Source: Nitrobacteraceae bacterium AZCC 2146
GTDB taxonomy: Bacteria > Pseudomonadota > Alphaproteobacteria > Rhizobiales > Xanthobacteraceae
Direction: 5' to 3'
Assembly: GCA_036924855.1 (NCBI GenBank)
Contig: JBAGRP010000001.1
Span: 4,588,001-4,652,000 of the forward strand
DNA: 64,000 nt
A program made the translations under genes and the position numbers. The notes below the pieces were generated by a model. The model ran no database searches. It had not been told where the DNA came from and saw only the letters and a program-made list of their open reading frames with translations. Positions 1-64,000 of this stretch are shown here, piece by piece. Every line of letters starts with the position of its first letter. Position 1 is the first letter of the stretch.

Positions 1-172
1 GGGCAAAACGTTCCTGTCACGCAGCCAGACACTGGTCCGATACCGGATGGCTGACGACGCCGGCAACGCAAGCGCCAAAGCTTCGCTGACACAAGTTTCG
101 CCGGCAACGGCATCGCTAACCAAGAATTCGCTTGAAGAGACTGTGCGGACGCGCACAACGCAACAAGATTAG
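1..172 (+). CDS. 3' end of a YlxR/DUF448-type RNA-binding protein (partial)
   Basis: An open frame runs in from the left edge and stops with TAG ten bases before infB. The visible tail (about 56 residues, starting GKTFLSRSQTL) is rich in Ala, Thr and Ser and has no motif I can name. The assignment rests on position: in alphaproteobacteria the gene between nusA and infB is usually the small YlxR-like protein (DUF448, sometimes joined to an L7Ae-like domain). Function is therefore inferred from synteny only. The conserved N-terminal part lies outside the window. Confidence 0.5.
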   Translation, partial: GKTFLSRSQTLVRYRMADDAGNASAKASLTQVSPATASLTKNSLEETVRTRTTQQD

Positions 173-181
173 GACTGCTGA

Positions 182-2899
<2,718 letters not shown>

Positions 2900-3071
2900 G
2901 TCCAGATCTCGCTGTAAGTCCAAGTCTTACAGCGCGTTCTGTCTGCCTCATGGCGTGAGCCGGCTGCGTTTTGCAGCCGCCTCACAGTGAGACCAAATTT
3001 TTTAGATCTTCATGGCGGGAGCGCAGTCTTTGACGGCGCGTCCCGTCCATGAGGCCATTGGGAAATCAACG

Positions 3072-3485
3072 ATGCCCAAGCATCACCAGAAAACCTCGGC
3101 GCCTGGCGGCTCGCAGCGCCAGTTGCGGGTCGGCGAAATCATGCGTCACGCCATCGCAGACATTCTCTCGCAGGGTGGCGTGCATGATCCCGTGCTCGAA
3201 ACCAATCTGATCACGGTGCCCGAAGTGCGGATGTCGCCGGATCTCAAACTCGCCACCGTCTATGTGATGCCGCTCGGCGGCCGCAACACCGAACTCGTTC
3301 TCGCCGCACTCGCAGCCAACAAGACCTTCCTGCGCAGCGAAGCGGCGCGCCGCGTTAATCTAAAATTCGCACCTGACCTTCGCTTCCGCATCGACGAGCG
3401 ATTCGACGAAGCGGAACGTATCGAGAAATTACTGAGAACACCCGCGGTGCAGCGCGACCTCAAACCCAATCCGGACGAAAACTGA
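3072..3485 (+). CDS. rbfA: Ribosome-binding factor A
   Basis: RbfA is a KH-like cold-shock protein that matures the 5' end of 16S rRNA in the 30S subunit. I chose the ATG at 3072 ([13 protein letters not shown], 137 residues) because this matches the usual rhizobial N-terminus. An in-frame start at 3012 would add 20 residues without family character. The family core is visible: [20 protein letters not shown] near the start, then [19 protein letters not shown] and the C-terminal [17 protein letters not shown]. The stop overlaps the truB start by one base (TGATG), which implies translational coupling. Confidence 0.96.
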
Positions 3486-4651
3486 TGACTGTGACCACCG
3501 CCAACAGCGTGATCGATTCGCCAAACGATGAATCGAACCGCGCGGATGAAAATAAATCTGCGCCGATCGCGCGAGACGAAAACATCGCCGATGTGTCGAA
3601 CGAAAATGCCGACGGCGTGCAGCTTGCGCCCGCGCAGCATCAACGCGACGACAATCGTTCGCGCGGCAACAAGCAGTCGCGGCAGCAGGGCCAGGTCCGG
3701 CGCGACAAGCGCGATGTCCATGGCTGGGTGGTGCTCGACAAGCCGATCGGCATGACCTCGACCCATGCGGTGGCTGTCGTGAAGCGGCTGTTCCAGGCCA
3801 AGCGCGCCGGCCACGCCGGTACCCTGGATCCATTGGCCTCAGGCGGGCTTCCGATTGCCATGGGCGAAGCCACCAAGACCGTCCCCTTCGTGATGGACGG
3901 CCGCAAGCGCTATCGCTTCACGGTGTGCTGGGGTGAGGAGCGTGATACCGACGACACCGAGGGCAAGGTCACCTTCTCCAGCGACATCCGCCCGACGGTG
4001 GAGCAGATCCTCGCGCTGTTGCCGCAATTTACCGGCAATATCGAGCAGACCCCGCCGCAATATTCCGCAATCAAGATCCAGGGCGAACGGGCCTATGACC
4101 TCGCCCGCGACGGCGAGATCGTGCCGCTGGTTCCCCGACCGGTCGTGATTCACGAATTAATCCTTACAGAACAAGAAGATGCCAACCATTCGGTGTTCGA
4201 GGCCGAATGCGGCAAGGGCACCTATGTGCGGGCGCTGGCCCGCGATATCGGCCGTTTGCTGGGCTGTTACGGCCATATCAGCGCGCTCAGGCGCACCCTG
4301 GTCGGCCCATTTGCCGAAGCCGACATGATTCCGCTGGAACAGTTGGAGGCTTTGTGCGATAGAGCCGCGTCTGGCGAGGGCAACCTCGCCGACGCGCTAC
4401 TGCCCGTTGAGACCGCGCTGGACGACATCCCGGCACTGGCCGTCACACGGGCAGATGCGGCAAGGCTCCATCGGGGCCAGGCCGTTTTGTTGCGCGGACG
4501 GGATGCGCCCAATTGTAGCGGCACAGTTTATGTCACGGTGGCAGGCCGGCTTCTGGCCCTCGCCGAAATTGGCAATGGCGAACTCATCCCCAAGCGCGTG
4601 TTCAACCTGACCGGACTGACCGCCAGTTCGGCTCGCAAAGAAAGTGTTTGA
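3485..4651 (+). CDS. truB: tRNA pseudouridine(55) synthase TruB
   Basis: TruB makes pseudouridine 55 in the T-loop of tRNAs. The product has 388 residues. The first 75-80 are a hydrophilic, Asn/Asp/Arg-rich extension that looks disordered. The catalytic domain then begins with [20 protein letters not shown]. The catalytic aspartate is D115 in the motif [29 protein letters not shown] is the second conserved block, and a PUA-like C-terminal region follows. The start is coupled to the rbfA stop (TGATG). rpsO starts two bases after the truB stop. Confidence 0.97.
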
Positions 4652-4653
4652 CG

Positions 4654-4923
4654 ATGTCGATTACCGCAGAACGCAAAGCGGAAGTCATCAAGACCAATGC
4701 CAACAAGGCCGGCGATACCGGTTCGCCGGAAGTCCAGGTTGCGATCCTCTCGGAACGCATTGCCAACCTCACCGGCCACTTCAAGACCCACGTCAAGGAT
4801 AACCATTCCCGCCGTGGCCTTCTGAAGCTCGTCTCCACGCGTCGTTCGCTGCTTGATTACATCAAGCGCAAGGACGAGGCGCGCTACAAGGCGCTGCTCG
4901 AGAAGCACAACATTCGTCGCTAA
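4654..4923 (+). CDS. rpsO: 30S ribosomal protein S15
   Basis: S15 binds the central domain of 16S rRNA early in 30S assembly. The product has 89 residues, the standard length, starting [16 protein letters not shown]. The core [14 protein letters not shown] and the C-terminal [18 protein letters not shown] are typical. I chose the ATG at 4654 because it gives the canonical N-terminus; an in-frame TTG six bases upstream lies inside the truB stop region. A strong rho-independent terminator follows at once, separating it from pnp. Confidence 0.98.
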
Positions 4924-5232
4924 GCAGATCGCGCGCGCAATTTTTTGCGCGCGTTTTTGCATCAATTGTAGTGCGGGCCAGAGTGGGCCGCACGATAACG
5001 TCCAGCAGCACTCCGGCGACTGGACGATGACGGGCAAGGTGCTCGTCGCGCGGCAAGGTCTATTGAGACCCCCGCGACCATCGGAAGGATGGACGCCATT
5101 CAGAATGCAAGAGCCATGGCAGGATCGCCGGACGCTGATTTCGCGATATCGCGGACAGCTTCTTGCCGTCTTGCGCATGGCTTTTGTGTTTTCGGCGTCA
5201 CGTCGTCCGTGAACCCATGAAAGAAAACCACA
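4924..5232 (+). other. rpsO-pnp intergenic region and pnp leader
   Basis: This 309-bp gap holds the rpsO terminator at its left end, then about 270 bases that I cannot assign to a protein. Short open frames here lack family character. Several small dyads occur, for example GCGATATCGC near 5143. pnp mRNAs commonly have structured 5' leaders through which PNPase controls its own synthesis, so this is the likely leader. That role is inferred, not seen. Confidence 0.4.
4932..4958 (+). terminator. Rho-independent terminator after rpsO
   Basis: A perfect 9-bp GC-rich stem (CGCGCGCAA pairing with TTGCGCGCG), a TTTT loop and five T residues directly after it. It lies nine bases after the rpsO stop and should end, or attenuate, the infB-rpsO transcript before pnp. 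Confidence 0.85.
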
Positions 5233-7395
5233 ATGTTTAATGTTCACGCAGTCGAAATCGATTGGGGTGGCCGTCCCCTCCGTCTGGAAACCGGCAAGAT
5301 CGCCCGCCAGGCCGACGGCGCCGTCATCGCCACCTACGGCGAAACCGTTGTCATCGCCACTGTCGTCGCCGCCAAGACCGCCAAGGACGGCATCGACTTC
5401 CTGCCGCTGACGGTCGACTACATCGAGAAGACCTACGCCGCCGGTCGCATCCCGGGCGGTTACTTCAAGCGCGAGGGTCGTCCGACCGAGAAGGAGACCC
5501 TGGTCTCCCGCCTGATCGATCGTCCGATCCGTCCGCTGTTCGTCGATGGCTGGCGCAACGAAACCCAGATCGTCGTCACCGTGCTGTCGCACGACATGGA
5601 GAACGATCCGGACATTCTCGCGCTGGTCGCCACCTCCGCAGCGCTGACCATCTCCGGCGCGCCGTTCCAGGGCCCGATCGGTGCAGCCCGCGTCGGCTTC
5701 ATCAATGACGAATACGTTCTCAACCCGACCCTCGACGAGATGGCCGACACCCAGCTCGACCTGGTCGTCGCCGGCACAGCCGACGCCGTGCTGATGGTGG
5801 AATCGGAAGCCAAGGAGCTGAACGAAGACATCATGCTCGGCGCCGTGATGTTCGGTCACCGCCATTTCCAGCCGGTCATCAAGGCGATCATCGAACTCGC
5901 CGAGAAGGCCGCCAAGGAGCCGCGCGAAGTCAAGACCATTGACGACAGCGCGCTCGAGAAGGAAATGCTCGGCCTGGTCGAGACCGAGCTGCGCTCGGCC
6001 TATGCGATCCCGGTCAAGCAGGACCGCTACGCTGCCGTCGGCGCCGTCAAGGTGAAGGCGATGGCGCACTACTTCCCGGAAGGCCAAACTTCCGAAAAAT
6101 TGGAGCCGAAATACGACAAGCTCCGCATCGCCGGCGTGTTCAAGGAGCTCGAATCCAAGATCGTGCGCTGGAACATCCTCGACACCAAGAAGCGCATCGA
6201 CGGCCGCGATCTGACGACGGTTCGTCCGATCGTCGCCGAAGTCGGCATCCTGCCCCGCGCACATGGTTCGGCGCTGTTCACCCGCGGCGAAACCCAGGCG
6301 ATGGTGGTCACCACGCTCGGCACCGGCGAAGACGAGCAGTACATCGACTCGCTGTCGGGAACCTACAAAGAGACGTTCCTGCTGCACTACAACTTCCCTC
6401 CCTACTCGGTCGGTGAAACCGGTCGTATGGGCGGCACCAAGCGTCGCGAAATCGGCCACGGCAAGCTCGCCTGGCGCGCGATCCATCCGGTTCTCCCGGG
6501 CCATCACGAATTCCCGTACACGGTTCGTGTTGTTTCCGAGATCACCGAATCGAACGGCTCGTCCTCGATGGCTTCGGTCTGCGGCGCCTCTCTCGCGCTG
6601 ATGGATGCCGGCGTTCCCCTGAAGCGGCCGACGGCGGGTATCGCCATGGGCCTCATTCTCGAAGGTTCGCGCTACGCGGTGCTGTCCGACATCCTCGGCG
6701 ACGAGGATCATCTCGGCGACATGGACTTCAAGGTCGCCGGCACCGACACCGGCATCACCTCGCTGCAGATGGACATCAAGATCGCAGGGATCACCGAGGA
6801 GATCATGAAGGTCGCCCTCGGCCAGGCCAAGGACGGACGCATTCACATTCTCGGTGAGATGTCGAAGGCGCTGAACAACGCCCGTGCCGAACTCGGCGAA
6901 TACGCGCCGCGCATCGAGACGTTCAAGATCCCCACCGACAAGATCCGTGAAGTGATCGGCACCGGCGGCAAGGTGATCCGCGAGATCGTCGAAAAGACCG
7001 GCGCCAAGGTCAACATCGACGACGACGGCACCGTCAAGGTGGCGTCCAGCGATGGCGAGTCGATCAAGGCCGCGATCAAGTGGATCAAGTCGATCGCGTC
7101 TGATCCCGAACTCAACGCGATCTATGACGGCACCGTCGTCAAGGTCATGGAGTTCGGTGCGTTCGTGAACTTCTTCGGCGCCAAGGACGGCCTGGTTCAC
7201 ATCAGCCAGCTCGCCTCCGGCCGCGTGCAGAAGACCTCCGACGTCGTCAAGGAAGGCGACAAGGTCAAGGTCAAGCTGCTCGGCTTCGACGATCGCGGCA
7301 AGACGCGCCTGTCGATGAAGGTGGTCGATCAGGAAACTGGCGAAGACTTGGAAGCCAAGCAGAAGGCCGCCGAGGGCGCGACCGCCGCGGAGTAA
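5233..7395 (+). CDS. pnp: Polyribonucleotide nucleotidyltransferase (PNPase)
   Basis: PNPase is the 3'-5' phosphorolytic exoribonuclease of the RNA degradosome. The product has 720 residues in the usual order. First comes an RNase PH domain (from [20 protein letters not shown]) with its FFRREG-like segment ([12 protein letters not shown]), then an all-helical linker. The second RNase PH domain follows (RTRGETQ-like [15 protein letters not shown], and the catalytic region [19 protein letters not shown]). Then come a KH domain ([20 protein letters not shown]) and an S1 domain ([15 protein letters not shown]). A terminator follows the stop. Expression is probably controlled through the leader. 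Confidence 0.98.
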
Positions 7396-7418
7396 ACTTC
7401 GGGCACAACTAGTTGTGA

Positions 7419-7447
7419 AAAGGGCGGCCGAAAGGTCGCCCTTTTTG
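7419..7447 (+). terminator. Rho-independent terminator after pnp
   Basis: Stem AAAGGGCG pairing with CGCCCTTT around a loop that can pair further, running into a T-rich tail (TTTTTGTTT). It lies about 25 bases after the pnp stop. Confidence 0.85.
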
Positions 7448-7484
7448 TTTATTATTATAGGTGTTGTACGGCGACGCCTCGATA

Positions 7485-7680
7485 TCCCTTCCCCAAGTGC
7501 AGCGAAGCTGCACGCAGTGGGGAGGGTCGGACGAACGACGGCGATGCGTAGCAGCGCCGGAAGTGGAGGCCGGGGTGGGGTCTTTCCACGCGCACCGTCA
7601 CCTGTAGCATCCCCACCCGTCTGGCCTGACGGCCAGCCACCCTCCCCACTGCGCGTGGCTTCGCCACGCTGGGGGGAGGG
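7485..7680. repeat. Intergenic palindromic repeat, copy A
   Basis: Bounded by CCCTTCCCC and GGGGGGAGGG arms, with internal hairpins (GTGCAGC/GCTGCAC and CGTGGCTTCGCCACG). It shares several blocks with copy B at 20609-20764: AGGGTCGG, CGATGCG, then GGAAGTGGAGGCCGGGGTGG, and the closing CCACCCTCCCC arm. This looks like a REP/BIME-like or MITE-derived family. It carries no gene. Confidence 0.75.
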
Positions 7681-7847
7681 ATAGGAAGCGTCGCGCTTGG
7701 CGAGACGGAACATCACCTCATGTGATGCGTCTCTCCGATACGTGATGTGCTATGCCCCGCTGCGTCACAATGCCCGCATATGAAACGGGCAGACATTGCG
7801 TTGCGTAACTGCCTAATGCGCCCGTCCATACTTAACGGAGAGAATCC

Positions 7848-8582
7848 ATGTCATCGATGTCCCGACGCCATCTCATGCTCGCTGCGACCGGCATCGCTGC
7901 GGCCGTCGCTCCGCGTTTTGCCTTTGCTCAGGCGGCTGCGCCCGCTCCCGGCAATGCGCCGTTCATCCTGCCGCCGCTGACCTATCCGATCGCTGCGTTT
8001 GAGCCGCATATCGACGCCAAGACCATGGAGATCCATCACGACCGACATCACCAGGCCTACGTCACCAACCTCAACACCTTTGCAAAAGACAATCCGCAGA
8101 TCGCCGCGAGCCCGATCGTCGATGTGCTCGGCAAGCTCGGCGATGTGCCGGAAGCGATCCGCACCGGCGTGCGTAACAACATGGGCGGCCACGCCAACCA
8201 CACCATGTTCTGGCAGATCATGGGCCCGAACGGCGGCAAGCCGGAAGGCGAGGTGCTTGCCGCGATCGACCGCGATCTCGGCGGCATGGAGAAATTCCAG
8301 ACCGACTTCAACGCCGCCGGCGGCCGCCAGTTCGGCTCCGGCTGGGTGTTCGTCATCGTCGACAAATCCGGCAAGCTGTCGATCGAGACCCGCCCGAACC
8401 AGGACAACCCGATCATGGACGGCAAGCGCGCGCTGATGGGCAACGACGTCTGGGAGCACGCCTATTATCTGACCTACCAGAACCGCCGCCCGGACTATCT
8501 CAAGGCGTGGTGGAATACGGTGAACTGGAAGGTGATCGGCGAGCGCTACGCCGCTGCGAAGGCGGGCACGCTGGGAGTTTAA
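7848..8582 (+). CDS. sodA: Exported superoxide dismutase, Mn-type by active-site residues
   Basis: Converts superoxide to oxygen and peroxide. The product has 244 residues. The N-terminus (MSRRHLMLAATGIAAAVAP, then FAFAQAA) looks like a twin-arginine signal, so the enzyme is probably periplasmic. The metal ligands are H63 (MEIHHDRHH), H118 (GGHANHTMFW), D200 and H204 (DVWEHAYY). Two family rules point to manganese: Gly at 114 (GGHANH) and Gln at 185 (RPNQDNP), the positions of G77 and Q146 in E. coli MnSOD. A strong ribosome site (GGAGAG) precedes the ATG at 7848; MSRR at 7857 is an alternative start. Cambialistic metal use is possible. Confidence 0.93.
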   Translation: MSSMSRRHLMLAATGIAAAVAPRFAFAQAAAPAPGNAPFILPPLTYPIAAFEPHIDAKTMEIHHDRHHQAYVTNLNTFAKDNPQIAASPIVDVLGKLGDVPEAIRTGVRNNMGGHANHTMFWQIMGPNGGKPEGEVLAAIDRDLGGMEKFQTDFNAAGGRQFGSGWVFVIVDKSGKLSIETRPNQDNPIMDGKRALMGNDVWEHAYYLTYQNRRPDYLKAWWNTVNWKVIGERYAAAKAGTLGV

Positions 8583-8588
8583 GTATTT

Positions 8589-8624
8589 CGTAGCCCGGAT
8601 GGAGCAAAGCGCATCCGGGCTACG
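8589..8624. terminator. Perfect inverted repeat between convergent sod and oxyR
   Basis: Arms CGTAGCCCGGATG and CATCCGGGCTACG (13 bp, perfect) around a 10-base loop, placed between the 3' ends of two convergent genes. It has no T-run, so it may be a REP-like repeat acting as a bidirectional terminator or as a 3' end stabiliser. Confidence 0.6.
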
Positions 8625-9525
8625 AACTTTCCACACATCCCTTCACCACATCGCCCAGCGCAGCAAAATCCGCCTTGCGCGGCGAGGTCTTGCGGAACGC
8701 CAGTCCGATGCTGCGGCCGGGCTGCGGGTTTTCCAGCCGCAGGAACTTCACGCGCTCGTCGCGCTGCTCCACATCCGCGGCGATCTGCGGGATCAGCGTG
8801 ACACCGTAGCCGCTGGCGACCATCTGCATCACCGTGGAGAGGCTGGAGGCTGCGAAGGCCATGCCGTTGGCGCCGACATTGCCGCCGCGCGCCGTGGCGC
8901 AGAATGCCAGCGCCTGGTCACGCAGACAGTGGCCGTCTTCGAGCAGGATCAGCCGGCTCTGATCGATGTCGCGGGCCTTCACCCGCGTCTCCACCGCGCG
9001 CGGATCATTCACCGGCACCGCCAGCAGGAACAGGTCGTCGAACAGTTTCAGCGTATCGATCTCGGGCTCGCCGAGCGGCAGCGCCAGCATCGCGGCATCG
9101 AGCGCGCCGCTCTTGATGTCATCGACCAGTTGCTTGGTCTGCGTCTCGCGCAACTCCAGCCGCAGTTCCGGAAACTGTTTCTGCAGCACCGGCAGGATGC
9201 GTGGCAGCAGATACGGCGCCAATGAGGGAATCACCCCGAGCGTCAGCCGTCCGGTCAACAACCCGCCGCGGTGCCGGGCGAAGTCGACGAGATCGCGCGA
9301 CGCCGCCAGCACGTCCTCGCCGCGGCGGGCGATCTCGCGGCCGACATCGGTCAGCATCACGTCGCCGGGCCGGCGTTCCACCACCTTGACGCCCAGCGTG
9401 CGCTCGAGGTCGCGGATCTGCATCGAGAGCGCCGGCTGGGTGACGGCGCAGGCGTCCGCGGCGCGGCCAAAATGGCCATGCTTGGCCAACGCGGCGAGAT
9501 AACGGAGCTGTCGGAGCGTGATCAT
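8620..9525 (-). CDS. oxyR: LysR-family hydrogen-peroxide sensor OxyR
   Basis: OxyR activates peroxide-defence genes when a disulfide forms. The product has 301 residues. The N-terminal winged helix is clear (LRQLRYLAALAKHGHFGRAA, TQPALSMQIRDLE). The two redox cysteines are at 200 and 209 in EDGHCLRDQALAFC, matching C199 and C208 of E. coli OxyR. The gene is divergent from katG, its standard target, with 287 bp between them. A dyad at 9531-9547, six bases from its own start, may serve in autoregulation. The 3' end abuts the palindrome shared with sod. Confidence 0.95.
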   Translation of the reverse strand: MITLRQLRYLAALAKHGHFGRAADACAVTQPALSMQIRDLERTLGVKVVERRPGDVMLTDVGREIARRGEDVLAASRDLVDFARHRGGLLTGRLTLGVIPSLAPYLLPRILPVLQKQFPELRLELRETQTKQLVDDIKSGALDAAMLALPLGEPEIDTLKLFDDLFLLAVPVNDPRAVETRVKARDIDQSRLILLEDGHCLRDQALAFCATARGGNVGANGMAFAASSLSTVMQMVASGYGVTLIPQIAADVEQRDERVKFLRLENPQPGRSIGLAFRKTSPRKADFAALGDVVKGCVESS

Positions 9526-9530
9526 ACCTC

Positions 9531-11990
<2,460 letters not shown>

Positions 11991-12035
11991 TCTCTGCGAA
12001 ATAACTTTCCGCTAGTACCCGAATGCGTTGAAGAA

Positions 12036-12066
12036 GCCCTCGCGACACTGTCGCGGGGGCTTTTTC
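12036..12066 (+). terminator. Rho-independent terminator after katG
   Basis: Ten-bp stem (GCCCTCGCGA with TCGCGGGGGC, one G-U pair), loop CACTG, followed by TTTTTCTTT. It lies 46 bases after the katG stop. Confidence 0.88.
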
Positions 12067-12076
12067 TTTGTTGCCA

Positions 12077-12129
12077 AACTCGTGTCCCGGACGCGGTGCG
12101 GCACTGTTGTGCTGCGCCGCAGATCCGGG
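12077..12129. repeat. Palindromic intergenic repeat, left copy flanking gst
   Basis: About 53 bp, imperfectly palindromic (TCCCGGACGCGG ... CCGCAGATCCGGG). A 23-base block at 12077-12099 and a 13-base block at 12117-12129 recur as perfect inverted matches at 12953-12975 and 12922-12934, on the other side of the GST gene. Confidence 0.75.
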
Positions 12130-12200
12130 GCACCCACTCTTGCACCCTCCCCCGAATCTCCCCACAAATAGCCAATAATTCTCTCGAGGGAGCCTTCGCC

Positions 12201-12806
12201 ATGATGAAATTGTACTGGTCGCCGCGGTCGCGGTCGTTTTCGGCGCTGTGGCTGATGGAAGAGACCGGCGTAGCTTACGAGCGCGTGTTGACCGACATCA
12301 CCACCGGCGCGCAGAAGACGCTGGAATTTCTCACCGTCAATCCGATGGGCAAGGTGCCGGCGTTGCAAGACGGCGAGGCCACCATGGCGGAAGCCGCGGC
12401 GATCTGCGCCTATGTGGCGGAGCGCTATCCCGAAGCCGGGCTCGCGCCACCGCTGGGCGACGTGCACCGCGCCAAATACCTGTACTGGCTGTTCTTCGCG
12501 CCGAGCTGCATCGAGCCGGCGATGGCGCAGCTCGCCACCAAATTCGAGATCAGCTCGGTCGCGGCCGGATGGGGCGATGCGAAGCGGGTGTTCGACGTGC
12601 TCGAAGCCGCGCTGGAAGAAGGCCCATGGATTCTCGGCGAGAAGTTCTCCGCTGCCGACATCGCCATCGGCGCGGGACTGAATTTCGCAGTCCGCCAGTT
12701 CAAGATGGTGCCGTCGCGGCCATCGTTCGACCGCTATCTCGACCGCTGCGAGGCAAGGCCGGCGTTTCAACGCGCCATGGTGTTTGCGTCGGGAGAGAAG
12801 GTGTAG
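12201..12806 (+). CDS. Glutathione S-transferase family protein
   Basis: A soluble thiol transferase-fold protein of 201 residues. The N-terminal thioredoxin-like half starts MMKLYWSPRSRSFSALWLME, and contains NPMGKVPALQDGE (the cis-Pro/substrate loop) and ATMAEAAAICAYVAERYP. The C-terminal half is the all-helical GST domain with EGPWILGEKFSAADIAIGAG (the N-capping box). The substrate is unknown. I chose the ATG pair at 12201/12204 after the GAGGGAG ribosome site. A longer in-frame start at 12096 would read through a repeat. The gene is bracketed by inverted copies of one intergenic repeat and follows katG. A detoxification role is likely but inferred. Confidence 0.9.
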   Translation: MMKLYWSPRSRSFSALWLMEETGVAYERVLTDITTGAQKTLEFLTVNPMGKVPALQDGEATMAEAAAICAYVAERYPEAGLAPPLGDVHRAKYLYWLFFAPSCIEPAMAQLATKFEISSVAAGWGDAKRVFDVLEAALEEGPWILGEKFSAADIAIGAGLNFAVRQFKMVPSRPSFDRYLDRCEARPAFQRAMVFASGEKV

Positions 12807-12836
12807 CTCGGTAGCGCGCGCCTGATGTTCTGCGTT

Positions 12837-12892
12837 CCCCGGATGCTGCGCAACGCGCTGCATTTGCAGCGCGGTGCGCTGCTGATCCGGGG
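12837..12892. repeat. Long imperfect palindrome downstream of gst
   Basis: Outer arms CCCCGGAT / ATCCGGGG and a perfect inner hairpin GCGCTGC-ATTT-GCAGCGC (12855-12872). It probably acts as a REP-like element and may terminate the gst transcript. Confidence 0.6.
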
Positions 12893-12921
12893 TCGTCACG
12901 CACGCCGGCGCTTGTAGCGGT

Positions 12922-12975
12922 CCCGGATCTGCGGAGCAGCGTGAAGAACGCTGCACCGCGTCCGGGACACGAGTT
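12922..12975. repeat. Palindromic intergenic repeat, right copy flanking gst (inverted)
   Basis: Inverted counterpart of the copy at 12077-12129. Its right end lies five bases from the fabI stop codon, so it also sits at the 3' end of the fab operon. Confidence 0.75.
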
Positions 12976-12980
12976 GCGTG

Positions 12981-13784
12981 CTACTCCGCGTCGCCCTTCA
13001 GTTCATCCGGATGCGGCATCGCGATGATGTTGTAGCCGGAATCGACGAAGTGGACCTCGCCGGTGACGCCGCCGGACAGATCGGACAACAGATACAGCGC
13101 GGAGCCGCCGAGCTCGTCGAGCGTGACGCCGCGGCCGAGCGGCGAATGCTTCTGCATGAAGCCGAACATCGCGCGCGCATCGCCGATGCCGGAGCCGGCG
13201 AGCGTGCGCACCGGACCTGCGGAAATCGCGTTGACGCGAATGCCCTGACGGCCAAAGTCGGCAGCGAGGTAGCGGGTGGAGGCTTCGAGCGCGGCCTTGG
13301 CGACACCCATCACATTGTAGTTCGGCAACATGCGGGTGGACCCGCCGAAGGTCAGCGTGATGATCGACCCGCCGTCCGGCATCATCTCGGCGGCGCGCCT
13401 GGCGATCTCGGTGAAGGAGAAGCAGGAAATCACCATGGTGCGCGAGAAATTCGCGCGGGTGGTGTCGGCATAGCGCCCCTTCAACTCGTTCTTGTCGGAA
13501 AAACCGATGGCGTGAACGACAAAGTCGAGCTTGCCCCACTTCTCCTTCAACGTCGCGAACAGACCGTCGACGCTGGCGATGTCCTCGACGTCGCAGGGCA
13601 GCACCAGCTCCGCGCCGAGCGACTGCGCCAGCGGCTTGACGCGCTTGCCGAGCGCCTCGCCCTGATAGGTGAAGGCCAGTTCGGCGCCCTGCGCCGACAA
13701 CGTTTTGGCAATACCCCACGCGATCGAATGATCATTGGCGACGCCCATGATCAACCCGCGCTTGCCCTGCATCAATCCCTGCAT
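12981..13784 (-). CDS. fabI: Enoyl-[acyl-carrier-protein] reductase (NADH) FabI
   Basis: Catalyses the last reduction in each fatty-acid elongation cycle. The product has 267 residues with a Rossmann fold. The dinucleotide site is GLIMGVANDHSIAWGIAK. The active-site Y156 and K163 (PNYNVMGVAKAAL) hold the same numbers as in E. coli FabI. The upstream aromatic residue at 146 is Phe (TLTFGGS) where E. coli has Tyr. It is the last gene of a minus-strand fabA-fabB-fabI set, separated from fabB by a 200-bp gap that holds a repeat. Confidence 0.96.
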   Translation of the reverse strand: MQGLMQGKRGLIMGVANDHSIAWGIAKTLSAQGAELAFTYQGEALGKRVKPLAQSLGAELVLPCDVEDIASVDGLFATLKEKWGKLDFVVHAIGFSDKNELKGRYADTTRANFSRTMVISCFSFTEIARRAAEMMPDGGSIITLTFGGSTRMLPNYNVMGVAKAALEASTRYLAADFGRQGIRVNAISAGPVRTLAGSGIGDARAMFGFMQKHSPLGRGVTLDELGGSALYLLSDLSGGVTGEVHFVDSGYNIIAMPHPDELKGDAE

Positions 13785-13814
13785 CTTATCCCTGTCCGCG
13801 ATCTGCTCTGTAAG

Positions 13815-13973
13815 CCCCCTCGCCCCGCACTTGCGGGGAGAGGGTTGGGGTGAGGGGCTCTTCGACCCGAAAACGTTGTCGATGAGGTGGGCTCAGTGCC
13901 ACGCCCCTCACCCGGCTTTCATGCGCTACGCGCAAGAAGGCCGACCTCTCCCCGCGAAGGGCGGGGAGAGGTT
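13815..13973. repeat. Intergenic palindromic repeat, copy C (fabB-fabI gap)
   Basis: Two GC-rich hairpins frame the element (CCCCGCACTTGCGGGG near the left, CCTCTCCCCGCGAAGGGCGG near the right). Between them are CCCCTCACCCGGCTTTCATG-like spacer bases. It resembles copies A and B in layout but less in sequence. It sits inside the fab operon and could lower fabI expression or protect the upstream mRNA. Confidence 0.6.
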
Positions 13974-13984
13974 AGTGAAAAATC

Positions 13985-15211
13985 TCAGGCATCCATCCGC
14001 TTGAATACCAGCGTGGCGTTGGTGCCACCGAAGCCGAACGAGTTCGACAGCACGGTGCCGACCTTCACATTGTCGATGCGCTTGCGCACGATCGGCATGT
14101 CGGCGAATACCGGATCGAGTTCGGTGATGTTGCCGCTCTCGCAGATGAAACCGTTGTTCATCATCAGCAGCGAATAGATCGCCTCCTGCACCCCGGTGGC
14201 GCCCAGCGAATGACCGGTCAGCGCCTTGGTTGCCGAGATCGGCGGGCACTTGTCGCCGGTGCCGAACACGTTACGGATCGCCTGCATTTCCGGCGGATCG
14301 CCGGCCGGCGTCGAGGTGGCGTGCGGATTGATGTAGTCGACCTTGATGCCGCCGGTGGTGGCCAGCGCCATCTTCATGCAGCGCTCGGCACCTTCACCGG
14401 ACGGAGCGACCATGTCGTAACCATCCGAGGTCGCCCCATAGCCGATGATTTCGCCGTAGATTTTCGCGCCGCGCGCCTTGGCGTGCTCGAGCTCTTCGAT
14501 CACCACCACGCCGGCGCCGCCGGCGATGACAAAACCATCGCGGCTGATGTCGTAGGGACGCGAGGCGGTCGAGGGGGTGTCGTTATATTTCGACGACATC
14601 GCGCCCATGGCGTCGAACAGCACCGAAAGCGACCAGTCGAGCTCTTCGCAGCCGCCGGCGAACACGATGTCCTGCTTGCCCCACTGGATCATTTCATAGG
14701 CATTGCCGATGCAATGGTTGGAGGTCGCGCAGGCCGAGGAGATCGAATAGTTGACGCCCTTGATCTTGAACCAGGTGGCGAGCGTGGCAGATGCCGTCGA
14801 CGACATCGCCTTCGGCACCGCGAACGGGCCGACGCGCTTCGGGCCCTTGGTGCGGGTGGTGTCGGCGGCTTCGACGATGGTGCGGGCGGAGGGACCGCCG
14901 GAGCCCATGATGATGCCGGTGCGTTCGTTGGAAATATCCGACGGCTCCAGACCGGAGTCCTGAATCGCCTGCTCCATGGCGACGTGATTCCACGCCGCAC
15001 CCTCGCCGAGAAAGCGCATCGCGCGCCGGTCGATGATCTCCGATGGATTCAGCGTCGGCGCGCCCTGCACCTGCGAGCGGAAACCCAGCTCGGCATATTT
15101 GTCGGCGCGCGTAATGCCCGACTTCGCCTCATGGAGGCTCGCAAGCACTTCCTGAGTGTTGTTTCCGATAGATGAGACAATGCCCATCCCCGTGACGACA
15201 ACCCGCCTCAT
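13985..15211 (-). CDS. fabB: 3-oxoacyl-[acyl-carrier-protein] synthase I (FabB)
   Basis: Condensing enzyme needed to elongate cis-unsaturated acyl chains. The product has 408 residues with the Cys-His-His active site: C161 ([11 protein letters not shown]), H297 ([13 protein letters not shown]) and H334 ([12 protein letters not shown]). HATSTPAGD and pairing with fabA favour FabB over FabF. It lies 81 bases after fabA on the same strand, so the two are probably co-transcribed. Confidence 0.96.
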
Positions 15212-15292
15212 GATCGCCTCGCCCTTAAAATTCGTGGTTGTTGACTGGCGGTCGCCCGATCGGCGACTGCCGTTGCTGCAGCGGTGGGTAGA

Positions 15293-15829
15293 CTACGTTC
15301 CCGGCTGCAATGCGGCGGCTGTGTCCTTGAACAGGCAGACCTTCAGGTCCTTGGCGCGATAGATAATCTCGCCATCGGCGGAAAGCCAGCCATCCGCAAT
15401 GCCCAGCACCAGCTTCGAGCGCATCACCCGCTTGATGTCGATGTTGTACACAACCTTGCTGATGTTCGGCAGCACCTGGCCGGAGAATTTCAACTCGCCG
15501 AGGCCCAGCGCCCGGCCATGGCCCTCGCCGCCGGTCCAGCCGAGGAAAAATCCCACCATCTGCCAGAGCGCATCGAGGCCCAGGCAGCCCGGCATCACCG
15601 GATCGCCCTTGAAGTGGCAGCCGAAGAACCACAGGTCCGGCTTGACGTCGAACTCGGCACGAATGAGGCCCTTGCCATATTCGCCGCCGGTTTCCGAAAT
15701 CTCGGCAATGCGGTCGAACATCAGCATCGGCGGCAGCGGCAACTGCGCATTACCGGCGCCGAACAGCTCGCCGCGGCCACACGCCAGCAGGTCCTCGTAT
15801 TCGTAGCTGCTGCGCTTGTCCTGAATCAT
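15293..15829 (-). CDS. fabA: 3-hydroxydecanoyl-ACP dehydratase/isomerase FabA
   Basis: Introduces the cis double bond that commits chains to unsaturated fatty acids. The product has 178 residues from the ATG at 15829 ([15 protein letters not shown]), which has a GGAAGG ribosome site; a further-upstream start would add 13 residues without family character. The active-site residues are H72 ([13 protein letters not shown]) and D86 (CLGLDALWQ), matching H70 and D84 of E. coli. It is the first gene of fabA-fabB-fabI and is divergent from irr. Confidence 0.96.
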
Positions 15830-16145
15830 TCCCGGCCTTCCACATCGATAAATCGCGTTTTCGCGCAAAGCTGACCCGGATGGACCAGAACACGCAGAAT
15901 TGTTTCGGATCGAGCCGAAATTCGCCCGACCCGCCGCGGGCTCTCTATCATAGGCTTATGAGACGGCAAAGCGGCGGCTTGACCGGTTTCGGCGGCAAAT
16001 TGACCGTCCGGCGAGGGTCCGGGCGAGCCGCCCGGTGGGCGCATGGCTCCCAGTTGCGAAAACCTTGCATCTACAGCCACAACTTCTTATAGTTATATGT
16101 GGTTCAGTGTTTTTGAGTGGGAACGGCAGGGTAACTGACGTGGAT
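15830..16145. other. fabA-irr divergent promoter region
   Basis: 316 bp without a gene. It must hold the promoters for both the fab operon and irr. I can recognise a sigma-70-like promoter for irr at 16065-16093. I did not find a recognisable iron-control box here. Confidence 0.6.
16065..16093 (+). promoter_or_regulatory. Candidate sigma-70-type promoter of irr
   Basis: TTGCAT, 17-base spacer, TATAGT, in a locally AT-rich stretch. The predicted transcript start is near 16100, about 45 bases before the irr ATG. Confidence 0.5.
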
Positions 16146-16637
16146 ATGACTGACAGCGCTTCGCATACGCATGATGACGCTTCCGCGGTTGCGGAAATCA
16201 ATCACGGCCGCCAGCCGGCGCTGACTGGTTGCCCGTGGCATGACGTCAACGAAATGCTGCAGTCCGTCGGCCTGCGCCCGACCCGTCAGCGCATGGCGCT
16301 GGGCTGGCTCCTGTTCGGCAAGGGCGCCCGCCATCTGACGGCGGAAATGCTCTACGAGGAAGCCACCCTGGCGAAGGTGCCGGTATCGCTGGCCACTGTC
16401 TACAACACCCTGAACCAGCTCACCGATTCCGGCCTGCTGCGCCAGGTCAGCGTCGACGGCACCAAGACCTATTTCGACACCAACGTCACCGCGCATCACC
16501 ATTATTACCTCGAGAACAACCACGAGCTGGTCGACATCCCCGATCCGCACATGGTGCTGCAGAAGATGCCCGACGTCCCCGACGGCTACGAAATCAGCCG
16601 CATCGACATGGTCGTCCGCCTGCGCAAGAAGCGCTGA
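16146..16637 (+). CDS. irr: Iron response regulator Irr (Fur family)
   Basis: Irr represses or activates iron and haem genes under iron limitation and is degraded on binding haem. The product has 163 residues from the ATG at 16146. That start places the haem regulatory motif Cys at 29 (TGCPWHDVNE) and the haem-binding triple histidine at 117-119 (TAHHHYYLE), the same numbers reported for Bradyrhizobium Irr. GTG at 16140 is an in-frame alternative. The winged-helix core is LRPTRQRMALGWLLFGKGAR and PVSLATVYNTLNQL. Divergent from fabA, a neighbourhood known in this group. Confidence 0.95.
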   Translation: MTDSASHTHDDASAVAEINHGRQPALTGCPWHDVNEMLQSVGLRPTRQRMALGWLLFGKGARHLTAEMLYEEATLAKVPVSLATVYNTLNQLTDSGLLRQVSVDGTKTYFDTNVTAHHHYYLENNHELVDIPDPHMVLQKMPDVPDGYEISRIDMVVRLRKKR

Positions 16638-16643
16638 GCTTCG

Positions 16644-16770
16644 TTGTCGTCCCCCGGCGAACGCCGGGACCGATAAACACTGTCATCTCTGGTTCAAAAA
16701 TGGCGCTGTCCGCAGCGCACGCACGTAACTGCACCGCGTATGAGTCCCGGCCTTCGCCGGGACGACACGT
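16644..16770. repeat. Intergenic repeat with CCCGGC-GCCGGGA hairpins
   Basis: Two hairpins (CCCGGCGAACGCCGGG and GTCCCGGCCTTCGCCGGGAC) frame about 65 bases, with GTCGT/ACGAC at the outer ends. It lies between the convergent 3' ends of irr and the SH3 gene. A related pair of ends frames 24143-24380. Confidence 0.65.
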
Positions 16771-16791
16771 TGATGTGCCGTCGCAGAACCC

Positions 16792-17319
16792 TCAATCCAC
16801 CTTCTCGTCGGCGTAAACACCCCACAGCCGCTGCTGCTCGATCCAGCCATCGAAGCCGGTACCGATGACGCGGCACCAGCCGTTGCTGCAACGCTTGACC
16901 TGCGCGACCACACCGGCCTGCAGCCTGGCCGCGACCGCGCTCTTCGAATCCGGACTGTCATAGATCGAGGCCAGATCGTCCTTGGTCTTCATGGTGACCA
17001 CCGCGGTGCGGCGGCCGGACAGCAGGGAGTGGTAAACCCAGCCCTCGGCGCCCTCGGAATCCCGCACCCGGCGCCAGTTCTCGTATTCGGCGGTGATTTC
17101 CACCGGCAGGCCCGAACGGGTGTAGACCCAGGCGACGTCGTTGTCCTTGGTGGGGCCGGCGCGGACATTCACATGGTCGGACTTCAGGCTGACATAGCGC
17201 GGTACGGGCAGGCCGCTGGTGCCTACCGCGGCATCCTTGGCCGCAAAACCTGTATCCACTGACGCACCGAGCAACGCACCTGCGAACAAAACCCCGCACA
17301 CAAAACGCCTGAACGCCAT
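16792..17319 (-). CDS. Exported SH3-domain protein
   Basis: A 175-residue protein from the ATG at 17319 (MAFRRFVCGVLFAGALLGAS), with a Sec-type signal peptide that ends near GFA. An in-frame start eight codons upstream is possible. The mature part holds two bacterial SH3-like repeats: YVSLKSDHVNVRAGPTKDND with WVYTRSGLPVEI, and a second from LASIYDSPDSKSAV to GWIEQQRLWGVY. Such proteins bind cell-wall or other periplasmic ligands, but the partner here is unknown. It is divergent from the dehydrogenase gene. Confidence 0.85.
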   Translation of the reverse strand: MAFRRFVCGVLFAGALLGASVDTGFAAKDAAVGTSGLPVPRYVSLKSDHVNVRAGPTKDNDVAWVYTRSGLPVEITAEYENWRRVRDSEGAEGWVYHSLLSGRRTAVVTMKTKDDLASIYDSPDSKSAVAARLQAGVVAQVKRCSNGWCRVIGTGFDGWIEQQRLWGVYADEKVD

Positions 17320-17535
17320 CCACCCAACCCCGACCGATTCCACTCGTCGCCGCGCCGCACACGTCCGCTGGGTTCTTGTTTTGGCTTGGCCTTCTGCTAG
17401 AGAGGACCGAAGCCCAAGACGCCAAAAAGGCGGCGGGGAACCCGAGGAAACGGTGAGATCGCGCGATCGCGGCAGTTTCGAGCAACCGGGTTAATGCGGA
17501 CTGAACAGGCAAGCCAAAGCGCGAGTGAGCAAGAC

Positions 17536-18537
17536 ATGTCGGTCAAGAAAAAGCCTCTGGTCGTCGTCACGCGCAAGCTGCCGGATTCCGTCGAGACCCG
17601 GATGCGCGAATTGTTCGACGCGCGGATCAATCTCGAGGACCAGCCGCTGACGCCGGAAGAGCTTGCCGAAGCCGTGCGCACCGCCGACGTGCTGGTGCCC
17701 ACCGTCACCGACGAAATCACCAAGGAATTGCTCGAGCAGCCCGACTGCAAAGTGAAGCTGATCGCCAATTTCGGCAACGGCGTCGACAATATCGACGTGA
17801 TCACCGCGCATGCCCGCGGCATCACCGTCACCAACACGCCGAAGGTGCTGACCGAAGACACCGCCGACATGACCATGGCGCTGATTCTCGCGGTGCCGCG
17901 GCGGCTGATCGAAGGCGCCTCGATCCTCACCGACGGCAAGGACTGGCCGGGCTGGTCGCCGACCTGGATGCTCGGCAAACGGCTCGGCGGCAAGCGCTTG
18001 GGAATCATCGGCATGGGCCGGATCGGCCAGGCGGTGGCGCGCCGCGCCCGCGCCTTCGGGCTGCAGATCCACTATCACAACCGCAAGCCGGTGGCCCCGA
18101 AGATCGCCGACGAGCTCGGCGCCACCTATTGGGACAGCCTCGACCAGATGCTGGCGCGGATGGACATCATCTCGGTGAATTGCCCGCACACGCCGGCGAC
18201 CTTCCATCTGCTGTCGGCGCGGCGCCTCAAACTGATCCGCAAGGACGCCTACATCGTCAACACCGCGCGCGGCGAGGTGATCGACGAGGAGACGATGACA
18301 AAACTGATCGAGACCGGCGACATCGCTGGCGCCGGCCTCGACGTGTTCGAGCACGAGCCTGCGGTCAATCCGAAGCTGGTGCGCCTCGCCAAGGCCGGCA
18401 AGGTGGTGCTGCTGCCGCATATGGGTTCGGCCACCATCGAAGGCCGCGTCGAGATGGGCGAGAAGGTCATCATCAACATCCGTACCTTCCTCGACAACCA
18501 CAAGCCGCCGGATCGCGTGCTGCCGAGCATGCTGTAG
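17536..18537 (+). CDS. D-isomer-specific 2-hydroxyacid dehydrogenase (glyoxylate/hydroxypyruvate reductase type)
   Basis: NAD(P)-dependent reductase of 2-keto acids such as glyoxylate or hydroxypyruvate. From the ATG at 17536 (MSVKKKPLVVVTRKLP) it has 333 residues; an in-frame start at 17494 would add 14. The nucleotide-binding motif is LGIIGMGRIGQAVARRAR. The catalytic residues are Arg in NTARGEVID, Glu in DVFEHEPAV and His in LLPHMGSAT. NFGNGVDNIDV and the overall look match the GyaR-like D-glycerate dehydrogenase family. The precise substrate is inferred. Confidence 0.92.
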   Translation: MSVKKKPLVVVTRKLPDSVETRMRELFDARINLEDQPLTPEELAEAVRTADVLVPTVTDEITKELLEQPDCKVKLIANFGNGVDNIDVITAHARGITVTNTPKVLTEDTADMTMALILAVPRRLIEGASILTDGKDWPGWSPTWMLGKRLGGKRLGIIGMGRIGQAVARRARAFGLQIHYHNRKPVAPKIADELGATYWDSLDQMLARMDIISVNCPHTPATFHLLSARRLKLIRKDAYIVNTARGEVIDEETMTKLIETGDIAGAGLDVFEHEPAVNPKLVRLAKAGKVVLLPHMGSATIEGRVEMGEKVIINIRTFLDNHKPPDRVLPSML

Positions 18538-18545
18538 GCAGGCGC

Positions 18546-19457
18546 CTACGCTTTCCGTCGCTCCCGCTTCCGCCATTCCGCGACGAACCCGATAAACGCG
18601 CTCAGCGCCGGCGGCGGCTGTCTTCGGCTCGGGTAATACAGGAAGGGGCCAAGAAACGGCGCGCACCAGTCCTCGAGCACGCTGATCAGCGCACCGGAGG
18701 CAACGTCCTCCCTGACATAACCCTCGAAGGTGGCAAAGTAGCCGAGACCATCCAGCGCCGCGCGCAGGCCGAGGTGCGAATAATTCGCCACCAGCGCGCC
18801 CTCCGGCGCCACTTTGACAACCCGGCCGCCCTTCTCGAACTCCCAGTCCAGCAACGCGCCGCTGTCGAAGCGGGTGCGAATGCAGCAATGCTGTAGCAAA
18901 TCCTTCGGATGCCGCGGGCGGCCATGCTGCGCAACATATTGCGGCGCAGCAACGACGGCGTAACGCTCCGGCGGGCCCAGCGACACCGCGATCATATCCT
19001 GTGCCAGGTGCTCGCCATAGCGCACACCGGCGTCAAAACCCCGCTCGACAATGTCGATAAGGGAGGTTTCGGCGATGATTTCGAGCTGGATCTGCGGATA
19101 TTGCGCAATAAAAGGCGCGACCATCGGCGCCATCACCAGATCGACTACCGGCGCCGGCGCATTGATGCGCAGCCGGCCCGACGGCACATCTCGGCGGCCT
19201 CGAACTTGTTGCAGTGCAGCATTTACGTCGCCCATGGCCGGCCCGACCCGTGCCAGCAGCACCTCGCCGGCCTCGGTCAGCGCGACGCTGCGCGTGGTGC
19301 GGTGCAGCAAACGAACCCCGAGCCGCTCCTCCATATCGCGCAGCCGCTGGCTCAGGCTCGACACCGAGACATGGCTCTCCACCGCGGCGCGGCGGAAATT
19401 CAGGGTCCGGGCCACGGCGATGAAAGCCGTGAGGTCGCGCAGGTCGAGGTCACTCAT
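18546..19457 (-). CDS. LysR-family transcriptional regulator
   Basis: Product of 303 residues. The N-terminal helix-turn-helix is LRDLTAFIAVARTLNFRRAA ... VSSLSQRLRDMEERLGVRLL, followed by TTRSVALTEAGEVLL. The C-terminal two-lobed effector domain follows. It belongs to the large group (often called AaeR/DsdC-like) that commonly controls a neighbouring oxidoreductase. It is divergent from the aldo-keto reductase gene, with a perfect palindrome in between, which suggests it controls that gene. Its ligand is unknown. Confidence 0.93.
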   Translation of the reverse strand: MSDLDLRDLTAFIAVARTLNFRRAAVESHVSVSSLSQRLRDMEERLGVRLLHRTTRSVALTEAGEVLLARVGPAMGDVNAALQQVRGRRDVPSGRLRINAPAPVVDLVMAPMVAPFIAQYPQIQLEIIAETSLIDIVERGFDAGVRYGEHLAQDMIAVSLGPPERYAVVAAPQYVAQHGRPRHPKDLLQHCCIRTRFDSGALLDWEFEKGGRVVKVAPEGALVANYSHLGLRAALDGLGYFATFEGYVREDVASGALISVLEDWCAPFLGPFLYYPSRRQPPPALSAFIGFVAEWRKRERRKA

Positions 19458-19469
19458 TGTTCTCTAATG

Positions 19470-19484
19470 TGAACAAGCTGTTCA
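19470..19484. promoter_or_regulatory. Perfect palindrome, candidate operator for the LysR regulator
   Basis: TGAACA-AGC-TGTTCA in the divergent gap, 12 bases from the LysR ATG. LysR proteins bind interrupted dyads in such positions and often repress themselves. Confidence 0.5.
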
Positions 19485-19574
19485 GTATTGTCCAGCTTAT
19501 GCCGGCAATCGAAGCGGGCCATATCAGGCCCATTGGCGCGGGATCACCCGCCGCCCCCTCCAAAGGAGAGCCAC

Positions 19575-20579
19575 ATGGACAAGCGCACCCTCGGCAAATC
19601 GGGGCCCAGAGTCTCCGCCATCGGCCTCGGCTGCATGGGCATGTCGGATTTTTACGGCCCCGCCGACCGCAACGAGAGCATCAGTACCATTCATGCCGCG
19701 CTCGACGCCGGCATCACCCTGCTCGACACCGGCGATTTCTACGGCGTCGGCCACAACGAACTGCTGATCAGCGAAGCGCTGAAAAACCGCCGCCACGACA
19801 GCGTCGAGATCAGCGTCAAGTTCGGCGGGCTGCGCGATCCTGCTTCTGGCTTTGGCGGCATGGACTGCCGCCCCGCCGCGGTGAAGAATTTTCTCGCCTA
19901 TTCGCTGGTGCGGCTCGGCACCGATCATATCGACATCTACCGCCCGGCGCGGCTCGATCCTTCAGTCCCGATCGAGGACACGGTCGGCGCCATCGCCGAG
20001 ATGGTGAAGGCCGGCCATGTCAAGCACATCGGCCTGTCCGAAGTCGGCTCCGACACCATTCGCCGCGCGCATAAAGTGCACCCGATCGCCGACCTGCAGA
20101 TCGAATATTCGCTGATCTCGCGCGGCATCGAGGATGATATCCTGCCGACCTGCCGGGAACTCGGCATCGGCATTACCGCCTATGGCGTGCTGGGGCGCGG
20201 CCTGATCAGCGGCCACTGGTCCAAGGGCGGCTCCACCGCGCAGGACTACCGCAACATCAGCCCGCGCTTCCAGGCCGCCAATCTCGATACCAATCTGGCG
20301 CTGGTGGAGAAACTGCGCGCCATCGCGGCTGATCTCGACGCTTCCGTCGCGCAGGTGGCGATTGCCTGGGTGGCGGCGCAGGGCAACGACATCGTGCCGC
20401 TGGTCGGCGCACGGCGCCGCGATCGCCTCACCGAAGCGCTCGGCGCGCTGGAGGTGAAGCTGACGCCCGCGCATCTCGCCGATCTCGCCAAAGCGATCCC
20501 GGCCGACGCCGCGGCGGGCGGCCGCTATCCGGAAGAGCACCTCGCGCATATGGACAGCGAGAAAAAGAAGCGGGCGTAA
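19575..20579 (+). CDS. Aldo-keto reductase family protein, atypical active site
   Basis: Predicted NADPH-dependent oxidoreductase with an (alpha/beta)8 barrel. The product has 334 residues from the ATG at 19575, which has an AAAGGAG ribosome site. The family tetrad would be Asp, Tyr, Lys, His. D51 and Y56 ([14 protein letters not shown]) and K82 (ISVKFGG) are present. The segment that usually reads like YYQHR is IYRPAR, so the histidine position carries Ala125. GDCRP-like and [15 protein letters not shown] segments are standard. Probably controlled by the divergent LysR protein. The substrate is unknown. Confidence 0.9.
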
Positions 20580-20608
20580 GCGTCGTCGAAACGCGAACGC
20601 TCATGGCC

Positions 20609-20764
20609 TCCCTCCCCCTTGCGGGGAGGGTCGGCCGAACGGACGACGATGCGATAGCATCGTCGGAAGTGGAGGCCGGGGTGGGGGTGCCGCGGGCTCT
20701 GGAGTGCGTGGCACCCCCACCCGACCGCGCTTAGCGCGGCCACCCTCCCCGCAAGGGGGAGGGA
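20609..20764. repeat. Intergenic palindromic repeat, copy B
   Basis: Arms CCTCCCTCCCCCTTGCGGGG and CCCCGCAAGGGGGAGGG, with inner hairpins (GATGCGATAGCATC and CCGCGCTTAGCGCGG). It shares blocks with copy A at 7485-7680. It lies between convergent genes (the aldo-keto reductase and the ThiF/MoeB-like gene). Confidence 0.75.
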
Positions 20765-20778
20765 AAAGACAGCGCACC

Positions 20779-21579
20779 TCACAGATACCCGCTCAAATCG
20801 AAAATCGTCGGCGCATCGCCATTGAGCGGATTCGCCGGGTCCCGCGCATAGCGCAGCGTTTCGAACCGCATCGCGCGGGCGTCGATCATCAGCAGCCGCC
20901 CGACCAGGCCCTCGCCAAAGCCGACGATCTCGCGGATCGCTTCCAGCGCCATCATCGAGCCGAGCACGCCGGCCAGCGCGCCCATCACGCCGGCTTCCTG
21001 GCAGCTCGGCACCGTACCCGGTGGCGGCGCATCCGGAAACAGGCAGCGATAGGTCGGATTCAACACGCCGGCGGCGTTCTTTTCGTGGGCGCGGAGCGTG
21101 GTCAGCGAGCCGTCGAAGATGCCAAGCGCGGCCGATATCAATGGCTTCCTGGCGAGATAGCAGGCGTCCGACACCAGATAGCGCGTCGCAAAATTGTCGG
21201 AGCCGTCGAGCACCAGATCGTAACCCGACAGCAACGCCATCGCATTCGATGCATCGAGGCGCGTGGCATGGCCGACGAATTTGACGTGCGGATTGAGCGC
21301 ATGAATCTTTGCAGCGGCACTATCGACCTTGAGCGCACCGACATCCGGCGTGGCGTGGATGATCTGGCGCTGCAGGTTCGACAGCGAGACATCATCGTCA
21401 TCGACCACGCCCAGCGTGCCGATGCCGGCCGCGGCGAGATACATCAGCGCCGGCGCGCCGAGCCCGCCGGCGCCGATCACCAGCACCTTTGCGGCCTGCA
21501 GCGCAGCCTGGCCCTGGCCGCCGACCTCGCGCAGGACGATGTGGCGGGCGTAGCGTTCGAGTTCATCGGGGCTCAGCAT
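20779..21579 (-). CDS. ThiF/MoeB-family sulfur-carrier adenylyltransferase
   Basis: E1-like enzyme that activates the C-terminus of a small sulfur carrier (MoaD or ThiS) with ATP. The product has 266 residues. The ATP site is VLVIGAGGLGAPALMYLAAA with VVDDDDVSLSNLQRQ, and the Asp of LVLDGSDNFATRYLV is present. The zinc site is incomplete: cysteines occur in TYRCLFPDAP and VPSCQEAG, but the second Cys pair near the C-terminus seen in MoeB and ThiF is absent. The protein ends TIFDLSGYL, without a rhodanese domain. MoeB and ThiF cannot be told apart from this sequence, and no carrier gene lies nearby. Confidence 0.88.
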   Translation of the reverse strand: MLSPDELERYARHIVLREVGGQGQAALQAAKVLVIGAGGLGAPALMYLAAAGIGTLGVVDDDDVSLSNLQRQIIHATPDVGALKVDSAAAKIHALNPHVKFVGHATRLDASNAMALLSGYDLVLDGSDNFATRYLVSDACYLARKPLISAALGIFDGSLTTLRAHEKNAAGVLNPTYRCLFPDAPPPGTVPSCQEAGVMGALAGVLGSMMALEAIREIVGFGEGLVGRLLMIDARAMRFETLRYARDPANPLNGDAPTIFDLSGYL

Positions 21580-21613
21580 GGTGTGGTGGTGTCTCTGTTT
21601 TTCATCGTCGTCT

Positions 21614-21735
21614 CCCCGTCATTGCGAGCCCCGGGAAAATTGGCTCGCCAATTTTCCCTTGGGCGAAGCAATCCAGACTTTTGGGATGGAAAGGACTGGA
21701 TTGCTTCGTCGCAAGAACTCCTCGCAATGACGGGG
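21614..21735. repeat. Intergenic inverted repeat with CGTCATTGCGAG ends
   Basis: Fifteen-base perfect terminal inverted repeat (CCCCGTCATTGCGAG / CTCGCAATGACGGGG) and an inner pair AGCAATCCAG / CTGGATTGCT. The left half also contains a small hairpin, AAAATTGGCTCGCCAATTTT. The whole could fold into one long stem. It looks like a non-autonomous mobile or REP-type element. Confidence 0.75.
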
Positions 21736-21833
21736 CGCTTCCTTGAACCATCGCCCTGCTATTGCCGACCAAGCAGATGTGCTTAATTACCCTGACGTCA
21801 ATGACCCCAACAGCTTGAACACCCGGACTTGTC

Positions 21834-23210
21834 ATGAGATCGATGCTGACGGCAACATTGATGATCGTGGCGGCCTCCTCCGCGCAGGCGCAGATGACGC
21901 CGCCGGCCGCCGCCGGCAAGCCCAAGCCGGTCACCACCATCCCGATCCGCCCGGCCTTGCAGACCCCCGCCGACACCGCCAATGCCATGGCGCAGGCCGA
22001 GCGGCTGGCGATCCAGTCGGATCTGGCCTGGGCCGGGCAATATAACGGCGCCATCAATGGCGAAGTCAGCGAGCGCATGGTCGCCGCCATCAAGACCTTC
22101 CAGAAGGACAATGGCGCGAAACAGACCGGCGTGCTGAATCCGCAGGAGCGCGTCCTGCTCAGTGCCGCCGCGAAAAAGCTGCAGGACAATGTCGGCTGGA
22201 AGATGATCACCGACATGGTCACCGGCGCGCGGCTCGGCATTCCCGCCAGACTGGTGCCGCAACAGGCCTCTGACGCCAATGGCAGCAAATGGAGTTCGTC
22301 CACCGCCACGATCCAGATCCAGCTTTCGCGCCGCAAGGAGGCCGCGCCGTCCACCGCCGCGCTCGCCGAGCAGGAGAGGAAGGAGCCGGGCCGCAAGATC
22401 GACTACAGCGTGGTGAAGCCGGATTTCTTCGTGCTGTCGGGTATGCAGGGCTTGAAGAAATTCTATGTCCGCGGCCAGTTCCGGGATAGCGAGGTTCGCA
22501 TCCTCACCATCCTCTACGACCAGGCCACCGAAGGCACCATGGAGCCGGTGGTGATCGCGATGTCGAGTGCGTTCAATGCGTTTCCGACCGGCGCGCAGGC
22601 GATGGGCCCGCCGCCGCGCAAGAAGGTCGAATATGCCTCGGGCATCGTGGTCAGCGACGACGGCGCGATCGTCACCGACCGTCAGGCGATCGAGGGCTGC
22701 ATGTCGATCGTTGTTGCAGGCCAGAATCTGGCCGGTTATGGCAATGCCGACAAGGCGGCCGAAGACAAGGCGCACGATCTCGCACTGCTGCGGATCTATG
22801 GCGCGCGCGGATTGAAGCCGCTGGCGCTGGGCGCAGGCGCGGCAAAGCCGAATCTCGACCTGATCGGCATCGCCGATCCGCAAAACCAGGGCGGCGCGGC
22901 GGCGGTCAGCAGCGTGAAAGCCTCGGTGACGCCGGTCGGCAGCGGCAGCGAGCTCGCCTTGTCACCGGCGCCGGGACTGGGCTTCTCCGGCGCAGCCGCC
23001 ATCGATAGCGACGGCAGCTTCGCCGGCCTCGCCCAGTTGAAGCCGGTGGTAGTCGCCGGCCCCACGAACGGCACAGCCGCCACGCAAGCGGCGCTGGTGC
23101 CGGCAGAAATCGTGCGGGCGTTTCTGAAGGACAATGGCGTGATTTCGGGTGGCGGCGCACCTGCCGATGCGAAAGCCTCCGTCGTGCGCGTGATCTGCGT
23201 GCGGAAGTAA
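21834..23210 (+). CDS. Exported peptidoglycan-binding / degenerate trypsin-like protein
   Basis: Product of 458 residues with a signal peptide (MRSMLTATLMIVAASSAQAQ). Residues about 50-110 look like a peptidoglycan-binding fold (LAWAGQYNGAINGEVSERMV, AIKTFQKDNGAKQTG). The C-terminal part resembles a trypsin/DegP-like domain (ASGIVVSDDGAIVTD, HDLALLRIYG, GLGFSGAAAIDSDG). In that domain the Asp (D315) and Ser (S385 in GFSGA) are present, but the usual TxxH histidine position reads TDRQ (Q284). It is therefore probably not an active protease and may bind or scaffold in the periplasm. No operon partners. Confidence 0.82.
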   Translation: MRSMLTATLMIVAASSAQAQMTPPAAAGKPKPVTTIPIRPALQTPADTANAMAQAERLAIQSDLAWAGQYNGAINGEVSERMVAAIKTFQKDNGAKQTGVLNPQERVLLSAAAKKLQDNVGWKMITDMVTGARLGIPARLVPQQASDANGSKWSSSTATIQIQLSRRKEAAPSTAALAEQERKEPGRKIDYSVVKPDFFVLSGMQGLKKFYVRGQFRDSEVRILTILYDQATEGTMEPVVIAMSSAFNAFPTGAQAMGPPPRKKVEYASGIVVSDDGAIVTDRQAIEGCMSIVVAGQNLAGYGNADKAAEDKAHDLALLRIYGARGLKPLALGAGAAKPNLDLIGIADPQNQGGAAAVSSVKASVTPVGSGSELALSPAPGLGFSGAAAIDSDGSFAGLAQLKPVVVAGPTNGTAATQAALVPAEIVRAFLKDNGVISGGGAPADAKASVVRVICVRK

Positions 23211-23259
23211 ATTCGACCGCCGCCGAGCCGGCGTAACCTTTGCCGGGCACGTCATCGGC

Positions 23260-24048
23260 CTATCCGGGAACGCGCCCCTTCACCGCATTGGCAAAGGCGT
23301 CATAGGTGATGCGACCCGCGGCATCCTCAGTGAGGTGCGCGCGCACGCGTTGTTTGAGTTCCGCGACCATATCCGGCGTCATCGCCGCGATCGCCGGTTT
23401 CACCGTCGAGCCGGATGTCGAAGCCGACCAGAAATCTTCGTAATCGGAAAAGCGGCGCGTCACATCGATGCGGCGCGTCTCGATCTCCTGCAGGCCGGCG
23501 TCGCGCCATAGTTTCTTCAGGTTCTCGACGCGCGATGCGTCGGCGCTCGGCGGGCGCAGCGGCGCGAATCCCATCGCGCGCATCTCGACCAATACCGGCT
23601 CGAGCGGAAATCCGCCACCATCCATGTCCCAGGCATAGGCGGCCACCGTGCCGCCCGGCGACACCACGCGTGCCATCTCGGCGACCCCCTTGGCCGGATC
23701 CGGCACAAAGAAGATCACCAGCGCCATCACGGCGGCATCGAATGAGCGATCCGGAAACGGCAACGCCATCGCATCGCCCTGGTGATACGTCGCCATCCGC
23801 GTGCCCGGCCGGGTGCGGGCATAAGCGAGCTGGCCGTCCGAAGGATCGACGCCCTGCACCTCGCGCGGCGCATGTCGCTGCACGATCAGCTCGGTGAAGG
23901 CTCCGTTGCCGCAACCCACATCGACCCAGGCAAGGCCCGGCCGCGGCGCCAGCCAGTCGAGAAAGATTTCGCCGGCAAGCCTGCTCCAGGCCCCCATCAT
24001 CCGCTCATAGGCGGCGCCGTCGTTGAACTGGATTTGCGGCTCGGCCAT
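23260..24048 (-). CDS. SAM-dependent class I methyltransferase
   Basis: Product of 262 residues from the ATG at 24048 (MAEPQIQFNDGAAYERMMG), with an AAGGA ribosome site; an in-frame start ten codons upstream is less likely. The SAM-binding motif I is LAWVDVGCGNGAFTELIV. The acidic motif II is VQGVDPSDGQLAYAR, and FDAAVMALVIFFVPDPAKG and ARVVSPGGTVAAYAWDMD follow. It is of the UbiE/Methyltransf_11 type that acts on small molecules; the substrate cannot be inferred. Convergent with the peptidoglycan-binding gene. Confidence 0.9.
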   Translation of the reverse strand: MAEPQIQFNDGAAYERMMGAWSRLAGEIFLDWLAPRPGLAWVDVGCGNGAFTELIVQRHAPREVQGVDPSDGQLAYARTRPGTRMATYHQGDAMALPFPDRSFDAAVMALVIFFVPDPAKGVAEMARVVSPGGTVAAYAWDMDGGGFPLEPVLVEMRAMGFAPLRPPSADASRVENLKKLWRDAGLQEIETRRIDVTRRFSDYEDFWSASTSGSTVKPAIAAMTPDMVAELKQRVRAHLTEDAAGRITYDAFANAVKGRVPG

Positions 24049-24142
24049 TGCATTGTCCTTGCTGGATTGATGCTTCACCGAACGACCGGCGAATGAAACG
24101 AATAACAGTCTTCCGGCGTCGGCCGAAGGTCAAAACATTCAG

Positions 24143-24380
24143 TGTCGTCCCGGCCAAGTGAGCCAACGGGTCCGGCCTCCGGCCGGCCCGATGACAGGCT
24201 CCGCGAACGCTGAGCCGGGACCCATAACCCCTGGACTCACTTTTTGTAGAAGACATCTACTCCAGTGCTCGAACGATAGGACACGGCGTATGGATTCTCT
24301 GGATTTCTAAACCAAGTGCGATAGGCACATGGTTTAGAAATCCAAGGGCTTGCGCTCGCAAGCTCGCTTGCCGGGACGAC
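24143..24380. repeat. Composite intergenic repeat with GTCGTCCCGG ends
   Basis: Outer ends TGTCGTCCCGGC and GCCGGGACGAC are inverted. Inside are GGCCTCCGGCC, a second GCCGGGACCC, and a perfect 14-bp stem (GGATTTCTAAACCA / TGGTTTAGAAATCC at 24301-24314 and 24330-24343) around a 15-base loop. The ends match those of the repeat at 16644-16770. Non-coding. Confidence 0.65.
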
Positions 24381-24417
24381 CCGTGGAGACGGGATCGCTC
24401 AATTGGAGCCGGAAACC

Positions 24418-24601
24418 TCACCTCTGACACTTCGGGCACCAGAACGTCGAGCGTCCGTTCTGCACAAAGCGCTTCACGATCCCCGCGCAGCCGTTCGTTT
24501 TGCATTCCTCGCCCTCGCGGTCGTAGACCTGAAACGAATGCTGGAAATAGCCGAGCTCGCCTGAAGTCTGGCTGATATCGCGCGGCGATGAGCCGCCGGC
24601 C
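24418..24601 (-). pseudogene. mutM: Displaced 3'-terminal fragment of mutM
   Basis: 184 bp that align without gaps to the last 184 bp of the intact mutM (27261-27444), in the same orientation, with about 13 mismatches by eye. It encodes the C-terminal zinc finger ([15 protein letters not shown] ... FWCPKCQR) and the stop. The frame has no start, no N-terminal Pro-Glu active site and no helix-two-turn-helix, so it cannot be a functional glycosylase. It probably marks an insertion at the mutM 3' end. Confidence 0.9.
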
Positions 24602-24715
24602 GCAACCGCCTGAAAACGGCGAACCAGCACTTCAGGAAATATCTGCTAACCGGACACACTGCGGACAGCGCCGAATAGGCGCGATTGACCCGAAACGGCC
24701 GCTGGAGAAGCCGCG

Positions 24716-25660
24716 TTATTTTCCCGTGTTCATGAAATCGATAACCTCGCCGGTCAGACGCGTGTCCGCCGTGTTGATCGAATACACCTCCGACATATGA
24801 CTATGCTGCGGCAACATGACCGCGCGCGAACATCCGCTCGCCCGCTTGCAGCTCGCCTGCTTCAAGAGTTCGAATTGCTGCACGAAACCGGGCGGGTCCA
24901 GTTCGGCCGCCACCATCATCAGCGGGATCTTGGTCGTCAGCAAACCTGGCAGCGAGGATTGCTCGGCATGGCGTGCGGGATCGGCGCCGAAATAAACACG
25001 GTAATCATTGACCGCCGTCGCCGGCATATCGTAAATCCCCGACACGAGGATCGCACCGGCAAGACCGCCGCCCTTCACTTTGTGCAATTCGGGGCGCGAC
25101 ACATAGTCTGCGACGTGCACTGCGCCTGAGGAATGGCCCATTAGATAGATGCGCGCCCGGTCGCCACCACGCGCGCCGACATTATCGGCGACCCACTGAA
25201 CCGCCGCGGCCAAATCTTCCGCCCCACCCGGCCAAACAGCCTGCGGCGCGAGCCGGTAAGTGGCATCGACGCCGATGTAACCGTTTCGGACCGCCCACAG
25301 CATGATGTTGTCATTAAATGGGCTGCCCGGGGCACGCTTGTCGCCTCGCGCGAAACCGCCGCCGTGGACATAGATCAGCACCGGCCGGGGCGACGAAGCT
25401 GCCTCCGGCGCGAAGACATCCAGCAGATTGCGATCGGCGGCGCCATATTTGATGTCCCGCTCGACCTTGACACCTTGGTAGGGCTCCTTTTCCTGCAGCA
25501 GCGCATAGAGTTGTCCGGTCTTTGGCGGATCGATGACGCGACCAAGTTCCTGTAGCTTTGCAGTGATCTCCTCCGGCATGGGACTTTGCTGGGCCCACGC
25601 GGCTTGGGCTGCGACTATCGAAAACGTAGCGGCGACAAGGGCCGATTTGGACAACACCAT
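24716..25660 (-). CDS. Exported alpha/beta hydrolase (HSL-type esterase/lipase)
   Basis: Product of 314 residues with a signal peptide (MVLSKSALVAATFSIVAAQA, cleavage after AWA). The oxyanion motif is YVHGGGFARGD (His99-Gly102). The nucleophile is Ser177 in MGHSSGAVH. The Asp (AAELDPPGFVQQ) and His (PQHSHMSEVYSI) of the triad are also visible. The fold is that of carboxylesterases of the BD-FAE/hormone-sensitive lipase group. Substrate unknown. It lies alone between a mutM remnant and an IS element, so it may be a cargo gene of an older insertion. Confidence 0.9.
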   Translation of the reverse strand: MVLSKSALVAATFSIVAAQAAWAQQSPMPEEITAKLQELGRVIDPPKTGQLYALLQEKEPYQGVKVERDIKYGAADRNLLDVFAPEAASSPRPVLIYVHGGGFARGDKRAPGSPFNDNIMLWAVRNGYIGVDATYRLAPQAVWPGGAEDLAAAVQWVADNVGARGGDRARIYLMGHSSGAVHVADYVSRPELHKVKGGGLAGAILVSGIYDMPATAVNDYRVYFGADPARHAEQSSLPGLLTTKIPLMMVAAELDPPGFVQQFELLKQASCKRASGCSRAVMLPQHSHMSEVYSINTADTRLTGEVIDFMNTGK

Positions 25661-25878
25661 CGCTGAAGCCCTCGTTTTCCTTTTACTCGCCCGATCATGA
25701 CCGATCTCATGTCGAACTTATAACGTTTTTTTAATTGCGGGTGATCGCGTACCCAATCTGAGAAGACTAGACACTGTATTGCGAGGCACTTCCGGTATTG
25801 ATGCTGTGGACGGCTCCTCCACGTGAGTGCCATGAATGTGGGCGCTGTTAAAACTCCCACGATTCAGAGGAGCGAGCC

Positions 25879-26910
25879 ATGCAGATGATAACGACAATCG
25901 GTTTAGACATCGCCAAGTCAGTCTTCCAAGTCCACGGCGTTGATGCTGGCGGCCAGGTAGTCATTCGTCGTCAACTGAAGCGACGGTCAGTCCTGGGGTT
26001 CTTTCAGAAGCTGCCACCATGCCTGGTTGGCATAGAGGCTTGCGCCTCGTCTCACCATTGGTCGCGCGAACTTCAGGCGCTCGGCCATACCGTTCGGCTA
26101 ATGCCGCCGGCCTACGTGAAGCCCTATGTCAAACGGCAGAAGAATGACATGGCTGACGCAGAGGCTATCTGCGAGGCGGTCACCCGAGCCAACATGCGTT
26201 TCGTGCCAACAAAGACGCCTGAACAGCAGAGCTGCCTGATGCTTCACCGCACCCGCCATCTGTTCATCCGCCAGCAGACCGCGGTAATCAATTCGATCCG
26301 GGCGCATCTTGCCGAGTTCGGCATTGTCGCGCCGGTCGGACGCAAAGGCGTCACGGAACTGCTGCATATTGTTGCCGACCCGAGCGACAAGCGGCTGTCA
26401 GAGGTTGCCCGTGCGTGTCTTGCCGCGCTCGGCAGTCAGCTACTCGGTCTCAAGCAGCAGATTCTGGAGTTCGATCGGATGATCCTGGCTTGGCATCGGT
26501 CCAACCAGACGAGCAAACGCCTTCACTACATTCCCGGGGTAGGTCCGATGCTGGCGACCGCTCTGGTCACCAGTGTTGCTGACCCGAGCACCTTCCGATC
26601 GGCACGTAACTTTTCTGCTTGGATCGGGCTGGTTCCGAAGCAGCACTCAAGCGGGGGCAAGGAGCGGCTCGGCAGCATCAGCAAACAGGGTGATCGCTAT
26701 TTACGCAGCTTGTTCGTCGCCGGAGCACTCGCCGTCATCCGCTACGCCAAGATTCATGGCACCGGGCATCGGCTCTGGCTCACGGCGTTGTTGGCGCGAA
26801 AGCCGACCAAGGTTGCTGCTATCGCGCTTGCCAACAAAATCGCGCGGATGGCCTGGGCCATGATGGCCAAGGGCGAGCGCTACAAGGAACCCATCGCGCT
26901 TGCGCGGTAA
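25879..26910 (+). CDS. IS110-family (IS1111-type) transposase
   Basis: Product of 343 residues. The N-terminal RuvC-like DEDD domain shows ITTIGLDIAKSVFQVHG (first Asp), GIEACASSHHWSREL (Glu) and KNDMADAEAI (the two last Asp). A coiled-coil segment follows, then the C-terminal Transposase_20 domain (KRLHYIPGVGPMLATALV, FSAWIGLVPKQHSSGGKERLG) with the serine-rich site. Full length without frameshifts, so probably active. The start has a GAGGAGCGAG ribosome site; ATG at 25885 is an alternative. Confidence 0.95.
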   Translation: MQMITTIGLDIAKSVFQVHGVDAGGQVVIRRQLKRRSVLGFFQKLPPCLVGIEACASSHHWSRELQALGHTVRLMPPAYVKPYVKRQKNDMADAEAICEAVTRANMRFVPTKTPEQQSCLMLHRTRHLFIRQQTAVINSIRAHLAEFGIVAPVGRKGVTELLHIVADPSDKRLSEVARACLAALGSQLLGLKQQILEFDRMILAWHRSNQTSKRLHYIPGVGPMLATALVTSVADPSTFRSARNFSAWIGLVPKQHSSGGKERLGSISKQGDRYLRSLFVAGALAVIRYAKIHGTGHRLWLTALLARKPTKVAAIALANKIARMAWAMMAKGERYKEPIALAR

Positions 26911-27161
26911 ACGAGATCGCGCCGGGCAACCGGCGTGATGTGAAGGTTGGGAGGGCGAACAGCACGTAATGCAGAGCCGGTCGATCCGGCGATCAGGACA
27001 ACCCACATGTGCCATCGCATTGTTATCGAATGCGGGTTTTTGACCGGGACCTGATCCGCGGAGGGCATTATGGCCAGCGGTCATGTGAACCGCATTAAAA
27101 GGCCGAACACATGGCTGCACCGACCAATGCTGCAAAACGTAAAGAAAGCTCTTGCCAATCC
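26911..27161 (+). ncRNA. Candidate target-guiding RNA (bridge/seeker RNA) of the IS1111-type element
   Basis: Non-coding DNA between the transposase stop and the right inverted repeat. Three consecutive hairpins are visible: CGCCGG-GCAA-CCGGCG (26920-26935, a GNRA tetraloop), GCCGG-TCGAT-CCGGC (26976-26990), and CGCATT-GTTATCG-AATGCG (27016-27034). Work on IS110/IS1111 elements showed that a structured RNA from the non-coding end, downstream of the transposase in the IS1111 branch, selects the target. I have not identified the guide loops. Confidence 0.45.
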
Positions 27162-27260
27162 GGAGCCGTCCACACATGGCACATTTCAGACCTAGCGCGA
27201 TTTCTGACATGAGTCCGTCATACGCTAAAGAAGAAGTTGACCAACCGCTACCGGCCCATC
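26911..27260. other. Transposase-mutM intergenic stretch
   Basis: 350 bp without a protein gene. It consists of the IS right end with the candidate guide RNA and then about 85 bases outside the IS (27176-27260) that show no match to anything else in the window. The mutM stop follows. Confidence 0.7.
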
Positions 27261-28142
27261 TCACCTCTGACACTTCGGACACCAGAACGTCGACCGCCCG
27301 TTCTGCACAAAGCGCTTCACTATCCCCGCGCAGCCATTCGTTTTGCATTCCTCGCCCTCGCGGTCGTAGACCTGAAACGAATGCTGGAAATAGCCGAGCT
27401 CGCCGGAGGTCTGGCGATGATCGCGCAGCGACGAGCCGCCGGCCTTGATGGCCTGGTTCAGCACGGCGTGAATCGCCCCCACCAGTCGCGCCGCGTGATC
27501 GGTCGGCTCGCTTTTCTTCGTCGCCAGTGTCGCGGCGAGACGCCGCGGCGACAGCTGCGAGCGAAACAGCGCCTCGCAGACATAGATGTTGCCGAGCCCG
27601 GCCACCGTGCGCTGGTCGAGCAGGGCGGCCTTCAGACTCGTCTTCTTGCCGGCGCAGGCGCGGGCCAGCATCGCGGCATCGAAGGCATTGCCGAGCGGCT
27701 CCGGGCCGATGTCTTTCAGGAAAGGCTCCCGCTCCATGTCGCGGCGCGCGAATATTTTCATGAAGCCGAAGCGGCGGGGATCGTTGTAGATCACCGAGGC
27801 CCCCGACGACATGTGAAACGCCACATGATCGTGGGCGCGGTCGTCACTGCGCGGATGATGAAACGCGCCGGGCGCGGTGTTTTTCTCATCGGACACCACC
27901 CGGAACGAACCGGACATGCCGAGATGCATCAGCAGCACGTCGCCGGATTCCAGATCGGCCAGCAGATATTTGGCGCGCCGGGACAGGCTGGTGACGATCT
28001 GCCCCTCCAGCCGCGCCACAAAGTCCGGCTGCAGCGGAAAACGCAGGTCAGGCCTGCGCGCTTCGGCGCGGACGATCCGGGCGCCCTCCATGGCCGGCTG
28101 CAGGCCGCGGCGGACGGTTTCGACTTCGGGGAGTTCAGGCAT
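27261..28142 (-). CDS. mutM: Formamidopyrimidine-DNA glycosylase (Fpg/MutM)
   Basis: Bifunctional glycosylase/AP lyase that removes 8-oxoguanine. The product has 293 residues from the ATG at 28142, chosen because catalysis needs Pro immediately after the removed Met ([14 protein letters not shown]). The conserved Lys ([11 protein letters not shown]) and the H2TH region ([18 protein letters not shown]) are present. The zinc finger closes the protein (CKTNGC ... CPKC). The 3' end is duplicated 2.8 kb downstream. An adjacent in-frame ATG four codons upstream would mask the catalytic Pro. ubiE starts 86 bases away on the opposite strand. Confidence 0.96.
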
Positions 28143-28227
28143 GTCTTGTGTCATTCACCTTGAGGCCGGGACGTGATAGCGCCATTGCGGCGGGCGCGCT
28201 ATGGTCCGCCGCGATGAGGCTTTTTGG

Positions 28228-28998
28228 ATGAAAACGATGGATAAGGCCGGCGAAACCACGCATTTCGGCTTCCGGGACGTCCCCGTGGACGACAAGCAGA
28301 CGCTGGTGAACGACGTGTTCCACAGCGTCGCCCGGCGTTACGACCTGATGAACGATCTGATGTCGGGCGGCCTGCACCGCGTCTGGAAGGACGTGATGAT
28401 CAATGCGCTGAACCCGCCGCGCTCCGACGCGCCGTTTGCGCTGCTCGACGTCGCCGGCGGCACCGGCGATATCTCGTTCCGCGCCGCCAAGGAGGCCGGC
28501 TATGGCTTCCACGCCACCGTCTGCGACATCAATTCCGGCATGCTGGCGGTAGGCCGCGAACGTGCGATCACGCGGCATCTGGAGCACCAGGTCTCCTTCG
28601 TCGAGGGCAATGCCGAGGCGCTGGAATTTCCCGATCGCAGTTTTGACGCCTACACCATCGCGTTCGGCATCCGCAACGTGCCGCGGATCGACCGCGCGCT
28701 GGCCGAGGCCTATCGCGTGCTGAAGCCGGGCAGCCGGTTTCTCTGCCTGGAATTCTCCACCGTCGACGTGCCCGGCCTCGACAGGATCTACGACCTGTTC
28801 TCGTTCAAGGTGATCCCGCCGCTCGGCAAGGCGGTCACCGGCGACGCCGAATCCTATCGCTACCTCGTCGAATCGATCCGGAAATTTCCAAAGCCGCCAG
28901 CTTTCTCCGAGATGATCCGCGATGCCGGATTTTCACGGGTGAATTATCAGCTCCTCACCGGCGGCATCGTCGCGCTGCATTCGGGCTGGCGTTTGTGA
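28228..28998 (+). CDS. ubiE: Demethylmenaquinone/2-polyprenyl-benzoquinol methyltransferase UbiE
   Basis: C-methylation step of ubiquinone (and menaquinone) synthesis. The product has 256 residues from the ATG at 28228, which follows a GAGG ribosome site; the ATG at 28237 is close behind and cannot be excluded. UbiE signatures: [20 protein letters not shown], then [18 protein letters not shown], the SAM motif [16 protein letters not shown], and [20 protein letters not shown]. The stop overlaps ubiB (GTGA). Divergent from mutM. Confidence 0.95.
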
Positions 28999-30563
28999 TC
29001 TCTGCTCTCTCGCATATGGCGCGGCTGGCCCGCGCCGGATTCGTGTTCGCGCGCGAAGGCGTGTTCGGCGTCGTCGATCCCTCGCTGGTGCCGCCGCCCG
29101 GCCAGCTCGCCTTGCGCATCGCGCGCCTGATCGAACGCCCCGGGGTGAAGTCCGGCCCGCGGCTGTCGCGCGCGCTGACGCGACTGGGCCCGGCCTATCT
29201 GAAACTCGGACAATTCCTCGCAACCAGACCCGACGTGGTCGGCGTCGTGATGGCGCGCGATCTCGAAAGCCTGCAGGACCGGCTGCCGCCGTTCTCGCAG
29301 GTGGAAGCCGAGGCCGTCGTCGCGGCGTCGCTGGAACGCCCGGTGGCGCAGGCCTTTGCGCATTTCGGCCCGCCGGTGGCCGCCGCCTCGATCGCGCAGG
29401 TGCATCGCGGCGAGACCGAAAAGAACGGTGTGCGGACGTCCGTCGCGGTGAAGGTGCTGCGGCCCAATGTGGCGTCGCGCTTCCGCCGCGACCTCGGCGA
29501 TTTCTTTTTTGTCGCGCACAACGCCGAAGCCCATTCCGCGGAAGCGCGCCGGCTGCGGCTGATCGAGATCATCAACACGATGTCGCGCTCGGTGGCGATG
29601 GAGATGGATCTGCGGCTGGAAGCGGCCGCTCTGTCCGAGATGGCGGAGAACACCAGGGACGATCCGGATTTTCGCGTGCCGAAGGTGGACTGGGATCGCA
29701 CCAGCCACAATGTGCTGACGATGGAATGGATCGACGGCATCGCGCTGAACGATCATGTGCGGCTGGAGGAGTCGCAGGTCGATTTGCCTGATCTCGGCCG
29801 CAAGGTGATCCAGAGTTTTCTGCGTCACGCGCTGCGCGACGGCTTCTTCCACGCCGACATGCATCCCGGCAACCTGTTCCTCGACGAGACCGGGCGGCTG
29901 GTTGCTGTCGACTTCGGCATCATGGGCCGACTCGGCATGAAGGAGCGGCGCTTCCTCGCGGAGATTCTGCTCGGCTTCATTACCCGCAACTATCGCCGCG
30001 TCGCCGAAGTGCACTTCGAGGCCGGCTATGTGCCCGCGCATCATTCGGTGGAAAATTTCGCGCAGGCGATCCGCGCCATCGGCGAACCGATTCATAACCG
30101 CACCGCCGAAGAAATCTCGATGGCGAAGCTGCTGACGCTGCTGCTCGAAGTCACCGGCCTGTTCGACATGCGCACGCGACCGGAACTGATCCTGCTGCAG
30201 AAGACCATGGTGGTGGTCGAAGGAGTCGCGCGCAGCTTCGATCCCAAACTCGACATCTGGAAAGTCGCCGATCCCGTGGTCCGCGAATGGATCGAACGCA
30301 ACCTCGGGCCGTTGGGAAAAATCCAGGGCGCGATGTCCGGTGCCGGCGAACTCGGCCGCGTGTTCTCAGGATTGCCGGCGATCGCCTCGCGCGCGGTCAC
30401 CGTGCTCGAACAGCTGGAGACCATGAGCCGCGAAGGCCTCCGGCTCGACCCGGAAACCATCGCCGCGATCGGCCGGACCAGGGCGCGTCAGGCGCGCTGG
30501 CGCAGCGTCGGAATCTGGGTGATCGCCCTGACCTTCCTTGGGATCCTCTGGTCGGTCCGCTAG
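28995..30563 (+). CDS. ubiB: Ubiquinone biosynthesis regulatory kinase-like protein UbiB
   Basis: Atypical protein-kinase-like ATPase needed for ubiquinone synthesis. The product has 522 residues and starts with GTG at 28995, overlapping the ubiE stop by four bases, so translation is coupled. Signatures of the family are the KxGQ motif ([13 protein letters not shown]), the Ala-rich nucleotide loop ([11 protein letters not shown]), VAVKVLRP with the kinase Lys, [11 protein letters not shown] and the metal-binding AVDFGIMG. Two C-terminal hydrophobic segments, the last at [12 protein letters not shown], anchor it to the membrane. Confidence 0.95.
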
Positions 30564-30593
30564 GCTGGGGTGATTGCAATGCCTTCATGATTA

Positions 30594-30610
30594 TGCTAGC
30601 ATTGCTATCA
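30594..30610 (+). promoter_or_regulatory. Tandem TGCTAGCA-T-TGCTATCA motif before coaBC, candidate RHH operator
   Basis: Two eight-base motifs one base apart, 20 bases upstream of the coaBC ATG. The first is a perfect palindrome (ATGCTAGCAT at 30593-30602 when extended). The second resembles the half-site I recall for the FitAB toxin-antitoxin operator. The adjacent gene encodes a FitA-like DNA-binding domain, which makes this a candidate self-operator. No binding data. Confidence 0.4.
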
Positions 30611-30629
30611 AATTTTGACGGAATCGACC

Positions 30630-32053
30630 ATGGCCAGCCTGACGATCCGGAAACTCGACGACGCCATCCGCGATGAGCTGCGCCTCCGGGCCGCCCGCAA
30701 CGGCCGCTCGGTGGAGGATGAGGTGCGGGTCATCCTGCGCGAGGCGTCGCAACCGGACCGGCGACTTGCCACAGGTTTGCCGCAAGAGAATCCGCCAGAT
30801 CTGGCGCCCCGAAAGCGGCTTCAAACAGCGGTCGATCAGCCCCGCGTTACCCTGATCATCGGCGGCGGCATCGCCGCCTACAAGGCGCTCGATCTGATCC
30901 GGCGCCTGAAGGAGCGGCACATCCATGTCCGCTGCGTCCTCACTCGCGCCGCGCAGCAATTCGTCACCCCGCTGGCCGCCAGCGCGCTGTCCAACGAGCG
31001 CTGCTACACGGACCTGTTCGATCCGCAGAGCGAATTCGACGCGGGGCATATTCGCCTGGCGCGCGAATGCGACCTGATCATCGTGGCGCCCGCGACCGCC
31101 GACTTGATGGCGAAGATGGCGCAGGGCCATGCCGACGATCTTGCCACCGCTATCCTGCTCGCCGCCGACAAGAAAATCCTGCTGGCGCCGGCGATGAATC
31201 CGCTGATGTGGAACAACGCCGCGACCCGTCGCAACGTCGTGCAACTCGAGCGCGACGGCGTTGCGATGGTCGGCCCCAATGCCGGCGAGATGGCGGAAGC
31301 GGGTGAAGCCGGCGTCGGCCGGATGGCCGAGCCGTTGGAGATAGCCGTTGCGGCAGAGGCGTTTCTGCGCCCGCCGCGGCCGCGCCCACTCGCCGGCAAG
31401 CGCGTGCTGATCACCGCCGGCCCGACCCATGAGCCGATCGACCCCGTGCGCTACATCGCCAATCGCTCCTCGGGCAAGCAAGGCTTTGCGATCGCCGCCG
31501 CCGCACAAGCCGCAGGCGCCGACGTGATTCTCGTTTCAGGTCCGGTCGACCTCGACGATCCCCGCGGCGTGATGGTGAAGCATGTCGAATCCGCCCGCGA
31601 GATGCTCGCCGCCGTCGAAGCCGTCTTGCCCGTCGACATCGCGATCTTCGCCGCCGCCGTCGCCGACTGGCGCGTGGTAAGCGAAGGCGCGCAGAAGCTG
31701 AAGAAGACCGGCGCCGCCATGCCGCCGCTGCAGCTCACTGAAAACCCCGACATCCTCGCGACGATCTCGAAATTGACCGACAATCGACCGCCGCTGGTGA
31801 TCGGCTTTGCTGCGGAAACCGAGCATCTGATCGACAACGCCAAGGCAAAAATCGCGCGAAAGGGCTGCGACTGGATCGTCGCCAACGACGTTTCGCCCGC
31901 CACCGGTATCATGGGCGGCGACAGCAATACCGTGCATTTGCTGACGCGCAACGAAAGCGATATTGCCGTCGAGTCCTGGCCGGCGATGAGCAAGGAGCAA
32001 GTCGCGACAGCTTTGGTCGCGCGCATCGCCGAATACATTGAGAAAGAAAATTC

Positions 32054-32057
<4 letters not shown>
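30630..32057 (+). CDS. coaBC: CoaBC with N-terminal FitA/VapB-like ribbon-helix-helix domain
   Basis: Bifunctional enzyme that joins cysteine to 4'-phosphopantothenate (CoaB) and decarboxylates the product (CoaC) in coenzyme A synthesis. The product has 475 residues. Residues 1-40 ([20 protein letters not shown], then [16 protein letters not shown]) match the FitA/VapB RHH antitoxin fold. CoaC follows ([41 protein letters not shown]), then CoaB ([46 protein letters not shown]). The ACG motif that carries the reducing cysteine of CoaC reads EAG here (A224). It overlaps dut by four bases. ATG at 30630 is chosen over a TTG five codons upstream. Confidence 0.93.
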
Positions 32058-32512
<455 letters not shown>

Positions 32513-32682
32513 CGCACCCGCAGACTGCGGAACCATCGGAGAACGAATATCGCGCGGCATTTTTTCGCGACGCGCTTTGCGTTCACGGTCTGGACTCTTA
32601 CCCGCCGACTCCCGAAGGGGATATTGTCAATCGATTCGCGAGCGGTGAGGGGCCGATCGGGAAGACGTGCGGTTTGGGGCGA

Positions 32683-35208
32683 ATGATGTCAGGCGTGATC
32701 GCGGCGATGCGTCGGACCTTGCTATCGTGCACCTCACTGGTGCGCGATGGGCTCGTGGGATTCGGCGCGTCTGCAGTCTTGGCGACCTCCTCGGCGCGGG
32801 CCGCCGACCCCATCATCGGCCAGGCGCTCGCCACCTTCTTCGATCTCGACCGCCAGGAGATCGCAGCGCTGACGCTGGCGCTGGCCGTGCTCGGCTTTTC
32901 CGTCGTCGCCACCATCCTGCTGATGCGCAACCGAATTCGCGCGGAAAAGACCGAAGCGCGGCTGCGCACCGAACTGCACGGCCTGCAGGTCGAAGCTGAC
33001 CGTTTTCGCGCGCTGCTGTTCGCCGAGCCGCAGGTCCTGATCTCATGGGCCGCCGGCGACAGCCGGCCGGAAATCAGTGGCGACACCTCGCTGGTGATGT
33101 CGCAGGACCCGCAGCATCATCAGCCGCAACGCATTCTTGCTTTCGGCACCTGGCTGCCGCCGGAGCCGGCGCTGCAGATGGATCACGCCGTCGATGCGCT
33201 GCTCGACGCCGGCGAAGGCTTCATTCTCAATCTGACCACCTCCACCGGCCGCGCCATCGAGGCGATGGGCCGCGCCATTGGCGGCCAGGCCATCGTCCGG
33301 ATCCGCGAACTCAGCGGCCTGCGCCGCGAACTCGCCGAGATGACGCTGCGTCACAAGGAATTGTCGGAAGAGACGGAGACACTGCGCGGCTTTGCCGCTG
33401 CGGCACCGTGGCCGATCTGGGCGAAGCGCGGCGGCGGCGGCGGACTGAGCTTTGCCAACGCCGCCTATGCACGGGCGACCGAAGCCAATGGCGTTAACGA
33501 CGCGATCAATCGCAACCTCGAACTGCTCGAGAGCGACGACCGCAACAATCTCGCTCGCGCGCTGAACGACAACCAGCCATTCTCCGCCCGGGTGCCAATC
33601 GTAATATCGGGCGAGCGCCGCATCTATGATGTTCACGCGCTCAACGTCCCCGGCGGCAGCGCCGGCATGGCGATCGACGCCAGCGAAGCTTCCGCGCTCA
33701 GTGCTGCGCTGGTGCGGATGGCCGAAGCGCATCGCCGCACCCTCGATCAACTGTCGTCCGGTGTCGCGGTGTTCGACGCGCAGCGACGCCTCGCCTTCTA
33801 CAACGATTCCTATCGTCGGCTGTGGGATCTCGACCGTACCTTCCTCGACAACACGCCCGACGATTCCAGCGTGCTGGATCGCCTGCGCGCTGCGCGCAAA
33901 TTGCCGGAGCAGCCGGATTTTCGGGCGTGGAAAGCCAAACTGCACGAGGCCTACCGCGCCGTCGAGCCGGCGAAAGATGTCTGGTATCTGCCCGACGGCC
34001 GCGCGCTCAGCATCGTCACCACGCCGAATCCCGAAGGCGGCGTCACCTATCTGTTCGACGACATCACCGAAAGCCTCGAACTGACACGGCGTTTCGACGG
34101 CCTGATCCGGGTCCAGCGCGAAACGCTGGATAATCTCGCCGAAGCCGTCGCGGTGTTCGGCAGCAATGGCCGCGCGCAGTTGTTTAATCCCGCCTTCGCG
34201 AAGATGTGGAAGCTGTCGGACGAGGCGCTGCAGGAGCATCCGCATATCGAGATGGTGGAATCCTGGTGCCGGCCGCTGTTCGACGATGCCGCGACCTGGC
34301 AAATATTGCGCGGCGCCATCACCGGAATCGAGAATCGCGCCGCGGTGCCGCTCAAGCTGGAACGCAAGGACGGCAGTGTGCTCGACTGCATGACCATGCC
34401 GCTACCCGACGGCGCCACCATGCTGACGTTCCAGGACATTTCCGACGCCGAGAACGTCGAGCGCGCGCTGCGCGAACGCAACGAGGCCCTGGAAGCCGCC
34501 GACCAGATGAAGGTCGACTTCGTCCACCACGTCTCCTACGAGCTGCGCTCGCCGCTCACCACCATCATCGGCTTCGCGCATTTGCTGAGCGATCCGATCA
34601 CCGGCCCACTGATGCCGAAGCAGGCCGAGTACCTCGACTACATCACCACCTCGACCGGCGCGCTGCTGGCGATCATCAACAACATCCTCGATCTCGCCAC
34701 CATCGACGCCGGCGCGATGACGCTCAATCTCGGCCCGATCGATATCCGCAAGACCATCGACGACGCCGCCGAAGGCATCCAGGACCGCCTGGCGCGCGAC
34801 CGCATTGCGCTGCAGATCGACGTCGATCCCTCGATCGGCAATTTCACCGGCGACGAACGCCGCGTCGTGCAGGTGCTGTATAATCTGCTCGCCAATGCGG
34901 TCGGCTTCTCGCCGCAGGATGCCGCCATTACACTTACCGCGCGGCGTTCCGAGCATAGTGTGATCTTCACCGTCACCGATCGCGGCCCCGGCATTCCACC
35001 CGAGGTCAAGGACAAGGTGTTCGACTGGTTCGAAAGCCACGCCAACGGCTCGCGGCATCGCGGCGCCGGGCTCGGCCTGTCGCTAGTGCGCTCCTTCGTC
35101 GAATTGCACGGCGGCAAGGTGCGCGTCGATTCCGTGGTCGGCAAGGGCACCACCGTCACCTGCGACTTTCCTATCGACCAGACCGCACATCGCAACGCCG
35201 CGGAATGA
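32683..35208 (+). CDS. divL: DivL-type tyrosine kinase-like cell-cycle regulator
   Basis: Membrane PAS-containing histidine-kinase homologue that acts as a scaffold in the CckA-CtrA phosphorelay. From the ATG at 32683 the product has 841 residues. An N-terminal membrane segment (LALAVLGFSVVATILLM) is followed by several PAS-like domains, then a DHp helix and an ATPase domain. The phospho-acceptor site reads VSYELRSPLTT with Tyr619 where other kinases have His; this tyrosine is the hallmark of DivL. The ATPase boxes (NLLANAVGFSP, DRGPGIPPEV, GAGLGLSLVRSFVE) look complete. Its stop overlaps tsaE-amgK by four bases. Confidence 0.9.
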   Translation: MMSGVIAAMRRTLLSCTSLVRDGLVGFGASAVLATSSARAADPIIGQALATFFDLDRQEIAALTLALAVLGFSVVATILLMRNRIRAEKTEARLRTELHGLQVEADRFRALLFAEPQVLISWAAGDSRPEISGDTSLVMSQDPQHHQPQRILAFGTWLPPEPALQMDHAVDALLDAGEGFILNLTTSTGRAIEAMGRAIGGQAIVRIRELSGLRRELAEMTLRHKELSEETETLRGFAAAAPWPIWAKRGGGGGLSFANAAYARATEANGVNDAINRNLELLESDDRNNLARALNDNQPFSARVPIVISGERRIYDVHALNVPGGSAGMAIDASEASALSAALVRMAEAHRRTLDQLSSGVAVFDAQRRLAFYNDSYRRLWDLDRTFLDNTPDDSSVLDRLRAARKLPEQPDFRAWKAKLHEAYRAVEPAKDVWYLPDGRALSIVTTPNPEGGVTYLFDDITESLELTRRFDGLIRVQRETLDNLAEAVAVFGSNGRAQLFNPAFAKMWKLSDEALQEHPHIEMVESWCRPLFDDAATWQILRGAITGIENRAAVPLKLERKDGSVLDCMTMPLPDGATMLTFQDISDAENVERALRERNEALEAADQMKVDFVHHVSYELRSPLTTIIGFAHLLSDPITGPLMPKQAEYLDYITTSTGALLAIINNILDLATIDAGAMTLNLGPIDIRKTIDDAAEGIQDRLARDRIALQIDVDPSIGNFTGDERRVVQVLYNLLANAVGFSPQDAAITLTARRSEHSVIFTVTDRGPGIPPEVKDKVFDWFESHANGSRHRGAGLGLSLVRSFVELHGGKVRVDSVVGKGTTVTCDFPIDQTAHRNAAE

Positions 35209-36728
35209 GCGACCCCACGACATTCGCGCTGGCGCTGGCGAACGAGACCGCCACTGCGCAACTGATGGCCGACCTCGCGCTGCTGATTAGCCCCGGCGAC
35301 GTCATCACGCTGTCGGGCGATCTCGGCGCCGGCAAGACCGCCGCAGCCCGAGCGATGATCCGCTACCTCGCCAGCGACGACGAACTGGAAGTGCCGAGCC
35401 CGACTTTCACGCTGGCGCAGAGCTACGACTTGCCGTCGTTCCCGCTCATTCATGCCGACCTGTACCGCATCAACGATCCCGGTGAGTTGGAAGAGATCGG
35501 GCTGTCGCCGCTGCCGGAAGGCGCGGTTGTCCTCATCGAATGGCCGGAGCGCGCTGAGGGCGCCTTGCCCGCGGACCGCATCGACATTGCGCTGAGCCAT
35601 CGCCCGGCACTCGGCTCCGTCGCTCGCGCCGCTGAGATCACCGGCTACGGCAAGGCCGCGGCGCAAGTTACGCGCCTGAAGGCGCTGCGCGGATTCCTTG
35701 ACGGCGCACGCTATCTCGACGCCAGGCGTCAGCGCATGGCCGGCGACGCCTCGACGCGCTCCTATGCGCGACTGATCCGCGACGACGGCGTCTTCATCCT
35801 GATGAATGCGCCGCGACGGCCCGACGGCGTAGCGCTCTATGACGGAAAATCCTACAGCGCGGCGGTGCATCTGGCCGAAGACGTCAAACCGTTCGTCGCC
35901 ATCGCCAATGGCCTGCGCGCACACGGCATCTCTGCGCCGGCGATTCATCACGCCGATCTCGACGCCGGCTTCCTGATCACCGAGGATTTCGGCACCGCAG
36001 GCTTTATCGAAGGCGATCCACCTGCGCCGATCGCGGAGCGCTATCAGGCCGCGACCGACCTGCTGGCGGCACTGCATCGCGAACCTCTGCCTGAAACGCT
36101 GCCGCTGCTGCCGCATGCCGGCTATTCCATTCCCCTCTTCGACACCGAGGCCCTGCTGATCGAAGTCGGGTTGATGCCGGAATGGTATCTGCCGGATCGC
36201 GGTGCGACGCCGACCGACGAAGTTCGTGCCGAGTTTTTCGCGATGTGGCGCGAGCTGCTGGCAAAACCCGCGGCAGCGCCGAAGACCTGGGTGCTGCGCG
36301 ACTATCATTCGCCGAACCTGATCTGGCTTGACGCCCGCGAAGGCATCAGGAAAGTTGGCGTGATCGATTTCCAGGACACCGTGCTCGGCCCCGCCGCCTA
36401 TGATCTGGTTTCGCTGCTGCAGGACGCCCGTATCGACGTCCCCGAGCAGCTCGAACTGGCGATGCTGACCCGTTACATCAAGGCGCGACGCGCCGCGGAT
36501 CCCGGCTTCGATCCGGCCGCTTTCGCGGAGCTGTATGCCATCATGTCGGCGCAACGAAATACACGATTGCTCGGCACCTTTGCGCGGCTGAACCGGCGCG
36601 ACGGCAAGCCGCATTATCTCAAGCATCAGCCGCGGATCTGGACCTATCTGAACCGCTCGCTGGCGCATCCGACGCTGGCACCCTTTCGGGACTGGTATGC
36701 GGCAAATGTGCCGCCGCCCCGCGCCTGA
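35205..36728 (+). CDS. TsaE-AmgK fusion (tRNA t6A ATPase and anomeric sugar kinase)
   Basis: Product of 507 residues with two domains. Residues 1 to about 155 are TsaE, the ATPase partner of TsaD/TsaB in t6A37 tRNA modification, with the P-loop SGDLGAGKT (37-45), VPSPTFTLAQSY and ADLYRINDPGELEEIGL. From about 165 to the end is an aminoglycoside-phosphotransferase-fold kinase of the AmgK type, with LITEDFGT, RDYHSPNLIWL and VGVIDFQDTVLGPAAYDLVS. AmgK phosphorylates N-acetylmuramate/N-acetylglucosamine in cell-wall recycling; murU follows, which supports this. Start overlaps divL (ATGA). Confidence 0.92.
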   Translation: MSDPTTFALALANETATAQLMADLALLISPGDVITLSGDLGAGKTAAARAMIRYLASDDELEVPSPTFTLAQSYDLPSFPLIHADLYRINDPGELEEIGLSPLPEGAVVLIEWPERAEGALPADRIDIALSHRPALGSVARAAEITGYGKAAAQVTRLKALRGFLDGARYLDARRQRMAGDASTRSYARLIRDDGVFILMNAPRRPDGVALYDGKSYSAAVHLAEDVKPFVAIANGLRAHGISAPAIHHADLDAGFLITEDFGTAGFIEGDPPAPIAERYQAATDLLAALHREPLPETLPLLPHAGYSIPLFDTEALLIEVGLMPEWYLPDRGATPTDEVRAEFFAMWRELLAKPAAAPKTWVLRDYHSPNLIWLDAREGIRKVGVIDFQDTVLGPAAYDLVSLLQDARIDVPEQLELAMLTRYIKARRAADPGFDPAAFAELYAIMSAQRNTRLLGTFARLNRRDGKPHYLKHQPRIWTYLNRSLAHPTLAPFRDWYAANVPPPRA

Positions 36729-36824
36729 TACGACCTTTTACCGCTTGTTAGCTCTGGTGACCTATCCTGCCGGCAAGGCCCTGCACATCGCGGGGCACCG
36801 CTGTAGTGGAAAGAGGGCACAGCG

Positions 36825-37148
36825 ATGGCGACGGAGCGACGCAAGGGCGAACGGATCGTGTTTGAACGTGGCTATCCCGCGCATATGATGAGCATCGACG
36901 GCACGTGGCGCCGCGCCTGCATCATGGAAGATATTTCCGAGATCGGCGCCAAGCTGACCGTCGAGGGTTCCGTCGAGGGGCTCAACCTGAAAGAATTTTT
37001 CCTGCTGCTGTCATCGACCGGCCTCGCTTATCGCCGCTGCGAGTTGGCTTGGGTCAATGGCGACCAGATCGGCGTCAATTTCCTGAAGCCCAACGACAAA
37101 AAGAGGAAGGCCGCGCGGCGTCCGGAGAATCAGGATGCGGAGGCCTGA
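36825..37148 (+). CDS. PilZ-domain protein, putative c-di-GMP receptor
   Basis: Product of 107 residues. The N-terminal arginine cluster (MATERRKGERIVFERGYPAH) precedes the PilZ core, with DISEIGAKLTVEGSVEG matching the D/NxSxxG motif and GVNFLKPNDKKRK at the end. Whether all arginines needed for c-di-GMP binding are present is uncertain. It sits between amgK and murU on the same strand, 96 bases after the fusion gene and 138 bases before murU. Confidence 0.85.
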   Translation: MATERRKGERIVFERGYPAHMMSIDGTWRRACIMEDISEIGAKLTVEGSVEGLNLKEFFLLLSSTGLAYRRCELAWVNGDQIGVNFLKPNDKKRKAARRPENQDAEA

Positions 37149-37286
37149 GAACGCGGGAAAGCCGCGACTGCGTCGCATCTCCGTCATATCAGCCCATTAT
37201 GGCTTGATCGCTTCATGCGCGCGCTCCCGCGCCGTGCTACGCTCCCAGCAAGATTTCAGAGTCGTTTTGTCGAGACCGATTTCAAC

Positions 37287-38009
37287 ATGCCCGTGAAACC
37301 CAGCAAAGCCATGGTTCTCGCCGCCGGCCTCGGCCTGCGGATGCGGCCCCTTACCGACCACATGCCGAAGCCCCTGGTACAGGTCGCGGGCTCCGCGCTG
37401 CTCGACCATGTGCTCGACAAATTGGCCGATGCCGGTGTCGATGAGGCCGTCGTCAACGTGCACTATCTGCCCGACCAGATCATCGACCATGTCGCCACAC
37501 GCGCGCGACCGAAGGTCATCATCTCCGACGAACGCGATCAAGTGCTCGGCACCGGCGGCGCTGTGGTGAAGGCTTTGCCGCTGCTCGGCGCCGAACCGTT
37601 CTTCCATCTCAACGCCGACACCATGTGGATCGACGGCGTGCGGCCGAACCTGGCGCGCCTCGCCGAAGCCTTCGATCCCGCCAGAATGGATATCCTGCTG
37701 TTGATGGCGCCGACCGCCAATAGCATCGGCTATGCCGGCGCGGGCGACTACGCCATGCTGCCGGATGGCGCGCTGCGCCGCCGCAAGGAAAACCAGGTGG
37801 TGCCGTTCGTCTATGCCGGCGTCGCCATCATTTCGCCAGCGCTGTTCGCAGGCGCACCCGCAGGCGAATTCTCGCTGACCAAACTGTTCGACAGCGCCAA
37901 CGAGCAGGAACGGCTGTTCGGACTGCGGATGGACGGCGTCTGGATGCATGTCGGCACGCCCGATGCGGTGCGCGCGGCGGAAGACGCCTTCCTCGCCAGC
38001 GTCGCCTGA
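37287..38009 (+). CDS. murU: N-acetylmuramate-1-phosphate uridylyltransferase MurU
   Basis: Makes UDP-MurNAc from MurNAc-1-phosphate, the second step of the AmgK-MurU recycling route. The product has 240 residues from the ATG at 37287 (MPVKPSKAMVLAAGLGLRMR); a longer frame from 37215 lacks family character. The nucleotidyltransferase motif is AAGLGLRMRPLTDHMPKPLV, the metal-binding Asp lies in FHLNADTMW, and VLGTGGAVVKALPLL follows. Clustering with amgK is the main reason to prefer MurU over other sugar nucleotidyltransferases. Confidence 0.92.
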   Translation: MPVKPSKAMVLAAGLGLRMRPLTDHMPKPLVQVAGSALLDHVLDKLADAGVDEAVVNVHYLPDQIIDHVATRARPKVIISDERDQVLGTGGAVVKALPLLGAEPFFHLNADTMWIDGVRPNLARLAEAFDPARMDILLLMAPTANSIGYAGAGDYAMLPDGALRRRKENQVVPFVYAGVAIISPALFAGAPAGEFSLTKLFDSANEQERLFGLRMDGVWMHVGTPDAVRAAEDAFLASVA

Positions 38010-38085
38010 CACTCGCGAAAGACTTCGACTCCCGCCGCCTTTCTGCCCATGCCATGATGCATCCTGTTCGCGAATCAGGATGCCC

Positions 38086-41000
38086 ATGCGCGTATTCAGT
38101 GTTCCCCCTTCGGCGCCGTTTCTGCGCACACTCATCACCGCGCTGGTCGATGGCCAGCTCGTCGATGGTTTCAACGCGCGTATGCAGCCCGAACGACTGG
38201 CACAGGCGACGCTGTATCTGCCGACCCGCCGTGCCGGCCGGATGGCGCGCGAAATCTTCCTCGACGTGCTCGACACCGACGCGGTGGTGCTGCCGCGGAT
38301 TTTTACACTCGGCGACATTGACGAGGACGAGGTTGCATTCGCTGAGGCTGAGGAATTCGGCGGCGGAACGACGTTGGATACTCCGCCAAAGCTCGGCGAA
38401 CTAGAACGCCGGCTAACACTCGCGAGGCTCGTCGCGATGTGGGCGAAACAGCTGAAACCTGATGACCCGATATCAGCGCCGCTGGTGGTAGGCGGGCCAG
38501 CCTCAACGCTCGCCTTGGCGACCGATTTGGCGCGGCTGATGGACGACATGGTAACGCGCGGAGTCGGCTTCGAATCCCTGAACGGGCTCGTGCCGGACGC
38601 GCTGGATAAATATTGGCAACTGACGTTGGATTTCTTGAAGATCGCGCAGCAATGGTGGCCCGCGCATCTTGAAGACATCAAAAAGATCGAACCTGCCGCG
38701 CGGCGCGATCAATTGATCACCGCCGAAGCCAATAGATTGAAGGCTCATTCCGAAGGCCCCGTCATCGCCGCGGGGTCGACCGGTTCGATGCCCGCGACCG
38801 CAAAATTTCTCCACGCCATCGCCAATCTGCCCAACGGCGCCGTGGTATTGCCGGGGCTCGATACCGATCTCGATGACGACGCCTGGAATCTGATCGGCGG
38901 CAGCGAAGACAAGCAAGGCAAGGTGCTGACGCCGCCATCGTCGAACCATCCGCAATTCGCGCTGCATGGCTTGCTCGACAGATTTGGTATCAAGCGCAGC
39001 GACGTCGAGCTGCTGGGCGAACCCTTGCCAAAGGGTCGCGAGATGCTGGCGTCGGAAACGATGCGGCCGTCGAATGCCACCGCGCAATGGCATCGCCGGC
39101 TTGCCGAGCCCGCCGTCGCGCAAAAGATTTCTGACGGTATGCAGAACCTCGCTGTCATCGCCGCGGCCAATCCGGAGATGGAAGCGCTGGCCATCGCGGT
39201 GGCGATGCGCGAGGCGCGCGAGCAGAATATCTCGGCCGCACTTGTGACGCCCGACCGCGCACTGGCGCGGCGGGTGATGGCCGCGCTGGGCCGCTGGAAC
39301 CTGGAATTCGACGATTCCGGTGGTGACGCCCTGATGGACACACCACAGGGAATTTTCGCGCGATTGACCGCCGAAGTCGTGGCCGAAGGGCTGGAGCCCG
39401 CAACCTTGCTGGCGCTGCTGAAGCATCCGCTGCTGCGGCTCGGCGCTGCGCCGGGCGCGTGGAAAGGCGCCATCGAAACGCTGGAACTGGCGCTGTTGCG
39501 TGGCACGCGGCCAACCGCCGGCAGCCTCGGTCTTGCGCAGGATTTTGCACGGTTTCGCGACGAGCTGGCAAAACTGAACCGTCGCGAGGCCTCGACGCTG
39601 CATCCGGCCGAGCCGCGTACAAAACTGGGCGACGACAAATTGCTCGAAGCCGAGGCGGTAATCGCCAAACTGCGCGAGGCGCTGGCGCCGCTGGAAGGCG
39701 TCGGTCCCTTCAAGCCGCATGATTTTGCCGACCTCGCAAAGCGCCATCAGGATGCGCTGAAGGCGCTATCGCGCGACGACAAGGATCTGCCAGTCGTCTT
39801 CGACGGCCATCAAGGGCAAGCGCTGGCGTCCGCCTTCGACGAACTGCTCGGCGATATCTCCAAGGGCAAGACCGCGCCAAGCGGGCTGATGGTCCCGCTC
39901 AGCGACTACGCGGAAGTGTTCCACACCGCCTTCGGCGATCGCACCGTGCGGCGGCCGGAAGCCGCCAATGCGCGGCTGCGGATCTATGGCCCGCTCGAAG
40001 CGCGGCTGACGCAATGCGACCGCGTGATTCTCGGCGGCTTGGTCGAAGGCATCTGGCCGCCGGCGCCGCGGATCGATCCGTGGCTCAGCCGCCCGATGCG
40101 GCATCAGCTCGGCCTCGATCTGCCGGAGCGCCGCATCGGCCTTTCCGCGCACGATTTCGCGCAATTGCTCGGCGCCGACGAGGTCATTCTCAGCCACGCC
40201 GCCAAGGTCGGCGGCGCACCGGCGGTTGCCTCGCGTTTTCTACATCGCCTCGAAGCCGTCGCCGGTGAAGAGCGCTGGGACGCAGCCCTTGCCGCCGGCG
40301 AAAGGTATATCCGCTACGCCGAGGAGCTCGACCGGCCACACAGCGTCGCGCCGATTGCGCAGCCGGCACCAAGGCCGCCACGCGTCGCGCGGCCAACAAA
40401 ACTATCCGTCACCGCAATCGAGGATTGGCTGCGCGATCCCTATACGATTTACGCAAAATATATCCTGAAGCTGGCGCCACTCGATCCCGTCGATATGCCG
40501 CTGTCGGCCGCCGACAGGGGCTCTGCGATCCACGATTCGCTCGGCGATTTCACCCAGGAACACAGCAAGGTACTGCCCGACGATCCCGCGCGGGTGCTGC
40601 GTCGTATCGGCGAAAAACATTTTGCTCCGCTGATGACGCGGCCGGAAGCCCGCGCGCTGTGGTGGCCGCGATTCCTGCGCATCGCGTCATGGTTCGCGAA
40701 CTGGGAGATCGAGCGCCGGCTCAATGTCACCAGCATCGCTGCCGAGACTGAGGGCAAGATTTCGATTCCGCTCGACAGCGGGCGCACTTTCACTCTCTCT
40801 GCGCGCGCCGACCGCATCGAGCGCCGCACCGACCGCACCTTTGCGATCCTCGACTACAAGACCGGCCAGCCGCCGACCGGCAAGCAGGTCCGCATGGGCC
40901 TGTCGCCACAGCTGACGCTGGAAGCGGCGATCCTGCGCGAGGGCGGCTTCGATGGCATCCCCGCTAATTCTTCGGTCAGCGAGCTGATGTATGTCAGGCT

Positions 41001-41256
41001 CAGCGGCAACAATCCGCCGGGCGAGCAGCGGCTGCTGGAGCTGAAGCGCGACCGCAACGAGGAAGCGTTATTTCCTGATGAAGCCGCGGACGAAGCGCGC
41101 AGCAAGCTCGAAGCGCTGATCCTGAAATTCGAGGACGAGGCCACGCCGTACACTTCGCTCAATCTGTCGATGTGGTCGAACCGTTACGGCAGCTATGACG
41201 ATCTGGCGCGGATCAAGGAATGGTCCGCGGCCGGCGGCGCCGGAGGCGAGTCATGA
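38086..41256 (+). CDS. addB: Double-strand break repair protein AddB
   Basis: Helicase-like/nuclease subunit of the AddAB complex that resects DNA ends for RecA (replacing RecBCD). The product has 1056 residues from the ATG at 38086 (MRVFSVPPSAPFLRTLI), which has an AGGA site at good distance; the ATG at 38080 overlaps that site. The C-terminal PD-(D/E)XK nuclease domain shows LSVTAIEDWLRDPYTIYAKY, RGSAIHDSLGDF and AILDYKTGQPP. It ends inside the addA start (ATGA). Confidence 0.95.
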   Translation: MRVFSVPPSAPFLRTLITALVDGQLVDGFNARMQPERLAQATLYLPTRRAGRMAREIFLDVLDTDAVVLPRIFTLGDIDEDEVAFAEAEEFGGGTTLDTPPKLGELERRLTLARLVAMWAKQLKPDDPISAPLVVGGPASTLALATDLARLMDDMVTRGVGFESLNGLVPDALDKYWQLTLDFLKIAQQWWPAHLEDIKKIEPAARRDQLITAEANRLKAHSEGPVIAAGSTGSMPATAKFLHAIANLPNGAVVLPGLDTDLDDDAWNLIGGSEDKQGKVLTPPSSNHPQFALHGLLDRFGIKRSDVELLGEPLPKGREMLASETMRPSNATAQWHRRLAEPAVAQKISDGMQNLAVIAAANPEMEALAIAVAMREAREQNISAALVTPDRALARRVMAALGRWNLEFDDSGGDALMDTPQGIFARLTAEVVAEGLEPATLLALLKHPLLRLGAAPGAWKGAIETLELALLRGTRPTAGSLGLAQDFARFRDELAKLNRREASTLHPAEPRTKLGDDKLLEAEAVIAKLREALAPLEGVGPFKPHDFADLAKRHQDALKALSRDDKDLPVVFDGHQGQALASAFDELLGDISKGKTAPSGLMVPLSDYAEVFHTAFGDRTVRRPEAANARLRIYGPLEARLTQCDRVILGGLVEGIWPPAPRIDPWLSRPMRHQLGLDLPERRIGLSAHDFAQLLGADEVILSHAAKVGGAPAVASRFLHRLEAVAGEERWDAALAAGERYIRYAEELDRPHSVAPIAQPAPRPPRVARPTKLSVTAIEDWLRDPYTIYAKYILKLAPLDPVDMPLSAADRGSAIHDSLGDFTQEHSKVLPDDPARVLRRIGEKHFAPLMTRPEARALWWPRFLRIASWFANWEIERRLNVTSIAAETEGKISIPLDSGRTFTLSARADRIERRTDRTFAILDYKTGQPPTGKQVRMGLSPQLTLEAAILREGGFDGIPANSSVSELMYVRLSGNNPPGEQRLLELKRDRNEEALFPDEAADEARSKLEALILKFEDEATPYTSLNLSMWSNRYGSYDDLARIKEWSAAGGAGGES

Positions 41257-44200
41257 GCGCGCTGCGCGAAATCCCGCCCGACGCACGCTCGAAGCAGGCG
41301 CGAGCGTCGGATCCGACCTCGTCGGTGTTCGTGTCAGCTAATGCCGGCTCCGGCAAGACCTATGTGCTGGTCAACCGCGTGATCCGGTTGCTGCTCGACG
41401 GCGTGCCGCCCGAGAAAATTCTTTGCGTCACCTTCACCAAGGCCGCCGCCGCCAACATGGCCGAGCGCGTCTTCACCACACTCGGCCACTGGGTAACGCT
41501 CGACGACGTCGCGCTCGATCAGGCGATCCGCAATGCCGGCATCGCGGCACCCAGCCCAAAGCTGCGAATGCGGGCGCGCGAATTGTTCGCCTGCGCGCTG
41601 GAGACGCCGGGCGGGCTGAAGGTGCAGACCATCCACGCGCTGTGCACGCGGCTGCTGCAGCAGTTTCCGTTCGAGGCCAATGTACCGGCGCGCTTCAGCG
41701 TGCTCGACGACCGCGACCAGAACGAGATGATGGAGCGTGCCTCCCTCGCCGTGCTGTTGCAGGCCGCTGCCGCGCCGGACAGCGCCGAAGGCCGCGCGCT
41801 GGCGATTGCCATGACATCAGCCGCCGACGTGACATTTCGCGATGTGGTGCGCGAAGCCAGCCTCAGCCGCGACCAGTTCCTGGCCTGGACCGAGCGCGCC
41901 GGCAGCGTCGAGGCGGCGATGGCGCAGCTGTCGAACGCGCTTGGCGTACAACCGAACGATTCGACCGAGGCCGTCGAACTCGAAATCGTCGATGGGCCAA
42001 ATCTGCCGCGCGAACGCTGGGAAGCTGCCATCTCGATTTTCGAGGCCGGCACCAGCAACGACGAGAAGCAGGCTATACGGCTGCGCGAGGCACTGTCGCT
42101 CAATGGCAGCGCACAGGTCGATGAATATCTCCGCGTGTTTTTCACCGACAAGATGGAGCCACGCAAGGCGCTGGCGACGAAGAAGATCAGCGACAGTCGC
42201 CCCGACCTCGTCAATGCCCTGAAGCGGGAATGCGACCGCGTCGCACCGCTGCTGGAGCGCCGCCGCGCCGTGGCGATGCGCGACCGCACGCAATCCTTGC
42301 TGGTGATCGCCACCGGCGTCGCCGCGAACTACCGTCGCGAGAAGCAGGAACGCGGGCTGCTCGACTATGACGACCTGATCGACAAGACGCTGGAGATGCT
42401 GGAGCGGGTGTCGTCGAGCTGGGTGCACTACAAGCTCGACCGCGGCGTCGATCACGTGCTGATCGACGAGGCTCAGGACACTAGCCCGCGGCAGTGGGAC
42501 ATCGTCACGCATCTGATCTCCGAATTCACCGCCGGCGAAGGCGCCCGCGACGGCGTCAAGCGCACCATTTTCGCCGTTGGCGACGAGAAGCAGTCGATCT
42601 TCTCGTTCCAGGGCGCCGCGCCGCGCGAATTCGACCTGCGACGCAAGTCGCTGCAGAGCCGGTTCGAGGATGCCGGGCAAAAATTCGATCCGGTGGCGTT
42701 CACCTATTCGTTCCGCTCGGGCAAGGCGATCCTGCAATCGGTCGATCACGTGTTTCGCGACGAGGCGATCTATCGCAGCATCCACGCCATCGAGAACGGC
42801 TATCCGATCCACGAGTCGCTGGCCGATGCCGGGCCGAGCCTGATCGACCTTTGGGAGCTGCAACAACCCGACGAACGCCAGGACATCGAGGGCTGGCGGG
42901 CGCCGTTCGACGCGGTGTCGGAGACTAGTCCCGAAGTGCGCCTCGCGCAGCGCGTCCAGGCCGAAATCAAGACGCTGATCGCGGACAATACCCAGACCGG
43001 CGCGATCGGCCGCCGCCGTGCGCTTCGCTATGGCGACGTGCTGGTGCTGGTGCGCCGCCGCGGCAAGGCGTTCGACGCCATCATTCAGGCGCTGAAGCAC
43101 GCCAGCATCCCGGTTGCTGGCGCCGATCGCCTCAAACTCACCGAGCACATCGCGATCATCGACCTGATGCATCTCGCCGATGCGCTGCTGCTGCCGCAGG
43201 ATGACCTAGCGCTGGCCGTCGCGCTGAAGAGCCCGCTGTTCGGCTTCGACGACGATGACCTGTTCAAGCTGGCCTGGCAGCGCAAGGGATCGTTGCGCGC
43301 GGCCCTGGACGAGCACGCCGCGGATGATGAAAAGCTCAAGAGCGCATTGAAGCGCCTTGAAGATTGCGAACGCCTGGTCTCCACCGTTACACCATTCGCG
43401 TTCTACGCTTGGCTGCTCGGCGGCGATCAGGGCCGCGCGCGGATTTTGCGGCGGCTTGGCCACGAGGCCAATGACGCGCTCGACGAGTTTCTCGAACTGG
43501 CGCTCGGCTATGAGCAGAAGGCGCCCGCGTCGCTGCAGGGTTTCGTCGCCTGGCTGCGCGCCGCCGATACCGAGGTGAAGCGCGACATGGAAATCACGCG
43601 CGACGAAGTCCGCGTCATGACCGTGCACGGCGCCAAGGGCCTGGAAGCGCCTGTCGTGTTCCTGGTCGACACCACTTCTTCACCGGCTGACACCCAGCGG
43701 CTCAACCTGATCCATCTGCCACAGGGCAATGCGGCACCACATTCGCCCGGCGTCGTGGTCTGGGCCGGCAGGAAGGCCGACGATCCGCCGGCGGTGGCCG
43801 ATGCCCGCGCCGGAATGATCCGCGAGACCGAGGACGAATATCGACGGCTGCTGTACGTCGCGATGACGCGCGCGGCCGATCGGCTGATTGTCGGCGGCTG
43901 CATGCCCGGCAATCGCAACGAGGTGCGGCCACTGTCGTGGTACGATCTGATCCTGAAGGGGCTCGAAGGTTCCGGGCTGCACATGCAGAACGTGCCGCCG
44001 CCGGATGGCGTGGTGAAACGCTATTCGCGGCTGGAGGATGCGCACCCCGAAGCCGGCGCTGCCGCGGCACCGGAAACGGCCGCCCCGCTCGTGCTCCCTC
44101 CCTGGCTGCGTAGGCCCCTGCCCGCCGAACCGCGTCGCGAAAGCTTTTTGCGCCCATCGGACCCCGCCGACGAAGAGGGCCATGGCCTCAAGCCCGGCGA

Positions 44201-44741
44201 ATCGGACGCGGATCGCAACCGCGCACGGCAGCGCGGCACGCTGGTGCATCGGCTGCTGCAGTCGCTGCCGGACATCGCGGCCGAGCGGCGAAGCCAGGCG
44301 GCAACGCGCTATCTCGCCCGCAACGCCGAGAAATGGACCGACGACGAACGCGCGGCGCTGGCCGCGCAGGTGCTGGCCCTAATCGAGCACGCCCGCTTTG
44401 CGCCGCTGTTTGCGCCGGGCAGCCGCGCCGAAGTCTCGATCGTCGGCCGGCTCAGGCGGCGCGGCCAGCCTGTGCTGGTGTCCGGCCAGATCGACCGGCT
44501 GGTGGTGACGCCATCAGAGGTCCTGATCGTCGACTACAAGACCAACCACGCCCCGCCGCGGACCCTGGCCGGGGCGCCCTCCGCCTATGTCCGCCAGCTG
44601 GCGCTGTATCATGCGGTGCTGACCAAGCTTTATCCGGACCGGCCGATCCGGGCTGCGCTGCTCTGGGCCGAAACCCCTGAAATGATGGAGATTTCGCCCG
44701 ATGCGCTGAACGCGCAGCTGGCCTCCATCATCTCGCCGTGA
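41253..44741 (+). CDS. addA: Double-strand break repair helicase AddA
   Basis: UvrD-type helicase and nuclease subunit of AddAB. The product has 1162 residues from the ATG at 41253. Motifs in order: Walker A SANAGSGKTYVLVNRVIRLL, Ia LCVTFTKAAAANMAERV, Walker B VDHVLIDEAQDTSPRQW, III TIFAVGDEKQSIFSFQGA, V VMTVHGAKGLEAPVVFLV, VI YVAMTRAADRLIVGG, and the C-terminal nuclease with GTLVHRLLQSLPD, ASVLIVDYKTN-like LIVDYKTNHAPP. Translationally coupled to addB. trxA follows after 98 bases. Confidence 0.96.
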   Translation: MSALREIPPDARSKQARASDPTSSVFVSANAGSGKTYVLVNRVIRLLLDGVPPEKILCVTFTKAAAANMAERVFTTLGHWVTLDDVALDQAIRNAGIAAPSPKLRMRARELFACALETPGGLKVQTIHALCTRLLQQFPFEANVPARFSVLDDRDQNEMMERASLAVLLQAAAAPDSAEGRALAIAMTSAADVTFRDVVREASLSRDQFLAWTERAGSVEAAMAQLSNALGVQPNDSTEAVELEIVDGPNLPRERWEAAISIFEAGTSNDEKQAIRLREALSLNGSAQVDEYLRVFFTDKMEPRKALATKKISDSRPDLVNALKRECDRVAPLLERRRAVAMRDRTQSLLVIATGVAANYRREKQERGLLDYDDLIDKTLEMLERVSSSWVHYKLDRGVDHVLIDEAQDTSPRQWDIVTHLISEFTAGEGARDGVKRTIFAVGDEKQSIFSFQGAAPREFDLRRKSLQSRFEDAGQKFDPVAFTYSFRSGKAILQSVDHVFRDEAIYRSIHAIENGYPIHESLADAGPSLIDLWELQQPDERQDIEGWRAPFDAVSETSPEVRLAQRVQAEIKTLIADNTQTGAIGRRRALRYGDVLVLVRRRGKAFDAIIQALKHASIPVAGADRLKLTEHIAIIDLMHLADALLLPQDDLALAVALKSPLFGFDDDDLFKLAWQRKGSLRAALDEHAADDEKLKSALKRLEDCERLVSTVTPFAFYAWLLGGDQGRARILRRLGHEANDALDEFLELALGYEQKAPASLQGFVAWLRAADTEVKRDMEITRDEVRVMTVHGAKGLEAPVVFLVDTTSSPADTQRLNLIHLPQGNAAPHSPGVVVWAGRKADDPPAVADARAGMIRETEDEYRRLLYVAMTRAADRLIVGGCMPGNRNEVRPLSWYDLILKGLEGSGLHMQNVPPPDGVVKRYSRLEDAHPEAGAAAAPETAAPLVLPPWLRRPLPAEPRRESFLRPSDPADEEGHGLKPGESDADRNRARQRGTLVHRLLQSLPDIAAERRSQAATRYLARNAEKWTDDERAALAAQVLALIEHARFAPLFAPGSRAEVSIVGRLRRRGQPVLVSGQIDRLVVTPSEVLIVDYKTNHAPPRTLAGAPSAYVRQLALYHAVLTKLYPDRPIRAALLWAETPEMMEISPDALNAQLASIISP

Positions 44742-44839
44742 GCAACCTTGACCCGGCAAGGGAGCGTTCATAGGTTGGATGCATCATACCAGCGCGATTC
44801 TTCTGACGCGCTCTCCAGACAACCAGAACGAGGGACACC

Positions 44840-45160
44840 ATGGCCGTAGGCAAGGTTTCAGACGCCGATTTCGATGCGGAAGTGCTCAAGGCGACCGGCC
44901 CTGTGGTTGTCGATTTCTGGGCTGAATGGTGCGGTCCCTGCCGCATGATCGGACCGGCGCTGGACGAGATTTCAAGCGCGATGGGCGACAAGGTCACCAT
45001 CCTGAAGCTCAACGTCGATGAAAACCCGAAGACCGCGTCGAAATACGGCGTGATGTCGATCCCCACCCTGATGATCTTCAAGGGCGGCGAAATGGCCTCG
45101 CGCCAGGTCGGCGCCGCGCCGAAGCAGAAGCTGCAGCAGTGGATCACCGCTGCGGTCTGA
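44840..45160 (+). CDS. trxA: Thioredoxin 1
   Basis: Cytoplasmic disulfide reductant for ribonucleotide reductase, peroxiredoxins and others. The product has 106 residues, the normal size, with the active site FWAEWCGPCRMI (C31 and C34) and the cis-Pro in YGVMSIPTLMIFKGG. A GAGGGA ribosome site precedes the ATG, and a terminator follows. Location after addA is common in alphaproteobacteria. Confidence 0.97.
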   Translation: MAVGKVSDADFDAEVLKATGPVVVDFWAEWCGPCRMIGPALDEISSAMGDKVTILKLNVDENPKTASKYGVMSIPTLMIFKGGEMASRQVGAAPKQKLQQWITAAV

Positions 45161-45186
45161 TCGCACTTTAATTGAATGATTTCGAC

Positions 45187-45215
45187 GGCCGGTGACGATG
45201 TCGCCGGCCATTTTT
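45187..45215 (+). terminator. Rho-independent terminator after trxA
   Basis: Ten-bp stem GGCCGGTGAC / GTCGCCGGCC (one G-T pair), loop GAT, then ATTTTT. It lies between trxA and the convergent metallophosphoesterase gene. Confidence 0.88.
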
Positions 45216-45222
45216 CTTTGCC

Positions 45223-45963
45223 TTATCTGATCCAGCCGGTGGCCAACGCGCTCGCCCATTCCAGCCGCTGGTTCTGCCGCGCCAGCGCGGCCATCGCCTC
45301 GTGATCATAGGGCACGTGGCGGAAGGTGACCTGCCAGCTACCGGAACGCCGTTCGAGAATGGCGTAGCAGGCATCCGGCGTTCCGGTTTCCAGGGTGTGC
45401 GGAAACGGCGTGACGTCGCGATAGCCCGGACAGCCGGCGCTGCCGGGATTGACGATCATCCGCCCATCGCGAAGCCTGACCGCGCGTGGAATGTGGGTGT
45501 GGGCGCAAAGAATCAGCGATTGCTCGATGCCTTTCGCTTTCTCTTCGATCGCTTCGATCGCGGCCATGTGCACCACACCTTCCGGCGTCACCGCTTCCAG
45601 CCAATAGGCGTTGTCATCGGATGGCGTCGCGTGACAGAGATAGACGCTATCGCGAAAGATCGCGTTGAACGGCAGCGATCGCAGCCAGTCCATATGCACG
45701 GCGTCGAGCTGGCTGTGCGCCAGACGGTCGGACGGCCACATGTCCTCGAGCTTGTAATCGACGATATAACGGTCGTGATTGCCGCGCACATTGGTGGCAT
45801 TGAGGCCCATCATGATGTCGACAGTGCGCCGCGCATCGAGCGCACCGCTCGCCATGTCGCCGAGATTGACGATGTCGTCGATGCCCTGGGCGCGGATATC
45901 AGCCAGCACGGCTTCCAGCGCGAGATAGTTGCCGTGCACATCGGCAATCGCAGCAAAGCGCAT
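45223..45963 (-). CDS. Metallophosphoesterase (YfcE/MJ0936-like)
   Basis: Product of 246 residues. The two-metal site is complete: ADVHGN at the N-terminus, LGDMASG, RGNHDRYIVD, CHATPSDD, and ILCAHTHIPRAV, followed by INPGSAGCPGYRDV-like VNPGSAGCPG. This family hydrolyses small phosphodiesters or diadenosine polyphosphates; the natural substrate is unknown. It lies 21 bases downstream of folC and is probably in the same transcript. Confidence 0.93.
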   Translation of the reverse strand: MRFAAIADVHGNYLALEAVLADIRAQGIDDIVNLGDMASGALDARRTVDIMMGLNATNVRGNHDRYIVDYKLEDMWPSDRLAHSQLDAVHMDWLRSLPFNAIFRDSVYLCHATPSDDNAYWLEAVTPEGVVHMAAIEAIEEKAKGIEQSLILCAHTHIPRAVRLRDGRMIVNPGSAGCPGYRDVTPFPHTLETGTPDACYAILERRSGSWQVTFRHVPYDHEAMAALARQNQRLEWASALATGWIR

Positions 45964-45984
45964 CGAAACTCCGGGGTGTTGGCT

Positions 45985-47316
45985 TTAAGTCGGCGGCGTG
46001 CCGTTTTCAGCGAGGACGTGGCCGGCGAGATACAGCGAGCCGGTAATCAGAATACGCGGCGGCACTTCATAGGCAAGCCGCGTCAACGATTCCAGCGCCG
46101 CGGCGACACTCGCCGACGTTTCCACCCGCATGCCGAGACCTCGCGCGGCATCCGCCAGCGCATCGGGCGCCATCGCTCCGGCGCGATCCGGGATTTTCAC
46201 CGCGATGATATGCCGCGTCAGGCCTGCAAAATTGGCGAGGAAGCCGGCGGCATCCTTATTGGCCATCATGCCGACGATCGCCACCAACGGCCGCGACACC
46301 CGCTCCTCGAGGTCGCCCAGCGCCGCCGCAACCACGCGGCCGCCATCCGCATTGTGGCCACCATCGAGCCAGATCTCGGAATTTTCAGGCGCCAGCGCCA
46401 CCAGCCTGCCCGACGTCAGCCGCTGCATCCGCGCCGGCCATTCGGCGCGCGCCACACCAGCCTCATAGGCGACCGCATCGATCTTGAACATGTCGAGCGC
46501 TCGCAACGTCGCAATCGCCAAGCCGGCATTGCCGAACTGATGCCGTCCGAACAGCCGCGGTGCCGCGAGGTCCATCAGCCCTCGATCGTCCTGATACACC
46601 AGACGTCCGCGCTCGACATTGACGTGCCACTCCTGCCCCGCGGAATGCACCGGCGCATGCAGCTTGCGTGCCTGCTGCTCGATCACCGCCGTGACTTCCG
46701 GCAATTGCTCGGCTGATATCACCGGCACCCTGCGCTTGATGATGCCTGCCTTCTCGGCCGCAATCTTCATCAGCGAGTCGCCAAGAAAGTCAGTATGGTC
46801 GATCCCGATCGGCGTGATGACACAGGCAAGGGGCGTATCGATCACATTCGTGGCGTCAAGCCTGCCACCAAGGCCGACTTCGAGCAGCACCACATCGGCC
46901 GGATGTTTGGCGAACAGAGTGAGCGCCGCCGCGGTCTCGATCTCGAACAGCGTGATCGGCTCGCCCTGATTGACGTTTTCACAATGTGCCAGCGTTGCCA
47001 GCAACTCATCGTCGCCGACCAGCACGCCACCAAGGCGAATGCTTTCGTTGATGCGAACAAGATGCGGCGAGGTGAAGGCGTGCACACGCAACCCTGCGGC
47101 CTCCAGGATCGCGCGCAGATAGGCGATCGTCGAGCCTTTGCCATTGGTGCCCGCGACGTGAATCACCGGCGGCAGCTTGCGTTCGGGATGATCGAGCTGC
47201 GCCAGCAGCCGCTGCATGCGGTCCAGCGAAAGATCAATGCTGTTCGGATGCCGCAACGACAACCGCGCCAGGATATCGCCGAGTGCGGGCGGCAATGGCG
47301 GCGCGGATGTACTCAC
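45985..47316 (-). CDS. folC: Bifunctional folylpolyglutamate/dihydrofolate synthase
   Basis: Adds glutamate to dihydropteroate and tetrahydrofolate. The product has 443 residues if translation starts at the GTG at 47316, which overlaps the accD stop (GTGA); a frame open further upstream lies inside accD. The P-loop is [19 protein letters not shown]. Further Mur-ligase family motifs are [43 protein letters not shown] and [12 protein letters not shown]. Coupled to accD. Confidence 0.95.
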
Positions 47317-48248
47317 GCGTGGGCGGCCGGCATCACGTCCGGGCTGACGACGATTTCGGCGGGAATGCTGATCGGCGCCGGCTTCAACGCGCTTTCGACC
47401 GCTGGCGATTTCGTCAGCAATCGGCACAGCCGCGCCAAGGTCGGCTTCAGATCGTGACGATGCACCACCATGTCGATCATGCCGTGCTCTTTGAGATATT
47501 CGGCGCGCTGAAAGCCTTCTGGCAGTTTCTCGCGGATGGTCTGCTCGATCACGCGGGCACCGGCAAAGCCGATCAGCGCGCCGGGCTCGGCGATCTGCAC
47601 ATCGCCGAGCATGGCGTAGGAGGCGGTAACGCCGCCGGTGGTCGGATTGGTCAGCACCACGATGTAGGGCTGCTTGGCTTCGCGCAGCATCTGTACCCCG
47701 ACGGTGGTGCGCGGCAACTGCATCAGCGACAGGATGCCTTCCTGCATCCGCGCACCGCCGGAGGCCGCGAATACGATGAAGGGCGATTTCTTTTCCACCG
47801 CCAGTTCAAGCCCGCGTACCAGCGCCTCGCCGGCGGCCATGCCGAGCGAGCCGCCCATGAAATCGAAATCCTGCACCGCGACGACGACGCCGGCGCCTTC
47901 CAGCTTGCCGTAGCCGACCTTGACCGAGTCGTTCATGCCGGTCTTGGCGCGCGCATCCTTGATGCGGTCGGCGTATTTTCGCTCGTCCCGAAACTTCAGC
48001 GGGTCGGCAATGACCTCGGGCAGCGCCACGTCGAACCAGGTCTCGTTGTCGAAGATCGACTTCAGCCGCGCCACCGCGCCCATGCGCATGTGATAGTTCG
48101 AGCCGGGAATCACGAACTGGTTCTGCTCGACGTCCTTGTAGAACACCAGCTGCCCGGTATCGGGGCACTTGATCCACAAATTCTCCGGGGTCTCGCGGCG
48201 CAGGATGCTGCGAATCTTCGGCCGGACGACGTTGGTAAGCCAGTTCAT
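47313..48248 (-). CDS. accD: Acetyl-CoA carboxylase carboxyltransferase subunit beta
   Basis: Carboxyltransferase half of acetyl-CoA carboxylase, the first step of fatty-acid synthesis. The product has 311 residues. The catalytic core is normal ([56 protein letters not shown]). The N-terminal zinc ribbon is degenerate: only C28 remains (WIKCPDTGQ); the other three cysteine positions hold T31, I47 and S50. I believe other Hyphomicrobiales AccD proteins share this. Start [14 protein letters not shown]. Coupled to folC; 104 bases downstream of trpA. Confidence 0.95.
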
Positions 48249-48352
48249 GTTTTTCTCCGCGTCGCTGCTTTGGTGCGTCGCTCTCGTCTAGATATGGCGG
48301 CCCGGAGGAAAACCAGCAACCGCCGCCCGGGGCTATGCCCCGCAATTGTGGC

Positions 48353-49185
48353 TTATTCTGCGGCCTGCCTGGCCCCGCGCACGCCTTGCGCCAGCGACGC
48401 CACGAGATCGACAACGGCGCTGACCGTCTTGCCGGTCGCCCGGCCCTCGGCGTCGAGCGAGGCCCGGAGCGCATCGACCAGCGCCGAACCCACCACCGCG
48501 CCGTTGGCGTGCTGCGCGATATCATGCGCGGCTTCCGGCGTGCGGATGCCGAAGCCGACGCAGACCGGCAGGCTGGTGTGGCGCTTGATGCGGGCGACGG
48601 CCGCACCGACCTCAGTCGAATCCGCACTGCCGCTCCCGGTGATTCCGGTGATCGAAACGTAATACACGAAGCCCGAGGTGTTCGCGAGCACCGCCGGCAA
48701 CCGCTTGTCGTCGGTGGTCGGCGTCGCCAGCCGGATGAAATTCAGCCCCGCCTTCATCGCGGGAAGGCAAAGCTCGGTGTCTTCCTCGGGCGGCAGATCG
48801 ACGATGATCAGCCCATCGACCCCGGCGGCTTTCGCATCGACCAGGAACCGATCGACGCCGTAGATATAGATCGGATTGTAGTAACCCATCAGCACCAGCG
48901 GCGTGACGTTGTCGCCGGCACGAAAGGCGCGGACCATCTCGAGTGTCTTCTTCAGCGTGGTGCCGGCCTTCAACGCACGCAGGCCCGCGGCCTGGATCGC
49001 CGGGCCATCGGCCATTGGATCGGTGAACGGCATGCCGATCTCGATGATGTCGGCACCGGCCTTCGGTAACGCCTTGATGATCTCCAGCGAGGTCGCGAGA
49101 TCAGGATCGCCAGCCATCAAAAAAGTGACAAAGGCGGCGCGGCCTTCGGTCTTCAATTCGGCAAAGCGGTTGTCGATGCGGGTGG

Positions 49186-49189
<4 letters not shown>
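48353..49189 (-). CDS. trpA: Tryptophan synthase alpha chain
   Basis: Cleaves indole-3-glycerol phosphate and channels indole to the beta chain. The product has 278 residues. Active-site Glu and Asp lie in [20 protein letters not shown] and in the following barrel strands, with [11 protein letters not shown] and the phosphate-binding [13 protein letters not shown]. Its ATG overlaps the trpB stop by four bases. A small hairpin (CGGGGC-TAT-GCCCCG, 48328-48342) between trpA and accD has no T-run, so read-through to accD is possible. Confidence 0.97.
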
Positions 49190-50417
<1,228 letters not shown>

Positions 50418-50418
<1 letters not shown>

Positions 50419-51074
50419 CAGATCATCAACTCTTCGGTTGCGCGCGCGGCGCGGATAAAGGTGCGGATCATCTCGGGATCCTTGACGCCCGGTGCGCTTT
50501 CGACGCCGGAGGAAATATCGACGCCGCCGGCGCGCGTGACCCGCAGCGCTTCGGCGACGTTATTGGCATTGAGGCCGCCGGAAACCATGAACGGCAGTTT
50601 CAGATCGAGGCCTTCCAGCAGATGCCAGTCGAAGACGTCGCCGAGGCCGCCAGGACGCGTGGCGTCCTTCGGCGGCTTGGCGTCGAACAGGATGCGATCG
50701 CAAACCGCGGCATAGCCGGGCAATGCCGCGAGATCGGCTTTCGTTTCGATTGCGATCGCCTTCATCACCGGCAGGCCGAATTTCTGCTTGATGTCGCGGA
50801 TCCGCGCCACGGTTTCCTTGCCATGCAATTGCAGGATCTGCGGCTGCAGCGCGTCGATGCTGTTGGCGAGCAGCGCGTCATCGGCATCGACCGACAGCGC
50901 TACCTTGACGGCGCGGCTCTTGGCCTGCTTGCCGAGCTCCCGCGCGAGGTCGAGGCCGATGTGCCGCGGCGACGGCGGAAAGAACACAAAACCCACCATA
51001 TCCGCGCCAGCCGCCAGCGCCACGTCGAGCGTTTCTGGTGTGGACAGGCCGCAGATTTTGACGATCAGGGACAT
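50418..51074 (-). CDS. trpF: Phosphoribosylanthranilate isomerase
   Basis: Amadori rearrangement step of tryptophan synthesis. The product has 218 residues in a TIM barrel. The N-terminal catalytic Cys is in [31 protein letters not shown] is a signature, the catalytic Asp is in [11 protein letters not shown], and [14 protein letters not shown] binds phosphate. [15 protein letters not shown] closes the motif set. First gene of the trp unit; lapA lies 61 bases upstream. Confidence 0.97.
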
Positions 51075-51135
51075 GGCTCAAAAATGACCGCTGGCGAAAA
51101 TGTGAGATGGCAAAGGTGGTGCGACGGGCCGGGTT

Positions 51136-51534
51136 CTACAACGTCGCGCCGGACTTGTCTCGCTCGGAGGCGCCATAGCCGATCCCGGTCGGCATCGGCG
51201 CCGGGAGCCGCTGCGGCGCGTTCCGCGCGGCTGTGGCGGCATGAGCGCGCAGATCGGCCAGTTCCGTGCGGGCCTGCCGCGCATCGGCCTCGTGCAGCCT
51301 TGCGGCGCGGCGCCAGTGCCGCTGCCTGAACCAGCTCGCCATGCCGCCGGCGCCCACGCCCAGGATCGCCACCGCGATGATGACGGCGAACAGCGGCAGG
51401 GTGATGCCGACCGAGGGGTTAGCTGTATTGAACGGGTCGAAAGAGACCGTCACCAGATGCCGGTTGGCCACCGCAAAGACGATAAAAATGATCGCGAGGG
51501 GGATCAGCACCAGGCCGGAGAAAAATTTGCGCAT
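51136..51534 (-). CDS. LapA-domain membrane protein
   Basis: Product of 132 residues from the ATG at 51534 (MRKFFSGLVLIPLAIIFIVF), with a GAGAG ribosome site. Two membrane segments (about residues 5-24 and 45-65) are joined by a short loop with ANRHLVTVSFDP, the DUF1049/LapA signature, and followed by a charged cytoplasmic helix. LapA-like proteins help lipopolysaccharide homeostasis or assembly of a cell-envelope complex in enterobacteria; the role here is not proven. Lies between ihfB and trpF, as in many relatives. Confidence 0.85.
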   Translation of the reverse strand: MRKFFSGLVLIPLAIIFIVFAVANRHLVTVSFDPFNTANPSVGITLPLFAVIIAVAILGVGAGGMASWFRQRHWRRAARLHEADARQARTELADLRAHAATAARNAPQRLPAPMPTGIGYGASERDKSGATL

Positions 51535-51567
51535 CAACGTCTCTCGCGTGCAGGCGATGGGACCGGC

Positions 51568-51873
51568 TTACGCGCTGGCTTCGGGCGCCCCGGCCTCGCG
51601 GTTCAGCCGCTCGCGCATTTCCTTGCCGGTCTTGAAAAACGGTACGCTCTTCTGATCGACAGGCACATGGGCGCCGGTGCGCGGATTGCGGCCCGCACGC
51701 GCCGGACGGTGCTTCACCGAAAACGCGCCGAAGCCGCGCAGCTCGACACGGTCGCCCCGCGCCAGCGCCGCGACAATCTCATCGAGGATCGCGTTCACGA
51801 TGTTCTCCACGTCCCGCTGATAGAGGTGCGGGTTGTGCTCGGCGATGCGCTGAACGAGTTCGGATTTAATCAT
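51568..51873 (-). CDS. ihfB: Integration host factor subunit beta
   Basis: DNA-bending nucleoid protein that pairs with IhfA. The product has 101 residues: [20 protein letters not shown], the DNA-binding arm [19 protein letters not shown], and a typical core ([17 protein letters not shown]). The gene follows sppA and precedes lapA. Confidence 0.96.
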
Positions 51874-52042
51874 CGAGATGCTGGACTCTGTACGGGAAGA
51901 TGCATTTCTGTGAAAAAGCCTTGAGCTGTCAAGACGCTAAATGAATTCGGGCCACTTCGAAAATGCGTGACAAATGCCCGGAAAAGATATTGCGCCCTTC
52001 CCCGCAGTGCGGAAACGAATGCTCTCAACCGGACTTATGAGT

Positions 52043-53023
52043 TCAGTTCGAGCCCGCCGGACGCCACAGTGCCAGCATGCCGTCGAGACCGAGGTGTTCC
52101 ATTGCCTGCGCCACGCCGGCCTGCTCGACCTGCCGCGCGATCGCGCCCAGACCCAGCGCATCAAGTGAGATCGACGCGGCCGCGCGCAGGAAGGTGAGGT
52201 CGCCGAACTTCGGTGCCAGCTTGAAATCGCGCACCGGCAGGTCGCTCTTGACCTTCTTCTCGGCAACCAGCCACGCCACCGCAGTCTTCTCGTCGCCGAG
52301 CTGATCAATCAGTTTGAGATCGGCCGCCTGACGGCCGGTAAAGACGCGACCATCGGCGACCTTCTCCAGCAGCGCGTCATCCATGCCGCGACGGGTCTGC
52401 ACCAGACCGCGAAACCAGGCGTAGGAATCCTTCACCAGCGAATCCAGCGCGGCACGGGCTTCCGGGCTGGTAGGCTCGAAGCCGTTGGGCGCCGCCTTCA
52501 GCGGCGAGGATTTCACTTCCTCGACCTGCACGCCAACGGTCTTCATCAACCCGCTGAAATTCGGAAACTGAAACAGCACGCCGATCGAACCGACCAGCGA
52601 ACTCTGCTGCGCAACGATATGGTCCGACGCCAGCGCCGCGATGTAACCGCCCGAAGCAGCGAGCCCCTCGACGACCACGACCATCGGCTTCTTGGCCTTC
52701 AGCCGCATCAGCGCGTCGTAGAGCTGTTCGGAGCCGGCGGTGGTACCGCCCGGCGAATTGATATGCACGACCACCGCGGCGGCCGACGACTTCTCCAGCC
52801 GTTCCAGCGCCTCGGTGCGATCGTTGTCGCTGCGGATCAACCCATCGATGTGAATGCGCGCGATCGAGCCCGAGGAGGCCAGTACGGAGGGGCCGGACCG
52901 CGTTGCCACCACGCCGACGGTGACCACGGCCACAATCCCCACCAGCACGGCGGTCACGCGCCAGAAGGTCAGCTTGCGGCGTATCCTGCGGCGATCGACG
53001 ATCACATCGGAATCAAGCGACAT
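52043..53023 (-). CDS. sppA: Signal peptide peptidase SppA (S49 family)
   Basis: Inner-membrane serine peptidase that degrades cleaved signal peptides. The product has 326 residues, with an N-terminal membrane anchor (LTFWRVTAVLVGIVAVVTVG). The nucleophile lies in VEGLAASGGYIAALASD and the general-base Lys in VKSSPLKAAPNGFEPTS. SLVGSIGVLFQFPN is a conserved block. It is the short, single-domain form of the enzyme. rpsA lies 213 bases upstream in transcription order, behind its own terminator. Confidence 0.94.
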   Translation of the reverse strand: MSLDSDVIVDRRRIRRKLTFWRVTAVLVGIVAVVTVGVVATRSGPSVLASSGSIARIHIDGLIRSDNDRTEALERLEKSSAAAVVVHINSPGGTTAGSEQLYDALMRLKAKKPMVVVVEGLAASGGYIAALASDHIVAQQSSLVGSIGVLFQFPNFSGLMKTVGVQVEEVKSSPLKAAPNGFEPTSPEARAALDSLVKDSYAWFRGLVQTRRGMDDALLEKVADGRVFTGRQAADLKLIDQLGDEKTAVAWLVAEKKVKSDLPVRDFKLAPKFGDLTFLRAAASISLDALGLGAIARQVEQAGVAQAMEHLGLDGMLALWRPAGSN

Positions 53024-53167
53024 CGGAACTCTCCCGGAAGGCCTTGGTCATAATCGCAAATGATGGACCGCACGGTGTTGCGTGCGCAGCATTGATTTCG
53101 CGTTACCGGATTACATCAATTGCGACGCAATATGAAGAAAACAAGGTCAAAGCCCAGGCGCCCTAAC

Positions 53168-53195
53168 AAAAAGGGCCCCGGCAAAACCGGGGCCC
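53168..53195 (-). terminator. Rho-independent terminator after rpsA
   Basis: Read on the minus strand: GGGCCCCGG, loop TTTTG, CCGGGGCCC, then TTTTT. A perfect 9-bp stem about 40 bases after the rpsA stop. Confidence 0.9.
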
Positions 53196-53236
53196 CAATT
53201 GATCGCTACAGAAAGCCTGGCTCGGAAAGCGTTGGC

Positions 53237-54940
53237 TTACTTGTCGGTACGCTGCTTGAGCGCGGTACCGAGAATGTCGCCCAAGGTCGCCCCCGAATCC
53301 GAAGACCCGTACTGCGCAATGGCTTCCTTCTCTTCCGCGACTTCCAGAGCCTTGATCGAGACCTGGACCTTGCGGGCCTTCTTGTCGAACTGGATCACCC
53401 GTGCATCGACCTTTTCGCCGACGGCGAAACGCTCGGCGCGCTGATCTGAACGCTCACGCGCCAGTTCGGAACGCTTGATGAAGGTCGAGAAGTCGGTGCC
53501 GACGATCTGAACGTCGATGCCGGATTCCTTCACTTCGAGCACTTCGCAAGTCACGACCGCACCCTTCTTGACGTCGCCCGGCTCGGCGAACGGGTCGCCT
53601 TCCAGCTGCTTGACGCCGAGCGAGATGCGCTCCTTCTCGACATCCACATCGAGGACGATGGCCTTGACCATGTCGCCCTTCTTGAAGTTGTCGATGACCT
53701 GCTCACCCGGCTGCTTCCAGTCGAGGTCGGAGAGATGCACCATGCCGTCCACTTCGCCGTCGAGGCCGAGGAACAGACCGAACTCGGTCTTGTTCTTGAC
53801 TTCGCCTTCGACGGTGGCGCCGACCGGATACTTCTCGACGAACACTTCCCACGGATTGCGCATGGTCTGCTTGAGACCGAGCGAAATACGACGCTTGACG
53901 CTGTCGACTTCGAGAACCTGCACTTCGACTTCCTGCGATGTCGAAACGATCTTGCCGGGGTGCATGTTCTTCTTGGTCCACGACATTTCCGAGACGTGGA
54001 TCAGGCCTTCGATGCCCGGCTCCAGTTCGACGAATGCGCCGTAGTCGGTGATGTTGGTGACGCGGCCGCTGAAGCGCGCATTGAGCGGGTACTTCGCCTC
54101 GATGCCCTGCCACGGATCGTCCAGCAACTGCTTCATGCCGAGCGAAATGCGGTGGGTCTCGTGGTTGATCTTGATGATCTTGACCTTGACCGTCTGGCCG
54201 ATCGTCAGCACTTCGGTCGGGTGGTTGACCCGGCGCCATGCGATGTCGGTGACGTGCAGCAGGCCGTCGATGCCGCCGAGATCCACGAACGCACCGTAAT
54301 CGGTGATGTTCTTGACGACACCGTCAATGACCTGGCCCTCTTCGAGGTTCTGCACCAGTTCCTGACGCTGTTCGGCGCGGGTCTCTTCGAGCACGGTGCG
54401 GCGCGACACGACGATGTTGCCGCGGCGGCGATCCATCTTGAGGATCTGGAACGGCTGCGAGTTGTTCATCAGCGGGGCGACGTCGCGGATCGGGCGAATG
54501 TCGACCTGGGAGCGCGGCAGGAAGGCCACTGCGCCGTCGAGATCGACGGTAAAGCCACCCTTGACCTGATTGAAGATGACGCCGTGAACCTTCTCGTTGT
54601 TGTTGAAGGCCTTCTCGAGCTTGCCCCAGCTTTCCTCGCGACGCGCCTTGTCACGCGACAGCACGGCTTCGCCGAGCGCATTTTCGATCCGGTCGAGAAA
54701 CACTTCGACCTCGTCGCCAACCTTGAGTTCGCTTTCGCGGCCGGGCACGGCGAATTCACGCAGCGCCACGCGGCCTTCGGTCTTCAGGCCGACGTCGATG
54801 ACGGCCATGTCCTTTTCAATCGCGACAACGATGCCCTTGATGACGGAGCTTTCCTGCAGGTTGCCACCTGCGAAGGACTCGTCGAGCATCGCGGCGAAAT
54901 CGTCGCGTGAAGGATTATAAGAAGCAGCAGTCGAAGCCAT
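53237..54940 (-). CDS. rpsA: 30S ribosomal protein S1
   Basis: Large mRNA-binding ribosomal protein. The product has 567 residues with six S1 repeats: degenerate N-terminal ones that bind the ribosome, and repeats such as GVVKNITDYGAFVDLGGIDG, GRVTNITDYGAFVELEPGIE and GEVKNKTEFGLFLGLDGEVD that bind RNA. Start MASTAASYNPSRDDFAAML. Located between cmk and sppA in the standard order. A 241-bp gap upstream probably carries its promoter and leader. Confidence 0.98.
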   Translation of the reverse strand: MASTAASYNPSRDDFAAMLDESFAGGNLQESSVIKGIVVAIEKDMAVIDVGLKTEGRVALREFAVPGRESELKVGDEVEVFLDRIENALGEAVLSRDKARREESWGKLEKAFNNNEKVHGVIFNQVKGGFTVDLDGAVAFLPRSQVDIRPIRDVAPLMNNSQPFQILKMDRRRGNIVVSRRTVLEETRAEQRQELVQNLEEGQVIDGVVKNITDYGAFVDLGGIDGLLHVTDIAWRRVNHPTEVLTIGQTVKVKIIKINHETHRISLGMKQLLDDPWQGIEAKYPLNARFSGRVTNITDYGAFVELEPGIEGLIHVSEMSWTKKNMHPGKIVSTSQEVEVQVLEVDSVKRRISLGLKQTMRNPWEVFVEKYPVGATVEGEVKNKTEFGLFLGLDGEVDGMVHLSDLDWKQPGEQVIDNFKKGDMVKAIVLDVDVEKERISLGVKQLEGDPFAEPGDVKKGAVVTCEVLEVKESGIDVQIVGTDFSTFIKRSELARERSDQRAERFAVGEKVDARVIQFDKKARKVQVSIKALEVAEEKEAIAQYGSSDSGATLGDILGTALKQRTDK

Positions 54941-55181
54941 TTGTTCTCCAGATGCGGGTATCGCCGGCCATTCGGGTTAAGGGGCGTATCGCGCGTGAAG
55001 TGTTAGGGGTCCGCAACCTCTAACGACCGTCTTGCAGGAAATTGCAAGAACGGGCCGGCAGCATGCCTGCACGATCGATACGTTGATTGTCCGGTGCCAA
55101 AGCAGTCGGTTGAAAGCACCGACGTTCAAGACCTGGAGCGGGCTTTCCTCCAATGACGGCAGCGGTTTAGTTTGATTAGAT

Positions 55182-55820
55182 TCAAACCCGCTGCCGGCCC
55201 GCTCGGACGGCCTCGACAATGTCGATGGCGGCCCGGACGCCGCCTTCTATATCCAAATTGGAGTTATCCAGCAAGTATGCATCTGCGGCCGGCTTCAGCG
55301 GCGCAATGGCGCGGTTCTGGTCGCGTTCGTCGCGGCGCAGGATGTCTTCCAGCACGGCGGCCTCATCGACCTCCTCGCCCCGCGCCTTGGCTTCCAGGGT
55401 CCGGCGCCGGGCGCGGACTTTTGCGTCGGCGACGACAAAAATCTTCACATCGGCATGGGGGCAGATCACGGTTCCAATGTCGCGGCCGTCCAGCACCGCG
55501 CCCGGCGGATCCTCGGCGAACCGCCGCTGAAAGCTCAAAAGCACCTGCCGCACCTGCGGAATCGCCGACACCACCGAGGCAGCCGCGCCAACCGCCTGGG
55601 TTTTCAGGGCCGGATTGCCGAATTTTTCGGGGTCGAGCTCCAACGCCGCCGACACCGCCAGCATCTCGTCATTGAGGTCTGCGCCGGCGTCCATCAGCGA
55701 TTTGGCGACCGCGCGGTAGATCACACCGGTATCGAGGTGGCGATAGCCGTAATGGCGCGCGAGGCGCTTGCCCAGCGTGCCTTTTCCGGATGCGGCCGGT
55801 CCGTCGATGGCGATGATCAT
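55182..55820 (-). CDS. cmk: Cytidylate kinase
   Basis: Phosphorylates CMP and dCMP. The product has 212 residues. The P-loop is [20 protein letters not shown], the CMP-binding region includes [15 protein letters not shown] and [20 protein letters not shown], and [19 protein letters not shown] is the lid. The order aroA-cmk-rpsA is conserved in many bacteria. Confidence 0.97.
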
Positions 55821-55922
55821 GCGTTTACGGGTGCCCGTCTTGCGTGGTGGACCGAGCGGGTCGCCGCCCTGACCGGCGTGGGCTTAGCACCCGAAACCTC
55901 AAATATCCACGCCAGATCGGGA

Positions 55923-57272
55923 TCAGGAAAAATCCGCACCGAGCCGCCGCATCATCGGGATGAAATCCGGAAAACTGGTGGCGATGAAGGCGGTGTCATC
56001 GACCGTGACCGGCTGGTCGGACGCCAGCCCCATCACCAGCGCCGACATCGCGATACGATGGTCCATGTGGGTGGCAACCAGACCGCCGCCGGGCACATGG
56101 CCCTTGCCCTCGACGATCATGTCGTCGCCAGAAATCTCGACCTCGACGCCATTGACGCGCAGCATCGCCGCTGTGGCCTCCAGCCGATCGGATTCCTTGA
56201 CCCGCAATTCCTGCAGGCCGCGCATGGTCGTGGTGCCTTCCGCGAAGGCTGCTGCCACCGCCAGCACCAAGTATTCGTCGATCATCGACGGCGCCCGTTC
56301 CGGCGGCACTTCGACGCCGCGGAGCTTGGAGGCGCGGATGCGAAACTGGGCCATCGGCTCGCCGGCATCGCCACGAATCTCGCTCTCCTCGATCGAGGCG
56401 CCCATCTCGCGCAATGTCGTGAAAAGCCCGGTGCGCAGCGGGTTGGTCATCACGTCGGTCAGCACGATGTCGGATTGCGCAACGATCAGCGCCGCGACGA
56501 TCGGGAACGCCGCCGAGGACGGATCGGCCGGCACGACAACATCCGCGCCCCGCAATTCCGGCTGGCCGGTCAGCGTAATCTTGCGGCCGTGACTTCCCTC
56601 GTTCTCCGAGACGATCTGCGCGCCAAAATGGCGCAGCATCAGCTCGGTGTGGTCGCGACTGGCTTCGGTCTCGATCACAGTGGTCACGCCGGGCGCTGAG
56701 AGCCCCGCCAGCAGCACAGCCGACTTGATCTGGGCCGACGCCACCGGCGTGCGGTAAACGATTGGCAGCGGATCGCGCGCGCCCTGGAGCGTCAATGGCA
56801 AACGGCCGCCGTCGCGGCTTTCGGTGACCCGCGCGCCCATCAACTCAAGGGGATCGACGATTCGCCGCATCGGCCGGCCGCGCAGCGAGGCGTCACCATC
56901 GAATGTTGCCGAAATGGGACAGCCGGCGACGGCGCCCATCACCAGCCGGCAACCGGTACCCGAATTGCCGAAATCCAGCGCATTTTTCGGCGCGGCAAAG
57001 CCGGCAATGCCGACGCCGCGCACGACCCACGCGAAATCGCCGGTGCGATCAACCTGCGCGCCCAGGGCCTGCATTGCCTTGGCGGTATTCAGGACGTCTT
57101 CGCCCTCCAGCAGGCCGGTGATCCGGGTTTCGCCGACCGCCAGCGCGCCCAGAATCAGGGCACGGTGCGAGATAGACTTGTCGCCGGGCACCCGAACGCG
57201 GCCGCTCAGAGCCGCGCTCTTGCGCGCTTCCAGAGGCGTTGGCGGGGCTGCAAGACTGGCTGAATGAGTCAA
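55923..57272 (-). CDS. aroA: 3-phosphoshikimate 1-carboxyvinyltransferase (EPSP synthase)
   Basis: Sixth step of the shikimate pathway. The product has 449 residues. It resembles class II enzymes: [25 protein letters not shown] (RxHxE) and [13 protein letters not shown] (SAQxK) are present. The fourth class II motif NxTR reads NPLR. The residue next to the NSGTGCRLV phosphate-binding loop is Gly, unlike the Ala of the glyphosate-tolerant Agrobacterium CP4 enzyme, so no tolerance is implied. It starts the minus-strand chain and is divergent from the FYDLN-protein gene. Confidence 0.96.
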
Positions 57273-57420
57273 GATTGTGTTCCTTTGCGCAGCGGCCTCG
57301 TAGCATATGGGCCACGCTGCGTCACGCCGCAGTCGCTCTCACGCAGAGCGCTATTGACAGCAGCGCGGCAACTAGCCAAGTGAAGCACCGTTTTTCAAAA
57401 AAATTCCCAGGACTCCTCAC

Positions 57421-57843
57421 GTGGCCAAATCCGATCTCGGAACCAAACGCATTTGCCCCACGACGGGCAAGAAGTTCTACGACCTCAATAAAACCCCGGT
57501 GATTTCGCCGTATACCGGCGAGGTGGTGCCGATTGCGCCGATTCCTCCGCCGCGTACCCGTGCTGACGCCGCATCGCGCGCTGCCGCCGCTTCTGCTGCT
57601 GCGTCCGCCGCCGAGGCTCCGGAAGTCGCCGAGGCCGAGGAATTGGTGTCCCTCGAGGAAGCCGATGCCGAGGAAAACACCGGCAAGAAGGCCGCCGTGC
57701 TGGAATCCGAGGACGATATCGAGGTCGACGATACCATCGATGACGATGAAGACGACGATTCGACCTTTATTGCCGACGAAGAAGAAGGCGATGAGGACGT
57801 CACCGACATCATCGGTGACGTTTCAGGTGACGAAGAGACTTGA
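57421..57843 (+). CDS. TIGR02300 (FYDLN acid-tail) protein
   Basis: Product of 140 residues from a GTG at 57421 (MAKSDLGTKRICPTTGKKFY). The N-terminal 45 residues hold the TIGR02300 signature, including ICPTTGKKFYDLNKTPVISP. The rest is an Ala-rich segment and a strongly acidic Asp/Glu tail, a low-complexity shape typical of the family. Function is unknown. It is divergent from aroA and precedes a tRNA-Ala gene, an arrangement seen in relatives. Confidence 0.9.
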   Translation: MAKSDLGTKRICPTTGKKFYDLNKTPVISPYTGEVVPIAPIPPPRTRADAASRAAAASAAASAAEAPEVAEAEELVSLEEADAEENTGKKAAVLESEDDIEVDDTIDDDEDDDSTFIADEEEGDEDVTDIIGDVSGDEET

Positions 57844-57901
57844 GATCAATCCTGATCTGTGATCAGGGTTTGCCGCGCGCACTTCGGTGCGTCGCAGGTT
57901 A

Positions 57902-57977
<76 letters not shown>

Positions 57978-58161
57978 TCCTTTAGCTTGCTTCGCAAGCT
58001 CCGGCTCGGCAAGCCACGCCAGCCTATCGGGGCGAACCAGGTGAAGAACCCCGTGTCCTGCGGCGAAGGCTCTTAGGACAAAGACGGGCAGAAGACTGCC
58101 GCCTCTCCGAGGGTTCCTGTTTGCAGATCCGGCTGCGTTCCTCGCGTCGGATCAATTGCGA

Positions 58162-58620
58162 TCATCCTCCAAGCGCGGCGGTGAGCTTGTCGCGAAGCGC
58201 AACGAGATCGTTTTTCATTGCCGTCAGCTCGCTGGTGGAACAAGCCGAGGCCGCAAGGATGCCTTGAGGCACTGCCTTGGCTTTTTCGCGAAGGACCTGA
58301 CCTTGCGGTGTCAACGCAATCAGCACCTGTCGCTCGTCCTCACTGCTGCGCGTGCGCTTGATCAACTCGGCGGCCTCGAGCCGCTTGAGCAGTGGCGTAA
58401 GCGTGCCGGAATCCAGAAACAGCCGCTCGCCGATATCCTTGATCGGCAAATCGTCGCGCTCCCACAGCACCAGCATCACCAGGTATTGCGGATAGGTCAG
58501 CCCCAGCCTGTCGAGCAGCGGTTTATAGACGCGATTAAAGGCGTGCGCGGTGGAATACACCGCGAAGCAGAGCTGATTGTCGAGCATGAGTGGCGGATAC
58601 GCTGCGGGTTTTTTGGCCAT
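58162..58620 (-). CDS. ohrR: Organic-hydroperoxide-responsive regulator OhrR (MarR family)
   Basis: MarR-type repressor that leaves DNA when its cysteine reacts with organic hydroperoxides. The product has 152 residues. The sensor Cys is C18 ([13 protein letters not shown]), and a second Cys at 127 ([10 protein letters not shown]) matches the two-cysteine type known from Xanthomonas. The winged helix is [20 protein letters not shown] with [13 protein letters not shown]. Divergent from ohr, with a 33-bp palindrome in the 161-bp gap. Confidence 0.95.
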
Positions 58621-58715
58621 GACAACTCCAGTCCGACGGGACTTCGCATGCTAATGTGGACCTGCGCAGTCTCACAATCAATTGACCGCAATTAAATCGC
58701 TGCCACGCCATTTAT

Positions 58716-58748
58716 TGTATTGCACACAATTGAATTGCGTGCAATACA
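58716..58748. promoter_or_regulatory. OhrR operator between ohrR and ohr
   Basis: A 33-bp near-perfect palindrome. Its perfect outer arms are TGTATTGCAC and GTGCAATACA, and its inner part carries CAATT and AATTG in dyad. It lies 34 bases upstream of the ohr ATG, probably over the promoter. The TACAATT/AATTGTA-like core fits the known OhrR preference. Confidence 0.8.
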
Positions 58749-58781
58749 TCTGGCATTGAATGAACCCCAAGGGAGATCACC

Positions 58782-59207
58782 ATGTCCGTGAATGTGCTTT
58801 ACAAGACCAGCGCCAAGGCAACCGGCGGCCGTGATGGCCATGCCGCCACGCTCGACGGAGCGCTGGATGTCAAACTGACCACACCGAAGGAACTCGGTGG
58901 AGGCGGCGGCGAAGGCAACAATCCCGAGCAGCTGTTCGCCGCCGGCTATGCCGCCTGCTTCATCGGCGCCATGAAATTTGTCGCTTCTCAGGGCGGCCCG
59001 AAAGTACCGGCGGATGCGTCTGTGACCTCGACGGTGGGCATCGGACCGCGCTCTGCCGGCGGCTTCGGTCTCGACATCGACCTCGCCGTCTCGCTGCCCG
59101 GCCTCGCGCGTGCGGACGCTGAAGCCCTGGTGGAGAAGGCCCATCAGGTCTGCCCGTATTCGAACGCCACCCGCGGCAACGTCGATGTGCGCCTAAAGGT
59201 CGTCTAA
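58782..59207 (+). CDS. ohr: Organic hydroperoxide resistance protein Ohr
   Basis: Thiol peroxidase of the OsmC/Ohr fold that reduces organic hydroperoxides, using lipoylated protein as reductant. The product has 141 residues. The two catalytic cysteines are C59 ([14 protein letters not shown]) and C124 ([14 protein letters not shown]). [12 protein letters not shown] precedes the first. AGGGAG-type ribosome site. A 12-bp stem follows the stop. Confidence 0.97.
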
Positions 59208-59219
59208 TTCGCTTGCGCG

Positions 59220-59250
59220 AACGGCCCGCCAACACCCTTGGCGGGCCGTT
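59220..59250 (+). terminator. Hairpin after ohr
   Basis: Perfect 12-bp stem AACGGCCCGCCA / TGGCGGGCCGTT with a 7-base loop, 12 bases after the ohr stop. No T-run follows, so termination strength is uncertain. Confidence 0.6.
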
Positions 59251-59415
59251 CGACGTGCGGGTTCGCCAGGCGACCGCGCCGAAACCAATCTCGACGGCCA
59301 ACCTGCATGCGCCCCCGCACCAGAAGGCATTGCTGCCGCGCCTGAAGACCGCTAGCTCTGAAGCCGAATGCTCCCTCCCATTCCCATGATTCCCATTTGA
59401 GCGAAGGCTGATTCC

Positions 59416-60621
59416 ATGAGTTCACAAGCGGCAACGGGCACGATGACCGGATTACGCGTGATCGACCTCACGCGCGTGCTCGGTGGTCCTTACTGCACGC
59501 AGATTCTCGCCGACCACGGCGCCGATGTGATCAAGGTGGAGCCGCCGGCCGGCGACGAAGTGCGCGACTGGGGCCCTCCCTTCCACGACGAGGACGCGGC
59601 CTATTTCGTCGGCGTCAACCGCAACAAGCGCTCCATTGGCCTCGACCTTGCCTCCGAGGGCGGCCGCACCGTGCTGCTGAAGATGCTCGCGGATGCCGAC
59701 GTGCTGATCGAGAACTTCAAGCCGGGCACACTGGATAAATGGGGCATCGGCAACGACGTGCTGCGCGCAAAATTCCCGCGCCTGGTGCATTGCCGGATCT
59801 CCGGTTTCGGCGGCGACGGTCCGCGCGGCGGCAATCCCGGCTATGACGCCATCATCCAGTCGATGACCGGCATGATCGCCGCCACCGGCTCGCCGGAAAG
59901 CGGCCCGATGCGAATCGGCGTGCCCCTCGTCGACATCACCACCGGGCTCTATGCCGCGATCGGCATCCTGATGGCGCTGTCGGAACGCCAACGCTCCGGG
60001 CTTGGCCAGTTCCTGGAAACCACGCTGTACGAGACCGGCCTCGCCATCATGCATCCGCACGCTGCGAATTATTTCATGCACGGCAAGCCGCCGGGCCTTA
60101 CCGGCAACGAGCACCCGAACCTGGTGCCCTACGCGATCTTCCCGACCAAGACCGCCAACATCTTCATCGGCGTCGGTAATGACGGCACCTTCCGCAAGCT
60201 GGCGAAGGAAATCGGCAAGCCCGAACTTGGCACCGACCCACGCTTTGCCCGCAACAAGGACCGCATCGCCAACCGCGACGCGCTGCGCGCCGAACTCGGC
60301 GCAGTGTTCGCGCAGTTCGAGGCCGATCCGCTGTGCGACCGGCTGCTTGCCGCCGGCCTGCCCGCCGGACCGGTGCAAACCATCGACAAGGCGCTGACAT
60401 CGGCCCACACCATCGCGCGCGGCGATGTCATCGAAAAGGACTGGTACAAGGGCGTGGCGTCGCCGATCCGTCTCGAGCGCAACAAGGCGTCGTTGCGCAG
60501 CGTGCCGCCGAAATTCAGCGAGCACGCCAGTGCCGTGCTGACCGATTTCGGCTACTCGCCCGACGAGATCAAGGATCTCGTCGCCAAGGGCGTGGTCAGC
60601 GGTCCCGACAAGAAGCGCTGA
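59416..60621 (+). CDS. CaiB/BaiF-family (class III) CoA-transferase
   Basis: Moves CoA between carboxylic acids. The product has 401 residues. N-terminal LRVIDLTRVLGGPYCTQILAD and VIKVEPPAGDEVRDWG are family hallmarks. The likely catalytic Asp lies in GVPLVDITTGLYAAI. ENFKPGTLDKWGIG and GRGDVI-like ARGDVIEKDW are also typical. The acyl donor and acceptor cannot be told from sequence. Monocistronic. Confidence 0.93.
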   Translation: MSSQAATGTMTGLRVIDLTRVLGGPYCTQILADHGADVIKVEPPAGDEVRDWGPPFHDEDAAYFVGVNRNKRSIGLDLASEGGRTVLLKMLADADVLIENFKPGTLDKWGIGNDVLRAKFPRLVHCRISGFGGDGPRGGNPGYDAIIQSMTGMIAATGSPESGPMRIGVPLVDITTGLYAAIGILMALSERQRSGLGQFLETTLYETGLAIMHPHAANYFMHGKPPGLTGNEHPNLVPYAIFPTKTANIFIGVGNDGTFRKLAKEIGKPELGTDPRFARNKDRIANRDALRAELGAVFAQFEADPLCDRLLAAGLPAGPVQTIDKALTSAHTIARGDVIEKDWYKGVASPIRLERNKASLRSVPPKFSEHASAVLTDFGYSPDEIKDLVAKGVVSGPDKKR

Positions 60622-60731
60622 ATGGCGGATTGCCCGGAAGATGACCGGCACGCCTCATCGTGCCGGTCATCTTCCGGAGCCTGATAAACCGTGCCAGTCT
60701 GGCAGCTCGTTCCGTCCCCGCAGAGGCCGCC

Positions 60732-62303
60732 ATGCCGCACCATCCAATGTCTCGGCACGCGATCGCCCGATGGCTCGGATTATCTGTCGCTTGCGCCGTC
60801 CTGCTGCTGAACACGATCGTCGCGGCGTCCGCGGAGCCGGGAAAGCGCGTCGCGCTGGTGTTCGGCAATTCGTCCTACAGCAACGTTCCCCGCCTGCCCA
60901 ACCCGGCCAATGACGGCGCGGCCATGGCCGCGATGCTGCGGAAAGTCGGCTTCGACGTTGTCGTCAAGCAGGACGCCTCGGCGCCCGACATGCGCCAGAT
61001 GCTGCGCGACTTTTCCGACAAGGTTCGCGATGCCGATGTGGCGCTGGTTTTCTATGCCGGGCACGGCATCGAGGTCGACGGCACCAACTATCTTCTTCCG
61101 GTCGATAGTAGGCTGGAGCGCGATATCGACGTGGAGGACGAAGCGATCTCGCTCGACCGCATCGTGCGTATCCTGGAGCCGGCGAAGAAATTGCGGCTGG
61201 TCATTCTGGATGCCTGTCGCGACAATCCGTTCGGCAAGACCATGAAACGCAGCCTTTCCCGCGGGTTTCAGCGCGGTCTGGCCAAGGTCGAACCGACCAG
61301 TCCGAACACCCTGATCGCTTATGCCGCGAAGGCGGGCTCGACCGCGTCGGACGGCGACGGCCCCGACAGTCCGTTCACCACCGCGCTGCTAAAGCAACTC
61401 CCGGTGCCCGGTCAGGATCTGCGCAAATCGTTCGGCTATGTGCGCGACGAAGTGATGAAGTCCACCGGCAACAAGCAGGAGCCGTATGTCTACGGCTCGC
61501 TGGGCGGCGACGATGTCGTTCTGGTTCCCGGCGCTTCCGTCCCGGCCGCGGTTCCGGCGCCGATCACGGCGCTCGATCCGAACTCACCGCTGCGGCACGA
61601 TTACGAGCTGGCAGCGCAGGTCAATACCCGCGCCGGCTGGGACGCGTTCCTGAAAAACTACACCAGCGGCTATTACGCCGATCTTGCCCAGGCCGCGCGC
61701 AGCAAGCTCGATGCCGCGGCGTCGCCGGTTGTGGCCACAGCGACGCCAAGCGACGGACGCAACCTGGCAAGCACCGATGCCCAGAACCTGGCCGCGGCCC
61801 AGGCAGCTGGACCGGGGTTCGACAGTTTCGTCGGCCGCTCGTTCAAGCTGACCTACGTCTGGGCACAGGACGAGGTCTCGCCACGGCCCGGGATCAAACG
61901 AGTCGACCGCGAGCTGGTTGTTTATGTGAAATTGGCAACCGCGGTTGCGACGCGCTACACGTCGATCTTCAGCGATACCAGCAAGAATACCTCGCGCTAT
62001 GCGCTCGGTGCGCTGGGCGAGGTCAACAAGGGCATCCAGGTTTCCGTCGCCAACAAGCAGCTGCTTCCAATCGTGGCGCTGCGTAATTTCCGTCTGAAAG
62101 CATCGATCTCCGTGACCGGCAACAGCTGCCGCGGCGCGGTGAACTTCGAACTCGACCCCGGCAGCGACCACTACGATCTGCGCCGCGTCAGCAATGGGGA
62201 GGTCATGAATGTGCGGGGGCTTAACGCGGAGCGCGTCAAGTGCTGGATCAGCAATGGCGACAGCGTGGGCCAGCCTCCTGTGACGGCCGCCAAACCGCAA
62301 TGA
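60732..62303 (+). CDS. Exported caspase-like (C14/metacaspase-type) protein
   Basis: Product of 523 residues from the ATG at 60732 (AGAGG ribosome site), with a signal peptide (ARWLGLSVACAVLLLN). The p20-like caspase fold follows: VALVFGNSSYSNVPRLPNP, then the catalytic His111 (ALVFYAGHGIEVDG) and Cys162 (LVILDACRDNPF), both present. It continues with a helical middle part (YELAAQVNTRAGWDAFLKNY) and a C-terminal domain that I do not recognise (GNSCRGAVNFELDPG region). Such proteins occur in several copies in this group. Function unknown. Confidence 0.87.
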   Translation: MPHHPMSRHAIARWLGLSVACAVLLLNTIVAASAEPGKRVALVFGNSSYSNVPRLPNPANDGAAMAAMLRKVGFDVVVKQDASAPDMRQMLRDFSDKVRDADVALVFYAGHGIEVDGTNYLLPVDSRLERDIDVEDEAISLDRIVRILEPAKKLRLVILDACRDNPFGKTMKRSLSRGFQRGLAKVEPTSPNTLIAYAAKAGSTASDGDGPDSPFTTALLKQLPVPGQDLRKSFGYVRDEVMKSTGNKQEPYVYGSLGGDDVVLVPGASVPAAVPAPITALDPNSPLRHDYELAAQVNTRAGWDAFLKNYTSGYYADLAQAARSKLDAAASPVVATATPSDGRNLASTDAQNLAAAQAAGPGFDSFVGRSFKLTYVWAQDEVSPRPGIKRVDRELVVYVKLATAVATRYTSIFSDTSKNTSRYALGALGEVNKGIQVSVANKQLLPIVALRNFRLKASISVTGNSCRGAVNFELDPGSDHYDLRRVSNGEVMNVRGLNAERVKCWISNGDSVGQPPVTAAKPQ

Positions 62304-62436
62304 CGACGTCCTGTTTCCGACTTCCCAATGCAGGCGCTTTCCTCGTAGCATCGGCTCGCTTATACGGTCATTTGCACGTCATCCTGCGCTGCTACCGGCG
62401 CACCAATGATGATGACGGCCACCCGGGAGAACTTGA

Positions 62437-63753
62437 ATGATCCGCCGACCAATCAGCTTCACCGCGCTCCTAGCCTCCACGCTCGTGCTGGCTTCCCCCG
62501 CCTATGCGGTGACCGAGATCCAGTGGTGGCACGCGATGACCGGCGGCAACAATGAGGTCGTGGTCAAGCTCGCCGAGGAATTCAATGCCTCGCAGAGCGA
62601 GTACAAGGTCGTCCCGGCCTACAAGGGCAGCTATCCCGACACCATGAACGCCGGCATCGCCGCGTTCCGCGCAGGTAACGCGCCGCATATCATGCAGGTG
62701 TTCGAGGTCGGCACCGCCACCATGATGTCCGCCACCGGCGCGGTAAAGCCGGTCTACAAATTGATGGAAGAAGCCGGCGAGAAGTTCGACGCCAAGAACT
62801 ACCTGCCCGCAATCACCGGCTACTACTCGACCTCGAAGGGCGAGATGCTGTCGTTCCCATTCAACTCGTCCTCGATGGTGATGTGGATCAACAAGGATGC
62901 GCTGAAGAAGGCTGACATCGCTGAGATCCCGAAGACCTGGCCCGAGGTGTTCGAGGATGCCAAGAAGCTGAAGGCCGCCGGCTATGCGACCTGCGGCTTC
63001 TCGACCGCCTGGGTGACATGGGCCAACCTCGAGCAACTGTCGTCGTGGCACAACCTGCCGCTCGCCTCGAAAGCCAACGGCCTCGACGGGTTCGACACCG
63101 TGCTCGAATTCAACGGCCCGCTGCAGATCAAGCATCTCGAGACCTTGATCGAGCTGCAGAAGGACAAGACTTACGACTACTCCGGCCGCACCAACTCTTC
63201 GGAAGGCCGCTTCACTTCCGGCGAGTGCCCGATCTTCCTGACCTCGTCGGGCTTCTTCGGTCAGGTCAAGGGCGCCGCAAAGTTCGACTGGACCAATGCG
63301 CCGATGCCCTATTATCCCGACGTCGCCGGCGCGCCGCAGAATTCGATCATCGGCGGCGCTTCGCTGTGGGTAATGGGCGGCAAGAAGCCCGAGGAATACA
63401 AGGGCGTCGCCAAGTTCCTGACCTTCCTGTCCGACACCGACCGCCAGGTCGCGATCCACAAGGCGTCGGGCTATCTGCCGATCACCAAGGCCGCCTATGC
63501 CAAGGCCAAGGAGCAGGGCTTCTACAAGGACCAGCCCTATCTGGAGACGCCGCTGCTGGAGCTGACCAACAAGGAACCGACCGAAAATTCGCGCGGCCTG
63601 CGGCTCGGCAACATGGTGCAGTTGCGCGATATCTGGGCCGAAGAAATCGAATCGGCACTGGCCGGCAAGAAGACCGCCAAGCAGGCGCTCGACACCGCTG
63701 TGCAGCGCGGCAACGCCATGCTGCGACAGTTCGAACGGACAGTGAGCAAGTGA
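62437..63753 (+). CDS. ugpB: sn-glycerol-3-phosphate ABC transporter, substrate-binding protein UgpB
   Basis: Periplasmic binding protein for glycerol-3-phosphate (and its diesters). The product has 438 residues with a signal peptide (FTALLASTLVLASPAYA). Family features are ITQWWHAM-like TEIQWWHAMTGGNNEVVV, YKGSYPDTMNAGIAAFRAG and HIMQVFEVGTATMM, plus SFPFNSSSMVMWINKDA. The C-terminus is standard. The ugpA-like permease gene starts 104 bases later, with a stem-loop in between. Confidence 0.95.
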   Translation: MIRRPISFTALLASTLVLASPAYAVTEIQWWHAMTGGNNEVVVKLAEEFNASQSEYKVVPAYKGSYPDTMNAGIAAFRAGNAPHIMQVFEVGTATMMSATGAVKPVYKLMEEAGEKFDAKNYLPAITGYYSTSKGEMLSFPFNSSSMVMWINKDALKKADIAEIPKTWPEVFEDAKKLKAAGYATCGFSTAWVTWANLEQLSSWHNLPLASKANGLDGFDTVLEFNGPLQIKHLETLIELQKDKTYDYSGRTNSSEGRFTSGECPIFLTSSGFFGQVKGAAKFDWTNAPMPYYPDVAGAPQNSIIGGASLWVMGGKKPEEYKGVAKFLTFLSDTDRQVAIHKASGYLPITKAAYAKAKEQGFYKDQPYLETPLLELTNKEPTENSRGLRLGNMVQLRDIWAEEIESALAGKKTAKQALDTAVQRGNAMLRQFERTVSK

Positions 63754-63792
63754 GCTTGAAAGCCAATCTCGCCAACCTTTGTGTGACGCACT

Positions 63793-63827
63793 GTCGTCCC
63801 CTCTCCCCTTGGGGGGGAGGGGACGAC
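63793..63827. repeat. Stem-loop between ugpB and ugpA
   Basis: Inverted arms GTCGTCCCCTCTCCCC and its near-complement (one mismatch) around a tiny loop. It has no T-run. Similar hairpins after binding-protein genes raise ugpB-type mRNA stability over the permease genes. Confidence 0.6.
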
Positions 63828-63857
63828 GTTTGCCGCAAGCCGATGCGCTAGCTCTCC

Positions 63858-64000
63858 ATGCAAAAGCAATCCGTCTTCCGCTCGCCGCTGCTGCCGTTTC
63901 TGCTGCTGACCCCGCAGGTCGCGGTGGTGCTGCTCTTCTTTTACTGGCCGGCTGCGCAGGCGGTCTGGCAATCCTTTCTGCTGCAGGATGCGTTCGGTCT
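63858..64000 (+). CDS. ugpA: sn-glycerol-3-phosphate ABC transporter permease UgpA (5' part only)
   Basis: The first 47 codons are visible: MQKQSVFRSPLLPFLLLTPQ and FFYWPAAQAVWQSF, a typical start of the membrane component with its first transmembrane helix. The frame runs off the window. It is placed by homology of this N-terminus and by its position after ugpB; ugpE and ugpC are expected downstream. Confidence 0.85.
   Translation, partial: MQKQSVFRSPLLPFLLLTPQVAVVLLFFYWPAAQAVWQSFLLQDAFG

Follow-up and report, generated by a model that had tools for sequence, protein, structure and literature searches.

A FitA-family antitoxin domain fused to CoaBC and a candidate operator through which the enzyme probably regulates its own operon

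The window, a stretch of 64,000 nucleotides from Nitrobacteraceae bacterium AZCC 2146, carries a coaBC gene between a ubiB-like gene and dut, with a candidate operator in the gap that separates ubiB from coaBC. The features of the locus are as follows.

28995..30563, + strand: ubiB-like gene (ABC1 kinase), the upstream neighbour; PF03109, E 2.5e-76
30571..30587, + strand: operator pair 1, TGATTGCA-A-TGCCTTCA, a pair of 8-bp boxes at a 9-bp spacing; one mismatch to the search pattern
30594..30610, + strand: operator pair 2, TGCTAGCA-T-TGCTATCA, a pair of 8-bp boxes at a 9-bp spacing; no mismatches; 23 bp from pair 1
30630..32057, + strand: coaBC with an N-terminal ribbon-helix-helix (RHH) domain, 475 residues; frame open from the ATG at 30630
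30633..30746, + strand: FitA-like RHH domain, residues 2-39; PF22513, AlphaFold2 helices and Foldseek
30747..30836, + strand: linker, residues 40-69; variable in length, predicted to be disordered, without the REPxxF toxin-binding tail
30843..31331, + strand: CoaC flavoprotein domain, residues 72-234; PF02441, E 3e-30
31389..31943, + strand: CoaB/DFP domain, residues 254-438; PF04127, E 5e-69
32054..32512, + strand: dut (dUTPase); PF00692, E 1.6e-30; its ATG overlaps the coaBC stop (ATGA)

Because the dut start codon overlaps the coaBC stop codon, the two genes are probably co-transcribed under the same operator.

The sequence-only reading had proposed that the first 40 residues of this protein are an antitoxin-type RHH domain joined in frame to an otherwise ordinary CoaBC, and both parts of the proposal were borne out. 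The Pfam model of the FitA-like RHH domain (PF22513) matches residues 2-39 far above its cut-off (56.8 bits, cut-off 27; E 2.2e-15) and was found again when residues 1-70 were searched alone (E 5.4e-17); the same 70 residues had no match in NCBIfam, RHH models included. The CoaBC equivalog TIGR00521 of NCBIfam matches residues 71-466 (E 6e-115; 384.5 bits, cut-off 219.7), and the CoaC and CoaB domains are both complete within the 475-residue open frame. Of the two family names that had been offered for the domain, FitA stands and generic VapB is the poorer label. A sequence search of solved structures placed FitA (2bsq/2h1o) nearest, at E 0.001, and Foldseek with the isolated domain returned DNA-bound FitA chains at the top, followed by VapB12, CopG, Arc and the RHH domain of PutA, all at E-values of 0.04 or above and none reaching 0.001. 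AlphaFold2 modelled the isolated domain at pLDDT 90, with RHH helices at residues 11-24 and 28-40, and the CoaBC core mostly with confidence (mean pLDDT 81.7); residues 44-68 of the linker are disordered in the model (pLDDT below 50), and the ribbon strand of the RHH fold is not visible in the monomer. Among named sequences, Tardiphaga supplies most of the best matches to residues 1-70. Profile scoring of 150 of 177 candidates found no other PF22513 domain in the 7.64-Mb genome, which also lacks a second coaBC.

At the genus level, purifying selection is stronger on the RHH domain than on the first part of the core: pooled over 16 same-genus loci, pN/pS is 0.076 for the RHH codons versus 0.145 for the first 150 core residues. 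Residues R7, L9, R20, G25, R26, S27, E29, E31 and R33 are each retained in 73 of 74 distinct fused versions, and linker length within the genus ranges from 29 to 43 residues. A true start near residue 75, which the sequence-only reading had raised against itself, was rejected, since residues 1-39 are conserved in frame across the 74 distinct versions with low pN/pS; that the operator boxes precede codon 1 also disfavours it.

The gap between ubiB and coaBC is 66 bp long and holds four TG-N4-CA boxes, arrayed as TGATTGCA-A-TGCCTTCA-N6-TGCTAGCA-T-TGCTATCA at 30571-30610, a FitA-type operator that was absent from the sequence-only reading. Using TGMTWKCAWTGMTWKCA as the paired-box search pattern and allowing up to one mismatch, we found two places in the whole 7.64-Mb genome, both 19-59 bp before the coaBC ATG, and the reversed-pattern control found none. 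A scan of the operator for sigma-70 elements and terminators gave no match, a result that is uninformative for other promoter types.

Spacing statistics over 111 unique fused promoters, set against shuffles, define the geometry of the array. TG-N4-CA boxes stand 9 bp apart 146 times against a shuffle mean of 0.15; the corresponding figures are 73 and 0.14 at 22 bp, 38 and 0.19 at 23 bp, and 62 in all and 0.34 at 31-32 bp. The 9-bp and 22-23-bp spacings together describe a typical operator in which about two helical turns separate two 17-bp pairs. Among all 146 17-mers, 37 carry two identical half-sites, where shuffling the partners gives 19.8 (at most 30 in 2,000 shuffles), an excess in dyad symmetry that is not significant over the 62 distinct 17-mer types (138 of 2,000 shuffles as high).

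To compare promoters, six 8-bp boxes were picked by eye from the upstream regions of a first set of loci, and a box was scored as present when at least one of the six lay within 120 bp upstream of the start. Boxes occur in 93 of the 95 unique fused promoters of this set against 0 of 28 non-fused ones, where the 28 include L073, a fused gene with a broken frame that was read from inside its RHH domain and whose true upstream region carries boxes, and L030, which has the same fitA-remnant arrangement as L114; shuffled upstream regions averaged about 0.01 boxes. L088, with only 49 bp of upstream sequence, was omitted; L028 and L150 are fragmentary and lack a start. A held-out set combined fused family genomes lacking an exact 17-bp match with non-fused genomes. 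Here boxes occur in 16 of 20 fused promoters (12 of 16 once four copies of already-seen promoters are removed) versus one of 35 non-fused promoters, among which L174, L184, L185 and L192 yielded no ATG, GTG or TTG and may have a misplaced upstream stretch; the one non-fused locus that scored, L163, has a single box.

The four held-out misses comprise three degenerate operator regions, in L199 (TGATCGCA-A-TGCGATCA), L201 (TGACGGCA-T-TGCATTCA) and L202 (the near-dyad TGACCGCA-T-CGCGGTCA), and one, L207, displaced by an insertion. In L207 and its congener L233 (= G083) the four-box array still adjoins ubiB and an inserted stretch separates it from the gene start, such that the pairs end 163 and 185 bp before the ATG in L207, and 251 and 274 bp before it in L233, whose boxes span 251-291 bp upstream. 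The stretch between boxes and coaBC start in these two loci, both of genus g67, is GC-rich and repeat-like, with words such as gccgggcttgacccggcc. Where fitA-fitB precedes coaBC, none of five loci has a box directly before coaBC; the boxes, if any, stand before fitA. Many of the compared promoters are related by descent, and independent contrasts between domain and operator number four well-supported pairs, three of them as expected, none opposite and one without a difference (p 0.25). With so few independent contrasts, the weight rests on the genome-wide uniqueness of the array, its spacing, the operators of standalone fitA genes and a second fusion.

Across 296 family genomes, some of which may be of the same species as the named loci, the exact pattern is present in 111 and the reversed control in one. 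Counting both strands of one place as one, there are 120 places among the matches listed: 85 of these (in 77 genomes) sit 7-148 bp before RHH-coaBC, 12 precede a standalone fitA by 10-60 bp, and the script left 23 unassigned. Twelve of the 23 were examined by eye; L243 and L245 precede FitA-type open reading frames, L233 is the fused coaBC with the displaced operator, and the other nine have no recognisable FitA gene. Inspection by hand of nine fitA loci found an exact box within 130 bp in six (L142, L143, L144, L145, L146 and L148), a TGCATGCA pair outside the six boxes in L147, one weaker box in L141 and none in L114.

A survey of CoaBC architectures, a check suggested by the sequence-only reading, found the fusion in at least 186 of the 292 family genomes with a coaBC match, with 81 non-fused and 25 not classed; eight of the 186, including G008, were pieced together over contigs or frames, two of these being seen only as the RHH end. 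A sample of the order (142 of 145 genomes with a match) contained just two fused genes outside the window's own family, both in a second family, f24, and in a sample of the class (104 of 137) the fusion occurs only in the window's own genome. In the CoaBC tree the f24 fusions are far removed from the fused f1 sequences, and they have a TGATTGCATTGCTATCA of their own; at least two independent origins of the fusion within the order are therefore likely. Within f1 our first tree calls for six changes of the fused state, which may represent losses or additional gains; well-supported branches force at least three of the six.

A complete fitA-fitB module stands between ubiB and coaBC in L154, L155, L156, L157 and L158 (f1) and in L217 (f35). 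In L216 (f24), positions 605-1475 hold two FitA-like genes (69 and 84 residues) and a PIN gene (135 residues) between ubiB and coaBC; two other species of its genus carry the fusion. Pfam confirmed PIN in all seven of these loci, and FitA wherever a fitA was tested (L154, L155, L157, L158, L217, L114, L251 and both of L216). It may be that fitAB modules insert repeatedly into the ubiB-coaBC gap. Boxes before fitA read TGATTGCA-A-TGCAATCA in L154, TGATTGCA-C-TGCAATCA in L158 and TGATTGCA-T-TGATGGCA in L157, and L217 has a single box upstream; none of the six boxes lies within 250 bp of fitA in L114, L155 or L156. L114 and L251 have an intact fitA and a fitB shrunk to a short remnant before coaBC, and L251 carries TGATTGCA-T-TGATTGCA-G-TGCAATCA. 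A second tree, built without the far outgroups L119, L129 and L124, places L251 among fused relatives and L114 and L154 in a neighbouring group. These arrangements suggest intermediates leading from fitA-fitB-coaBC, through fitA with a fitB remnant before coaBC, to the fusion; the deep branches of the tree are weakly supported, hence we infer rather than read off the order of gains and losses.

Standalone FitAB, a type II toxin-antitoxin system with a PIN toxin, offers one comparison. The FitAB structure reportedly has the toxin contacted through the C-terminal tail of FitA. According to the review PMC3920265, the RHH fold tethers FitA dimers to their operator, and four FitA-FitB heterodimers occupy 36 bp in the FitAB-DNA complex. 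RHH-CoaBC resembles this system in the RHH family (PF22513), in the paired boxes of its own promoter and in a box type that also precedes many of the standalone fitA genes in this bacterial family; unlike FitAB, its RHH domain is fused to a biosynthetic enzyme and would control a housekeeping operon, the neighbouring genes are ubiB and dut with no adjacent PIN toxin gene, and the toxin-binding tail has been lost.

The closest functional model is trifunctional PutA (RHH-proline dehydrogenase-P5C dehydrogenase), a metabolic flavoenzyme that bears an N-terminal RHH domain and represses its own gene autogenously (PMC5293562). Both proteins have an RHH domain on an enzyme and an operator-like site at their own gene, which for RHH-CoaBC we recognise from the DNA sequence. 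RHH-CoaBC differs in being anabolic, in its enzyme and pathway, in having a FitA-family RHH domain with a traceable toxin-antitoxin context and in having no known membrane switch; repression, too, is presumed here. To our knowledge, little has been written on how CoaBC is controlled at the level of transcription. The control that PMC7794376 describes is exerted at CoaB, where CoA and its thioesters inhibit the enzyme. RHH-CoaBC shares the complete CoaC and CoaB domains of ordinary bifunctional CoaBC, whereas the Mycobacterium smegmatis enzyme (6TGV, model residues 2-412) begins with CoaC at residue 1 and has no RHH domain. Among the papers listed by our searches of open-access PMC text, none concerns CoaBC with an RHH or antitoxin domain; the parts are of known kinds, and their combination and the toxin-antitoxin context appear new.

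We therefore read RHH-CoaBC, with a probability of roughly 0.85, as a moonlighting autoregulator of coaBC-dut that would act through an N-terminally fused, domesticated FitA antitoxin domain. That the fusion couples CoA synthesis to DNA binding, as the sequence-only reading had ventured, is strongly supported by the FitA-type operator found directly upstream. The protein very probably binds this candidate operator. We infer physical binding, stoichiometry, repression over activation, evolutionary direction and response to CoA thioesters or substrates along the following lines. RHH domains of neighbouring CoaBC protomers would pair, and one RHH dimer would occupy each 8-bp TG-N4-CA box, making contact through the N-terminal beta-ribbon, so that a 17-bp box pair would hold two dimers side by side. 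A CoaBC oligomer could bridge both pairs, 22-23 bp apart, a dodecamer of the mycobacterial type offering up to six RHH dimers. The bound protein would lower coaBC-dut transcription, and the amount of CoaBC would thereby set its own synthesis; a net effect of repression is likely. Gating by metabolites is a tentative suggestion, for which the CoA-thioester inhibition of the mycobacterial enzyme (PMC7794376) makes a plausible signal. Operator and domain would have been inherited from a fitA-fitB operon between ubiB and coaBC in which fitB decayed and fitA was fused. On balance we favour, with some reserve, a history in which the antitoxin of a dismantled toxin-antitoxin operon became, at least twice in this order, a single-target repressor, such that enzyme amount, assembly and perhaps CoA or acyl-CoA load gate coaBC and dut.

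The role of chromosomal toxin-antitoxin modules in their hosts is disputed. This locus may illustrate how a toxin-antitoxin operon could turn into a metabolic autoregulator, with toxin present, toxin decayed and antitoxin fused, and would, if the reading is true, provide a second RHH-enzyme autorepressor besides PutA. The operator is sharply defined, which makes binding, repression and ligand response amenable to test in common soil genera such as Tardiphaga or Bradyrhizobium.

Four other readings were weighed. RHH domains dimerise. Mycobacterial CoaBC is a dodecamer (PMC7794376), and the domain could on these grounds merely aid CoaBC oligomerisation, its DNA binding lost, as the sequence-only reading had also considered. 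We hold this to be very improbable: it leaves unexplained the co-occurrence of operator and domain, the uniqueness of the boxes in the genome and the near-invariant N-terminal residues, R7 among them, and non-fused relatives manage without the domain. Nor do we give much credence to the boxes being standard promoter elements or a site for some other regulator, kept by descent in the fused clade, an idea that can draw on the relatedness of the fused sequences, the four well-supported contrasts, the many factors that a palindrome can serve and the 23 of 120 listed places left unassigned by script. The same boxes precede standalone fitA genes and the f24 fusions, are mostly missing from non-fused members of the family, and stay beside ubiB in L207 and L233 despite the insertion before the gene start; moreover, a fixed spacing of 9 and 22-23 bp with changing letters is unlike -35/-10 elements.

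The domain is antitoxin-derived, and the genome has three PIN matches, two of them above the cut-off, so that it might have been retained as an anti-addiction factor that neutralises PIN toxins. This is extremely improbable, given that none of the PIN matches is near coaBC and that the REPxxF-type tail of standalone FitA (L154-L158) is missing from all 74 distinct fused versions; with the toxin-binding tail absent, we rejected toxin neutralisation as the main role. It is unlikely, lastly, that RHH-CoaBC binds its operator yet mainly activates, or regulates many genes. Weaker sites could exist beyond the pattern at up to one mismatch, and the direction of regulation is presumed, but the genome has no second paired-box site at up to one mismatch, leaving a regulon unsupported there. 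FitA, CopG and Arc are repressors. The related PutA is likewise a repressor (PMC5293562), and autorepression by RHH-CoaBC is the reading we retain.

Some smaller observations concern the surrounding material. A perfect TGATATCA-W-TGATATCA precedes standalone FitA-type open reading frames in L238, L239, L242, L243 and L245, which suggests that one fitAB subfamily has a box variant of its own. The same element in L237 and L241 adjoins another open reading frame, with no FitA gene seen beside it, that we take to resemble tRNA-dihydrouridine synthase. At 3001-3213 of L073, from an Afipia metagenome-assembled genome, a frameshift or an assembly error breaks the RHH-coaBC frame after the RHH domain and before the core. 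Downstream of dut, positions 32674-35208 of the window encode a large PAS-containing histidine kinase (PF12860, PF00512 and PF02518).
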